In this document: piece after piece, positions 1-64,000 of the stretch
Position numbering within the stretch: position 1 is the first letter of the stretch
Layout of the letters: each line of letters starts with the position of its first letter
Source of the DNA: Yamagishiella unicocca
Lineage: Eukaryota > Chlorophyta > Chlorophyceae > Chlamydomonadales > Volvocaceae
DNA: 64,000 nt
Direction of reading: 5' to 3'
Assembly (NCBI GenBank): GCA_003116995.1
Contig: BDSL01000099.1
Coordinates: 62,001 to 126,000 of the forward strand
Notes under the pieces: generated by a model
The model's database searches: none
The model's input: only the letters and a program-made list of their open reading frames with translations
What the model was told of the DNA's origin: nothing
Translations under genes and position numbers: made by a program

Positions 1-54
1 GGGGCAGAAGCCTTCCCCGCTGCATGCGTGGCGCCGGCGTTGAGGGGCAAAGCC

Positions 55-689
55 ATGGACCTTGGCGGCCTGCGGCAGCAAGGGCGGCGCCAGTTCTCAT
101 CCGAGCTGGCCGCCGGATTTGTCTTCCCGCCCGACCTACAGGACCTCACGATTCCACTCTGCTCCCTCAATCGCCCAGTCTTCGAAGCCGCATGCGCCGC
201 CTACTCGCGCGGTGAGGACGCCGATGGGGCTGGAGTTTCCTACTCAGAACGCGGCCACCTGAGCGCCGACAGCGACAGAAAGAGCCCCAGCACTGGCAGC
301 AGCACTGCGGGATCCTCATGGCCAGCGCTGCGATGCGCCGTGGGTTCTGTGATCGACAGAGGCACCGAGTTGGCGGCGTCTGGGGGTCGAGGCGGCAGCA
401 GCCTGCGGTCCCTCCACATCCCCACGTTAGCGGGCTACTCGCACTGGGAGGGCAGCTTCTTGGCTTCAGCCAAGGACTTTGAGAAGCTGGCCGGCCTCGC
501 GGATCTTGAAGTGCTGCACGTCAGCTTGGAGCTGGGCTCCTTCCAGCTGAGCCGAGACAGCTTGCGCGCGTGCTTCCAGCACCTACGATCCCTTCGGAGT
601 CTCCGGGTAAGTTGGACGAGGAAGGGTCTGTCTGCAGCTGCTCGCTACTGTCTGCCGCCGAGCGAGGCGAAAGGATAGATGTCTCGCGC

Positions 690-723
<34 letters not shown>

Positions 724-1281
724 TGTAAAAGCTACATGCGTGCATGCGTTGGGAGCGTGCGTGCTTCCGCTGGCTTTTTTATCCTTCGTCACGGGATGCC
801 GAGCAGCGCAAGGTTTAGCCTGTGTTTGCACCGGTAGCACTCACTAAACCTCCGTGATCAAACACTCAATTAATCCTCTGTTGTGCCACACGTCTTACCT
901 CGACTTGCGCATCATCAGGAGCTGCGAGTCGGTGAGGCAAAACAGCCCACCTGCTTCTCCATGCGCAAGCGCTCCTCCAGCGAATGTGGAGCGGGTGTCT
1001 TCGGCGCAGCTCCGCTGCCCGCCCTCCTGTCAAACCCAGCCCTGGAGCAGCTCCAGCGGCAATGGCCGCGGCTGCAGACGCTGCAGTTCTTTTCTGAGAC
1101 TGTCGTGCGCAGTGGCGAGCGCCTGGTGGTGCCAAGCGGCTTGGGTGATGTGCGTCTCTTGCCGTCGCAGTGCGCCTGCTGTTCAGGGCCACATCTGCTG
1201 GCAGCACCGCCGCGGAGTGTGGGTCGGTGGGAGAAGGGCTTCCACGTGCGGGGCTTGGTCACAGCGCAGGCGGACCAGTGA
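55..1281 (+). CDS. Leucine-rich-repeat-like protein, 5' end possibly outside the window
   Basis: Two exons, 55-606 and 919-1281, join in phase 0 (donor GTAAGT at 607, acceptor CAG ending at 918). The frame is open back to base 1, so the ATG at 55 may be internal and the real start may lie upstream of the window. The junction falls inside a leucine-rich stretch (LRSLRSLR then ELRVGEA), and the surrounding LxxLxxLxV spacing resembles divergent LRRs of F-box or ribonuclease-inhibitor type. No F-box is visible. The protein ends about 120 residues after the junction with a Cys/His-poor tail. The intron carries a GT microsatellite. Splice and frame agree well; the family name rests only on leucine spacing and no function can be assigned. 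Confidence 0.55.
691..721. repeat. (GT)15 microsatellite in intron
   Basis: Fifteen uninterrupted GT units lie in the single intron (607-918) of the LRR-like gene. Likely length-polymorphic. Confidence 0.95.
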
Positions 1282-1534
1282 AGGTGCAGGTTTCCCCTGC
1301 TAGACGTGCAAATGAATTTCTGGTGCGCCAAGTGAGGTGATACTTCTTGGCAGTGTGGTCTTTTAGACTGGAGTGATGGACCGGTTGGGGAGTAGGTTTG
1401 TACAGCCGCGGCCGAACGGCCAGCGGAAAACTAGATTTGGGGGCATTAATTTTCGGAAGCGTCGTGTCTGGCCACAGTGCCAGTCCGTGCCTCCTTCTTT
1501 TATAATTTGAGCAGGAGGTTGCTTTGAGGTCGCC

Positions 1535-1539
1535 TGTAA
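1535..1539 (+). terminator. TGTAA polyadenylation signal
   Basis: TGTAA lies about 250 nt after the stop of the LRR-like gene. TGTAA is the usual chlorophyte polyadenylation signal. Position and strand fit, but use is inferred. Confidence 0.45.
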
Positions 1540-4500
1540 ATTGGCTTGTAGGTTGATGAGTGTCTAATTAATTCTGAAGAGGCTGGGCGTAGGACATCTG
1601 TCCCGCTATCCTCCCGCGTCCGTCAGTCCAAAAGGTTTCTTTGTTGACACGGTCAGCCAGAAGTCATCGTGCGACGTCATTGACGGGTTTCGTGCCCCAT
1701 GCGTTATGTCTGCGGCCTCTGGTCCACTTGACCGAGCGTTCTCCCGAAGGATAAGAGTTGATGCTAGTTGCAGTAAATTGTAGATATTAGTAATCGGTGG
1801 AAAGTGATTGTGCACGGATTTGGAGATACCGAGAGGTTTTTGTGCGGTTAGGTCTTCGTTGCTATCGTTACGGCTTCGTTGCATAGGTTAAGGTGCGCAC
1901 GTCCGTCGTTGTCTCTTCCATCGCTGCGCCTGCGAGGCGCCGGAGTTTCATTAGCGGTTCTCTGCGACCTTCACGATGCGTGAGGAGCTGGTGTTTGAGG
2001 ATGGTCGGAAAGATTTACTGTTCTCCTTTGCAACGGTTTCGGTTGCTCATAGCATAGCTAGGTGAGGGTGTACGTTGTGGGAGGTTTCTCCAGAGCCAGC
2101 GATTAAGCTTCTGTCGGTCGCTTTGAATAGCAAGGTCTTCCTGTGGGTGTACGTGCGTGCGCGGGATTTCAGCATATGTCGTTCCCTCAGGTGCTTGTCC
2201 GTAGCCATGTCGGGTTGTGGTGCCAGGTTGCCTGCTTTGACACCGAGGCCATGTATAGCGAGGTATTATGACGTCTGCTGTCAGCTTTATATTGAGCCTC
2301 GTTTGAGGATTGCCGCACCACTCTTGCCAGCGGGCATGACAGCCCGGATGGTTATGGACAACGTACGCAAAGTTGGACTCGCGGATTGAAATTCCGTTGA
2401 TGTCAAGATTGAAGCGCATCGGGACAATTTTTGGAGGCGTATGGACGTGATGAGTTACGAACACATCCGTGCTGGCTTCAGTAGGGGAGAGTGATGGGTT
2501 GACTGTGGGGGAACAGCTGTTGCTTGCAGCTGGTTTTAAAGATCGGACGATTGAGAGTGTGCCGTGTGTATGTATTTGTTACGGATGTTCTTGGTCGGAG
2601 AGGTTACTGTCCAAGAGCTATGATGGCAAAGTATTCCCTTACCCCTTACAATGGATAACGTTATTATCGTCGTCCACCTTATACAACAAATTGACCAGTG
2701 TTACTAGCCACTGGGCTTGGTAGATGTGTGCGAGTGCTTAATTGTAGGTATGAGTGAGTCCCTACGACCTAGAAGTGCATGTCTGGGTTTTCTATATAAA
2801 CGTGCTCGAGCGTGCTAACAGAGGAGCGTTGTGTTTGGTTGCAGGGATAGTGCGCTAATCCAGTTACATCCTGTTCGGCTTGCGCGAGTGCCCAAGAGCC
2901 AATGTAAAACCCTGATTGTATGATCCAACAGGATGCGTCGAAAAACAGGACTTTGGGTCCTTGTAACCTTGCCACAGGGTCGATTCATCTAGTAATACCG
3001 TACATGTTACAGTGGGTTCCAGACCAAAAGGCAGAACGACGTTCCATGTACCGGTGTATTACGCTAAGCCGCGGAACTCACGGAGAATGAATAATCCAGC
3101 TCACGAACCCCCAACGGAATGCGAAGCTCCTTCATTTCAGGTGCAAAGGCGCCAAAGGCAACCTGCGCGTAGCCTTTGGCGCCTCTTAACTAATAAACGC
3201 TCGAGTTTGCCCTCCCGTCTTTCTACAGCCAGGAAGACCCACCTCGCTTTAGGTACTTTGATCAGGTCTCCAATAAGCAGCCTGGTGTCCTGCCCCATCG
3301 CCGTTTTAACGCCTGTTTTACGTTTGGCGAGGCGAGGAGCCGCACGGCTCGTTTAGTCTGTTACCACCTGGGCTACACCCCCAGACACGTGTAACACATC
3401 ATCATCATCGCCGTGCCCTGCAACAAGAGCAAATTCTCCCTAGCCTCGTCCCCTTTCTATCTGGCTCTAGCTAGGGCTTTCGGTTTTCGGATTCCGGAAG
3501 AGCCATCGAAAGGCCCTGTCGATCATATGCTTGGCATTGTGGCGATTGCGTTTGCAAGGCCCATGCGAGACGGCGGAAAAGACAACGATTTGCCTCACAC
3601 CTTGACGTCTGACATGTAGGCTAACCCATTCTTCGTTGCCTGCTCGAGAATGGCACCGCGCCGAAAATCCACTTTGTAAGTGGCCTGGCGTCGGGGGACA
3701 TGGTGAGCTTGCAACGTTACATTATCACAACCGCAAAAGCCTGCAAATTTAAGCAAGAGAAGGGATGGTTGGCGCAGAATTGCTCAAAAAGAGCGCAAAC
3801 TGAGACGTGACACGTTCATGGCAATACAAGCAACAGCTCATGACATGCTCACAGCAACATAAGCAGTAACTAACGCCAAGGCGCCCATAAATTTCCAGAT
3901 TATAAAGCGACGAGGACTGGAAATTGTGTTACTTGGATTAGACAAATACATTGCACCCCATAAGACCTCAAAAGGAAAAGAATACGAAAAACACCCGAAA
4001 TACACACCGTCAATCCGTTGTTTTTCGTCTCATCACTCACAATAAGGGAGGCAACACCTCGAAAGAGAGGCGCATCAGCACTCATATATGAAGGAGGCAG
4101 CAACCTTGCGAAAAACCTGCTATCCCAGGTGCGGGTAACGTTGCGGCTATAGGGTAGTACTACCGACATCAATGGCTCTAACACAGCACATTCAGAGTTC
4201 CAGACCAGCATTCATCACTTGCTCCGTTTCTGATCCCTCTTATTCCACTTCCTCTCCCCGCAAGCTTGCACATGTACCCGTGTCACGCCAACGCCTCTTA
4301 AGGCTCGACATGTTAAGTTGATTGGCTTCGTACCATCTCAAACGCGCTTGTCGTAATTCTGTGTTCGCTCAGACATCATGTCATCAGCAAATCATTGGCT
4401 CCTGGAAGGCACACCAGTGGCCACACCCCAGTCGGGGTAGGGAGACCTACTGCAGCAGTGGCGGCGTCAAATGTTTGTGTACTAGCATTGTGAACGCATG

Positions 4501-5151
4501 CCCACTGTAAGCCACCGCACCATCTCCCATGTCACCTATGGCCGTGAATCGCCCAATCCCGCCAAACTATGACCAGACGTGTAAAGTACACAAACAGGTT
4601 CAGATGCGTCGCTGTTCGCTCACCAAGGGGTCCCACGAGGACTGCCAACATGGCGAGTGGAACAATGTGAAGGAAATATTTTTCCTGACGACGTCCAAGC
4701 CATATGGAGCAGGGTGACGTAGTAACGTCAACAGAGTGGACGGACATGCACAATCGAACACAGTCCGTTATTTTTTCTTGCATATCTTGCGCTTGTGGAT
4801 GGACGCTATGGAACCAATGTGCGTGCACCTTGCCTTTGGGCGACAACCGCGCGCACACACTAACACGAATTGCGTACACGTACACGCGAAAGAAGTTTCA
4901 TCGGGGACGTGCACCTGCTTCTTCTCATCCGACAGCGGCAAACACGCTGTAGCCAACTCGGCTTGCCTGACGTCAAACTCTTCGTATTCCTCTCATCCCG
5001 CCGCTCGCCCTGTCTTCTCCGACCTAACCGATGCAAGTAACATACTTGATCCAGGTGACGCAACGAAATGAAAGGTCATACAAGGGACCCCCAATCCGTG
5101 CATCGCCCACTTTCATGATTGGACCCTGCAGGGCGCACCGCCACGCCTCCA
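1540..5151. other. Gene-poor stretch
   Basis: No exon chain with consistent splice phases is visible on either strand. GC content is lower than in the genes further right, and open frames are short with no recognisable domain. The one structured element is a 13-bp perfect fold-back at 3147-3184. The segment could hold old transposon remnants, but no terminal repeats or reverse transcriptase/transposase motifs were recognised. Confidence 0.5.
3147..3184. repeat. 13-bp perfect inverted repeat
   Basis: AGGCGCCAAAGGC at 3147-3159 and its exact reverse complement at 3172-3184 flank a 12-nt loop. No neighbouring gene explains it. Confidence 0.85.
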
Positions 5152-7832
5152 CTACAGGAACACCTGCACCTCACGGGTAGCCCCCGCAGCCGTAAGTTCC
5201 ACGGCCAGAATGCCTCCAGTGCTGTCGTAACGCCAGCCCGCCTGCTTGCCGTCGACGGCCACGCGCTGCACCGGCCGCGACTCCTCCCCCTCGCCCTCCC
5301 CGTCCTCGCTGCAGGGGTCCATGCTGAGGCCCTCCTCAGCGCCCTCCACGAACATCAGCAGCGTGCCAGCCGACGCACACATGACCTCCACCTGGACGAC
5401 CAAGCCTAGGTTGGTGAGGCTGGTCCCTGCCGCCTCCTCATCCGCGGGGACAGCGCTCAGCGCGCTCGCTGGCATGATTCGGCAGCACCGGACAGCACCA
5501 TCGCGGCCGCTGCTTGTCTTGACTCCTAAGAGAGCAAAGCTTGCGACCACTCGGGCCGCGGCCCCAGTCGGAGTGGACGACGCGGGGCGCTGGTAGCCGC
5601 CCGTGGCGGGGCTTGAGGCAGCAGCTATTACCTGTATGATGGGAGCGGCGGTAATGCTGCGCCCAGACAATGCCAACGCCGGAAGACGCGGCGATAGGGC
5701 AGGAGGCATCGACGCCAGCGGTGAGGATGCGCCGGTGGCCACAATATCGCCGCCACAGCTGTTTGAGCGGGACATTGTTGGCGATGGCGTGGCGGAGGTG
5801 GTCGTAGATACCCCGGCGGAAACAGCAGAAGGCGAGTCCGCGCCACCAGATGCGCGACCAACAGGCGACGCGCCGGCAGCGGCAGCAGCACGCATGCCGC
5901 TCGTGGGCGCCATCTTTAGCGCTGCAGCAGTGTCCATGACCGCCAGCACGTGGCCAGTGGCCGTGCCATACACAACACTCCTGCGATGACAATGGCGAAA
6001 TTAAAAGAGGCCATGTTTGGTCTGCCCGCAGAACGTTCCGAACAGCGTGGTGCGATCATTCAACAGCGCGGTGTCCTTGGACGAGTGGGGTGTGGGCTAG
6101 GCAGGACTAGGCGCTAGCCAAGATGTTTTACGCCGGCGGACAAGGAGCTGACCGCACTTCGTCAGGGTATTGTGCCTACCAATTTTTCGACTAAAAGCAC
6201 TATCGAGATTCCGAGAAAATCATGTGCGCCACCCAACAGATCTACAGTTAAAGGAGAAAAAACCACCTGTTGGATGCGCGGCAAACGTCCTTTCTGGCAT
6301 TGGACTGCAAACTCCTCAGGAGTTGCCGATTTAGGTCACTCGACCTCCCTTCCCTGGTACGTTCCGCAGCGTTTGGGCACTCACATTCCAGAGTAGCGCA
6401 AGCCCAGCGGTGCCGACATGCCCTGGCATAGGCGTAGGCTAGGCGCTTGCATAAGCGGCTTGGCAGGGCACCCTGGGCCAGCCTGGGTAGGGAAACGGGA
6501 TTGAGGAAGCAGCAGGACCACGTCAAGATACGGGAGCTTAGTGGGGCAATCTGAACCAATACCATGATGAAGGTTTAAACAACAGCATGAATGTAAATTA
6601 GGCAGCTAAGGGTACGGCCCGGTAGCAGCAACACAACGAGAGATGTAGTCTTTGCAGACGTGCAGACCGTAGGCAACCCCCTAGGGTCTGGGAAAGCTTG
6701 AGCAGACGTCAGTCCACAGAACACATGTAGCCAGCTAGCATTCCACAGCCATATCAGTTTTGCAGGCCTTCTGTGCTCACCTGCACCAAGATGCCTTCAT
6801 GCAGCTGCTGTTCCAGCACTGAAGAACCCCCTCCTGCCTTGACTCCAGTAACTTTCCCGTAAGCAGGGATCTTGGTAGATGTCAGTGTGGCATCGAATCT
6901 GAGTCGGTTAACGCCATCTAGGAGAGGCAGGATGTACGCGCGGATATCAGCATCCGGAGTTCCTGAACGGTGGTAACGATAGGGGATCATGGTTAGTCAG
7001 TTCCGCAGCCCCGGGCGCAATCGTCAGTACAGCGTGTACTGTTCACGAACCTGTGGCGCCAGCCAGGATCCGGGTCGCATCCAGAAGGGCGGCATATGGG
7101 TCCGGCCCACATGCGAGCGCTACCAAGCCGCTGCTCGCTGAAGCCGTCTCGCCACGTGCAGGAGACGGGAGAACACGCACCTCGCTGATGTTCGATGCGC
7201 CTTCCCTGAGGTCAGAAACCGGGGAAACACCACATCAGGCAGTCCGAGAAAGATTAGTGACTCACGTCCCGAAAATTGGGCGGCCGAATTGGGTACTGCA
7301 GCATATGCTCGCATAACTAAATATTTGCAATATTGGAGGCTGCAAGTGCAGGCCTCGGCACCTTGCTTACCTGGGAAGGAGCAGCGAAGCCCCATGCTCA
7401 GGCGCCAGCAGCACGACGTATTCAGGATTCGCCCCCAAGTTATTGCCACAGAAGCATACCAGTGCCTGGACCTTATCAGGCTGTTCACTCAATTTTGCCG
7501 ACGGCGACGAAGGCACGAAAAGATGCCTCCTGCCCGCATCATACACACCGGCCATGACTGATACCGCCAAAAGCTGCATACAAATGTGAAAGAAGATGGG
7601 CACTAAGGTTCAATCGTCGTGTTGCAGGGTTTGGCGCGTTGATTCAAAGCGGTCGAATCAGACCCAGGTCGCAACAGCACCGGGCAGAACCTACCTCGCA
7701 CAACGGGCTTGTACCGTCAGCTCCAATCTGGGCGGCGTCTATGTTGAGCGTACGAGGTGTCGCCGCCGAACCGTCATCGCCGACCAGCAGCCGCAATCCC
7801 GACATCTGAGCCCCAAGTGATACAGCAGTCAT
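5152..7832 (-). CDS. Raffinose synthase/SIP1-like (GH36) protein, catalytic barrel not found
   Basis: Exons read on the minus strand: 7832-7695, 7573-7371, 7205-7051 and 6962-6781, all with matching phases, and a last exon from about 5977 to the stop at 5152. The first three exons resemble the N-terminal beta-domain of raffinose synthase/seed imbibition proteins, including a YVVLLAP strand and a CGPDPYAALLDATRILAG segment, which in that family directly precedes the FGWCTWDAFY start of the TIM barrel. The last exon resembles the family's C-terminal beta-domain (VAVDGKQAGWRYD, then ILAVEL). No barrel motif (WCTWD, DDGWQ) occurs anywhere between or elsewhere in the window. Exon 4 ends in phase 0 while the last exon needs phase 2, so at least one exon in 5978-6780 is unidentified. 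It may be a barrel-less paralogue, a pseudogene, or two gene pieces brought together. Assignment is by eye. Confidence 0.45.
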
Positions 7833-9892
7833 GGACGCGGGCAGTTGATTAGCTAGAAGTGCTCCTTGCGTCGCGATTTCCTTCCGTTGGCTGCTGGTGA
7901 AGTCGGCGCTCTTAGGTAGTCTACAACTACAACGAGTCAAACGTTGTGGTAAGACTGCCTATGTCGGCGAGCTGAACGTAACTTCGTAATTATCTATGAA
8001 AAGTGAACTCGAGAATGCCCTCGGACTGTATGTATATATACTTTGCGCGTGTCGTGATCTCGCATGGCATCGGAAATCTCTCGAACGGAATTCATTACCA
8101 ATCTAGTATGGAACCAGACCTCACAGGAATGGCACGTCATTTGATCGGAATTTTTTAATCAGTGTTTCCTATTTACTAAATATAGTAAGTGAGCAGAATG
8201 ATGTGGTTCCCATGAGCGGCCCATGGGCCTCGGATCCCTCAAAACCTCGCAAAACCTCTCACAACAATTTGCACATGCGCTGACCTTGCAAATAAAGAGC
8301 CTTCATCCTTCATACTTGTAGCTTTGAAACAGGCTTTTACGACACAAGGCTGCCTTGACCCGCAATACCTTCAAGTGCTTTCAGGTGCAGAGAGTGCAGG
8401 GCATGGCTTTTGGCAGCAACAGAAGGCTTCTCAGTCTCGCGGCCAATCTCATGTCACCGCAGCGGATGGACGCACGGACAGCAAACGCGGGAAAGAGAAG
8501 GAATACCGTGTTGCATGCCTCGTTTAGAAAGGTCGATGGAAAGCGCACAACGAGCTTTCCGTAAAACCGTATTGCACGCGGGGATCTCTAGAGGGGGAGA
8601 GATACAAAGATAAGCAGGGGGCGGTAAAGTATGCGGACCAATGGTAATACGTTGCTGCTACTGCCACGGTTTACTTTCAACCTTCATGACTCTTCATGCA
8701 GCATGATCCTGCAGCGACTAGGAACAGTCTGGAACAGCACCAGATGATATGATGCCAAGGTGTCATGCCCCACAGCAGGCTTCGCCTGTCGCGGACACCA
8801 GGTGTGACCTCGACCTGTTGCTGGGTGGCGCGGGCGCGCGGCACCACAGCCCCGCGGACTGGCGCTGCTGGCAGGCGGGCTGCAGGTTACCAAGCTGCAG
8901 GGTCTTAAGTTCCAAACGTAAAGGCGGCGCTGACTGCGGCTGCGTCGACCTAGTGACCTATTCACGCAGCAAGGAGCCGCGGGCGTTCTTCCAGCGCGGT
9001 GTGTTACATTGTGTAGAAGCACACCCAAAACAACCAAGCAGAAGAACCACGCCGAGGAATGAGGCGTGGTTCCGCTAAGTACTCTGCGGCACCAACGGAT
9101 TTGGCCAGAAGGGCCCTGCGCCCGACCTGAATCGCGAGATTCACACGTGTCCCCATCGCTGTCGAAACGAGTGGAAACGGAATCCATGACGCAATCAATC
9201 CTTACAGCAACAGAGGCGCTGTAGTTACGGCAACAGCATACAAGCGGGAACGCAGATGCCCTGTCTCCGGAACCGATGCCGGTGAAACGTACGTGCCGGC
9301 GCTGGGGCGTGGCAAAGGCATCACGACTGCTTCCGGAACCAGCCATTATCTGCCGTGTTAGGACGGCACCTTTAAGCGTCCCCTATCTAGAACTTACGAG
9401 TTCCATGTCCGACTACAAAACAGGAGGTGCAGGGAGGTGACGGCAAAGGGTGCTCCCTTCGTCTCGCTCGTCATCTTCGTCACTGCCGTCGGCGCTGCCG
9501 GCCTGTCACGGCCATGAAACAGCGATCCAGATAGACTCGCATCAAGGCCCACAACCTCACTGGCGCCTCCATCTGTTCCTTGTCCTCCCCTATCTGCCAG
9601 GCTGTAGCGACGAAGAATTGCGCAGCCGCACACTGTCAACTCCGAAGTTATCAGTAGACATATTGGCCTAACAGGTACAGGTTTTGGCCGGGGCCGAACC
9701 TGTAGGTTCAAGGTTGCAACGGCTCAGATCGTGCGCACAACGCGAGTGTAATGAATTGCAAGCTAGGCATTCCGCAACCATCAATTGTTTTTGGAAATCT
9801 CTTTATTATATCCGTTCCCATGCACACGTTACCATTAATGGGTTTATCGCAGCAGCCTGCTGCCCCTCTACACACATCCGATCCTGTTGTCC
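7833..9892. other. Intergenic, no firm gene
   Basis: An uninterrupted 220-codon minus-strand frame runs 9346-8684, starting at an ATG and containing one hydrophobic segment (about 15 residues around FFCLVVLGVLL). No family was recognised and nothing confirms that it is expressed. The rest shows AT-richer DNA and short frames only. Confidence 0.35.
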
Positions 9893-9897
9893 TTACA
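9893..9897 (-). terminator. TGTAA polyadenylation signal (minus strand)
   Basis: TTACA on the plus strand reads TGTAA on the minus strand, 136 nt past the stop of the LigB-type dioxygenase gene; spacing typical of algal 3' UTRs. Confidence 0.5.
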
Positions 9898-10032
9898 GGC
9901 CTCGAAGCAAACGCCTCGTATACTCCCACCCACCACCCGTGTCGGAACGATAACAACCCACTTCAAACGTTCGGTAATTGCGTCACGTGATGTCCAAGAG
10001 CCCTTCCACCTCAATCTTCCACAAGCCGGCCC

Positions 10033-11396
10033 TCATGCATCGCCCTGAAAGTCGAAAACGGCGCACATCATGCCGTAGTAGGACGGGTGCCCGTACTCCA
10101 ACAGCACGCTGTGCATGTTATCGGGCTTCACGCCGTCCATCAGCCCCTGCAGCAATACTAGCCCCGGAAAGCCGCATGATTTCGCTTCGCCCACGCTTTT
10201 GGCAGCCGTCTTGAGCAGCGCGTTGCGGTCCAGGTCATGGGCCCACTGCTGCACCGCGGTGTCAAATCGAGCCGCGTGCTCACTGTAGCCATAGGGCCCT
10301 GCCGGATCCCACGTGTGCGCCAGGTCGCCGCTGACCACGACAGCGATCCGGTCGTCCAGCGCATCCAGATGCGTGAAGAGGCTCTTCCCCAGCGCCAGCA
10401 GCTCAGGAATCATGCTGACGCTGTGTTCGTATCGGCTGGAAGGCATGCTGAGGATGATAAGGCGCGGCAGGCCCGAGGTGGCGATGGTAGAGGACTGAGC
10501 GCCATTTTCGCCTCCGCCGCCGCCGCCGCGGTCGAATGTCTGAGCGCTCAACCTCCGCCGATGTTGCAGGCTGTGCTGTTTTCCTGAGATGGGCTGCTCG
10601 CTGCTGACGGCCGACCCAGAGTACGCGCGCTCGAGGAAATACAACGGTATGACCTCGGCCCATCCCAGAGGCAGAGGAAGCGTGCCCTCGCCGGGCGGGC
10701 CGAAGCCTGAGAGTGACATGACGTTGTTCCCGTGGGCCGCCAGCGCCGTTTCGAGCTGCTTGGTGAGGTGCACGTCTAGCTTTGTGCTAGCATTGTAGAC
10801 GCAGGGCTGGAAAGAACAAGGCAGCCACGCGTCCACAGACACGCTGCCCGCTGTAGCGGCACAGGATGCAGGTTGCGCGCGCGAGGTACCAAAGGGTCAA
10901 GGAGCTGTCAAAGTGGTTGTGGAGGGCGTCGGAGGGTGAGTCGGCGTGTACGGCAGAGCCGCGGATGGGGCCGCCGGTGTTTGGGAGGGGCTCCGCGAGC
11001 GCAATATGTCAAGAAGCAGACCGTCGCAAATGCCAGCTCGCACGTCGTACTGCACCATAGACAAATTCACCGCAAAAGAAGCGCGATGGCCATGCACGAA
11101 CCTGCATTTGGGTTGTTGTAGAGCACGTACGTCTGCGGAAGCGCGAGCCCATGTGGCGTCACGAGGAGCACAACCTCGGCCTCAAGACTTTGGATGAAGC
11201 TACCAGCGTTCAAAGCCGCGTAGTGCAAAGCCATCGCTGCATCTGTGGCATTGTCCGAGCCATTAAAGTTCCGTGGATCCAGCGTAAGCGCGCCATGATG
11301 CATTACTGCCCCACCCACAATGTATGCAACAACATATGGACAAACGCACGCAAAAGCCACTATGCACAGGAGCGTGCAACTTTGTGACGCCGCCAT
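10033..11396 (-). CDS. LigB-type class III extradiol dioxygenase-like protein
   Basis: Two exons, 11396-11102 and 10850-10033, join in phase 1 (donor GTTCGT, acceptor ctacag) to give a 370-residue protein. The ATG at 11396 opens a hydrophobic segment of about 20 residues that looks like a signal peptide or anchor. Then come features of the LigB superfamily (PF02900): a VMHHGAL segment with candidate metal-binding histidines, VVLLVTPHG, an NNPNAAGS segment spanning the splice site, VVVSGDLAHTWDPAGPYGY with a third candidate ligand, and a C-terminal GHPSYYGMM. The family includes ring-cleaving non-haem iron enzymes and zinc DOPA dioxygenases, but algal members are mostly uncharacterised, so substrate and activity are unknown. 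A low-complexity insert (residues about 160-190, with a Gly run) interrupts the domain. Splice agreement makes the model strong. Confidence 0.8.
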
Positions 11397-12291
11397 CCGT
11401 CAAGATTTTCGGGGAGCAATGACGGATTTAATTGCCGGTATGCATATTTCCTATACGGAATGTGGATTACGGTTTTTCAAAAGGGAAGCAACTACTCATA
11501 ATCGTTTGTTAGTCATCTGCAACAGCCGTACAGAACCGGTTCCTCGGCGATAACGAAGTGACAAGGGTGATTTTCAGGATTACACGTACGCAAACGATTA
11601 CCTTAAGCTGTCACATCGTACGCTTATGCTCCTTGCTTGTTGCTCTAAAATGCGCGAGGCTCATACCACACGCACATCGATTCCGCGAGGCCGTGGCTTG
11701 CATGATGTTGCGCTCGTAGGAACTTGTGAATCATTGAAGCCCACGCAGCGGGCGGCGCGGGGAGATGCTCGCCTGAACGGATCATACGGGCCGGTCCCGT
11801 AGTGGTTGGCACTGGTTGGCACGGGAAAAACCCGTGCCGGACCCTGCAACCCGTGCCAACCACTACATTGTGTTAATGCGTGTAACAGTATCTCCACGCT
11901 GGGCGACCCTGCTTCTCGTAGGAGTATATGCAGCTAGTACCAACCTATCCTTTTAGATGATAACCTACTGATAACGACACTGCATCAATGGCCACGCGCT
12001 ATCACATCGGATCAAACCCTACCTACCGTACGCGTTATGCAGTCGCAAAGCATGTCCCAACGCTGCCGCTTCGCATCCGTCACTCTCGTCCTAGCTTATG
12101 ATGTTTGTCCATTGCCCGACAACGGCGGGCCGAACCCTCCGTTCTCACACAGCAACACACACGCCACTTGCCAGTATCTTTGCGTACAACGCCTGCATCA
12201 TCAACCACCCCAAGCGGCGCCCTATCCCACACACCGCAACCATCTTCCCCGCTCCTCACTCCTCTGGCTTTCCTGCCCTCGCCCTCCGCCC
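11397..12291. other. Intergenic region with nested fold-back
   Basis: This lies upstream of the LigB-type gene and downstream of the exchanger gene, both on the minus strand. It must hold the LigB promoter and the exchanger's 3' UTR. Apart from the inverted repeat at 11799-11866 nothing is recognised. Confidence 0.5.
11799..11866. repeat. Nested inverted repeat
   Basis: GTAGTGGTTGGCAC at 11799-11812 pairs exactly with 11853-11866. A second copy, TGGTTGGCACGGG at 11813-11825, pairs exactly with 11850-11862. GGCACGGG/CCCGTGCC also forms a tight inner hairpin around an AAAAA loop. The structure can fold in alternative ways. Confidence 0.85.
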
Positions 12292-15200
12292 CTAGTCCGA
12301 CTGCCCCGCCCACAGCCCCAGCGCACACGCCAATACGAAGTAGGTCGCGTACCAAGCCCGCGCGAACACGTAAAACCGTTCCGGCAGCGACCCGCGGTTC
12401 ATCAGCCCCGCCGCCGCCACCGCCGCGTTATACACCACCAAGAACACGCAGCCCAGCGCCACCTCAGGCCGCAGCACCACGTTCGCGTGGCTGACGTGGC
12501 GCCTCGCAAAGTACGACCCGAAGCCCAGCGCCATGGATGCCAGCATGTTGAACAGCGGCCCCGCAAAGCAGGCGGTGAGTGCCATGGTGGGCTGGCCCCG
12601 GCGAGCCATGGCCGGGTTACCGAAAAAGTCCCCCAGGCTGTTCCCCCACGCCAGCAAGGTGAGCCCCATGACGGAGGCGGGCATGTGGAGCAGGCTGGCC
12701 AGCAGCGAGATGACCCCCACCACCTCGGAGGCGAGGGTGTCGATCCAGATGATCCCCATGAAGAAGCCAAACACGGCAAAGGCCGCGGGACCGAAGGCGA
12801 AGCTGGTGCCAAAGTCCCAGTCAGGCAAGGCGTCGTCTTCGCCGGCGGTGAAATAGCCCACAGCCGCCGCCAGACATGCGCCCGCGGCCAGGGCTATCAG
12901 TGCGGCTAGGAAGGAGCCGGGGGTCAGGTAGGCGGCGGCCAGCAGGGGCGCGCCGATGCAGGTGGCGACGAGCCAGCGGCGGCTGTAGGTGGCCGGGTCC
13001 ACGAAGGGGATGGTGAAGCGCAGGGCGGCGTAGACGGGCAGCAGCAGCGGGAAGGTCACTGCGCGCCAGCGGCGGCGGATGCTGTTCGCGGGCATCTCCT
13101 CCCACTCGCCGCTGGTGCCTGAGCCCAGGGATGGGCCGCCGGGGCAAGGCAGGCGTGGCGGCGCCGGCGTTAAGGCACGGATGAGGGTGGAGTCGGCGCA
13201 GCCGGTATGGCGCGGCGGAGTATGCGCGCTGGCGGAGTGGCAGGAGGGTAAGGCGTGGGCGGCTCCCCCAGCAAGCATTCGGAGGGAGGAGGCAGTGCGT
13301 AAGGGGCCCCCGCAACACACAGCGACAACCAACCGACCCTGGATCCGGCCGTACGAAACCTACCAACGGTAAGCTCGTAGCGAACTTTTCCCCACAGCCC
13401 GCGTGACACCGCCGTCCGCCGCGAGGACGCCACTGACGCAGCGTCGCCGTCGCCGCCCACGCTGCCGCCGCCAGCGTCACGCCGGTGGCTGTGCGCCTCC
13501 AGCAGACCCTCCTCCTCCTCGTCGCTGTCGTCGTACTCCTCCCCAGAGCCCTCACCGTCCCATGGAGCGAGCGACAGCCCGGGCGCCAATCGTCCGGCAG
13601 GTGCTGCCGTCGCCGCCTTGCCAGACGTCATATCGGCCGCCGCCGCCACGGCGCCAGCTGCCTCCGGGGTGGCGATCATCGCGGCGGCAGCAGCGGCGGC
13701 GCTGGTCGCCCCCGCCGGCGCTGCGTCGACTGGGACGGGCGCCGCCAGTGCCGACCCGTTCAGTGAGGACAGCGTCACCAGCTGCGAGCCGCCGGCAGCA
13801 GCTGCGTCGCTGGCGCCAGAAGTCGGAGGCGGCAGCGGTGGCGCACGGTAAGCTGCGGGGATGGGAGCGAGGAAGTTGTCCAGGGCGGGGCAGTGAGGGC
13901 AGTTAGTCCAAATGCTGTGTTCGTGTCAGCGCCTCAGCGCCTCAGCGCCTCAGAGCCGCGGGGTCACTGCACGTAACCCCGTCTCTGCATTCGTTGCCCT
14001 GCCCCCACTCTCCCTACAACAGCAGTAGCCCATAACCAGCCTAAGCCTCAATGGCGACCCACATCACCGGCCCGGCCTCACTCACCCGCCCCCTCGCCAC
14101 CCACACCGGACGCGCCCAGCTCCAGGCTCGACACCAGCGGTGCCGCGCCCCGCCCTCGCCGCCCGCTGCCGTGGGACCGCCGGGAGCGGCGGCGCAGCCC
14201 TCCAGCCGCCCCCTCGTCACCCGCCCTCCGCGGCAGCACGGGCTCCTCCTCCCTACTCAGGTCCGCCCACACCATGTTCTGGTAGGCCTTGGCGCTCATT
14301 AGGTGGTGCCGGTGGGGCTGCTGGTGCGGTTGCCGGGCGGCGGGGGAAGCGGGACGGCTGGTGATGCCGCCGCCCTCACTCAGCTCCGCGGCCGTGTCCA
14401 CCAGCGGCGCGGTCAGCTCGCCGGCCCTCCCCCTGGTCAGGCGGGCGAGCAGGGGTTCCGGCAGGCGCAGGGCGCGGCAGAGTGCGGGGCGGAGGGGTCC
14501 GGTTGGCGGTTGGCGGTTGGGGACAGCAGCAACGGACTCGGGGCAGACGGGCAGGTGGGGAGTGTTCAGCTGCCCGATGTCAGTGCTGAAAGTGGTGATC
14601 AGGTCTCGCCGGCTTTGGCTACCGGGCAGAAACTGAATCGTGTGGTGCGAAAGTCCCTCCCTGGGGTAGCACCGGCCCTCGAGGGGTCTCCAGGGAGGGT
14701 GTCACTCACCTGCCGGCAGCTCCACCCGGCCCCACGTCAACCTGGGCCCAGGGCAGCAGGTTCTCGGCCTCGCGCCCCCACCGGGAGCTGAACCTGAAGG
14801 GGAGGGGAGGGTGGCAAGGAAATCCCGTGTACGAAAGAAAACCATTTAGAACGGAAGGAGAGGGGAGGGGAGGGCGAGTGATAGCCCGGGCGAAGCCCCG
14901 ACACGGCTGTCGTTGCAACAGCGCCCATCGGACGGACGCCATTCACGGCGTGAGCTCAGCGGAGGTGTGGCTTCCCGGCCGGGCTGGCTGGCTGGCACAG
15001 ATGCACTCCGCCATGGACCCGCGGGTCTCGATGCCGTCGACGACCCCCAAGGTAAACACCTGCCGAGCTTCATAGGGCACCCGGACATCTGTGCCCTAAC
15101 GATAGTGCCGTACCCGGAGCAGCCGACTGCAGAGCGAAGGACTGCCTTGCCGGCTGCCAGCTCTCTACGCTGCGCCACGCGCGCTGTAACATGGCCTTCC

Positions 15201-18002
15201 CTGGAGCATCCCGAGGGGCTGCTACCCCATGAACACCACTGCTTCTTCGCCGGTCATCCCGCCCCCCCGCCCGCCCTGTATCCACCCTCCCACCCTGTAC
15301 TCCCCCTGCACTCCCCTCTCCCCCCTGCACTCCCCTCTCCCCTTCACCCCCCCTCTCCCGCACCTGCCCGACACCGATGACCTGAAGTCCCTCCACAGTG
15401 TGACAGCCTCGGGGCGCCCCCGCTCGTGCCACTCGTCGCCCACAAACACCCACACGGCGTACGACAGGTACAGCAGTACGGCACCCGCGATGAACCAGTA
15501 CGTAATCTGCGGGCCACGGGCACAAGGGGGCCCCCCGGCAGCGGCAGGACGAGGTTCGCGACCGTACTAGGTGCAGAGGACCCGCACTCCCACCACCGCC
15601 GCCACCCCCACTGCCTCCAGCGGTCGCTCTCTCCTGCCCTGCCTTACGGCTGACCCCCTACTCCCGCCGCCTCGTGCTGTCGCACCCTGCCGCCCACCTG
15701 CCACCCACCCTGCCACACACCCTGCCACCCACCCTGCCGCCCACCCTGCCGCCCACCCTGCCGCCCACCCTGCCACCCACCCTGCCGCCCACCCTTCCGC
15801 CCACCCTGCCACCCACCCTTCCGTGCGCGAACGCCGCCAGCACCATGAGGATGCTGGCGACGTAGATGGCCACATCCCGCAGGGTAGCGCCCCGACACTT
15901 GACGGTGCCCCTGCGCATAAAGAGAGAGGAGGGGAGGGGGAGGGAGAGAGGCGGGGAGGGCAGGGCGGGCAAGCGGAGGGAGGCGGATAGAGCGAGGGCG
16001 AGGGTGCCGGCTCCACACCATGGAAGCTGCAGACCCGCAGTCCTCCTGGCATTTCACACTCGCTGGCACCACCCGGTGGTTCGCAGCTGATGCCCGAGAG
16101 ACCACCACCACCGACACCACCACTGCACCTGCACCTGAGGCGCACGATGTCTGCCGCCGTTCGCCGCCCCTCCCCCCGGCCCGATACCCCAGACCCCCGC
16201 CCACCTGGACGCCCTCATCACCTCCGACGCCACCACGCACTGCACGAACATGGCGGCGCCTGCCGCAGCCGCACCGGGGGGAGGGTGCTGTCAGCCGGTG
16301 CCGTACCACCCGGTGGTGGCTGCACCCACAGATCTAACCACAGATCTAACTGCATCCGTGTTGGCGACCATTTGTTGCGGCAATCGGGTGCATGGGATTT
16401 GGAGCGAGGGCAGGCGATCCAAACTGCTCGTCTGTCTGGTCTGGTCCGGCACCCCATCCGCCCGTGTTCAGAGCCGCAGGCAATAACATATATCAACCTG
16501 ACACAGCCCGGTTCGCGCCCCCAGCCACTCACCCGTCAGTGCCCCGGCGGATAGCAGGACGTCTCCGTTGCGGATGGCGGTGATGTTTGCGGACAGGTCG
16601 GTGGCGCCGTTGCCCATGGCCACGAAGGTGACTGGCGGGAGCCGGCGAGCCCGGCAGGGCAAGTGGCACACGGCAGGGCAGGGCAAGTGGCACACGGCAG
16701 GGCAGGGCAAGTGGCACACGGCAGGGCAGGGCAAGTGGCACACGGCAGGGCAGGGCAAGTGGCACACGGCAGGGCAGGGCAAGTGGCACACGGCAGGGCA
16801 GGGCAAGTGGCACACGGCAGGGCAGGGCAAGTGGCACACGGCAGGGCAGGGCAAGTGGCACACGGCAGGGCAGGGCAAGTGGCACACGGCAGGGCAGGGC
16901 AAGTGGCACACGGCAGGGCAGGGCAAGTGGCACACGGCAGGGCAGGGCAAGCGGCACACGGCAGGGCAGGGCAAGTGGCACACGGCAGGGCAGGGCAAGT
17001 GGCACACGGCAGGGCAGGGCAAGTGGCACACGGCAGGGCAGGGCAAGTGGCACCAGGTGCGCGGGAGGTCCTCAGCGACGCGGCTGGTGCTGTGACTCTG
17101 CCCAGGCGAGCCTGGCGATCAACACGAGGATCATGGTGGCTGTGTTGCGGTCGCTTCTGGGTTGCGTTGCGCGTGGGATCCGGTCTGAAGGCCGCGGCTA
17201 GGCCGGTCAGCTGCGCCGTTAGGTCAGCAAGAGGAGGCCAAGAGCCAGGACGCGCCGCATGGCTATGTTGTGACGTCCTGCCTGCGCAAGCTTCATCGGA
17301 CCACACCAGCACCGTCGCCCCATGCCCCAGGCATGCGCGTCTACTGCTCATCAACTGACCAATCACCAACCGCCACGGCAACTGCCCACCGACCTCCTGC
17401 GAACCTCGGCCGCATCTTTGGGATGCTCTGCGACACGTGCGTCATGATGGGTGAGAAGTAGATCTCCGCCGTGTCGCCCAGCAGTGTGAAGTACAAAGGC
17501 AGCAGCGCGGCCAGCAGCAACTGGAGAGAAGACCGGGGGAGACAGGGGCTGTGTGAGTTGAGGACAAGTACATGGATTGGGCTACAGCAATGGGGTGTAT
17601 GTGCTCCCAACCGCGCGAGAGCGCAGGGAAGGCATCAGTCCCCACGGCTCCAGGGGTGGCTATTAGCTGCTGAGGCCACCAGCTGCAGCGCATCGCGGCG
17701 GCGGCCATTGTCTCCCAACTGTGTGGCGGAAAACCATCCGCATCATCGTCCTCATGGCCACCGCGTTGTGTCGGTGTTGGTGTTGGTGGTGGTGGCGGTG
17801 GTGGTGGTGGCAGTGGTGGTGGTGGTAGTGGTGGAGGGGAGCAACGCACCGTAAAGCAGAAGCTGGGCAGACCTCCATGAGGAGCCACATGGCAGTAGTA
17901 CCACTGGGTATAGGGAATTAGGCTATCGGCCTCACAGCTCTCGAGGACAAAGCTGCACCGCTGCTCAGCGGGCACTTTGTCCAGGCGGTCACAGGCATAT
18001 GG
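12292..18002 (-). CDS. Cation/calcium exchanger (CCX/NCKX type)
   Basis: Ten exons with agreeing phases on the minus strand: 18002-17850, 17520-17394, 16631-16533, 16259-16205, 15910-15817, 15506-15364, 14793-14710, 14585-14107, 13852-13364 and 13118-12292, encoding at least 849 residues. A first exon with the ATG lies upstream and is unresolved; an ATG at 18237 in good context is a candidate. The N-terminus has the family's Cys-rich lumenal segment (CSFVLESCEAD...YTQWYYCH). The alpha-1 repeat is VTFVAMGNGATDLSANITA and the alpha-2 repeat is GLTLLAWGNSLGDFFGNPA followed by a TACFAGPLFNML helix. These carry the acidic/Asn residues that bind cations in Ca2+/cation antiporters. Between the two membrane halves is a long hydrophilic loop (exons G-I, about 350 residues, Ala/Gly/Asp/Glu-rich), longer than in plant CCX proteins. 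It probably exchanges Na+/K+/H+ for Ca2+ at an internal or plasma membrane; ion preference cannot be read from sequence. Two introns are filled with minisatellites. Confidence 0.88.
15684..15823. repeat. 12-bp tandem repeat in exchanger intron
   Basis: About 11 imperfect copies of CCCACCCTGCCG fill most of the intron between exchanger exons 15910-15817 and 15506-15364. The repeat begins at the donor edge, so the splice site GTGGGT is itself part of the array. Confidence 0.9.
16661..17053. repeat. 24-bp minisatellite, 16 copies, in exchanger intron
   Basis: Sixteen full units plus a 9-nt partial of AAGTGGCACACGGCAGGGCAGGGC. Units are nearly identical; one carries AAGCGG at 16949. Because 24 is a multiple of 3, all six frames stay open, producing spurious long frames. 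The array sits wholly inside the intron between exons 17520-17394 and 16631-16533. Confidence 0.97.
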
Positions 18003-18622
18003 CTGCGGTTGGGGGTCGGACTGCAGCTGCCCCGTCGGGGTTTAGGGCGAGGGGTGGGGTGGGGCCGGGCCGCGATTAGGGAGTCGAGGGTGACGAGCGG
18101 TTTACAGCTGTCATAAGCGGTGCAGTCGGTCGGTGTGCCTCGTGCCTCGTTGACGATTTAGAATGCCGCGCCACGTGGTTACCATGGCGATCGGGAGGAG
18201 CAATCGGGGAAATCCACAAGGTGGCGGAGCAATCCATGGCTTACCGCCGGGGCTTCGCTGGTGGGCCGCGCCGCTACACTGAGAGCAGCTGACACTATAA
18301 GCAAGCGTGCGAGAGGGTTAATCATTAGTTTCGCGAGCGTTAAAGCCCGTCCAGGAAGCTAGGCGGACATTGCCCTCGGCGTTGGGCTTGTTGGTTCACG
18401 CCACGATTAAATGACCCTGCTAAAATGATTCGTAATGTGGGTACTATGGCCAATCCAACTACCGAAGCGGTCCAAAATTATACATAGACACGGGTCCAAC
18501 GAGCAGCGACACGGCAGATTGGACCGACAGGGCGCATGGGGCGCCCTGGTATCAAGCCGAGTAACTGCTGCGTTAATATATGTATGTGTATAATTATATT
18601 TTTACAATCCAGTTAAGCACGG
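18003..18622. promoter_or_regulatory. Divergent intergenic region between the exchanger and REX1 genes
   Basis: About 600 bp separate the exchanger (minus) from REX1-S (plus), including the exchanger's unresolved first exon. An AT-rich block at about 18572-18604, just before the REX1-S ATG, is a candidate core promoter for the REX1 transcript. No named motif could be identified. Confidence 0.4.
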
Positions 18623-18995
18623 ATGGTTTCTGCTAAGAAGGGAACGCTGCTCCGCTGGTGAGCTCCGACACCTGCACTCTTGGGGCACGATGCTTATAAC
18701 TAAATCACAATACAATACATACGCAGTGATGTGCCTACAAAGGTTTATGTAGTCCACTTGAATAGCCAGTACAAGGCGGAAGGGTGAGTACCCCAGAAAG
18801 CAGTTATACTGTAACGCTAGCAGCTGACACGGAGGGTTGGTGCTATTCAGGAAGAAAGAATTCATTATAGCTGATCTGGATGAGCAGACTCTGCTCATCA
18901 ACCCATCGCATCTAGACGAGATCCGCGCTGCGCTCAAGAAGTACAGCGACGGGCTTAATTTCGAGCCCACGGACAAGGTTCAGGCGCAGCAATAA
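18623..18995 (+). CDS. REX1-S: TFB5/TTDA-like TFIIH subunit, REX1-S
   Basis: Three exons, 18623-18657, 18727-18783 and 18851-18995, splice in phase 2 twice to give a 78-residue protein. It starts MVSAKKGTLLRCDVPTK, continues with FIIADLDEQTLLINPS and ends in an amphipathic helix (LDEIRAALKKY) and a short acidic tail. This matches the small TFIIH subunit Tfb5 of yeast and TTDA/GTF2H5 of humans: KG.L..CD..., (I/L)xxLDxxxLL(V/I)NPS, then a C-terminal helix, at about 72 residues. The protein stabilises the core of TFIIH for nucleotide excision repair. In C. reinhardtii the REX1 locus (required for excision) is described as encoding a small protein of this kind together with REX1-B. The stop is followed after only 45 nt by the REX1-B ATG, with no room for another promoter. 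Confidence 0.88.
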
Positions 18996-19040
18996 AGGGT
19001 ATTACCCAGCGGAGCTGTCTTCAAGCAGCGGCAGGCAGGC

Positions 19041-20765
19041 ATGGCGGCCACCGACGTCCCAACGGCGCTTCGCGCCTTTCTAGAGGTTCAGAGCTGCCGA
19101 GCCCAGCTGTACACACGTTTTCATGATGGTTTTAAGGCATTCCTGAGGACAAAGTAAGCGCTGGGTCCTGTGGAACAAGGCCTGAGGACGGGCCCACGGG
19201 ACTGCGCCATCGATTTGCAGGGGAGTGATGGAAAAATCCACCCCAGTGAGCGTCTGTTGACGTTATGGTGGTATGCATAATGTAGGTACGACGTCCAGTA
19301 CAAAAGTCTTATGGCGGAGCTGACGGCATCCTTCACCGAATGCTCTAGGAGGGTTAACGCAATTGAGGTGGGTTTCCTTATTGCAGCACTAGTGCTATTG
19401 GTTAATGCCGCACCCCCCGTACAGATGTGGCTCGCTGCCATTAGAAGACTCTTCATTGGCAGATGACAGCCCGAGATAAGCTTCCGCACGCAATCGCTTC
19501 TGTGCTAAACGGTGCACCTGCATTTTATGGGAACGAGCACGCTCACATGACCCGCAATGCACATATGGCCAGCTCAGGGGACTTAATGGCCGCCATCGCA
19601 AAATCGTCGACACGTGCCGTTGCGCACCGTGTGCCACGTAATCCTGTACGCCGCGTCGCCATACCCGGCTGCAGGCAACCCTGAAGGACCTGGGGCGATC
19701 AGATCTGGGAGCAATTCTGCGGGAAATCCAGGTACGGCAGCAGCCAGTTGGCGGGCGAAGATGCGCTTCCGTGTTTCCTGTAAGCGACCTTCTCCTGAGC
19801 TAGCCTGCAATAGTGTCGACATGCGTTGCTGCCGACCCAGATGCCACGTCACCTGCCGCTGAAACCCAATCGTCATGCGCAGAATTCGGAGCGCGACAAG
19901 CTCCGGTTGACGCTGTCACTCCAGGCGCTGAAGCAGGCCGCGGCATTCCGGACTTTCAGCTGGCAGCAGCCTGGTAAGGACGGCGCCCCCGCCTTTGACG
20001 ACGACGAGGCGCTGGCCCTGCTTGACCCTCAGCTCGCGTCCGCCGCGCTCCACCACGCGCACGGACACTCCCACACGCATGCGGAACCCCACGGCACTGC
20101 GGCGGCCACGTCAGCCGGAGGTGGAGCAGGAGGGCAAGAGTTGGAGCCAGAGCTGGGTGAGGAGGAGCCACGTGTAGGTTCTGACAGCGGTGAAGACGCG
20201 GCGCCGAAGGCAAACGGCTGTGGGTCGCCAGGCAGTGCTGGAGCCTCGCACGGTGCGCGGCACGACAGTCATGTGCGGCCGCCGCCCGTTGCCGGCGCTG
20301 CCAGCATTGACCCCAGCAGCAAGTCGGACGAACACGGCCACACCAATGGCCATGCAAATGGCGGTGGTCATGGAGGCAGCTGCGGGTGTGGTGTTGTCGG
20401 CGGGACTCCTGAGCCCTCGCGCCGCGAGTACGAGGCCGCCGTCAAGGAGGCTATGCAGGTGGGGCGGGCACTGCTGCCGCGGTGGCGTGTCCCCGACTGC
20501 GTGCTGTGCGATCCTAGCTATTGCGAGGCCGTTAAGCAAACCTTGATGTTGATTATGGGGCGTATTAGTTGATTTAGGCAGTGTGGAAACGATGGTACAT
20601 CCGAACACATGCGCCGTTGAGCGTCCAGGGTGCAAGGAACTGCGTCCCTCGGCTCCTATCATGTATCACGGGGGACGTCAGCGCCTGCCCGCTTGATGCC
20701 CCTCACCCTACCTTCAGGCGCTGGACGCTTGCATTCGGAGTATCAACGATGCCATAGGCAAGTGA
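19041..20765 (+). CDS. REX1-B: REX1-B, DNA excision repair protein
   Basis: Five exons, 19041-19153, 19286-19367, 19675-19731, 19883-20458 and 20718-20765, with agreeing phases, give 291 residues, close to the size I recall for C. reinhardtii REX1-B. The conserved REX1B domain is an alpha-helical bundle. It is recognisable as RAFLEVQSCRAQLYTRFHDG, then a helix ending RRVNAIE, then LGRSDLGAILREIQ, then SERDKLRLTLSLQALKQA, and a short C-terminal exon (ALDACIRSINDAIGK) that ends the helix started by YEAAVKEAMQ. Exon 4 also codes for a His/Gly/Glu-rich low-complexity insert of about 150 residues. The protein is linked genetically to repair of UV damage; biochemical activity is not known. It lies 45 nt downstream of REX1-S, so it is probably translated from the same mRNA. 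Confidence 0.87.
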
Positions 20766-20886
20766 CGCGGTTGGCATCACAGCCATGCAGATGTGCCTTG
20801 CTTGCAACAGCAAAGATTGGGCTTCGACTAGCATTCGGGGGAAGGAGCTGAAAGTTGGGTGACCTTAAGAGCTATACCCGAAATAT

Positions 20887-20891
20887 TGTAA
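20887..20891 (+). terminator. TGTAA polyadenylation signal of the REX1 transcript
   Basis: TGTAA lies 122 nt after the REX1-B stop. No comparable signal lies between the REX1-S stop and the REX1-B start, in line with one shared mRNA. Confidence 0.55.
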
Positions 20892-21868
20892 TCTAGCCAA
20901 AAGCTAAATGCATTTGGTCGGGGGTTGGATCACCTGCTGTCTTTGTCGAACGCCTCATGCCTCTGCCTCTACTGCAAGCCTTCCTTGCCTGGTTACCCAC
21001 CGTGTCGCATATGATGCGGGGGGATCATCCATGTGCAGGTAATTCCCTGCGACTTCGCTTGCCTGAGGCGAACATGCGCCAATAATTGCTATGCAGGTGA
21101 CCTTCGTATGGAACTAGAGGATGATTAGGCTCACGAGCACCGCAACGTGCTATTCTGCTGTCGCCCTATGCTGACGTGCTGTCGGCCAGATCTGTTGGCG
21201 CATTGTACCGATGCACTGTAGTTATGTCCTAGCGTGATCCAAACGGGGAATATTTAGGTGCCCTCGGCTGACGTGGTCACACATGAGTCAGGCACACAGT
21301 GCCAGGTGCATGTACCGGTACGTGGAATGCTGCTATGTTTTTTTGTAACAGTATGCATTGTAAGGCCGTTTGTGCATTCGATGTTGTGCAAAGAAGTTTC
21401 TGCTCGGCTTCCTTGAACGAACAGCCCGTGACGATCGGGCTCCATCGTGAGCAACGAGCTTCCTAGAGCGCAGGTCCTTATATTGCTGGGGATTTGGTTA
21501 GATAGTTCCTGCTTACCTGCGCCGTCCTGCCTCCTGCGCCGTCGCCCATAAATTTCGTCCAATGCCGTACTTGACTCAGAGATACTCAAGCAGCATTTCG
21601 CTAGTGATAATATTTTGTATTGCATATGCTAACCGTAAAACGTATGTCTCAATTTTGCATTTAAACTTACCGGTATCTCACGCTTACCTGTATCCCAGTT
21701 GTTCAACAGAGGTATAGATTTTCTGCAACCTCTTTACTACCAAGCAGTTCGTTAGTGCAAGGTGCGTCTGAGGCAGGGTCACTGAGCTGGGTCACCTTCG
21801 ACGTATCGTTGGTCCGTCCTTCCGCCGGCTTCCACAGTTGCGACGAGTACTCTCTTTGCAGCCTCAAT
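20892..21868. other. Intergenic, 5' region of ornithine decarboxylase
   Basis: No coding exon was recognised. The part nearest 21869 should hold the ODC promoter and 5' UTR; no specific element identified. Confidence 0.45.
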
Positions 21869-24800
21869 ATGACGCCCATGGAGGTTCTCTTGCCAACTAC
21901 GTCTCTGGTGCCGGAAGAGCTGGCACCGGTGGTTGCCGGCCCGGGCCAGTCCCCGTCTCAGCCGTCCAGGCCTACCGACGCGGAGTCGACCGTTGAAAAT
22001 GGCGACTTCCCGTCGTTTGCCCATCAAGCACCTTCGTCGTCTCGATCGTGCCGGGGTGACGTCGGAAGGACTAGTGTGAGCATATTGGTTTGGGTTTCGG
22101 CATGCGGCGCGACGGGCAGGTCATATTTACGCCTTTAGGTACGAAATGAGGAAACCTGTCGTAACGGATGTCTGCAAGACGATTTGTTTTGCTGAAAAGG
22201 TCAAAGAAGCCCCAGCGTGCAGCTGTTAAAAGGTCAAAGAAGCCCCACCGTTTGCGGCACATTTTCGTGGCTTTGGTTTCATGTCCATAGGAGCCTTTGT
22301 GACAGGTAGCAAATAGTAACAGTCCGGGGCCGCGACTGAGGTCGGGACCGCGAAGTGTTCGATAACACTGCTGCGCGGGTGTTGCGGGCAAGGCGAGGGG
22401 AGCATAAACTGGGTCATTGTGCCCTTTACGCAACCACAACCTCCCATAACACATCGCAACAGACCGGCTTTTGCACGCGCTGCCCCGGTACTTTGACATC
22501 TGAATCTGGGTCACGTCGCACGCTCAGACTGCCGCCATCATCGCCGTCCCCCCCCTCCCTCCACAGATTGGCCACCACGCCAGCGGCTGCCTGCAGGACC
22601 TCAAAGCGGAGGCCGATGTCAAAACTGCGCTGGCGGCTGCACTGCAGCCGATGGATCGTGGCCCTGCAGCCGCGGTACCCGCTGCTGCTGCGGCTGCGGC
22701 AGGGACGCCGGGTAGCACTGCGGCCGCTGCAGTGGACGTGTCTCGGGCGCTGCTGTCCAGCTGGCAGTACCGGGCTACCGGCAAGGCCGCGGTGGCGCAG
22801 GTGCTCACGGATGTGGGTTGCGAGCACCTCAAGTCGGGGGGCCCGAGGGCGATCCAGGAGGTGGTCGTCCGCCACATCCTGCGCCACGACGTCGACAGCG
22901 ATAGCATCTACTGCGTCGACCTGGCGGCACCCTTCCGTCTGTTCAAGGTGCGGCCGGCTCTCCTCCAAAAAGGATGACCGGAAGGGGCCGCTTTGTCTTG
23001 TTTGGGCTCGCGGGCAAGGCATGAGGGGTGGACGACCCCTCCCTCCCTCGCGGTGCTGCGGCACCGATAACGTCCGCTAGTATCCTATCTTCTTAGCCTC
23101 CGCTCCGTCTCCTTGCCGCGCCGCACCGTGGAACCACCACCTTCACCGCCCTCGGTTTGTCGGCCGTAGATTCGCGGAATCTCTTATAAAACCTCCACTG
23201 GGAGTCGGGAGCCAACATACCCTGTCGCGCCTCACGTATCACCCCCACCCCGCGGCACTCCCCGCCGTAACCAGGCCTGGCGCGCCGCCATGCCACGCGT
23301 CTTGCCGTACTACGCCGTCAAGTGCTACCCGGAGCCGGCCATCCTCAAGCTGCTCATCGCGCTGGGCGCTGGGTTTGACTGCGCCAGCAAGGGCGAGCTG
23401 GACATGATGCTTAAGATGGGCGTGGCGCCTTCACGCATCATCTTCGCGCACCCCTGCAAGCGCGCCTGCGACTTCCGCTACGCACGGGAGCACGGTATCC
23501 AGTACACCACGGTGGGTGGGAGCAGGCGCCGGCGCAGCAGTGCCTCGGTTGGTTGGTCTCCAACCGATACCCACACACTCACAACCGCCCGCTGGCCTGC
23601 GCTGCGGCCATTTCCGGGTCTGCGTGGCATGGCACTGACCCGGCCCACAACACTGCCGTTTTACGTTACAGTTCGACACCATCTCCGAGCTGCACAAGAT
23701 CGCAGAGATGGACCCGGAGTTCAAGCTGGTGCTCCGGATCCGCGCTGACGACCCGGGAGCACGCGTGCCGTTGGGTCTCAAGTACGGCGCCGAGGTTTCG
23801 GAGGCGCCGGGGCTGCTGCGCGCGGCCAAGGAGCTGGGCCTGGATTGCTGCGGCGTGAGCTTCCACGTGGGGAGCGCCGCAAAGAACCTTGCGACGTTCA
23901 CAAACGCCATCGAGAACGCGCGCAAGGTGCGAGGGAGGCGAGCGGCGGGGCTGAGGGCAGGGACGGGGACCACCTCAGCTCGCGGTTGGTTTGAGGATTG
24001 AGATGGTGACAAGACGAATGGCAGGCTACAAAAATGCGTATTGCTGTGACTACCTTTGCAAGGCGATGGTAGGGTGCCGGCGCTGCCAGCTCCTCCCACC
24101 CTGGCCAAATGCCCTCCAGGAGCGTGTCTCCTAACACCTGTAGCTGCCACACAGCATCCACCACGCATCGGACAATAGCCTGAATGCCCTCCTCGCCCTG
24201 CCGACCGACCCACTCTCTGCCCCACTGGCCGCCACGATCCCCCAGGTGTTTGACGAGGCAGCGACGCTGGGCTACCGGATGGAGCTGCTAGACATTGGCG
24301 GCGGCTTCACCGGCCACTTCGACGAGATGGGCAACGTCATCTTTGGCGAGATCGCCAACACCATCAACGCCGCGCTGGCCACCTACTTCACGCCGGGCAC
24401 CGAGCTGGGCGATGTGCGCGTCATCGCCGAGCCGGGCCGCTACTTCGCCGAGTCCAGCTCCACGCTGCTGACGCCCGTGATCGGGCAGCGCGACCGGGTG
24501 GCCAAGGACGGCTCCATCCACAAGGACTACTGGCTGACGGATGGCCTGTACGGCTCCTTCAACTGGTGAGCCCGCAGGTCGTGCGTGGAGCACCCGGATG
24601 GGTCGGTTTGCCGCGCACCGCATTTCCTGCTCCACGCATCTCCCCTTGGGCTATTGGTGGCCCGACTCACTGTTACCCCTCCGCTCTTGCTTCCCCCAAC
24701 CCCCAGCATCGTGTACGACGGCCAGACCCCTGAGTACCGCATCGTGCGCTCCCCCGTCCTGCCGGAGCCCACCGACACGCGGCCCTTCGTCTCAACGCTG

Positions 24801-25064
24801 TGGGGCCCCACGTGCGACTCCGCGGACGTGATCTACAAGGACGTCACGCTGCCGGCGCTGCGCAACGGCGACTGGCTGCAGTGGCCCAACGCCGGCGCCT
24901 ACACCGTGGCGGGCGCCTGCGACTTCAACGGCATTGAGTTCACGCACCCCTCTAAGGTGTACGTGTGGTCGGACAGCGTGGTGGACCTGCCCGAGGGGCA
25001 GGAGCAGGAGCAGCAGGAGGCGGGTGCGGGTACGGGCGAGGCGACCGAGCAGGAGCATGCTTGA
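21869..25064 (+). CDS. ODC1: Ornithine decarboxylase
   Basis: Six exons with agreeing phases, 21869-22075, 22567-22947, 23275-23511, 23672-23926, 24246-24565 and 24707-25064, give 585 residues. The enzyme converts ornithine to putrescine, the entry step of polyamine synthesis, as a PLP-dependent fold-III homodimer. The PLP lysine is in YYAVKCYPEP; GFDCASKGEL follows. HVGS, the phosphate-binding loop DIGGGFTG and the EPGRYFAES segment are present. The catalytic YGSFNCIVYDG cysteine is split across the exon 5/6 border (TG at 24565, C at 24707). The C-terminal WPNAGAYTVAG motif is also intact. The N-terminal about 100 residues and the last 30 (Glu/Gln-rich) are low complexity and not part of the catalytic fold. 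All catalytic residues I can check are present, so it should be active. The start is the first ATG of a frame whose donor and phase match exon 2. Confidence 0.95.
22195..22247. repeat. Short tandem duplication in ODC intron 1
   Basis: AAAAGGTCAAAGAAGCCCCA occurs exactly twice, at 22195-22214 and 22228-22247, a 33-nt period inside ODC intron 1. Confidence 0.9.
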
Positions 25065-26648
25065 CCGCTGGTGTAGATCGGTGGTGTAGATCGGTGGTTG
25101 CGGCCGGGTTGCGGTGCGTAGTGGTTTGCTCTTCTGCCATCGCCGAAGTGCGACGAGTTGGGCACAGGCTAGGCATGTGGGCCGCGCGTCGGCGGCTGTT
25201 TGCCGAGCATGCATCTGGGCCTCGGCTGGCCGCGCATGGAGATGGACACCTAACCAGGCCCTGCGGCGACTCCCGGGGCTGGGTCAATTGGGGCGCAGGG
25301 CATCACATTTGATACGGCTCACCCCGGCAGCAGCGCTCGCTTTGCACACCGCTGCCATTGTCCGTGATTGCTCCTTTCATGACCATCCCCTCTCCGAATG
25401 CGACAGAACTCAGTCACCAGAGTGATAGCAGCCGTAATGCTCTTATATAGTACTGTCATGCTCTCTGCACAGCTTCGTCACCCAGACGCTCGACTGCGCC
25501 CACCTCTCCCATTCATCGGGTGGGGTACGGTCTCGTGAGGCTGGTATTCAACCACCCGTGATTGTTCATGGAGGGTGTAATTGGACACGATTGATCAGTG
25601 TTACTTAAGAGCATGCGAGGAATTGTGCGGGTCGCCCGAGCGGGGCGCCGTTATACTAAGTTATAGGGTCCCCTGATCTGCGCTCTGGCCAGGCAAGGGA
25701 TCCGTGCGCCTCCCTGGAGTACAGGCACCTGAGGCTGGCGTGTATGCCTCCGGGCTTCAATCCAACCCTTGGCAGCGTGACGTAGGCAAAGTGTGTATGT
25801 ACGACCTCGCAGTGCGACCTCGAGCGGCGCAGTAAGCTTTGCTTCGTTGCGGAGGCAATTTCCTATGTCTCTCGCTGATGCTCGTGGAGTTGGAAGTATC
25901 ATTTTTGAGATGTAACACATTTTATTTCAAAGCTGACGACGGTTGATTGCTTACATCACCCAAGCTTGAGGAATGCCCAATGAACTGGAGTTGGGCTTCC
26001 AGCACTGTCCGAAACGCACGTACCCAAAAACACGCCGCATAATTGGCACTCATGTCAGGCATTGTTCACACGTCTCTCTCGGCATAATTCTTCATGAGCA
26101 ATCGCCCAGGGCGGCATGCTCGTTCCGTAAATACTCATCCGACGCTCTGCACCTGAAGACCGTGTCACTTCCCAGCCTCACACGTTCCCTTGTACCCGGC
26201 CTCCTGCCTACCTGTACTCCTGCTAACCACACAGCACTCCCGCCCTGGCAGGAACATTGGGCGTTATGTGTTCATCCACGGCACGTCAGGCCGACCTCGG
26301 AACGTCACGCACAACCGCTGACTCACCTGATATTCCCCCCTGCGACTCCCACCTCACTGGTCTCCTGTAACACCTACTACACCCTCACAGGGCTACACGG
26401 CCCGCACCACACCGCTCCGAAACCCTCCCACTCCCCGCATTCCCGCCGCCGCCTACACACACCCTCACCGCAAGGGCCCCCCCCCTAACTCCACCTCGCC
26501 TCGCCAACCCTCAACCCTCACGTAAGTTACTCAACAAGTCAACTAGCTCTCGCCCCGGTAGTCGCTCCGCTCCCTACCCCACCCCACGCCGCCCCACTTC
26601 CCATGTCCAGTTCCCAATTCTTTTCTGTAACCCCACGCCGCCGCTCAC
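25065..26648. other. Convergent intergenic region (ODC and mitochondrial carrier 3' ends)
   Basis: Both flanking genes end here. TGTAA at 25576-25580 and 25911-25915 are candidate ODC polyadenylation signals, and TTACA at about 25950 is a candidate for the minus-strand carrier gene. Around 26150-26520 the plus strand is strongly C-rich. No gene recognised. Confidence 0.45.
25576..25580 (+). terminator. TGTAA polyadenylation signal, candidate for ODC
   Basis: TGTAA lies about 510 nt after the ODC stop, an ordinary algal 3' UTR length. A second TGTAA at 25911 is an alternative. Confidence 0.4.
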
Positions 26649-29549
26649 CTACACCGGCGCCGCCACGCAGGCCACCACGTCCCCCTCCCGCCCCTGCCCC
26701 GCCACGCCCCCCAGCAGCTTGAGCGTCGTGGTGTAGCCCAGGAAGCTGGCGCCGTCCATCACGAAGGCGCGCATCAGCGTGGGGGCAACGCCGCGGAAGA
26801 AGGCGCGCGCCCCCGCCTCCCGGTACATCTGCGAAGGTACAACCGTACGGGCGGGTGACTGGGTTTGTGTTCAGGGAGAGCAGTGCTTTAGCAAGAGCAC
26901 GCCCGTGCAAGTGTGATGCAGGCGAGGTGCCGAGGGGTGGTTCCGGAGCGCCTGAGCGTGGAGGTACGAGGTACGACACCTATCCGGCGTCAAGCCCAGC
27001 TATCCACCAAGACAGGTAGATGCCTCGCAACGTGACGTGGCAGCTAGGCAGCGGCCCTGCACTGTACGACAGGCCACGTCACCCACCTCCCGTGCATAGT
27101 GCGCCAACGTCTTGCCCCTGCTGTCCGCCGCGGTGACCGCCTGCACCCGCGTCTTGAGCACGTCCAGCGGGTAGATGGGCAGCCACGCGATGACGCCCGC
27201 CAGCCCGCCAGCCAGCACCTGAGAGCAGGGGCAGGAGTGCAGGAGCGCGGGGTGCGGGGCGCGGGTCGTTAAGGCCCACCTCACGCGCGTGGATCAGCCA
27301 GCACGTGACCGGTGAAGTACCGCGGTAGGCAAGGCGTGACCCCAACGGCGGCCCCGCCAGCCCTAGGGCAGCAGCCCCACCTGAGTGCCTGGTGGCGCCT
27401 GCTCGGGCTGCATCCCCGGTGACAGCGCCCCCGCAATGCTGTGGTAGAGCCAGAAGTACATGGCGTAGGAGGGCACGTCCCGGACCACCGTGAGCGTGAA
27501 GCCGCGGTACAGCCCTGGCGGCAGGGCGAGAGCAGCGGCAGGGAAGGGAGGCGCGAGAGGGATGAGCGGTAATCGCGAGTTTACCGTTGTACGTGCCAAC
27601 ACGGAGGAGACCGCGTTCGGCAGTGCGGCAAAGCAGCGCCCACGCTGCCCACGAACCTTGCGTTCCGGCCCCCCACCCACCTGGCCACCCCTCCTACCCC
27701 CCACCGGGCTTTCCTGAAAACCCCCCCCTCATCCCCCCAGCCAGCCACCCCCCAGCCACCTGCGACGCCATCTTGTCGCAGCACCTGCGCCGCCATCGCC
27801 GCGGGGTTCCGGTACCCGGCCGACCCAGGGGTCGCCGTCTGCAGCTGCGCCCGGAGCTTGAGCAGCTCCACGGGGGACCACAGGAACACCTGGTTGGTGC
27901 GCCAGGGAGGGGGATTGAGAGTAGAGGGAGGGGGGGTGAGAGTAGAGGGAGGGGGGGTGAGAGTAGAGGGAGGGGGCGGCGCGGCAGCGGGTTGGGCAGC
28001 AGCGCCTGTCTCAGGGGCGGTCCTGCAGCAGCGCCTGCAGGAGTACCTGCGGCTCATGCACGCGCGCCGCAGTCCAGTACGACAAACCCCGTGAGGGTGG
28101 GATACCCGATCTGGGTGGGTGAACCTACCCGCACTTCACTGAAAAAACACACACGCACTGCCCACGCTACCCTGGGTGACCGAGGAGCAATGAGGGAGTG
28201 GCGCTGCGAGCTGGCAGCACGCGTGGAGTCTGGGAGCTGGAGACGGCTGCTGGGTTGCTCTGGCGGGTGAGACCCCTCCCGGCATCACGCCCCACCTGCG
28301 CAAAGCCCGCCACGCCGCCCGCCACGAAGCCATTCCAGGGCGTGGGGCGCGGCTCCGGCTGCTCCGGCTGCGAACAACGTCCTTGTTGCTGCTGGTGTAG
28401 TTGCTGCTGCAGTCGCTGCTCCTGGTCATTGCGGTGTGTGGCTGAGCTCCGCTCCGAAACGCCAGCGCGGTCGCCGCTCCCTGGTTCTCTCCCACTGTCA
28501 CCGGGCCCTAGGGACGAATATCCGAGTCCACTTGAGGCGCTGCTGCTGCTGCTGCTGCTGGTTGCACTTGGGTTCGCTGCAGGTAGCGAGGGCACAGGCC
28601 CTGCCGCGCTGCTGGTCAGCCCACTTGGCAACAGGTGGGCCGCTGAGGGGGAGCTGAGCGCCGACCGCGCGGCCACCCATGCCAGCAGCTGCTGCGCGGC
28701 ACTCAAGGGCCCCGGTGCGGCCCCCGTCTGCTGCTCCTGCAAGTGGTGGTGGTGGTGGTGCAAGTGCAGGTGCTGCTGCTGCAGCACATGCGGCGGGGGC
28801 TGCGGAACAGATGGCGCTGGCTGCGAGGGCGCCGCCTCCGCCGCCGGAGCTGACCGGAAGGATGACCCGCGCGCAGGGGTTGGGGGGTGAGGAGCGGGCC
28901 CGAACACCGCCGTGTGCTGTTGCGACCCATGGTGCTGCTGCTGCTGCAAATGCTGAGACGACAATTGCCGCAACGTCCAGCCGTATGCCTGGGACAAGGA
29001 GGTCGCGGGGGCCGAGGAAGCAGGAGGCGGGGGGCCGTTGTCAGTAGCGGCGAGCCGCGCAACGAAAGGCGGCATCCTAACCATCGTCTCGCGCCTTATG
29101 GGTGCGTGGCTGCTATACGACAGCGCCTCGTCGTATGCCGCTTCAGCAGGTCCGACGTCCCGGGCTGTGCTCATAGGCCGCGTCTTGGAGCGTGGCGTTG
29201 GTTTGACCCCGGTACTCGCCCCTCCGGTCCAATATCCCAACCCCAACGCATGCAGTCGTTGTCAAACACTCACCTGGAATAGTATGGCTGATTGTACAGA
29301 TGCGAAAAGGAGCGGATACGTGAGGCCCCTAAAGGGCGACATCAGTCCCTCCTGACGAATCATCGTCAGCAGCATGTCTCGCGTGTTTCGCGTCGGCCCG
29401 CTAGTCAGGGAGGGCTGTTGAAGCCTCACACGAACGGTGTCGAGCGGCTGGGACACCGTAATAGCGAACGCGCCTGCGACGGCCCCTGATGGAGCGACGA
29501 CGCGGACAACGGTACACGCGTTAGTTCGGACGATCACCACAAACGTCAT
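26649..29549 (-). CDS. Mitochondrial carrier family (SLC25) protein with long insert
   Basis: Six exons on the minus strand with agreeing phases, 29549-29274, 28988-28296, 27889-27760, 27514-27381, 27218-27087 and 26828-26649, encode 514 residues; carriers are usually about 300. The three signature repeats are visible: SQPLDTVRVRLQ near residue 35, SPVELLKLRAQLQ after the insert, and YPLDVLKTRVQ in exon 5, each followed by GLYRGF/AFFRGV-type aromatic segments. Six membrane helices in the inner mitochondrial membrane are expected. Exon 2 adds about 225 residues rich in Gln, His, Ser and Pro between helix 2 (YGWTLRQLS) and helix 3 (WNGFVAGGVAGFAQ), that is, in the loop between repeats 1 and 2. 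The substrate is unclear: the second motif has Glu where most carriers have Asp, seen in carnitine and basic amino-acid carriers. No cleavable presequence is obvious, as usual for this family. Confidence 0.88.
27898..27976. repeat. 22-bp tandem repeat in carrier intron
   Basis: About three copies of a GA-rich unit (GAGAGTAGAGGGAGGGGGGGT) lie in the intron upstream of the exon 27889-27760. Confidence 0.8.
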
Positions 29550-30817
29550 GTCGCGCGTTTCCGAGTCCTAACCATTGAATACATACCTGATATGAAGTCC
29601 CTCAGCGCAGGGCTGAGCGATAACAACTCCGTCGCCAAATCCATCGCGTCGCGTATGTTATCAAGGAAAAGGCCTGTCGTGCAGCTACGCTGCGTAGGTG
29701 TAACAATATAATATTTAACCAATACAGTGACAGTACGCAACGCGAACTGGAGGTAGAGGCCGTAACCCTCATGGGGGGCTCCTATCTATTATTCTACAGC
29801 CAGCAGTACACCAGACTGCCTGAAAGGATTCCAATCTATATTGAGAGGCAATACTTCCACTGTAGTTTTACCTAGCACAACAACGCCTACCTTCGAGGCC
29901 CTCAACTTATTGCGTGCACACTGCTCTTCTAAGGCTTGACTGCATCCATAAGTGAACTGTGTGACTTGAGCTGCGTTTTGTTAGGTTGCGACGGGCCGCA
30001 AAGGCGGACCCGTCCGTGGTATCCTCCGAAATGCAAATGTGGTGCTATAACGTTCGCTAGTTGGACACGTGGAATGCGACCGTGGGGTAAGAGCTGCTTA
30101 GGATCATATATGCAATGTAGACAGCCAGTCTGCAGAAAGCCCATTTTGTCAGACGGCGAGCGCTGCGCGGAAGGGGCTGCCCACTGCTGGCCTGACGTAG
30201 TGAGGCCAAACCAAGTTACCATTCCCCATCAATTGTCAGGGTCACGACAGTTGAAAGCATGACGACCGCTCTGCCCTCGGTGTATCGAGGCTCATGTGTA
30301 GTCCTCGGCACGAACAATTACAGCGGCATGCCGCCCTCCCAAGGTGAGCCCCAAGTGATCAGGCGCGCTGGACCTAGTATCCCTTCGCCTGCTCCTAGCA
30401 GAGCGTCTGCTGCAGCGGCCTACCGGTTCACTCTCTGCAACGCTGCGTGGGAGCCCGCCTCCAGCCCCACGTCACTCCGTCACCATACGCCCAGAAGCAC
30501 TCAGCCCTGGACGTCCCACAGCCGCAAATCTGCCGTTCGTGTTCGCAGGTCCGAACATTGTGGCGCACAACAGCTGGACGCACAGCGGCGCAGATGAGGG
30601 TGAGGTGACGGGCGACGGCAAATGTAGGGTCTCTGCCCCCCCAGCTGCGGCCCTGCAGCAGGCAATGCCGTGCAATTGAAACTTATCGCGGGCGCTGCCG
30701 CCAGTTGCCCGCTGGAACATCCTAGACGGTTGGAGACTGGCGGCGCCTAACCGCCCTCTGCCCGCATCCAACCGGGCGAAATCGAACCGGGTTGGATCTC
30801 CCCCCCTCCCCCTCCCC
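29550..30817. other. Divergent intergenic region, possibly with an upstream exon of the IQ gene
   Basis: This separates the carrier gene (minus) from the IQ-motif gene (plus). On the plus strand a frame open from about 30360 to 30599 (containing PTAANLPFVFAGPNIVAH) ends at a GTGAGG donor at 30600 in phase 1. It would splice in frame to the CAG before GGCGAC at about 30860 inside the next exon. It lacks an ATG, so a still earlier exon would be needed. It is recorded as an alternative 5' end only. Confidence 0.3.
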
Positions 30818-32235
30818 ATGTTTTTGCCCCGCTCCTCCTCCCCTGGTGTTCGGCCCCCAGGCGACGGCGGCTCGGGTCTGGGCGGCCCCCTGACCTCGGT
30901 GGCCTCGGTGCCCTCGCACTTCAACTCGATGCTGCTTCCGGCTCCCAGCTCCGGGCAGCTGGGGCCGCAGCAGCTGCCCACCACTCCAGAAGGGTGCGTG
31001 TCGGGTCGGGGAGCGTCGGCCCGCCTTGAGTTGCGGTCCCCCTCACCACCTTCACCCCCTCACCCCCCCTCATCCAGTCGCGTTACCGGTTCTGTTATTG
31101 TATCCCCCCTCATCCACCCCCTCACCACCCCTCACCACCCCTCACCGCCCCTCATTATCCCCCGCCTCTCCCAGGCTGCACCGGTACCTCCGCGACCGTG
31201 TCCAGGCCGCCACCGCCTCCTCCCGCGGCCCGCTGGCCGCCACCGCCGCCTTCGCCTCCCCCGCCCCCTACTCGGCCTACCTGGCGGGACCTCCCCGCTC
31301 GCCCACGCCCGAGCAGATCCGCGGCACGGAGCGACCCAGGACAACCACGGGCGCGGGCGCGACGGCAGGGACCATGTACGGCAGCGCTGGCGGCGGCGGC
31401 GGCGGCGGCAGGGGCAGCGGGACGTCTCCTCCCGGCCGCATGATCACCCATGATGCGTTTATCAAGTAGGCGGGGGGGGGGTCGGGGCTGTGTGGGCGTG
31501 GGCAGCTGTGGTTTCGTTGCGTGTCCATCACGTGATGGTCACGTGGGGCGAAGCGAGGGTAGCACTCGGCGGGCGGGGGACTGGCATGTCAGCGGACAGT
31601 CGTGTGACGAATGCAGGGCCATGTCAGCGGACAGTCGTGTGACGAATGCAGGGCCATGTGGGGTCGGGATGCGTCACATATCGCATTGTGGGATGTCTCA
31701 TCTTTCGCACTGTAGGACGTCCACAGGGCTGCAGCCGCTCTAGGCGGTGTAGGAGCTGCTGACAGCAATGGATCCACAACCCACCTCACCCACTCACCTC
31801 ACCCAACCACCTCACCCACCCACGTCTTCCCTCCGCAGCCGCCCTGACACCTCCGCCGTACACTCCAGCGGCTCCTCCCTGGACCGGGGGCGGCTGCTGG
31901 TCGGGTCCAGCCACGAGCTGCGGGGCGGGGGGCCGGGGCCGTCCTCCTCGTCGCCCCGGGGCAGTGCGGGGGCGCAGCACTCCTCCTGGCTGTCTATGCC
32001 CGCGACACCCCCCGGGCAAGGAGGGTGGGGCGGAGGCGACCGGATGAGCAGGGGCAGTTCGAGAGGCATGTCAGGTGGGTGGGTGAGGTGGGGGTGGTCT
32101 TTGCAGGGGTGAGCAGAGTCGGCAGAGCTCTGTGAAGCAGGGGGCCTCCGCGTGGTGCGGCAGAGCGCAACACATGCGGCCGCCGCAGTGTGTCCAGGAT
32201 GGATGGTGCTGGTGCTGCTGCTGCTACTGCTACTG

Positions 32236-32300
<65 letters not shown>

Positions 32301-35300
32301 GCCGCCGCGGGGTGTGTGCGTGATGGACCAGCAGCAGCACCAACCTGCGGTGCCCACCGCCTTAGCCCCGCCCTGCCCCCGCCCTGCTCCCGTCCTGCCC
32401 CAGCCCCCCTCCTGGCCCCACGGGTCTTCCTCGAAACCCCCCCTGCCCCCCTCCTGCCCCCCCCCCTGCCCCAGGCGGTGCGGTGACGCTGGTGCGCTCC
32501 CCCTCCAGCTCGCCCCGGGAGCTAGGCGGCCAGCTGCAGCCGCGACTAGGCACCTCCTCGCTGCCCACCAGCGCATCTGGACGCCGCTCGCCCTCGCCGC
32601 GGCTGCTGCACCAGGGGCTGGGCTCGGGCGCCGTGTCGGTGATCGCGGCAGGTGGGTGGCTGGCTGGGCGTTGCGGGTGACAGGGGGTGCGGGTGCTGCG
32701 GCCGGGGCCCATCAGCCGTCGCCTGCCTCCTAGAACCCCTCGCTCGGCCGTATCCCACGTGAAGTGGCAACCGCGGCGCCCCCTTTCTCTCCCCACCTGG
32801 ACACCCGACCAGGTGGTTTGGCTTTTTTGACACCCACCTGGACACCCCTCCGACTCCTGTCCCCCTCGTCCCCATACCCCCCCCCCCCCCGCCTCAACGG
32901 TTTTCACGCCACTCCCCGCCCCAGGCCACAACATCTCCCGCAACCAGCTGGTGGCTCAGTACCGTGCCGTGGAGCGCCTCCTGGCCCTGGACATGGACGA
33001 GGTGCTGCTGCGCTCCTCGCCGTCCTCCCGCCAGGTGCCCACACTGACCCCCGGGTCGCTCGACGGCATGGGCCACCCCGTTCTCATCGCCGCCGACGGC
33101 GCCCGCATCCTGAAGCGCATCCCGGACCACCAGCCGCGCTTCGCAGCGGAGCGGATGACTGCCACGCCGTTGCGGCTGGAGCAGCTGGGCCTTGCGCCGG
33201 GCCAGATCCTGGATCCAGATCTGGAGCTGGACGCGATGCCGCACAGCCCCGACGGCGGCGACGGCGACCTGTCCAGCAGCGACGACGACTACCTCCCTCA
33301 GCGGAGCAGCGCCAACAACAACTACGTGCCCCGGACGCACGGAGGCGCGCTGCCCCACATGGGGGCGGCGACGGAGGGAGGCGGAGGAGGAGGGGGAGGG
33401 GGAGAGGGGCGGCAGGTCGGGGGCAAGATGGCCCCGCGGAGCACGGCGCGGCCGTCGCAGGTTGGCGGAGGCGGCGGTGGGGGCGGCGGCAGCCCGCAGC
33501 GGCTGCCTAGGGGCTGGGCGTCCCCCCAGCGGCCGCCCAGGGCCGCTCGCGCGGAGGCTGTGGATGGCGGCGGCGGCGGTGCCGGGGGGGCGGCAGCAGC
33601 TGGCGGCAGTAGCAGTCTGGCGGCGGAGAGCAGTCGCGCCAGCAGGATAGGAGGCGACATGCGGCCAAACGCGGGAGGCAAGTCCCGAGCGAGCAGCCGG
33701 TCGCCGCCGCCGGTGGTGCCGCAGGAGCCTCAGCCCCAAGGGAAGGGCTCCTCGCCCACTCGCAGCGCCGGTGGTCTGGGACCCCCCGGACACTCGGAGG
33801 AGTCGGGGTCGGTGGTGCCGCCAAAGTGGCTGGGGTCGTACATACCCAAGGCAGGTGGTGGCGGATGAAGGGGGGCGCGGGGGAGGATGCGGGCGGGGGA
33901 GAGGGGTTGGCTTGGGTTTTGAGTCTTGGGGGGGGGTGCTGTTGGGGGTCGGGTTCGGCAGCCGTACGCTGGGGGTTGGTTGTGAGGGCTGCCAGGCATC
34001 ATGTAACCCCCGTATGCAGTTCGCGATCAGCGCTACTGCATGGGGCTGAACCGCAACCACAACCGCAACCACAACCGTAACCGTAACCGTAACCGTAACC
34101 GTAACCGCAGGAGGACCCGCTGGGGCTGTGGACGGGCAAGCGCATGAGTAAGACGGAGGTGATTGTGGAGAAGCGGCTGTTCGCGATGCGGCACAACCCC
34201 GGCATGCGGCTGGAGCTGGAGAGCCGCGCGGCGGAGGCGCTCCGGCAGCGGGCGGCGGCGCAGGCGGAGATGGCGGCGGTGACCCGGGCGCGAGAGGAGG
34301 AGGCGATGGCGCGCAAGGCCCAGCTGGTGGGTCGGTCGAGGGAGGGACCCCAGGGGGCTGGGACGGCAGGGCGGCGGCACTGCCGTACAGAGGGCATTTG
34401 GAGCCGGGGCTTTGGAGCCGGGGAGGCTTGCCCGAGGGGATGGGAAGGAAGCCCTTTTGTGTGGTGTTCGGTGCAAGGTGCGGGTCCGACCCGCGGGTCG
34501 CTGGAACCCTTGCACCTCCTCCACTGGGCATGCGCCACTCCGCGCCGCTCGACCCACCGGTCTGCCGAGGAACCGACTGCACACCGACCCACCGACCCAC
34601 CGACCCACCGACCCACAGAAAGCGGAGATCGAGGCACGGCGTCGCGGGTGGAACCCGCGCGACATGGAGCGCAGCCGCAGCCGCAACCGCGGCATGACCC
34701 GGGAAGCCAAGATGGCGCTGGAGAAGCAGCTGCTGGCGGAGGCGGCGGCGGAGCCGCGGGGACCGCTGTCGATAGATGAGGCTGCGACTGTGATCCAGTC
34801 CATGTGGCGGGTGGGTGCTGCTGGGGAGCGCGGGGCTTCTGGGGGCCCGGGTAAGGGTGCTGCTGTAGCATGCGCGCACGAGCCGGTGTCCGAAGGCTAT
34901 GCACCCACTACATTTCCCCAGTCGCGTTACCGGTCCTTTTCATAAAAACCCTAAAACCCTAAAACCCCAAAACCCTAAAACCCTCCCCCCCCGCCGCCCC
35001 GCAGATGGTCCAGCAGCGCCGCTCCTTCCTGTTCTTCCGTGAGATGGTCATCCGCATCCAGCGGGCAGCCCGCCTGCGCTACTGCGTGGTGCGCAACCGG
35101 CGGCGTCACGCGGCGGCCGCGGTGCTGCTGCTGGAGTTCCTCCAAGCCATCGGGGGCACCCGGCAAGCCAGTGCGGCCATGGACCTGCGGGAAATACACT
35201 CCAACTGTGAGCGCGGAGGAGGGGGGAGGAAGGGGAGGGAGGAGGGGGAGGAGGAGGCGGGAGAAGGCCCTGTTGTACGACATAGGAAATGGAGGGGGAG

Positions 35301-38300
35301 ATGGGGAGGGGGAGGAGGTGGGTGCCGAGCAGAGGGGTATGTGGGTAAAACCCGTGCGTCGCCCGACCAGAGGAGCGGGGGCAGAGGGGGAGGAGAGGGG
35401 AGGGCGAGGCCCAAGCGGCAGGGGAAGGGCGGGATTCGACCCCTCGTGGAGTGGAGGGCTGGGCTATAGGTGGTGGTCATGTTGGTTGGAAGTGCGAAGA
35501 CCATAGCGCCGGTTGTACGGGTTTGGGGACGGAGGGGAGGAACGGGTTGGCGTGGTGTCGTGGCCCCTGGTCAAGCCTTCGACCGGACCCACCCCCTCCC
35601 CGCGGGGGGCCCCGATGCGCCAGCTGTCCTATGTTCCTGTCCATGTCGCGTAACCGGTTCTTATGCCACCCGCCGCGGGCCCCATCCCTCTCCCCCCCTG
35701 ACCCACCGCCAGACATCCGCCGGCGGCTCCTGGAGAAGAAGGGCGACCTGCGGCACCAGACGGCCGTGGCGGTGCTGGTGCGCGAGTGGGACGCAGTGGA
35801 GGCGCGCATCCTGGGGCTGCGGTCTCGGAGCCTCAAGGGACCGGCGCTGGCAGCCATGGCCGCCGCCGGCTTCAGCAGCATCGCCGGCAACTCGCACCAC
35901 AACAACCACAGCCACCACAACCACCACTCGCCGTACCGCAACAGCACCGCCGGCGCCGACAAGGACATGCTGACGGCGGTGGCGGGCGAGGCGCACACAG
36001 CCGCGCACGGCACTCGGCTGCTGGGCAAGGCGCTGGAGGCCCGCAAGAAGGGTGTCATGCTGCTCGGGGGAGGTGGGACGGGGGGCGAGGGGTTTGGGCG
36101 GGGGTGAGGGGTATGGGGGGTTGTATAAAAACCGTATTACGCAACGGGACAGGATAGTTGGCGCATGGTCGTCGGACACCAATTTTGTGGGCGCATGGGG
36201 TATGGGGGGGGTCGCAAGACCGTTTAGGACCGACGTTTCGGGGTGTTGGGGGGAGAGGGAGGGAGGCTGGTGGTGGGGAGAGGTGCGGTGAGCATTGAGC
36301 TGGCTGGCTGGCAGCGCGTGGTGCTGCTGCAGAGCCGCTGGTGACCCGTTTCAGACCCCCTTTGATCCTAGACCCGTGGCCTTACAGCGTAACCCTCGAC
36401 CCACCTCTCCCCCGCTCTTCATCCCCTTCCACCCGCCTCCAGGGAGGGACCAGAACAAGCAGATGACGGTGGAGTACGCGGTGGCTCGCGCGCTGGCCAA
36501 CGACCGGGTCACCTTGGCCAGTCGTGAGCCGGTGCAGTCCGAGGTGAAGGCGGTGGTGGCGGCATGCTACCTGGAGCACAAGGCCATGGCCTACAACGCA
36601 TTTATCGGGGTCGTGTGGCGGGTAGGTCTGCTGGCGGGGGGTGCGTGATGGCGGAGGGGGGGGGTGATGGCGGAGGGGGAGGGGGGCAACTGGGAGCTGA
36701 GAAGGGTCCTCCTAGTGCCTTTATAAGCGGCGCTGGACAGACTTTCTTCCCCACGGTAAACCCGCCAACCCGCCAACCCGCCAACCCACTCCGTAACCCA
36801 CTTCCCCTCCCCCCGGCCTGCCGCCCCTCCTCCCTCCCTCCCCGCCCTGCCCTCCTCTCCTCCTCCTGCAGCGACGTGCCCGGTGGTTCGGCATGTACAA
36901 CCAGCAGCGACACATGGCGATGGCGCGCAGCGTGGTGGCAACTGGCAGCGCCTGGCAGGCCATGGACGCACTGGCAAGGGTGGGTGGGGGTGGGGCCGGG
37001 GGGTGGCTTGGGTGGGGGGGGGCTTGGTGGGTGGGATAGTCCGGTTGGGACGTCGGTGAGGAGCGGCCAGTTGGGCCGGGGGGCCGCCTAGCGCAGCTTT
37101 AGTCGGTGAGGCGGAAGGACTGACGCAGGAGGGCGGGGCAGCCGTTACCTAACCCCCAACCCCGCCCCCCAAGCTCGCCCCCCAACCCCTCCCCCCATCC
37201 TGGCCCCGCACCCGCAGGAAGCCACCGAGAAGCTGGTGGGGCAGCTGCCGGTGCTCCCCCGCATGCGCACCACAGCCACACTGCGGGAGCTGCGCGCGCT
37301 GATGCAGGCGGGCGTGCAGGAGGCGGACCTGTTCACGTCGTACATGCTCAAGGGAGGGATCCACGAGCTGGAGCGCCGGCTGCATGTGGGTGGCTCGGCC
37401 CGCACGGGGAGGGAGGGGAAGTGGGAGCGTCCAGGGAGGGCCGCAACCCATATGCCTTACTGTCCCCTCCTCCCCCAAACCCCTGGATTCGCGGGTTTCT
37501 GTTCTTCCCCCAAACCCAAACCCAAACCCAAACCCAAACCCAAACCCCTTCCTCCCCCCCCGCCGGCCCCCCTCAGGGCGAGATGCTGATGCGCACCTCC
37601 TTCGGCCACATGCTGCGAGGCCAGATTCGGGAGGTGGGCACACCGCCTACCCTCCCGCCACCACCTCCCCCCCAGTCCCAGGGCAACACCCCGCAGTGGC
37701 AGCACGGCCGCCGGCCCTCCCACGCCGGCGGCTCCGGCCCGGGCAGCCCCGGCTACCGCCGCGTCAGCGTCCCCGGGGGCCGCAACGCCTCCCCCACCAC
37801 CCAAGCCTCCACCTCCTCCGTCCTGCCGGACTCCCCGCGCGGCCCCCGCGGCTCTGCGCGCGTGGTGCGCATCGACCCCGCAGCGCAAGCGCAGCAGCAG
37901 GGCTCCGGGCCGGCCAACGAGGCCGCCTTCCTGGACACGGTTTCGGAGGCGGGTTCGGAGATGACTGTCGTCTCCACGACCTCTGCGCTAGCCAGCGCCA
38001 CCGCCAACTTGGCGCGCGCTCGCTTCCTGGCGGTCATGCCCAGCCACAAGGCCGGTGTGGCGCAGCTGAAGGAGCGCTGGTGGCGGGATGCGGTGGTGCG
38101 TGTGGATGCCTGCCTGCGCAAGCGTTACAAGCTAAACAGTGTGTCGCTGGTGGCGGCGCTGGAGGACACCTCAGCGCCCAACCTGGAGCTGTTTTCCGCC
38201 AAGCTGGCGGAAATCAACTCAAATCCCGAGAAGTCTGAGGTGTTGCTGGCGGCGCTGCCGGGGGGGAATGGGCAGGTGCCGACGAAACACAGGGTGAGCG

Positions 38301-38603
38301 GGGAGGGGGCCTGGTCGCGGGGGCTGCTGCCGGGAGGCGTGTAGGTCGGCTGGGGTTGGGGACGGGGGTAGCGGTGGGGGTCGGAGGTAAAAGGCGCCGG
38401 CGAGCAGGAAGGAGGGGGAGAGCAGTGCCGCCGGTAGGCAGGACGCGGGTATGAATCGAAGCCGGGGAGGAGGGGGGAGGGTGTCTGGGTCGTGGGCATG
38501 CCGCTGGGGGGCGGGACGGCGAGCTGCCCTAGCCGCCACCGGCCCCCCGCGGCAGGCGGACGTGCAGCTCGGAGCCGTGGCTTGCAAGAGAGTGTGTATG
38601 TAG
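30818..38603 (+). CDS. Large IQ-motif (calmodulin-binding) protein, function unknown
   Basis: Fourteen exons with agreeing phases: 30818-30993, 31175-31465, 31839-32074, 32475-32651, 32925-33850, 34111-34326, 34619-34810, 35005-35206, 35713-36072, 36443-36621, 36872-36979, 37218-37385, 37577-38293 and 38556-38603, about 1,331 residues. The first half is Gly/Ser/Pro-rich and disordered. The middle has a charged helical segment (EEEAMARKAQL, KAEIEARRRGWNP), then two IQ-like motifs, AATVIQSMWRMVQQRR and VIRIQRAARLRYCVVRNRRR, split by an intron, then more helices. IQ motifs bind calmodulin or calmodulin-like light chains; flagellar and cytoskeletal proteins often have them. There is no motor or kinase domain. 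The intron after 33850 appears to begin GC rather than GT. The 5' end may differ (see 29550-30817). Confidence 0.7.
31586..31655. repeat. 35-bp exact tandem duplication in intron
   Basis: A 35-nt unit beginning ATGTCAGCGGACAGTCG is repeated exactly, 31586-31620 and 31621-31655, in intron 2 of the IQ gene. Confidence 0.95.
32212..32299. repeat. (CTG)n tract in intron
   Basis: About 29 CTG triplets, interrupted by CTA near the start, lie in intron 3 of the IQ gene. It would encode poly-Leu, poly-Ala or poly-Cys if read, but flanking splice sites place it in the intron. Confidence 0.92.
34051..34108. repeat. AACCGT/AACCAC hexamer array next to an acceptor
   Basis: CCGCAACCACAA units grade into (CCGTAA)n and run up to the acceptor of exon 34111-34326, replacing the usual polypyrimidine tract. 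Confidence 0.85.
34945..34984. repeat. Interstitial telomeric repeat
   Basis: Five 8-nt units of AAAACCCT (one is AAAACCCC), the complement of the Chlamydomonas telomere unit TTTTAGGG, lie in the intron just before exon 35005-35206. A further 1.5 units (TTTTAGGGTTTA) are at about 39439-39450. Confidence 0.92.
36126..36166. repeat. Short dispersed repeat, copy 1
   Basis: This sequence in an IQ-gene intron matches 40215-40256: both have AAAAA, a CCGT..TAC core, then GGATAGTTGGCGCATG. The final 16 nt are identical and the rest diverged. See the paired finding. Confidence 0.6.
37508..37548. repeat. (CCCAAA)n intronic repeat
   Basis: Six to seven CCCAAA units lie in the intron before exon 37577-38293. 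Similar to but not the telomere unit. Confidence 0.9.
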
Positions 38604-38614
38604 GTATGTAGGTA

Positions 38615-38619
38615 TGTAA
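38615..38619 (+). terminator. TGTAA near the stop of the IQ gene
   Basis: TGTAA lies only 12 nt after the proposed stop. That is short for a 3' UTR, so either it is unused or the last exon is wrong. Confidence 0.25.
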
Positions 38620-39906
38620 GTATTATTTTCGTACGGCAGGAGCCCCCCGGGGGGCGGCGGGGTCCCAAGTGCCTGCGTGTGTGTATGACACGTATATGCA
38701 CGGGGGCTCCTCGTATACGGCACGGCGTTAATGCTCGCCAGCCGGGGCTTAGTCCCGACAACAATAAGTGACGCCGCAGGGCAGCGGGCCATGTGGCGCA
38801 TCCACCCGGACCGATGAACATGAGGGAGGGAGGGAGGGAAGGAGGGAGGCAGGGCGGGAGGGGTACGCGGAGGCGGACAGGGAGGGTCCGAGCGGTCGTG
38901 TGTGCGAGTGTTGCCCTCGCCCCCAGAATCTGGCACAGCAGTGGGAGGGTCTAGCTGGCTGGGGAGGCAGGTGAGGCGGCCGTTTGGCGACCTCGGCAGA
39001 CGCCGCCGGCGGGGGCGCCCTAAGCGCCCCGTGGGAGGGTGGACAGTAAACTGCATCAGAACAGAGGACAGGAATAAAAAGCCCCTGCGGTAGCGGTGGT
39101 GGCGGAGACGGTGGTGGCGATGGTGAAGGCGGTGGCAGTGGAAAGGGTGGTGGTGGCCGCGGCGGTGGCGGCGCCGGTGGGGTCAGATGCAGCGCTATGC
39201 GGGGTGCACGAGTCTGACGGAAGGCAGGGAGGCAGGGAGGGTGCTGCGATGCGCCGCAGAGCGGGTGGTTCGTGGTCATGTCTCCAGGGGAAGCACGTCT
39301 TCATGTGGGGTGAGGGGACATGTTTGACGCTTCGGGGGGCGACCGCCTCAGGTGATAGCGGGTCGACGGACTCGTTGCTGCTGGTGCCGATGCGAAGGCG
39401 TGTTTGCATCTGTAAGGCCTGGGTGCCGGAGGGTCAGGGTTTTAGGGTTTACGTTCGTTCGTTCGTTCCCGTGATAACATGCTGTTGTGGGTTAAGGCGG
39501 GCAGTTGTGGCCCGCAGCATTGCAGCCCATGCCGTGCAGGACGACGACGCATGTGCATGACGCCTGCCTGACCCGGCCCCTGGAGCAGGGCGGGCCGATG
39601 TGTATAGGGGAAGGGGGGAAGGGGTCGGCCCTGCCTGCGCCCTTGTGTACGGCGCTGTACGGCTGCACCCTAGCCAGCCTCGTGATGTTGGGCTGCCCTG
39701 CCCGCGGGGGGTCGCATCCGCACGGATGCCAATAATGAGTAGTAGTATACGTTACCACATTCGGCGCAGCCGCCATTTACTAGCTGGGTGCGGCAGCTGC
39801 CCGACCACGCGGCGTTTTGCCGCACACTACCGACCACAGCCAACCTGCTGTTTGCAGACCCTCCCTTGTAAATTTGAACACAACACTTGTCAAGCAGCAA
39901 CCAGGT

Positions 39907-40086
39907 ACCAACCAGGATCCAGGTAACAACCACGATCCAGGTGACAACCAGGATCCAGGTAACAACCAGGATCCAGGTAACAACCACGATCCAGGTAACA
40001 ACCAGGATCCAGGTAACAACCACGATCCAGGTGACAACCAGGATCCAGGTAACAACCACGATCCAGGTGACAACCAGGATCCAGGT
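39907..40086. repeat. 18-bp minisatellite, 10 copies
   Basis: Ten 18-nt units of the form AACAACCASGATCCAGGT, alternating GG/CG and AAC/GAC variants in a partly higher-order pattern. Every GG version contains a GGATCC site. All frames stay open because 18 is divisible by 3, but no start or splice context supports coding. Confidence 0.95.
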
Positions 40087-40214
40087 AACAACCCAACACC
40101 ACCAGGGTGGCCTCCACAGCTGGAAGCAGCGGCCGCATTGCGACGATGAGGTCGCGATTGGGAGGGAGCCCGTGGTCAAGTTAAGGAGGAAAACGATGAT
40201 TCCGCGGGGGTGGC

Positions 40215-40256
40215 AAAAAGCCGTTTACACGACAAGGATAGGATAGTTGGCGCATG
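40215..40256. repeat. Short dispersed repeat, copy 2
   Basis: Matches 36126-36166, sharing GGATAGTTGGCGCATG exactly at the 3' end and a looser AAAAA-CCGT-TAC 5' half. Confidence 0.6.
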
Positions 40257-40818
40257 ATTCTGGGGGAGGGCGGACGCGCACCCCATCCACACCCGCACCC
40301 AAACTCTCACGAACCGCAGCCATGTGGTAGAGGCTTACGGGAGGCATGGGTCAGGAGCAGGTGGAGACAGGGAACCAGCAAATTAAATCACTGGAGGATT
40401 CTCCTCATCCCCCCGACCATTAGCTGCTCCGGCCTGTATGAATACCCCGGACATTGCCTCCACACGATCGGTATGAACGGCCTGCAGAAAGCCCACCATG
40501 GGATGTTGCCAGAGTATAATATAAAGGCAAGCATCTGCAGTGGAAAGACACGAATGGCGCCCACACCCAGGCGCAATGCACGGCGCATTGAACATCAACG
40601 CCTGCCACTTCAACCCATTAATAATGCTACAACTGGAACACGGTCAACAGCTTGCAACAGGAGTGCACGCTCGCGCTCTTCATATGCTTTGCCGGCCCTG
40701 CGAAGACCGAGCACCTGCCCCCAAACCCGACCACGCGTCACGCACCCCTGCGGTACGAAACGCAGAGCGTGCTGGCCTCAACCGTCCGAAAGCTAGAGCG
40801 TCAAAACAAAGGATTGAC

Positions 40819-40934
40819 ACCAGTGAAGCATCTGATAAGGTCAGCAGACCAGTGAAGCATCTGGTAAGGTCAGCAGACCAGTGAAGCATCTGGTAAGGTC
40901 AGCAGACCAGTGAAGCATCTGGTAAGGTCAGCAG
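40819..40934. repeat. 29-bp minisatellite, 4 copies
   Basis: Four head-to-tail 29-nt units beginning ACCAGTGAAGCATCTG; unit 1 differs by one base (GATAAG for GGTAAG). Confidence 0.96.
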
Positions 40935-41260
40935 ACTGCTGCGTACTGGAGGTTCGCGAGGGTATGCTCGACGTGAAAATATGAATGTACCTTTTTTCAG
41001 CGGCCTGCGTCCGCATCCAACGTCTTTACGAGTCCTTCAGCTAACAGCGCAGGACACCACCCAGTGATCACATAGCGGGGAGGACCTCCCCGTGGATTCG
41101 CGGATTGTCCTTCAGCCCCCAAAGTTATTGAGTTCAGCAAACCCAACGAAACAGCAGGTTCGGAACGATTGACCTCTCCTCCTCCTTCGTCCGCCAGCTG
41201 CTGCCATGCCGGCATGCGCCCGTTGATGACATCCGTCACCGTGCCACACAACATGTGGCA

Positions 41261-44200
41261 CTACAGGCAGCTTATTACGTCACACATCGACACGAGAGCC
41301 TCCACGAAGGCGTCGATTTGGCAACCGTCAGCAAGCGCTGCTGGGTAGCCCTGGCTAGCGGCGCCCAAACGGTCCTCCAGGAGGACTCCTCCTAGTGGCA
41401 CCCAGAGGCACAAAGTGCGTCCTTGACATCCGCCCTCGCACTCACAGCGGAGGACTGCACGCCGGTAGACTAGCGCATGTGTGTGCTCGCGCGACTTACC
41501 GGTACTTGTCACCCCGTGGATTCGCGGATTCTCTTAAACCCCCCCTCCATTTAACGTGTCCACGTGCGTCCCTATGCTGTACAACAACGTCACGTCTGAT
41601 GCACTGCCGATATCGAGGCGCGCGCGCAGTGCTAGGCCCCAACCACCTCCGCTAGTGGTGGAGCCCCTCAGTTCACGACCTCAACCGAGTGCCTCGCCTT
41701 CGGAGGTGCTGTCAGTGCTGTGTACAGTGCCTGCTACCGCCGCCGAGGGTTCTAGGGGACCACCGGCTTGTCAGCAGCTACCGGCGCTTAGGCTCCGACA
41801 TCAGGTCAGCTGCAGTGGCGGGGGAGGAGGCGGCAGCGGCGGTGGAGTGTCAGGTCAGCTGCAGTTGCGGGGTACCGTAGCCCAGCCTGTCAACCCACAG
41901 ACCCACAACCTTCTCCCATGCTCCTTACACCCTTCCAACCCGGACATGGTCCTCACCCACTGCTGGCTCCCGGGACACCGCGCGAGGTCCCCGAAGGAAA
42001 GGGCCCCCGTAGCACCGCAATCCTTCAGCAACGCACGCACACGTCTCAGTCTCTTCCGCCCGGCGTGCCCACTGGGTCACGTATGGCCTTCTGTGTGCCC
42101 GGCGTGTGCTTTTTCCGTCGTACATTCCTCACCCCTCCTCCCTCAACCCACACCTTCCGCCTTTCGCTCCCAGTTGCCCGCCCTCCGTTTCTTTACGTAG
42201 GTACGTCTACGCCTAACAATATGGGTGGGCTTTCCGAATCTGGGTGCCTGCTCGTTGCTCGCGTGGGCTTATGGCGTCGCAATGCCGGCGGCAAAGCCCC
42301 AGCAAACTTCGCCGCGGCCCCGGCACAGCGGCGGGCTCAGGGCAGGGCTTCATCGGCTTTTCCCTTGCCCTAGTTTGTGACGTGGCTGGGCTGGGCGGAA
42401 TCGGCGGAATCGGCGGAATTGGCGGAATTGGGCGGAACAGACATACTAGGCCCTGCTTGACCCAGCCTCTTCTCGGTGCAATCGCTGGGTCAAGCAGGGC
42501 CGTAGTTTCGTTTGTTTGGTTCCTTTCTTCTTGTTCTCTCCCATCGCTTTATATTATTTTCTGTGGATCCACACCCATCGCCCTTCCGCTGCTGCTTATC
42601 GGTGCACTGACACACTCTTGCTCACACCACGACTACGCATCCTGGCGCCTCGTCCTCTCGCTCACCCATCATCGCACGAGACACCAGCAGCGAGTTGCGG
42701 CGCACGGGCACCGCTTCCTCATTCAGCTCCGCCTCCACATCCTGCAGGGAGGGGCCACACGGGGGGGGGAGTGGCGGCTGTGACAGCGGCCCCCTTCAGC
42801 CGCACCCGCGGCACCCGCGGCACCCGCGGCACCAGCATCAGCATCAGGGCTATCGCGGTGTGTGGCGGAACCCACTCGCATGCACCGCAGGATGTGCACC
42901 CGCTACTACCACGATCATGATCCACACGCCTTGCGTCTAATCAGCTACTGTGGGGAAATGTCCCCTGCACGGTCTGGCCCCCTCCGCTCCTTCCTTTGCT
43001 GATGCTGATGCGGAGTGCTTTAGCTCCTTCCTTGCCACCCCAAAGGAAGGGAAGGAGGCTCCTATTCGGGGGGACGCACCATCAGGAGCGTCCTGCCGCG
43101 CGACACCGAGTCGTAGCTGGCACCACCGGCACCACCGGCACCAGCACCAGCGCCGGCACGATGCGACTCCGGTACGCGAGTGGAGCGACCCAGGGGCGCC
43201 GCCGTCGGCGGAGGCTGCGGCATGTGTGACCTGCGAGTGGGCGGGCAGTGCGGGTGGTGTGGGCACCTGGGCTTCCATGCGAGGATGTCACCGCCCCTGA
43301 AGCAGCTGCAGCACCCCTGCAGCAGGCGGGGGTCCGACTGTTTCCCCAGCCACCTCGACAGCCACCTCGACAGCCACACCTGCAAGTCCCGACCCGATCC
43401 CTACCACGACCCCGACTCTGACCCAGGTGGCCCCAGGCGCTCCGGACCTCACTCACCGGGACTTCCCGCCCACACGCGACCGCAGCTGCGGCGCGAGGAC
43501 CTTGCTGGCCGTGCCGTTGTCCTGCGCCCCGCCCCCCGCGGCCACGTCGTCCTCCAGCCCTATCTTGACCCGGGTGTCCACCTTGCGCAGTGCCACGGCG
43601 CGCAGCCGGGCAGCCTGGTCGCATACACACACATACACACACACGCATGTTGAATTCGACACGTGTGCGGGGGAGGGTGTCGGTGGGAGGGGGCCGGCCT
43701 TGTGCAAGAGACCGCCTCCTCTCCGTCCCAGCACTTCGGAGCAGTTGGTCTGCTCTCTGCTGCTGCGCCCTCCCCCCCCCTCCCTGCACTGCGGGCAACG
43801 CTTGCAGGCGCCATGGCCGCAACCCAACACGCCCTTTGACCAACCAACCAACCAACCAACCAACCATTGCAGGTCCCCGCGCCTCGCACCTCCGTCTGGT
43901 ACGACGACAGCGCCTCAGTGATGGCCGCCACGTCAGCCGCCGTGAGGGAGCTCTTGGCCCCGCCGCCGGCCGTGTCCTTCGTGTCGCCGTTCGCTCGCCG
44001 CATCCCGCCGCCGGGTCCTCCGATGCTGGGCAGCTTCACGTCCTCCCGGCCCCCGCCGCCCGCCGCCTCCTCCTCGGCCGCCTGCTCCCCCCCGCGGTTG
44101 CTCATCACCCCGCGCCGCAGGTCCTTGTTGCTGTTCGACCTCACACCCACCGTGCTCAGCAGCTGCGGGCTCAGCAGCTGCGTGTTGAGGACGTAGCCGT

Positions 44201-45398
44201 TGGCCCCGATCGCCGCCGCGCCCGCCGCGCCGCCACCGCCACCGCCACTCGCAGGGCCCTCGTCGGACGAGGGACCGCCGACCCCGCCCCGGTTGTACCC
44301 CCTCACATTGTTCATCACGGCCTCCATGGGCACCGCGGGCACTGTGCGGTTCCGAAAGGGCTCCCCTGGGTCGGAACGCCGCTGGGAGCCCTGAGCCAGT
44401 GGAGGCGGACCGGGCCCCGCCGCCGCCGCCGCCGCCGCCATAGGGCCCTGCGCCGCCATCGGGGTCGGCGCGCTGACGCCCATGGCGATGCGGCTGCCGC
44501 CGTTGCTGCCGGGGCCGATGACGTTGCCGAGCTGCTGCAGCGCCCGCCGCTCCCCGGGCGCACGCGTGGGGCCGCCGGAGGGTGGCTCCGGGCCCTGCCC
44601 CGCCAGCGCCGAGGCCAGCTGCGCCAGAGAGGCCTGATGCAGCTCGCCGCCGAAGTTGGCGGCGTGGTTTCGGAGGTGCGCCTCGGGCTGAGCCGGCGGC
44701 CGCGGCTGCTGCTGCTGCTGCTTGACGGCCTCACGAATGATAGACGGTTTGCGCTCCAGACGACCACCGCCTCCGCCTCCGCCCACGGAAGCCCCTCCGA
44801 CGGAGGCATCTGGGCTGAGCGGGCCGAGCGCCGTGGGGGAGGAGCGGAGGAGCTGCGGCAGCTGCGAGCATCCCGACCCCGGCCCCGCCCCGCCTGCCGC
44901 GGGACCCTGCACCAGCTCCTGGCGCAGCCGGGTGGGCATCATGATCAGGGCCGCCTGACTGACGTCGATGTTTTGCATGCTCTGGACCATCTCGGTGACC
45001 GTCATAGACTTGCGCCGCTCGCGCATCGGCCGCGCTAAGGGGACGTCCGGGTTCTGGAGCTGTTGTTGCAGCTGCTGCTGGGCAGGGCTGAATGAGGCTT
45101 GCAGGGTGATGCTCCCGCTGGATTTGGATACCACCAGGTCCTGCCGGGAGGGCTGTTTTAACACGGCGGCGAGTCCATGGGGCGCGGAGGCGAAGAACTT
45201 ATTGAGGTTGATCTGCGAGCCCTGCCGCCGGGCGGGGGTGACGTCGGCAAGCAGATCGGAGACGCCGTCATCGTTGGTGGCGCGCGGGTTGACCGGCGAC
45301 ATGGGCTGCGGCGGCGGGTTGGGCGGCTGCCGTGGGGCGCGCGCCTCTGCGTCGGCGTGCGTGGTCTTTCGGCGCAGGAAGTCCAAAACCATCGCCAT
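41261..45398 (-). CDS. Unknown low-complexity protein with micro-exons
   Basis: The proposed exons on the minus strand are 45398-43890, 43614-43457, 43296-43267, 43116-43080, 42741-42666 and, less surely, 41454-41261; phases agree throughout, giving about 667 residues. The ATG at 45398 opens MAMVLDFLRRKTT. Exon 1 is Gln/Ala/Gly/Pro-rich with a few conserved-looking islands (RKSMTVTEMVQSMQNIDVSQ, RKPSIIREAVKQ) that resemble kinase sites and short helices. It ends with a helix, AADVAAITEALSSYQTE, that continues across the splice into ARLRAVALRKVDTRVKIGL. Exons 3 and 4 are only 30 and 37 nt. No domain family is recognised. The last exon is Cys-containing and could belong to something else. A cytoskeletal or signalling scaffold role is possible but not shown. 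Confidence 0.6.
42394..42429. repeat. 9-bp tandem repeat GGCGGAATY
   Basis: Four units of GGCGGAATC/T lie directly before the hairpin at 42449-42501, inside the long proposed last intron of the 41261-45398 gene. Confidence 0.9.
42449..42501. repeat. 18-bp perfect inverted repeat (hairpin)
   Basis: GGCCCTGCTTGACCCAGC at 42449-42466 and its exact complement at 42484-42501 flank a 17-nt loop. It lies within a proposed intron. Confidence 0.95.
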
Positions 45399-46375
45399 TC
45401 TTGTCGACCGTGCGGACGATGCTGGCGGTTATGTAGGGAACAGTGATGTCTGCTAAGTTACTGCATGTGGGCTTCAAAGGCAAAACGTCACGACCTCTCT
45501 TTCCCTCGGCCAGCGAAGCTTTTACGGATGCTGCCCGTATTCCACCACTCTCCCAGCCTGCATAAGGGATTTCAGTGGGTCGGCTATATTATGCACGCCC
45601 CAAACGATGGGGGGTTACACGACACGATGGACACGGACAAGGAAAGCAGCCGGCGGGGTCGCTAATGTTGTTCCCGACCGCGCATGTCCATTCGTTCGTC
45701 GTCTGTTCATAACCTTCAATAAACACGCTTTACAATATTGCGGTTGGGGGGCATGTCAGCTGAACGACCCTGGGTCTTCACACAACCCCACATGCACGAT
45801 TCACCTGCTGAGCTGCTGCGAACTCCGCCGGCCGGCTGAGCTGGCCAGTTATTTGTGACTTTTCTTGAGCACCAAGCGCTGGCGTTCGCTTTTACGCAGC
45901 CATTTGCGCGAGAGTGAGTCTGTTATTTTTGACGACTTGGCAATACTACCCTCCGGCGAGCAAATGTGGCCAACATTGTTCAAGCAGATAGGTTGGGATG
46001 TAGTTGCTTTCTTGGTAGCTGATGTTAGGGTCCACGTCTACGCCATGCAACGTTCGCTTAACCTCAACTCGCATACATTTCAGAGGACGCACTCTATAGT
46101 TTACAGCGTAAAATGTGGTCAAGCCGAGGTCTGTAGCATTTTGCGGGCATAGCTAACTTTTAACCCAGCGCTATACGACAATCGCGAGCTAGTGACGAGC
46201 CACCCGAATCGGGAGTTCACGTAAGTGTCCGCCAATATATTAGGGCGCCGCGATTGCATTCGCTACACCAATCTCTTGCTGTTAGCCTGCTCCCCCTACC
46301 GTATATCAGCCCTTACGACATATTACGCGTGAGGCACTCGGGACGAAGCGGTGACGGGGTGGGAACTTGGAAAGG
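45399..46375. promoter_or_regulatory. Divergent promoter region
   Basis: About 1 kb separates the minus-strand low-complexity gene (start 45398) from CMC2 (start 46376). GC is lower than in the flanking genes. Both promoters must lie here; no element can be named. Confidence 0.45.
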
Positions 46376-47214
46376 ATGCACCCAGCACTTATACCCGAAA
46401 GGCATCCAATGTGCGGGAAGGTAAGGCGCTTACTTATCGCCTTTTGCCCCACTTTTCTATGCTGACAGCGCGCATCAGATACAGACGGAACCCTCGACAA
46501 ACCTTTCGAGCACATCCTCTGGTCCATATCCACCGTGAACTTCATAAATGTCACGCCTTTTGGTGTTACTGATGCATGCAAGCTCGGCTCTTCCCGTGCA
46601 CCTGTGTTGGCCCGTCTATTGCCTTCGTGCGCTGGTCTGTTATTTAGTAGCTTCACCAATGATTGAGCTCAGCAGCTCAAAGATAGTTGCGATCTACGGA
46701 TATTTGTGCCGAGCCGCCAAGTTCTCGTCCCCCGACTCACCAACGATTCTCCGCCTTCCACGTGTACACCCCACCGCGACCCACAAGCACGGGGGTCCCC
46801 TGCCACCCCGATCACTCCGCCACCCCGATCATCCTGACCATCCGACGTGGTTGTTGCCGCTGACCAATTCCTTACCCGTCCACTCCCGACCCCTCACTAC
46901 CCTGACGCCGCTACCGCATGGGACTGCCGCCGCTCGCCACCCGCCACGCCGTCCGATAGTACATGGAGGCTCTCGTACAGTGCCGCAAAGAAAACCCGTA
47001 CCGAAAGTTCTTCGGAGTGTGCTCGGAGATCACCTGGGACCTGTCCGTGTGCCTCAAAAAGGAGAAGAAGGAGGTGCGGGAGCCGCGACAGAAACGGTAT
47101 CATGAGCGCTGGGCACAGAAGCGGCGAGAGGACGAAGAGCGAATGGCGCAGCTGCAGCAGGAGACCGGGGGGCCTGCTGAAGGGACAGGGCCAGCAAGTG
47201 CGGAGGAGCCGTGA
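46376..47214 (+). CDS. CMC2: CMC2-like cytochrome c oxidase assembly protein
   Basis: Two exons, 46376-46420 and 46960-47214, join in phase 0 to give 99 residues. The start MHPALIPERHPMC is typical of Cmc2 proteins (MHPxL...HPxC). The splice falls inside the first CX9C motif (C-GKYMEALVQ-C); the second is C-SEITWDLSV-C. The two are linked by RKENPYRKFFGV, close to the family's HPxxKFFGxC link. Such twin-CX9C proteins fold as a disulphide-linked helical hairpin in the mitochondrial intermembrane space after import by Mia40, and Cmc2 is needed for COX assembly. The C-terminal half is a charged helix (about 40 residues, Lys/Arg/Glu-rich), longer than in yeast. The perfect cysteine spacing across the junction makes the model secure. 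Confidence 0.88.
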
Positions 47215-48779
47215 AGGCGGCGGCGCGGCGGCGCATCGGGCGGAAGGGGTGGTGGGACCCGGCGAGGGGCTGGGTGTCCGCCAGTGCTTGCGTCCCCTGG
47301 CACGCGAAGGTGCGTGGATCTGACGGTTGTTTTAGGTAGCAATGATGACTTAGTGGTTGGCGTTTTGGTTGGGCGGAAAGCGTCATTCGTTGGCCGGCCT
47401 GACCTCCCTGCCGGCTACAGTACTTTTGGATCTCCACAGCCCAAGGTCGGTCACTTGATGAACTGTTGTGTCGTGTCTGGTTAACTGTTGAAGCCTGATG
47501 CTGGTGGAGGTGAGCGGGTCAGTGCATGCGAGCGTTTAGGCCGGGCCGCGCTGCAGTCGTCGCAGCAGCCTGCTATGTTGCTCTTGCCATGTTGCCCAGC
47601 GCACACAACCGTGTGAGGGTAAAGCCAGTAGGCGAAACGGCTTTCGTTATTTGTTTGGCGACACGATACGGTGCCACACGCAGCGCATTGCTGGGTGCAT
47701 CGGAACGCTAGTGCAAATTTGGTTCATCCCCAAAGGAGATGAACGCTTCATTTTTCCTAGGTGACCCGTGCGGCTTTTGCACAGACCAGCAGCAGCAGCC
47801 ACCCAGCGTGGTCTCGAGCTGCTGGCCTCCAAGTAGCGGTCGTAGTGCGCGGTGCTGCTTGCGGCGGTGTGGGTGCACCTAGCTACTGGACGCCCAGCCG
47901 TCGGGAGAGCGGGGCTGCATTCCAGCTGCTCGGTGTAACACGGCAGCTCGCCCCTGCGCTTGGTTCACTACAGACCACGTACCGTGGTCGTACAGCGCAC
48001 CACGTACCGTAACGTCACTACACACCACGTACGGTACCACATGGGGACGAGTGCACGTGGCGGGAGGTGCACACTCCGAGGATGCGCATTACAGCTACCT
48101 GCTCGACCGGCGAAGCACCTGCTGCCCTTTCCGCGCTGAGCCTGTCCAGCCCGGTGCCTGTTGGGTTGTAGGCCAATGCACCTCCGGCTGCGAATAAATA
48201 TTCCATCGACCACCTTTGCAGTCTGTTTCCGCAGGTCTGCGGTGGCTTACGTGATGCGGTGGGCGCTGTCGGTGCACGATTGGGAACTCACATCGTCGCC
48301 TGGGCTGTGAGTAATGGGGCGGTAGAGTATTCAAGCGGTAGAGTAATGGGTCGGATTATAAAATGACCGCACCATCTATAATGTGTGGTTGTCTCTCCAC
48401 CGATGGTTGCAAAGCGCCTCAGCGCGACGACGTATGTGTACGAAGTTCGACGAAGTGTTCCCGCCCTTTCTTAACCAACCCTTTCTGCGTATGAAAAAGT
48501 ATAACGCTAACCTTGGCCCATCAGGCACTCATACGCATCCATTACGGACTCCAATAGGGTCAGGCATAATCGGAAGGGTCGATCCCAAAAGGCTGACCCC
48601 GGGTCGACAAACAATCACCAAAACTCCAATCACGCGCGCCCTGCACCTGTCGGATTAAATCCACCACCACCGGACCGTTTCCAAACTATGCGAAAGCACG
48701 ATAAGCCACGCCGTACAGCTCCGGCGATGCTGCCGCTAGCTGCCCTGAAAGCGACTGAAATGCGCTACGGCCTGCTGCG
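47215..48779. other. Intergenic region
   Basis: No exons recognised. TGTAA at 47934-47938 is the nearest polyadenylation candidate for CMC2 but is 720 nt away. Several copies of an ACGTACCGT-like word occur at 47975-48045 (ccacgtaccg, cacgtacggt), a small local repeat cluster. Confidence 0.45.
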
Positions 48780-50068
48780 ACGGCCGCCAGGTCAGCGGGA
48801 CACCATATGCGCTTTCATAGGCTCCTACCGGGATGACTAGGTAGTACCGTAATATCGTTATGCGGGCAGCGGCGCCCAGTTGCTGTAGCGCCCTATGGAC
48901 CCGCGCTCATCAACCTCCTGCGAGCTGGGTCCCCCACATTACACTCGCGCACTGCCTGGACGTGGCAGTCCTCCACGCGGCACCACCCAGCGCGGTGCGC
49001 ACGGCAGGCGACTCCGCTCGTCCATCTCACCTCGTACATGTACGACATGTCCTGCAGGTGCGCCGCCACGCTAGCTGACCTCTTCCGCCAGGCACAGCGA
49101 CCCCACCTCGTGTTCGCGGGCGTGGTTACATGCACCGCACCCGGAAACGCCTCAGCTGCGGAACGCTGCGAGTCACCCGACCTGGCGCCCTTCGAGCCCG
49201 CCATCCTCCAAACCTGCCCCGGCTCCTTCTCCTCGAGCACCCTCCCTCTTAGCTCCATCCTCCATACGCCTGGGGGCTGGATGGTGTCGGACCCGCGGGT
49301 CGCTTTCCTCCTGGCGCAGCGCCTGCCTGTGGACGAGCGGCTGGGAGATATACACGTCCGACAGGAATGTGGCGTCCCACCACTACGGGCGGGAGGATGC
49401 GCCCAAGTTCTGGAACGTGAGCCGTCATGGGGCGAGCCGTCGCGAGACGGGCATTCAGGCCCTGGGCCCTTGCAATTATTGCACAGCATGGGGCTGGAGC
49501 CGGCGTTGTTGGCAGCGCGCGTGAGACTGATAGGCCCTGCCACACCGGCTCGTCCACCGAGCACCCCCCTTGCAACCGGCTCAGGACTTCGGCTTCGACA
49601 CTTCCTACGACAAGGCCAAGGCGATCAGCCTGCGCAAGGTGAGGGCCCAAGCCGCCTGGGGTTGGGAGCACCGCAGTCGCTTCACTGCGGGTGGCTTTCG
49701 CTGTTGGAGCAATGATGCTGGCGCAGTCCGGGCCGGGCGCATGTTTCGCGTTGGCTAAGGTGGAGGGCCTCCCTATCCAACGGCAGCTGCCTGCCTAGCA
49801 CTTCTTCACCCCGTGCGCATATTTGTTTGCAAAAATCACCAACAGGTCCGCCTGCTGATGGAGGGCGAGCTGACACCGGCTTACAAGTACGGCATGGGCC
49901 GGCGGCGGTGGTGGACGGCGGTGGTGGGAGTACGCGGGGTTGGATCCGACCAACCAGACGCTGGTTGCGGAGGGGGGGCGGTTTTGCTGGAACCCGCAAT
50001 ACGTGTACGGCACCAGCCCTCGTGCGGACGAGGGGCCGCCGACGTGGTGGGGCCGCTGGTTGCGTTGA
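48780..50068 (+). pseudogene. GT60-type glycosyltransferase remnant
   Basis: Pieces of a GlcNAc-transferase-like (GT60/PF11397) protein occur in order but not in one frame. They are ICAFIGSYRDD followed at once by a stop (48800-48838), CAATLADLFRQAQRPHLVF (about 49055-49115), VSDPRVAFLLAQ (to 49320), CLWTSGWEIYTSDRNVASHH (49321-49385), and, after two well-formed introns, DFGFDTSYDKAKAISLRK and VRLLMEGELTPAYKYGMG. The last piece is WEYAGLDPTNQTLV in another frame, ending at 50068. A 4-bp tandem CCTG at 49322-49329 sits exactly at one frame break. A +1 shift lies near 49900-49937. The central part with the donor-binding region is missing. The intact family adds sugars to proteins or glycans in the cytosol or Golgi. 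Likely nonfunctional. Confidence 0.65.
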
Positions 50069-51133
50069 GGGGGAGGGGGACAGAGGAGGGCTCGGAGCCT
50101 CCAGGGAGGGGAGGGGGCCTGATGTGGTTGAACCGCAGGTCGGCAGCCCTCATCCCATCCAACGAACGAACAGGCAGTCAAAGCGAATCAGCCTGCAACA
50201 ACTAGTAACCGAAATCCTGTGTAACGGCAGGCAATTGGGGACGAAGCCCTTTGCCATGTCGACCCACGCAACCTGCTGGCGGACCTCAACCTCATAACTC
50301 AGTAACTCAGTCCCGACTATCGCAATCCCTACAACCTCCGCCTTTTCGAAAACGTAGAACAGTTCATTGAGGCGCAAAGGAGCTCTTCAAATCTAAAAGT
50401 GTGATATTGACCAATGAACTACCGTGTAAAGTTAATCCTAAGCTAGGTTTTGTTTCGGACCATGTCGCCATTGTCTTGCAGTATAGCCTTGCAAAAGTCC
50501 TGGATGTATGAATGATGACAACGGTTAAACCCGTTTCCTGAGGTGTTTCGAACAAGCGACATGCGCACATATGGACAGACGCAGAGGCCCGGCATAAACC
50601 CGAGCTATATGCGGCGCTGGTATGTGATCCACTACTGCTAACAACCTGAAACTGCAACTACTGTCGACGTGAAAGACCCGACAACGGAATGCACGACTGC
50701 TGAAACCTGTAAGCCCGTCAGTCTGACCTGTAAGCGATGACCAGAAGCAAAATGTAAGCGAAACCTATAGTGCTGCCTGAACCTTGCGAAATCCTACTAC
50801 CGCTTGAACCTTGGCAAGCTGAACCGGGCGGCCTTCCCCAAACACGTGGCACCTTCGCAGCCAGATTACACCGCCAACATCTACTCTGCCTTCGTCCCGT
50901 GCGGCCACGCGCCCCGCCCTATGCACCAGGCTACCTGCCAGCCGCCCTATCTTCATCCGCGCCCGATGCCGCTCACCTCAACACTCACTCACATTTGGCG
51001 CACCCTATTTGCGGCGTTGTCGCCCCTCGTGCGCAGCCGACCGAGCCTCCGCCCCCCCGAGCCGCACTCGGGCGTGTGTCGCCTGTTCTCTTGAAGGATT
51101 GCCTTGGGCGCCAGGAGCACCCCCAGCCCCACC
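50069..51133. other. Intergenic, 3' side of the SET gene
   Basis: No gene recognised. It includes the minus-strand 3' UTR of the SET-domain gene with a TGTAA signal at 50866-50870 and lower-GC DNA at 50170-50770. Confidence 0.45.
50866..50870 (-). terminator. TGTAA polyadenylation signal (minus strand)
   Basis: TTACA on the plus strand is TGTAA on the minus strand, about 264 nt past the stop of the SET gene. Confidence 0.45.
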
Positions 51134-54100
51134 TCATGCTACCTCCTCCGCCCCAGCGACCTGCGCGGCCGGCATCAGTGCTGCGTTGCCTACCGCTGCC
51201 GCCGGTTGGGCCTGCTGTGGCGGTTGCGCCTGCTGCGCCGGTTGCATCTGCTGCGCTTGCTGCGCCTGCTGCGCCTGCTGCGCCTGCTGCGCCTGCTGCG
51301 CCTGCTGCGCCTGCTGCGCCTGCTGCGCCAATTGCGCCGTTTGCGCCAATTGTGCCATTTGCGCCGTTTGCGCCATTTGCGCCGTTTGCGCCTGCTGCGC
51401 CAATTGCGCCTGCTGCGCCTGCTGCGCCAGTTGCGCCTGCTGCGCCAATTGCGCCTGCTGCGCCTGCTGTACCTGCTGCGCCTGCTGCGCCTGCTGCGCC
51501 TGCTGCGCCTGCTGTACCTGCTGCGCCTGCTGCGCCTGCTGGCCATTTTGCGCCTGCTGCACTGTCTGCGGCCAGGCCCAGGGAGCTGCTGGGGGCTGAG
51601 TGTATGTTGGGAAAGCTGCTGGCGGCTGAGTGTATGTTGGGTAGTAAGGATGGTACGAGCCATAGTAGGCGCCCGCATGTTGGGCTTGGTATTGCCCGTA
51701 GTACTGGTAATGCTGCCAATGGGCATGGCTGGGCCATGCCGGTGCGGTCGGGGCTGGGGCCGGGGTGGCGCTATGTGCCGGCACGTTACCACTTGGAGCA
51801 TAGGCATGCACCTGCGGCCCGTAGGGCTGCTGACTCGACTGCGGGTTACCGCCGTGTGGGACCTCTACAGGCAAGGGCTGCTGTGGCGCTGGGACCGGGA
51901 CTGGGGCAGCGGCCTGCCCGAGCTGCTGCGGGGGTGGAGCGCCCTCCAAGGGGACGCGCCTGCACGCCAGCAGTCGGGGCCCGGGCGACCAGCAAGGTGT
52001 TGCCAGGGGAAGACGAAGTGACGCGAGAGGTGCAGGCGTCGAGTCATCCAGGAGGGGAGACCGTACCTCGTGCCGCACAGATTCCCAAGTCCTTGGCATG
52101 ACACTCAACCTAGCATTTCTCGAACCGACGCCAGCGCCAGCATAATGTGGGCAGGTGACTATGCAAGCGCGCGGTGTGCGTATGTTCCTGAAACTCTTTT
52201 TAGTTTCAACCCTGAACGGCTAAGCTCCGTGATGGTCGTAAGGACATCCCAGCATGAAGTACCTCCCTAAACCCTACCGGTGTATCGCGTGAACTGGAAA
52301 ACAGGAGGGCAGGCCCTCACCGTAAGTGCACGTCTTCTTTGATGTAGAGCTTGTTGACGCCGCTGTGCAGCGGTATGCTCAACGAGGGCACGGCCTTCTG
52401 CAACCCGACACTGCTGGGAACCAACTCCAGTTCGACGGAGGGCGCGAAGGTGGTGAGGGAATACACCCAAGCGGTCAGGGCACCACTCGCCTGCTGCGGA
52501 ACGTCAGGGAGCAGCAAGGCCAGGGGGCAGGCCGCTGGTGACACACCAAAGTGGGGAATTGCGCATCCGTGCAGCAGCCACACCCTCACACCTGTGTGCG
52601 GGTCGTCAAGATCGCGACCATCTTGGCGGCCCCCGGTGCGCACCCCTAACCCTACCCTCACGTTTGAGGCAAGCAGTCGCGTTTGAGGCAAGCAGTCGCG
52701 TTTGAGGCAAGCAGTCGCGTTTGAGGCAACCAGTCGCGTTTGACGCAACCAGTCGCGTTTGACGCAACCAGTCGCCCTTCAATCAGGGCGCCGATACAAA
52801 AAAACGTGTTCCGGTGACCCCACCTCGTCGGCAGTGGCCAGGTTGTCAATGAGCTCCCCGAAGTGCGCTGTCACGCGCACATCGCACCATGTCGGCCGCT
52901 TGAGCGAGCTGGCGGCGTCATGGGGCGCAGGGAGGGATAGGGGCGACGGGCAGGAGCCAGCACGCGGGTGAATACTGACCATGTCTCGCAGGCACGGCGT
53001 CCTTCCTTAATACGCGACAAGAGGGGCGTAGAGAGCCAAGGCTGCGGCTCCGTTGCCCAGTCCTCAACAGAGTGACAGCCATGGGCCCCCACCTGGGGTG
53101 CGATAGCCGAAGCTTGAGGCCCGCCACGGGCGCGCACTTGACGCGCAGCACGGCGCCTTCCACATGGGGCAGTGCTTCCCTCTCTACCAGCTGCTGCGCC
53201 GCAACCACCGCGGCCTTGCCCTGCACACCACGCAACCATGGATAGGGACTATCAGTGCGCCAGAGAATGGCTGTCAGTGTGCCAGGGAATGGCACCCAAA
53301 GAGAGCAGCCAAGGCAGTCCGTCGGCAGTAGCCCATCGGCAACCGGCCTCATCCCAGGGAACACGCCATCGCCCTCGCACCCAGCATCGCCCCACCTGGG
53401 CTCCAACCGCTCCCCCCGCCTGCCCGAGTCTCAGCAGCAAACCCGCCCCTCCAGCTCACCAGGTGGTCCAGTTGGCTGACCAGCTGAGTGCGCACGGCGG
53501 AGATGAGGCCCAGGTGCTCGCCCAGGGCCGCCACCAAGCCCGACAGCGCGCCCCGCCCCCCAGCCCCCTCTCCACCAAGGCTGAAGGCCACCGATTCCCC
53601 TTCAGGCAGGCGCGACACCGATATGGGCAACTTGGCCCAAGTCGCGGCAGCACGCAGCGGCGGCGGGGCCGCCAGGTGCTCTGGCTGCACTTGGATAAGT
53701 GCAGGTGGAGAGGCCGTACCGCGCACACCGGCAACATCAGGGCCAGCGGTTGTGCTGCCGGTGGGCGATTGCAGCTGTGGCAGCGGCGGCTCCTGCTGCT
53801 CCCCGTCCAGAGGTTTCTGTGGGCGTGCGGCGCGCGCGGCTACCTTAAGCTGAGGACGGTTGGGTTTGATCCAGACCAAGGACGGCATTTCAGGCAAGGC
53901 AAGCGCCGTCCCGGCCCCAGGCGCTGAAGGAGGCGGTGTTGGCGGCAGCGGTGTCTCCTCGCCTGCCCTGGCTTTAGGAGGCAGTGTTGGCGGCAGCGGT
54001 GCCTCCTCGCCTGCCCTGGCTTTAGGAGGCAGTGTTGGCGGCAGCGGTGCCTCCTCGCCTGCCCTCGCTGATCCACATGCGCCTCCCGACTCTGCTGCTC

Positions 54101-57100
54101 CAGCGGCAGTCCGGGGCTGCTCGTCCCGTCCCTGGGGTGCCACCTCGCCGGCAGAGGGCTCAGGACACAGGGCCGCAGCGGCAACAGGGGGGTGCCACCT
54201 CGTACGCGGGGTCGGCGGCGGCTGGTCCGCAGCGGCAGCAGGGGGGTGCCACCTCGTGCGCAGGGTCTGCGGCGGCTGGGCACGCAAGGCCTGCAGCTCG
54301 GGCGGCGCTGATTGCTGCTGTGGGCGAGGTACGGGCGAAGGCCCTGCAAGCTGAGGCGGCGTTGCTGCCGTGGATGTGTCGCAGGGAATGGGCGGCAGTG
54401 GCTCGATGTCAGCGCCCTTCCCGGCCCCACCAGCGCTCACGTCCTGGCGCGCCTCCACCCGCCCAGCTGAGTCACTCCGGGGATCTTGAGGAGCGCCCGC
54501 CTCAGCCCGCAGCGGATGCAGCTGCGGTGCTGCCTGCTTGTCTCCTGGCGCCGGCGCCGGCTGCGGCAGCGGGGGAGGGCCCGCGCGTGTGGAGCCGCGC
54601 GACCGCTCCCCCTCTCCATGCCGGCCTCCTCCGCTGGGCCGCCACGCCGGGCTGCGGCTGCGCTCGCGCCGGCTGGAGTCACGGCTCCGTGCGCAAAGGC
54701 CGTCCTTGGGATCGCCGCGACTGCGGTGTCGTTGGCGCTCGGGGCTGGACTCGCGGCCGCGGAACCGCCCTCCGCCCATATTGCCTGCGCCATGGCGGCC
54801 TTCAGGGGCGCCGCCGTAGGGCCGCTCGCGGTCCCAGCGGTCAGCCGTCCACCCCGCACGGCCCCCGTCCCGGTGCCGGCCGCCACAATCGGTGGACTTG
54901 GCGGGGCGGGCGCAGCTGCGGCTGCCCTCGCCCAGGTGCCCGGCCGGGCCGAGGCGCTCGGCCCCTCCGCGGGATTCACGGGACCCGGCGCCGCTGCCGC
55001 CGCCGCCGCCTGTCTGGCCATGCGCCCCTATCGCCAGGCCCTGCCCCAGCGCCCCATCCGTCTCTTGCTGGCGGTGGGGCTGGTGGTGGTGATGATGCTC
55101 GCCGTGACGATGGGCAGCCGGCCCCGTGCAGGTGTGGCTGCGGTGCGTGACCACGTGTCTCGTCGTGCGCCCATCGGCATCGCGCTCCCTCTCCTCCCGC
55201 AGCAAGCCAGCGCAACCCCGAATGGCGCAGCGATGCTGCATGACGATGTCCTTCTCTCGACCCCGCAAGCCATTGCAGTACTCATGGTCGTACAGAAGCC
55301 TGCCGTACCGATGGCTGTAGGCCCTCGCATGTTCCTCGTACAGAGCCATCGAGGTGTACTCCCGGGTCCAGTTGCTGCCGCCGTCCCAGGCAGCGTCAGG
55401 CACCGCCACAGGCGCGGGCAGGGCGCTGGAGTGGGCACGCGGCGGGGCACCGCGCGGGGGCCGGTTGTGAGACCCGTCGGGGCTGTGTGGGTTGCTGGAG
55501 GCCATGTCGACAACTGGGGAGCACAGGCCAGGGGCAACCTCCTCCCTGGACTCCTCGGCCTCCCAGGTCGCTGCGGCGATGTCCAGCGGTTGGTCGAATG
55601 CAGCTGGCAGGGAGAGACCAACACCGCCGCCAGAGAGCGTGGAAAGGGGGAAATCGAGAGGCTCGACCGTTGGTGGCGTTACCGTTGCCGTCACGGGTAG
55701 CGCGGAGTCGGTTGTCGACCGCGCATCCGCGCCCTGCACGCCTCGCAGCAGCCGCCCCAGGTCCAGGCCGTCGTCCTCCGCCACCTCCCACGGCTCCGCC
55801 AGCTGGCGCCACCAGGCGGCTCCGTAGTCGCGGAGCAGCTGCTCGCCCGGGGCGATGTCCCGAAGCGTCACCAGCACCGGCAGCACCAGCCCGCGCACGG
55901 AGATGGGGAGCACCTGCAGATTGCGGGGTTCGAGGGAGATTGCGGGGTGAGGTACGACGGCAAGGTTCGCTAGACCCATTGCAGCGACGTTCCATGTTGG
56001 GATTTTGCTATGTTTTGGTAAGTACCACCCGAACGGCACGCCTCTTATACAAACACGTAGTCGTGCACCAATCATGGCACGAGGTTTCCCCAGCGCCGGC
56101 ATCGGCATGCGTTATCGTGCCGCGCAGCTCACCCACCATGCAGTTCACCATCGCTGCCACCGACTCGTCCGCATCCACGTCGTTGTCGGGTAGCCAGGCC
56201 CGCGGCTGGACCCGTGGGTCATTAATCCGCGCAGCGAAGTTGCCGTAACCTAGCATGGCAAGCTCCGAAGATGGAAAGGACCAGGTCGCGCCTGGTGGCG
56301 GCACGAGGAATGGAGGGAGGTCCAGGGCCAGGGTACCGTTAAGGAAAGCGGAATGGCAGGGTGGACGGTAATGTGTGGGTGTCGCCGCCGACGATGGCCA
56401 CACAGCAGGCAATGCAGAGGCAGGCAAGCGGCAGTCCAAACCCAAACCCGCATGCGCACTACCTCGCTCGCACCTGTCCCGCCATCCAGATCGGCTTGAG
56501 GCGCTTCAAGCCCCATCCAGTACGGCATGCGGAAGGAACCTGCCAGCAGCTGCCATGCGCTGGCTACGTCCGTCGACGTGGGCCGCACCACTGCCGCGAG
56601 CCGCGCCTTCACCTCCTCCCTGCAGTGCTGATACCCAGAGAACACGAACGCATCGGCCGCCCCTCGCGGCAGCACATAGCCACCCACCACGCCCAGCACC
56701 GCGTTCTTCTTGATGGGGGCGGCGGCCTCCAGCCCAGAGCCGCCGCGGGCAGGGTCGGCAAACGGCCGCAGCAGCTGCCCCAGCTCCGAATCCAGCGCCA
56801 CCTGACCCTCGGGCAGCGGCGCAGCGCTACTAGAGCCCTCGCCCACTAGGCCCAGCAGGCGAGCGAGGCGGGTGCATATGATGTTGCGGCTTAGCTTGTG
56901 GCGCACCATTGCAGCTGCCCAAGGCTGCTGGTTGCCGCCACCGCCCGGCCCTTTGTCCACACCTGGAATAGACATCTGCGCGTTGACCGGGTCCAAACGC
57001 GCCAGGCTGCAGCGCTGGCTCTGCAGCCACTCGTCCTGCACACGGTGCACGGCGGGAGCCAGCTCCTGGTCGAAGGTCAGCCCACACACGCGCAGCTGCC

Positions 57101-59357
57101 CCTCCCGCCGCGGCGGCAGCCCGACGCAGGCCGGAACATGGCCGTGCAAATGAACGATGTCGGCGGCTAGCAAGCCCGCAGCACCTGGCGCTGCCGCTGC
57201 CGCACCGCCGCTGTGCTGGCTGACAGCGGATGGTGTAGCCGCTGCGCCCGCACAGCCAGCTGTTGGCACAGCCGCTGCGTCGGTACTTGCCCGGCCGGCT
57301 GCCGCCGCCTGTGCGGACATCTCCGCGGCAAACGCTTTCGCTGCTTGCGCGGCGACGGCCTCGCTGCCTCCAGAGTGCTCCTGCTTAATCCTCAGACGCA
57401 AACTGCCGCCGCCATCAGCTGGTGCTGATGCACCAGCGACCGCTTTGGGCGCGCCCGAAGCCGCACCCACGGAGCGCGACGAGCCCTTGAAGGCTAGCGG
57501 CACATCCTCCTCGGAACTGACGGATGCGCCCGGGCTGCCGTCCCGACCGCCTTCACCGCCATCACCCTCACGGCTGCAGCGGCGCCTCTTAACGTCACCG
57601 GTAGCACGCCCTGCGCCGGGCAAGCGGCCAGACGCAGCAGCTGCTGGTGCCGTTGCTGCTGCTGTCGCCGCCACCGCTGCCTTACCGCGCGGCTCCCGCT
57701 GCAGGCAGGCGGTGATAATGACTTCGCTGTTGGCGCTGCTTGCGCCGCGAGCCGGTGCAACCGTAGACAGAAGCTGCAGCCAATCACCTGACGACGCGCC
57801 GCGTTTGTGAAGCCAAGCTGTCAAGCCACGCAGGACCCAGTTCGAGGTGCGGCCTGCCCCCGGCGCGTAGCCGTAAAGCTGCGCTTCCGTGATATGGGTC
57901 CGTCCTTCCGCGTCCTGGACTTGCACGGGGATGCGGCCGCCGCGATACACGTTATCCTCGCCCAGCAACCGCGCGATAAGGCCCACGGGCACATACACGC
58001 GGTTGTTGCTGATGTTGGCGTCGGATAATTGGACCATATCGTCACGGACGGCGGGTGGTGCGGAGCGTGTCCCTGCGGGCCTCACCATGTGCTCTCCAGC
58101 TGCCCCTGCCTGCTGCCCCGCGGCCACCACCTCAGCCGGCAAACTGTTCTCCCGCGTCTGCACATGCGCCGCAGCTGCTCGCGCGCCTGATGCTTCGATT
58201 TCCGCCGCCGCAGCGGATCCCATGGCTGGCAGCAGCTGCTCCTCGCCACCGCCTTCTTGCATCCGTCGGACCACGACGCAATGCTGGCCATCGCCGCCAC
58301 CTGGCAGCAACGACAGCTCCAAAAGCGAGCCGTTGCGGAGCTGCAGGTCGTGTCGCAACGCGCCCAAGCAGTTGAGGCGAACCCCGCAGGATGTGCTGTA
58401 CACGACCAGCTTTACGTCGTACGCTTGCAGGTGTCCACCGGCCGCCCGAACGTGCAGCCGCACAGGCCAGCTGCGGGGTGCACCTGCTTCACCTGGTGCA
58501 CTGTGCCGTGCGCACTCCAGTTCGCTGGCAAACGCATGGCGAATCGCCGGCGTGCCGTAGAGGCAAAAGCTGGAGAAGCGCAGGACCCATTGCGCGGGAG
58601 CAGGGACATCCACACGCCCCACACCGCTGCCACATTCATCTCGATTGTCATCGCTGCAGCCGTCTGTGCTTCCGCCCTCACTGTCGCTCTGGACGCCATC
58701 AACGAAGTGCCCGTCACCAAAAACATTGCCGCCATTTTCTCCCATGCTGGCAGCGCCGCCCTTGCCGCTGCTTAAAGTCCGCGATGCTGCTTGCGGACGG
58801 GAAATAGGCGGCTCGAATTCCGTTGTTGAGCTCAAATTTCGCCGCTCCTGCGCCTGCCGTTGCCGACGTGGGTCATTGAAGCCGCTATCAGCAGCGGCGT
58901 CGATAACGACTTTACCGTCGGATTGCAAGTGCATCCAGATGTACGCCTTAACATCTGGGTCGCGACACAGGCTGGCCAGTCCGTTGATGCGGTAACGGCA
59001 GCCGCGCCCTTGCGGAGCGTTGTAAACAGCAAACACCGCGGGATATCGCCGTAGGCCACCACCAGCTTCTTTGACGTATAAATCTATGGGCTGATTATTC
59101 CTGTCGTGCATAGCGGCATCATACTGGCGTGGGAATGCGTTACGCACTGCGGACACGGTGAGATGGAGCTGGCTCCCGGCCAGGCGCACCCTGTGGAGCG
59201 TAGGAGCAGGAGCAATGGTCGCGTCTTTCCCTCTAACGGCATCATCTCTCTCGCTATCGCTCTTAACTGCGCTGTCATCGCTGCTGCTGCTGTTGCTACT
59301 GCTGGCCTCCTCAAGCTTTTGGGCCAGTGACCCGCAGTTCGACGCCAATGTTTCCAT
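51134..59357 (-). CDS. Large SET-domain protein with three B3-like repeats and a Gln-Ala tail
   Basis: Eight exons on the minus strand, 59357-56474, 56291-56133, 55969-53460, 53220-53093, 52908-52824, 52645-52592, 52490-52321 and 52091-51134, agree in phase and give about 2,315 residues. Three similar modules of about 100 residues (near 54-153, 256-365 and 445-565) share a pattern of beta-strands and 'I R xAF ... V ... G' seen in plant B3-like DNA-binding domains; this likeness is tentative. A SET domain follows from about residue 890: IKKNAVLGVVGGYVLP, LGYGNFAARINDPR, NCMVANLAVVPHP (made by the 56133/55969 splice) and LRDIAPGEQLLRDYG, which hold the cofactor NC-like and final DYG residues. 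SET domains methylate lysines, usually of histones. Then comes a disordered Arg/Ser/Pro-rich part, a small globular unit in exons 4-7, and a tail of QQAQ repeats. Exon 6 (54 nt) is the least certain. Probably nuclear. Confidence 0.75.
51232..51560 (-). repeat. Coding (Gln-Ala-Gln) repeat tract
   Basis: A 9-nt-based imperfect array (TGCGCCTGC on the plus strand) codes for QQAQ/LAQ/MAQ/VQQ runs in the last exon of the SET gene. The antisense frame is also open (LLRLLRL), which is a by-product. Confidence 0.9.
52662..52775. repeat. 19-bp minisatellite, 6 copies, in SET-gene intron
   Basis: Six contiguous 19-nt units of GTTTGAGGCAAGCAGTCGC; the last three drift to GAGGCAACC and GACGCAACC. It sits in the intron between exons 52908-52824 and 52645-52592, immediately beside the CCCTAACCCTACCCTCA sequence that forms the acceptor. 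Confidence 0.96.
53925..54066 (-). repeat. Coding 54-bp repeat in SET gene
   Basis: Almost three copies of an 18-residue unit (KARAGEEAPLPPTLPP) lie in the disordered part of exon 3; neighbouring PRTRWHPP units are also duplicated. Recent slippage-type growth of a coding repeat. Confidence 0.85.
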
Positions 59358-62106
59358 TTCAATCTGGGCACAGTTAGGAATACCAAGCAGTAGCCTCCAA
59401 TGTTGCCAGAACTGGCAAAGCCAGTATCTTCTGCGCTGGCAAGATGGAATTGGTGACCTCCCGCAACGCGGAACCTTAGCACAACACTGTCGTTATTATC
59501 ACAGACAGGATAGCGTTTCACTGACCGCTATGTCTCAGAATCAGCCTCTTGATGTGGTTTTCTTGTCGTGCGTCGTTAGATGCCCGACGCCAGCTAGCAC
59601 AGGAATGTCCGCCATTTGCCCTCTTGTAGTCAGCTGCATTCTCCTGGAAACTTAAAGGTTTTCCACGCTTCTACAGCCATTCTATGCTGTACTGCCTGTA
59701 CATGGATGCAATGATCCATGCACCCACCATAACTGTCGTACCACCGTGCCGACAGGGAATATTTGAAGGATGGTTGTTCGGCAGCTGCTTCTGTAGTTTT
59801 AACGTCTGAGTTTCGATATGGCAACACATCTTGCCTAGCCCAATTTGGCCTCTTTGTCCCAAGAGGCAGTTGTCACAGGTTGTCAGTAAGCTGACACCCG
59901 CTGAGACTGTGGTAAACGGGCAACTGACGGGCTGAGCTGACAGGAGCTGCAAACTGACTTCGATACTGGTGGAATACACGAGCAGATGCCATACAGCTAT
60001 CTGATTTCATTTTCACGTGGCGCACCGGGAGGGCAGAGACGCAGAGACGACGCATTTTTTCACGAACTCCGGAAGCCACGTGTATTAAATAAGGAAAACG
60101 CGTACGCCACATACATGTGCACGTGCGCATGGTAATCATTTATTTTGCAGGGTCGGTTGAATAAATGAGGATGAACACATGGGTTGTTCAGGGCCAACTA
60201 CTCTGTGTTGGCCCGGCGCCCCATTGTGAGGGGTCGGATTAGGCCGCGGCTGGCCGGTGTTCCTGCGGGAGCTCCCTTTTTGCTCCTCCTTACTTCGGGC
60301 TGGGTGCTTGTCCGTTCTGGAAGAAATTTTTGGGTCTGGGGTGGGAGGCTTCTGTTCGACTTGTTGAGGCAATTTGCTGCCGTTCTGATCGAGGGGTTGC
60401 TGCGGTTGGTGTATTGCTAATATGGGGGCCATTTAAGCTACTTCCCCCTTGGTGGTTGGTGCCTCTAGTTTGTTCTCTGGCCACTTGATCATGGTTTCTG
60501 GTGGTTTGCCATATCTCGGTCGGCTGGTTTGCTCTTCCTCCTGCGTCTCTTTCAGTGTCAAGCGATGCGCCCGATGGCTCTACCTTATGGTCTGGGGCCC
60601 ACTAACAGTTACTACTACATGCGTGTTTGGCTTCATCAATGCCGGGGCAAACGGGACCACGGGGAAGGGCAAGGCCGGAATGTTACGTCCGTTTGGGCTA
60701 GGCAAAGGCACGTACCCCTTGCATTGTCGTTCGTACAATAAAGGGCAGGCCGCGCTCAGTGCACCCGCCATGGAGCAAGCCATGCATACACACGAATTGC
60801 CCAAATCGTGCACATCAGGGCAGTGCGCCGCAACTCACATTTCGCGACGGCATTCTGCTGTCTTGTCCTCCACTGCGATACCTGGTGATCACTACCTGCC
60901 GTATGTTTATGATGCGGTAAGCTGTGGGTTTGGAACCAGCAAGTGGTCCTACATCGCCCAGGTAGGGCGACCGGCTGTCGCCTCCACACGTCCACAGCCG
61001 CTGGATGGGAAACCGGAGCCTGGGTTCCGGAGCTGCCGTTACCTCACAAATCACCTCGGCATTCCGTCGTGTTACACCTTCAACATCGGAGACCTGCACG
61101 GACGCCGGCAGCAATGCGGTCTGCGCATGTCCCCATTGCGGGCTGTCGCTGCTGTGAGCCCTGCGGCCAGATCCAGGGGGGTGCTGCAGCGCCCGCCTTC
61201 CCGGCTGCGGGCTGAGTATATGAAATGGGACAAGCGTCTCGGTTCCCAAGAGGCCCGCGGGTCGGGGCCCATCCCCAAGCATCAAACGCGTCCTGTGGGC
61301 TCGGTTGTACCGCGGTGAAAGCGTTCCCGCCGGATAACAGGTAATCGCATCGCCCGAACATGGATGTACGGAAGCACCTCAGACGAAAGCACATGACACG
61401 GCCCCACAGCTCCATCGCAAGTCAAACATAGCCGCTTCGCAGGCGCCGCGAACGCGAACGCGAACGAGGACGCACACAATTTTCAACGCCCATGCAACAA
61501 TGCCACACACCGCTCAGAATCTTCGAAAATTGAACCATGACGTCATAATTATAAACGCAGGCATAATTCCCTCGTGCATGACCCGTGCCTCCCGTCCAAA
61601 TGCTAATCTTGGCACAGAAACGGCTGCAATAGTCATCCTGACAGCTCAATTGGTTTGTGTGCGCTCTCGGGGTCTACCCAACTAGAGTCCGGCTGACAGG
61701 AAGGATTCAATCATGGACTGGAGGTGGTCCCTCGCAGACCGAATCTCGTTGGGACTGGCGCTCTCAGGCAGCTGTGGGATCGCACTGCATGAGAGTCCAA
61801 CGCGGTGCAGGCAAATGTGTCACGATCCGCCTGGATCTTGCACAGCAGGCTTAACCAAGTTAGGTACCAGGTCTTGACACATGCATGCCATGCCGGTGTG
61901 TAAGCGCCCGCATACCCAATGCGCCCCTGGCTTACCTTAGCGGTATTCCCAGCTCAGTAGCATCTGCAACTAGAGCGTCGTAGGATAACCTCCAGCGCTC
62001 AAGCATCAGGGGCGTCACTTGCGACGTGTCACGAGGCCTGCAAAATCACAGGGGTGACGTGTCGTTAGGTCACTTCGAGGTTTGTCCAAAGGGCAGAGAA
62101 GAAAGC
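59358..62106. other. Intergenic stretch with unassigned open frames
   Basis: It holds the SET gene promoter next to 59357 and the 3' UTR of the methyltransferase next to 62106. A plus frame from the ATG at 60491 to 61318 (276 codons) starts with a hydrophobic stretch, but no family was recognised. The minus strand has two overlapping Lys/Gln/Pro-rich frames at 60136-60484. The mix of overlapping open frames without splice support suggests non-genic DNA or a decayed element. Confidence 0.35.
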
Positions 62107-63706
62107 TTACCGGAGGTCCATCTCTTGCAGTGCGGGTCCAACATATGTCTTGGCGACCGCAGCAGGATCGGCGTCGGCGCCGATGCCTTCTGGAGCGCTG
62201 TGAGTGGGCCCTTTCTGGGCAACTACAGCAAAGAGCGGATCCGCCCCGGCGTCACTTGGCGTATCCTTCAAGGTCTCGACGATGCAAAGGCCAGCACTTT
62301 CCAAAACCCTGCGCAATTCCGCACAGGACAAGGAATCACGCCAGCCTCGACATGGCTGTGCTCTCGACAGTTCACGCCTACAGCCCACCGCTTGTGCGCT
62401 GCGGCACCGAGCCCTCAACATAGCGCTGCGACAAGCAAAATCCCGCGCAGCCGCGCGGACTCATCACAGCCTTCTTGCCGAGGCCTGCTTTGCAGCAATC
62501 AGCCACCGGGAGACCCCTCTGGCTCGGGTCGGCTCGAGCGGCCTGCACCTTATCTGGGGATTCCTTGCGTACGCACCGTTCGTACAGACGGAACCAGCTG
62601 CATTTTGGGAACCCAGTTCCAGGTGTCGTACGTACCTTGCGACAAGATGCACGCGTTCCTCCGCACTCCTGTTGAGCCACCCGGCAGCGGCCCGCTCCAG
62701 CCAGCAGGAGCTGCTGAACGACACCACGATGACACCTCCTGGCCGGAGCACTCGGCACACCTCAGCCATCACCCACTCCTGCGTGCGGGAGTGGGCGTTC
62801 GGGCGAATGGGGACCAGTACGCTGGCATTCGCAGGCGCACATTGCGCTGCGCAATCCCGGCAGCGGCTTGTACTGTTGGATTTGAGGAAACGCTTAAATT
62901 TATTGACCGACATGCAAAGTCATCGTTGGCGCCGACCTCACCGGACGCGTCAAGTATTGCATGCCATTGCAGCACAGAACGGCTCCGGCGCTGGCGCTGG
63001 GGACCGGCAAGGTGGTTCGCTGGTTGAGGTCCTGCACGAAGCTGGAAGTGAGGCGGCCGTTCGCCGCCAATTCCTGCTCATTAACGCCATGGCCGATAAC
63101 CTGCAACCCCAAATGGGAAGCCTCAGTACTCAACAAAGAGTACAAAAGGAGCGAGCGACGCGCTGCCGTACCTTGCCGATCGGGAGGTCCGCCGGCAGGT
63201 GGCTGGCAGAGCTGCTGCACAAGTCCACCACGACCAACGACGAGCCCGAGACGGGCTCCAGGAAGCGACGGTATAGAGCTGCTTGGCAGGAGGCCAGGGA
63301 GGACAGGAGGCAGGGGGTCAGTTGCCTGTCCAGGCCATAAGGCTGGTCATTTGAGGAAATACGAGGAATAGGGACACGTCTACAACTTATTATGGAGCTA
63401 ACGACTGCGATCCTCTGAAGATGCGCTCACGCCGCCTTATACCCAACTGGTTACGATTGGATCCGAGCGTTTCCAGAAGAGGTCAGGGCGTAGCAAGTCG
63501 ATGTATCGCATGCGGGCGCCAGGCCCCCGCTGCTCGTATGCCACCCCGCCACCCATCTTACCAGTAAGCCGGCTACAGAACCCCGCGTCCGTGTGCGCCA
63601 CGCCGATGCGGGGAATGCCGAAAAACTCCTCCGCGGGCCGCTCGTCCAGTGCGACACGCTCCACTGGGCTGTACACAGGTTCCCGTACTGAGTTGGCGAT
63701 GTACAT
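62107..63706 (-). CDS. SAM-dependent methyltransferase, plastid-type family
   Basis: The exons on the minus strand are 63706-63562, 63278-63172, 63100-62942, 62778-62636 and about 62377-62107, with agreeing phases, about 274 residues. The order of motifs follows a plant chloroplast-associated methyltransferase family: RPAEEFFGIPRIGVAHTD near the N-terminus, motif I-like VVVDLCSSSASHLP, VIGHGVNEQEL, VQDLNQ, motif II/post-II LCCNGMQYLTRP, VCRVLRPGGVIVVSFS, then a C-terminal segment AGLCIVETL ... ADPLFAVVAQK and a tail of about 35 residues unlike the plant proteins. The SAM pocket is atypical, with DLCSSS in place of the usual DxGxG, as in the plant relatives. The substrate is unknown. The ATG at 63706 lacks a transit peptide, so a first exon may lie upstream, beyond 63706. 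The left border of the last exon is uncertain. Confidence 0.75.
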
Positions 63707-64000
63707 AAAGCAACGGGAAAAATGGGAAGCCAGTGTGAGGGCGCTAATGAAGAGCCTGATAGCTGGTTATTGAAGCAGCCTCCTGCGCTAGGACGCCCCG
63801 ATGGGGAAGGAAACACACGAAACACAGGGACGATTGTTCCCCGACAGCCTACCAACATCTTGCTCGTGTAGGGTCGGATGGATGGCTATTCCCGTCCGGT
63901 AGTCTAGCACCAACCTGCCAGAGGGTCCAAACCCAGGTCCAGAGCTTGGTGCCAAGCCCGTGACCCCGCCTGAGCAGCATCATCGGCACTCGTCGCGCGG
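63707..64000. other. Right edge, possible 5' part of the methyltransferase gene
   Basis: Minus-strand frames are open here (for example 63858-63707 in another frame), but no exon with matching phase could be fixed. May hold the promoter or a transit-peptide exon. Confidence 0.35.

What the first reader, a model, noticed from the sequence alone, without database searches (positions are those of the whole stretch)
18623..20765. REX1-S and REX1-B read like one dicistronic mRNA
A complete TFB5/TTDA-like gene ends at 18995 and REX1-B starts at 19041, 45 nt later on the same strand. There is no TGTAA or promoter-like DNA between them, and one TGTAA follows REX1-B. The C. reinhardtii REX1 locus is known for encoding two such proteins. 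Keeping the order and the tiny gap here supports a conserved eukaryotic dicistron, which raises the question of how the second frame is translated. I saw no ATG in the 45-nt spacer.
Basis: partly seen in the sequence, partly recalled or inferred. Interest (0 to 1): 0.8.

Follow-up and report, generated by a model that had tools for sequence, protein, structure and literature searches.

The report
Known two-gene algal message, REX1-S/REX1-B
Two DNA-repair genes of a green alga sit 45 bases apart and are very probably read from one messenger RNA; this pairing, and a likely translation trick for such pairs (ribosomes slipping past the first start), are already described in related algae, so the locus is a conserved known case rather than a new one.

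Summary
The pair is real. REX1-S (TFB5/TTDA family) has exons 18623-18657, 18727-18783 and 18851-18995. A 45-nt spacer without ATG follows, and REX1-B starts at 19041 on the same strand. Each gene was found at one locus only in this genome, and the three other published algal bicistrons that I looked for are colinear here. But the REX1S-REX1B bicistron is already published: a bicistronic mRNA in Chlamydomonas reinhardtii and a 14-nt spacer in Auxenochlorella protothecoides, with leaky scanning supported by mutants at other bicistrons and a reporter (PMC11892635). The TGTAA at 20887 is intronic; the first after the corrected stop are at 21344 and 21359. Start contexts fit leaky scanning (ORF1 -3 C, ORF2 -3 G). 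Against it, ORF1 keeps three internal AUGs and is not AUG-depleted by codon-aware nulls. A 45-mer without ATG or TGTAA is what chance gives. The spacer is also in frame and open, so read-through is not excluded here, though the 14-nt spacer elsewhere argues against it. Verdict: conserved and already known; the corrected gene model is the main gain.

The parts
18623..18657 (+). REX1-S (TFB5/TTDA family) exon 1; start codon context CACGG-ATG-G, -3 is C
18727..18783 (+). REX1-S exon 2 (57 nt, so its loss would keep the frame; two of the three internal AUGs go with it)
18851..18995 (+). REX1-S exon 3 with stop TAA (18993-18995)
18996..19040 (+). inter-ORF spacer, 45 nt, no ATG, no stop in the frame shared by both ORFs
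19041..19153 (+). REX1-B exon 1; start context CAGGC-ATG-G, -3 is G
19286..19367 (+). REX1-B exon 2
19675..19731 (+). REX1-B exon 3
19883..20458 (+). REX1-B exon 4 (end of the REX1-B domain and the variable His/Gly-rich middle)
20718..20757 (+). REX1-B exon 5, ends at a GC donor (AG|GCAAGT)
20758..21096 (+).
21097..21128 (+). REX1-B exon 6, conserved C-terminus DLRMELEDD and stop TAG
21344..21363 (+). two TGTAA motifs (21344, 21359), the first after the corrected REX1-B stop; possible poly(A) signal (role of TGTAA in these algae is recalled)

Best explanation
This is the volvocine ortholog of the known green-algal REX1S_REX1B bicistronic gene. One promoter before 18623 and one poly(A) site, probably near 21344-21380, make one spliced mRNA with two separate ORFs: the TFIIH subunit TFB5/REX1-S and then REX1-B (inferred from orthology; not shown here by RNA). 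Scanning pre-initiation complexes initiate at the weak REX1-S AUG (-3 C); some pass it and the internal AUGs and initiate at the better REX1-B AUG (-3 G, +4 G). That is leaky scanning, inferred from start contexts and from published mutants of other algal bicistrons. Some reinitiation after the very short ORFs inside REX1-S may add to it.
For: Both proteins belong to the expected families. Order, strand and a 45-nt gap are as in published bicistrons. Each gene was found at one locus only in the 133-Mb assembly (searched exon by exon, best candidates scored). In Volvox carteri, REX1-S (P0001) and REX1-B (P0007) are each listed on a contig of length 1,516,489, which suggests linkage. Three other published bicistron pairs were looked for and all three are colinear here: OST4-FAM32A, 36-nt spacer; TOM22-SDHAF3, 61-nt spacer; a CDC26-like frame 477 nt before the ATG of a TTM3-like gene (start to start). 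ORF1 -3 C against ORF2 -3 G. REX1-B ATG lines up with P0004. No TGTAA in the 1182-nt spliced stretch from REX1-S start to REX1-B stop (0.64 expected by composition in a 1268-nt version with the older model, so weak). In print: bicistronic mRNA in C. reinhardtii; leaky scanning supported in vivo at TOM22 and OST4 loci and by a synthetic reporter with the REX1 spacer (PMC11892635).
Against: No RNA or ribosome data for this species. Published bicistrons are AUG-poor before ORF2; here REX1-S plus spacer has 3 internal AUGs against 4.46 expected by base composition but 1.54, 2.33 or 2.84 under three codon-aware nulls, P(<=3) 0.96, 0.93 and 0.70: no depletion. One internal AUG, 37 nt after the A of the REX1-S AUG, has a purine at -3. 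ATGs at 18536, 18580 and 18584 could interfere if the 5' UTR reaches them; the one at 18580 opens a frame that overlaps the REX1-S start. The control OST4 start has G at -3, not a clearly weak context. The Kozak judgement rests on two positions, not on a matrix from this genome. The CDC26 profile gave no hit.
Confidence: 0.78

Rival explanations
1. One mRNA, but REX1-B is made mainly by reinitiation: ribosomes translate REX1-S, or a 7- or 11-codon ORF inside it, stay on the mRNA, rescan and start at 19041.
For: The internal AUG 37 nt after the REX1-S A opens a 7-codon ORF whose stop codon begins 224 nt before the REX1-B AUG; the one at 121 nt opens an 11-codon ORF whose stop begins 128 nt before it. 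Short ORFs favour reinitiation (stated in PMC11892635). Its authors do not exclude some reinitiation.
Against: In A. protothecoides a stronger ORF1 context lowers ORF2 output, and removing the ORF1 start raises it: opposite to reinitiation after ORF1. A 78-codon ORF1 with a 45-nt gap is a poor reinitiation substrate (general knowledge).
Confidence: 0.13
2. Read-through of the REX1-S TAA gives a REX1-S/REX1-B fusion, because the 45-nt spacer is in frame and open.
For: After the TAA the frame reads RVLPSGAVFKQRQAG and then the REX1-B Met, no stop. The OST4-FAM32A spacer in this genome is also in frame and open.
Against: Chance of in-frame and open is about 0.20 (0.587 x 1/3). TOM22 and SDHAF3 here are in different frames (61-nt spacer). 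The A. protothecoides REX1 spacer is 14 nt, out of frame. TAA is usually the tightest stop (general knowledge). A search with both proteins joined (residues 1-190 scored, using the older REX1-B model) listed 8 proteins at E<=0.001; for each of them PF14966 is the only precomputed Pfam domain, so none shows as a fusion.
Confidence: 0.03
3. Two ordinary genes: REX1-B has its own promoter inside REX1-S and its own transcript.
For: No RNA data here; promoters inside genes exist.
Against: A 45-nt gap, against a published median of 3,415 nt between colinear monocistronic genes of C. reinhardtii; published Iso-Seq work describes such algal loci as exclusively polycistronic; published colinearity of this pair.
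Confidence: 0.05
4. The spacer acts as an internal ribosome entry site.
For: None found.
Against: 45 nt; 18960-19060 folds no better than shuffles (z +1.18; 182 of 200 shuffles fold at least as well); no Rfam match at gathering score in 17500-22500; published mutants argue against it (PMC11291117 passage).
Confidence: 0.01

Closest known systems
REX1S_REX1B bicistronic locus of Chlamydomonas reinhardtii and Auxenochlorella protothecoides (PMC11892635; Cenkci et al. 2003 as cited there)
   Same: same two-gene naming and order, short spacer, short ORF1 before longer ORF2
   Different: spacer 45 nt here against 14 nt in A. protothecoides, and in frame here; no RNA or ribosome evidence here; sequences of those two loci were not compared (not held)
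Other conserved algal bicistrons OST4_FAM32A, TOM22_SDHAF3, CDC26_TTM3
   Same: small ORF1 before a longer ORF2; all three pairs colinear in this genome
   Different: unrelated proteins
Human GTF2H5 (TTDA/p8), yeast Tfb5, and human REX1BD
   Same: REX1-S matches solved Tfb5/GTF2H5 chains; REX1-B has PF14966, the REX1-B domain (that human REX1BD carries it is recalled)
   Different: I saw no report of these two as a bicistron outside green algae in the listings; most listed papers were not opened

Membership tests
Green-algal REX1S_REX1B bicistron | ORF1 is a TFB5/TTDA-family protein | tested here: met
   PF06331 74.4 bits, cut-off 23.5; Tfb5 chains in the PDB
Green-algal REX1S_REX1B bicistron | ORF2 is a REX1-B-domain protein | tested here: met
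   PF14966 99.5 bits, cut-off 24; alignment with 8 of the 10 relatives found (P0009, which lacks the N-terminus, and P0011, without the domain, left out)
Green-algal REX1S_REX1B bicistron | colinear, same strand, short inter-ORF | tested here: met
   45 nt; published medians 183 nt (C. reinhardtii) and 40 nt (A. protothecoides)
Green-algal REX1S_REX1B bicistron | exclusively polycistronic mature mRNA | not testable with these tools
   no RNA data for this species
Green-algal REX1S_REX1B bicistron | both ORFs translated | not testable with these tools
   no ribosome profiling or peptides; only conservation of both proteins
Leaky-scanning bicistron | weak ORF1 start context, better ORF2 context | tested here: met
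   -3 C against -3 G, both +4 G, judged by the consensus stated in PMC11892635; no matrix from this genome
Leaky-scanning bicistron | AUG depletion before ORF2 | tested here: inconclusive
   3 observed; 4.46 expected by composition, but 1.54-2.84 by codon-aware nulls: no depletion seen. One locus has little power, and the 5' UTR was not included
Leaky-scanning bicistron | short 5' UTR | not testable with these tools
   transcription start unknown; the 60 nt before the ATG are 30% GC

The most novel reading that the evidence does not exclude
The dicistron persisted for hundreds of millions of years because it ties a TFIIH repair subunit (REX1-S) to a partner of the proteasome lid (the human REX1-B relative REX1BD is reported to bind the 19S lid), so that one leaky start sets the ratio of nucleotide-excision repair to proteasome action.
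Probability: 0.1. Interest if true: 0.6.

Novelty: already known. Interest (0 to 1): 0.2.

Why it matters
It adds one more species to a deeply conserved eukaryotic dicistron and gives a corrected model of REX1-B. If the pairing reflects function, it points to a link between TFIIH repair and the proteasome lid (PMC12222714, one passage) that could be tested in the Chlamydomonas rex1 mutant. It is also a case where leaky scanning would have to work although ORF1 is not poor in AUGs by a codon-aware count.

Tried and rejected
The absence of ATG and TGTAA in the spacer was considered as evidence and dropped: 57% and 98% of sampled window 45-mers lack them. An alternative last splice (donor GT at 20762, acceptor ending at 20831, tail NIRGKELKVG) was listed by the same script and rejected because the GC-AG choice gives the relatives' C-terminus; that listing kept only tails matching a motif that I had set from those relatives, so it is a guided choice, not a blind one. 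A structured or IRES-like spacer was rejected. The 291-aa model with the TGA at 20765, used, was replaced by the 299-aa model. In one search only the 7999 candidates sharing most words were scored, so REX1-B relatives, C. reinhardtii's among them, may be missing. The CDC26 family search found nothing, yet a CDC26-like frame (label recalled) is readable before one of two CYTH matches (L010; the other, L011, showed none to my eye). The LYR family used for SDHAF3 (equation recalled) had three matches, of which only the one on C17 lies beside the single Tom22 match. A recalled OST4 motif found nothing; the Pfam profile then did. Cenkci 2003 and Gallaher 2021 are not held, so I know them only through citing papers and recall. 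Of PMC5144980, PMC4192114 and PMC4140758 I saw passages only, mostly citations of Cenkci. One search prints the OST4-FAM32A spacer as 37 nt because my start index was one base early; one search gives 36. A paper search including the S. pombe name C4H3.06 (relative in PDB 8j0h) listed 3 papers, none with that name.

Full report
What is there. On the + strand, REX1-S has three exons (18623-18657, 18727-18783, 18851-18995) with two GT-AG introns and encodes 78 aa (8.8 kDa). It matches Pfam Tfb5 (PF06331, E 7.3e-21), solved yeast Tfb5 and human GTF2H5 chains, and a Volvox carteri protein at 86% identity (P0001). A 45-nt spacer (18996-19040) without ATG follows, then REX1-B from 19041 (PF14966, E 1.6e-28; starts like Pleodorina P0004). 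The window lies in a 133-Mb assembly of 1415 contigs.

Correction of the gene model. Of the two splice choices listed, the one from a GC donor at 20758 (AG|GCAAGT) to an acceptor ending at 21096 adds an exon, 21097-21128, giving ...INDAIGDLRMELEDD, 299 aa, 31.3 kDa. Relatives end alike: P0004 DVRIELEDS, P0005 DLRVELDDEE, P0006 EIRMELEDS, P0008 ELRYELEDA, P0009 EIRMELEDN. Not alike: P0007 (V. carteri, a partial model) and P0011 end differently, and P0010, P0012 and P0013 are looser. The TGTAA at 20887 is therefore intronic; the first after the corrected stop are at 21344 and 21359, 216 and 231 nt downstream. Of three + strand ORFs scanned further down, one has a Pfam match, an ornithine-decarboxylase-type domain in 23170-23748.

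Is it more than chance? Absence of ATG or TGTAA in 45 nt is not remarkable (57% and 98% of sampled window 45-mers). The pairing of these two families is: each was found at a single locus in the assembly, and the same pairing is published as a bicistron in C. reinhardtii and A. protothecoides. As a control on the genome, I looked for three other published bicistrons and found all three pairs colinear. OST4 and FAM32A lie on contig C35 with a 36-nt spacer. TOM22 and SDHAF3 lie on C17 with a 61-nt spacer, in different frames. On C122 a CDC26-like frame starts 477 nt before an ATG that, spliced to the CYTH match, reads MEVEIKIRLP; CDC26 there is my reading, since its profile gave no hit.

How it works. 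From PMC11892635 I saw the abstract and outline, part 1 of 4 of the Results, sections 8 and 13 and passages. It reports for algal bicistrons weak ORF1 contexts, few AUGs before ORF2, and in vivo mutants in which a stronger ORF1 context lowers ORF2 output. Here the ORF1 start has C at -3 and the ORF2 start G at -3, both with G at +4, as the model asks. Against it, REX1-S has three internal AUGs: 0.67 of the composition expectation (3 of 4.46), but above all three codon-aware means (1.54, 2.33, 2.84). Their ORFs are 7, 1 and 11 codons long; the last stop codon begins 128 nt before the REX1-B AUG, so reinitiation after them could help. ATGs at 18536, 18580 and 18584 would matter only if the 5' UTR reaches them (only 18500-18625 was looked at). 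The control OST4 start has G at -3, so not each known bicistron of this genome shows an obviously weak first start.

Read-through. The spacer is in frame with both ORFs and has no stop; the chance of this is about 0.20. The OST4-FAM32A spacer here is also in frame and open, TOM22-SDHAF3 is not in frame, and the A. protothecoides REX1 spacer is 14 nt. I hold read-through at 3%. The spacer region is not unusually structured (z +1.18).

Exon 2. REX1-S exon 2 is 57 nt. The annotated Gonium protein P0003 (59 aa) has exactly the length that this locus would give without exon 2 (45 of 59 residues identical). Skipping would also remove two of the three internal AUGs. Whether this is real splicing or an annotation slip cannot be told here.

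Function. REX1-S is a TFIIH subunit by family. In PMC12222714 (one passage) the human protein REX1BD is reported as a 19S proteasome lid interactor; that it is the REX1-B relative is recalled. The two together suggest, but do not show, a repair-proteasome link.

Verdict. Interest 0.2.

Noticed in passing
window 20758-21096: REX1-B has a GC-AG intron with an in-frame TGA just after its donor; a model that ends at that TGA is 8 residues shorter. The partial V. carteri model P0007 also departs from the relatives' C-terminus there.
   Followed up: partly
window 18727-18783: REX1-S exon 2 is 57 nt and skippable in frame; the annotated Gonium protein P0003 has exactly the skipped length (59 aa). Skipping would remove two internal AUGs.
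   Followed up: partly
L004 (G000:C35:687389-687610, - strand): OST4-FAM32A pair with a 36-nt spacer that is also in frame and open.
   Followed up: partly
window 16653-17053: Tandem array of 16.7 copies of a 24-nt unit, 99% matches; open in several frames on both strands, which gives long ORFs of repeats.
   Followed up: partly
window 23170-23748: ORF with an ornithine/arginine decarboxylase pyridoxal-binding domain (PF02784, E 9.3e-28).
   Followed up: no
window 12292-13359 and 10033-10896, - strand: Sodium/calcium exchanger domain (PF01699) and a LigB dioxygenase domain (PF02900).
   Followed up: no
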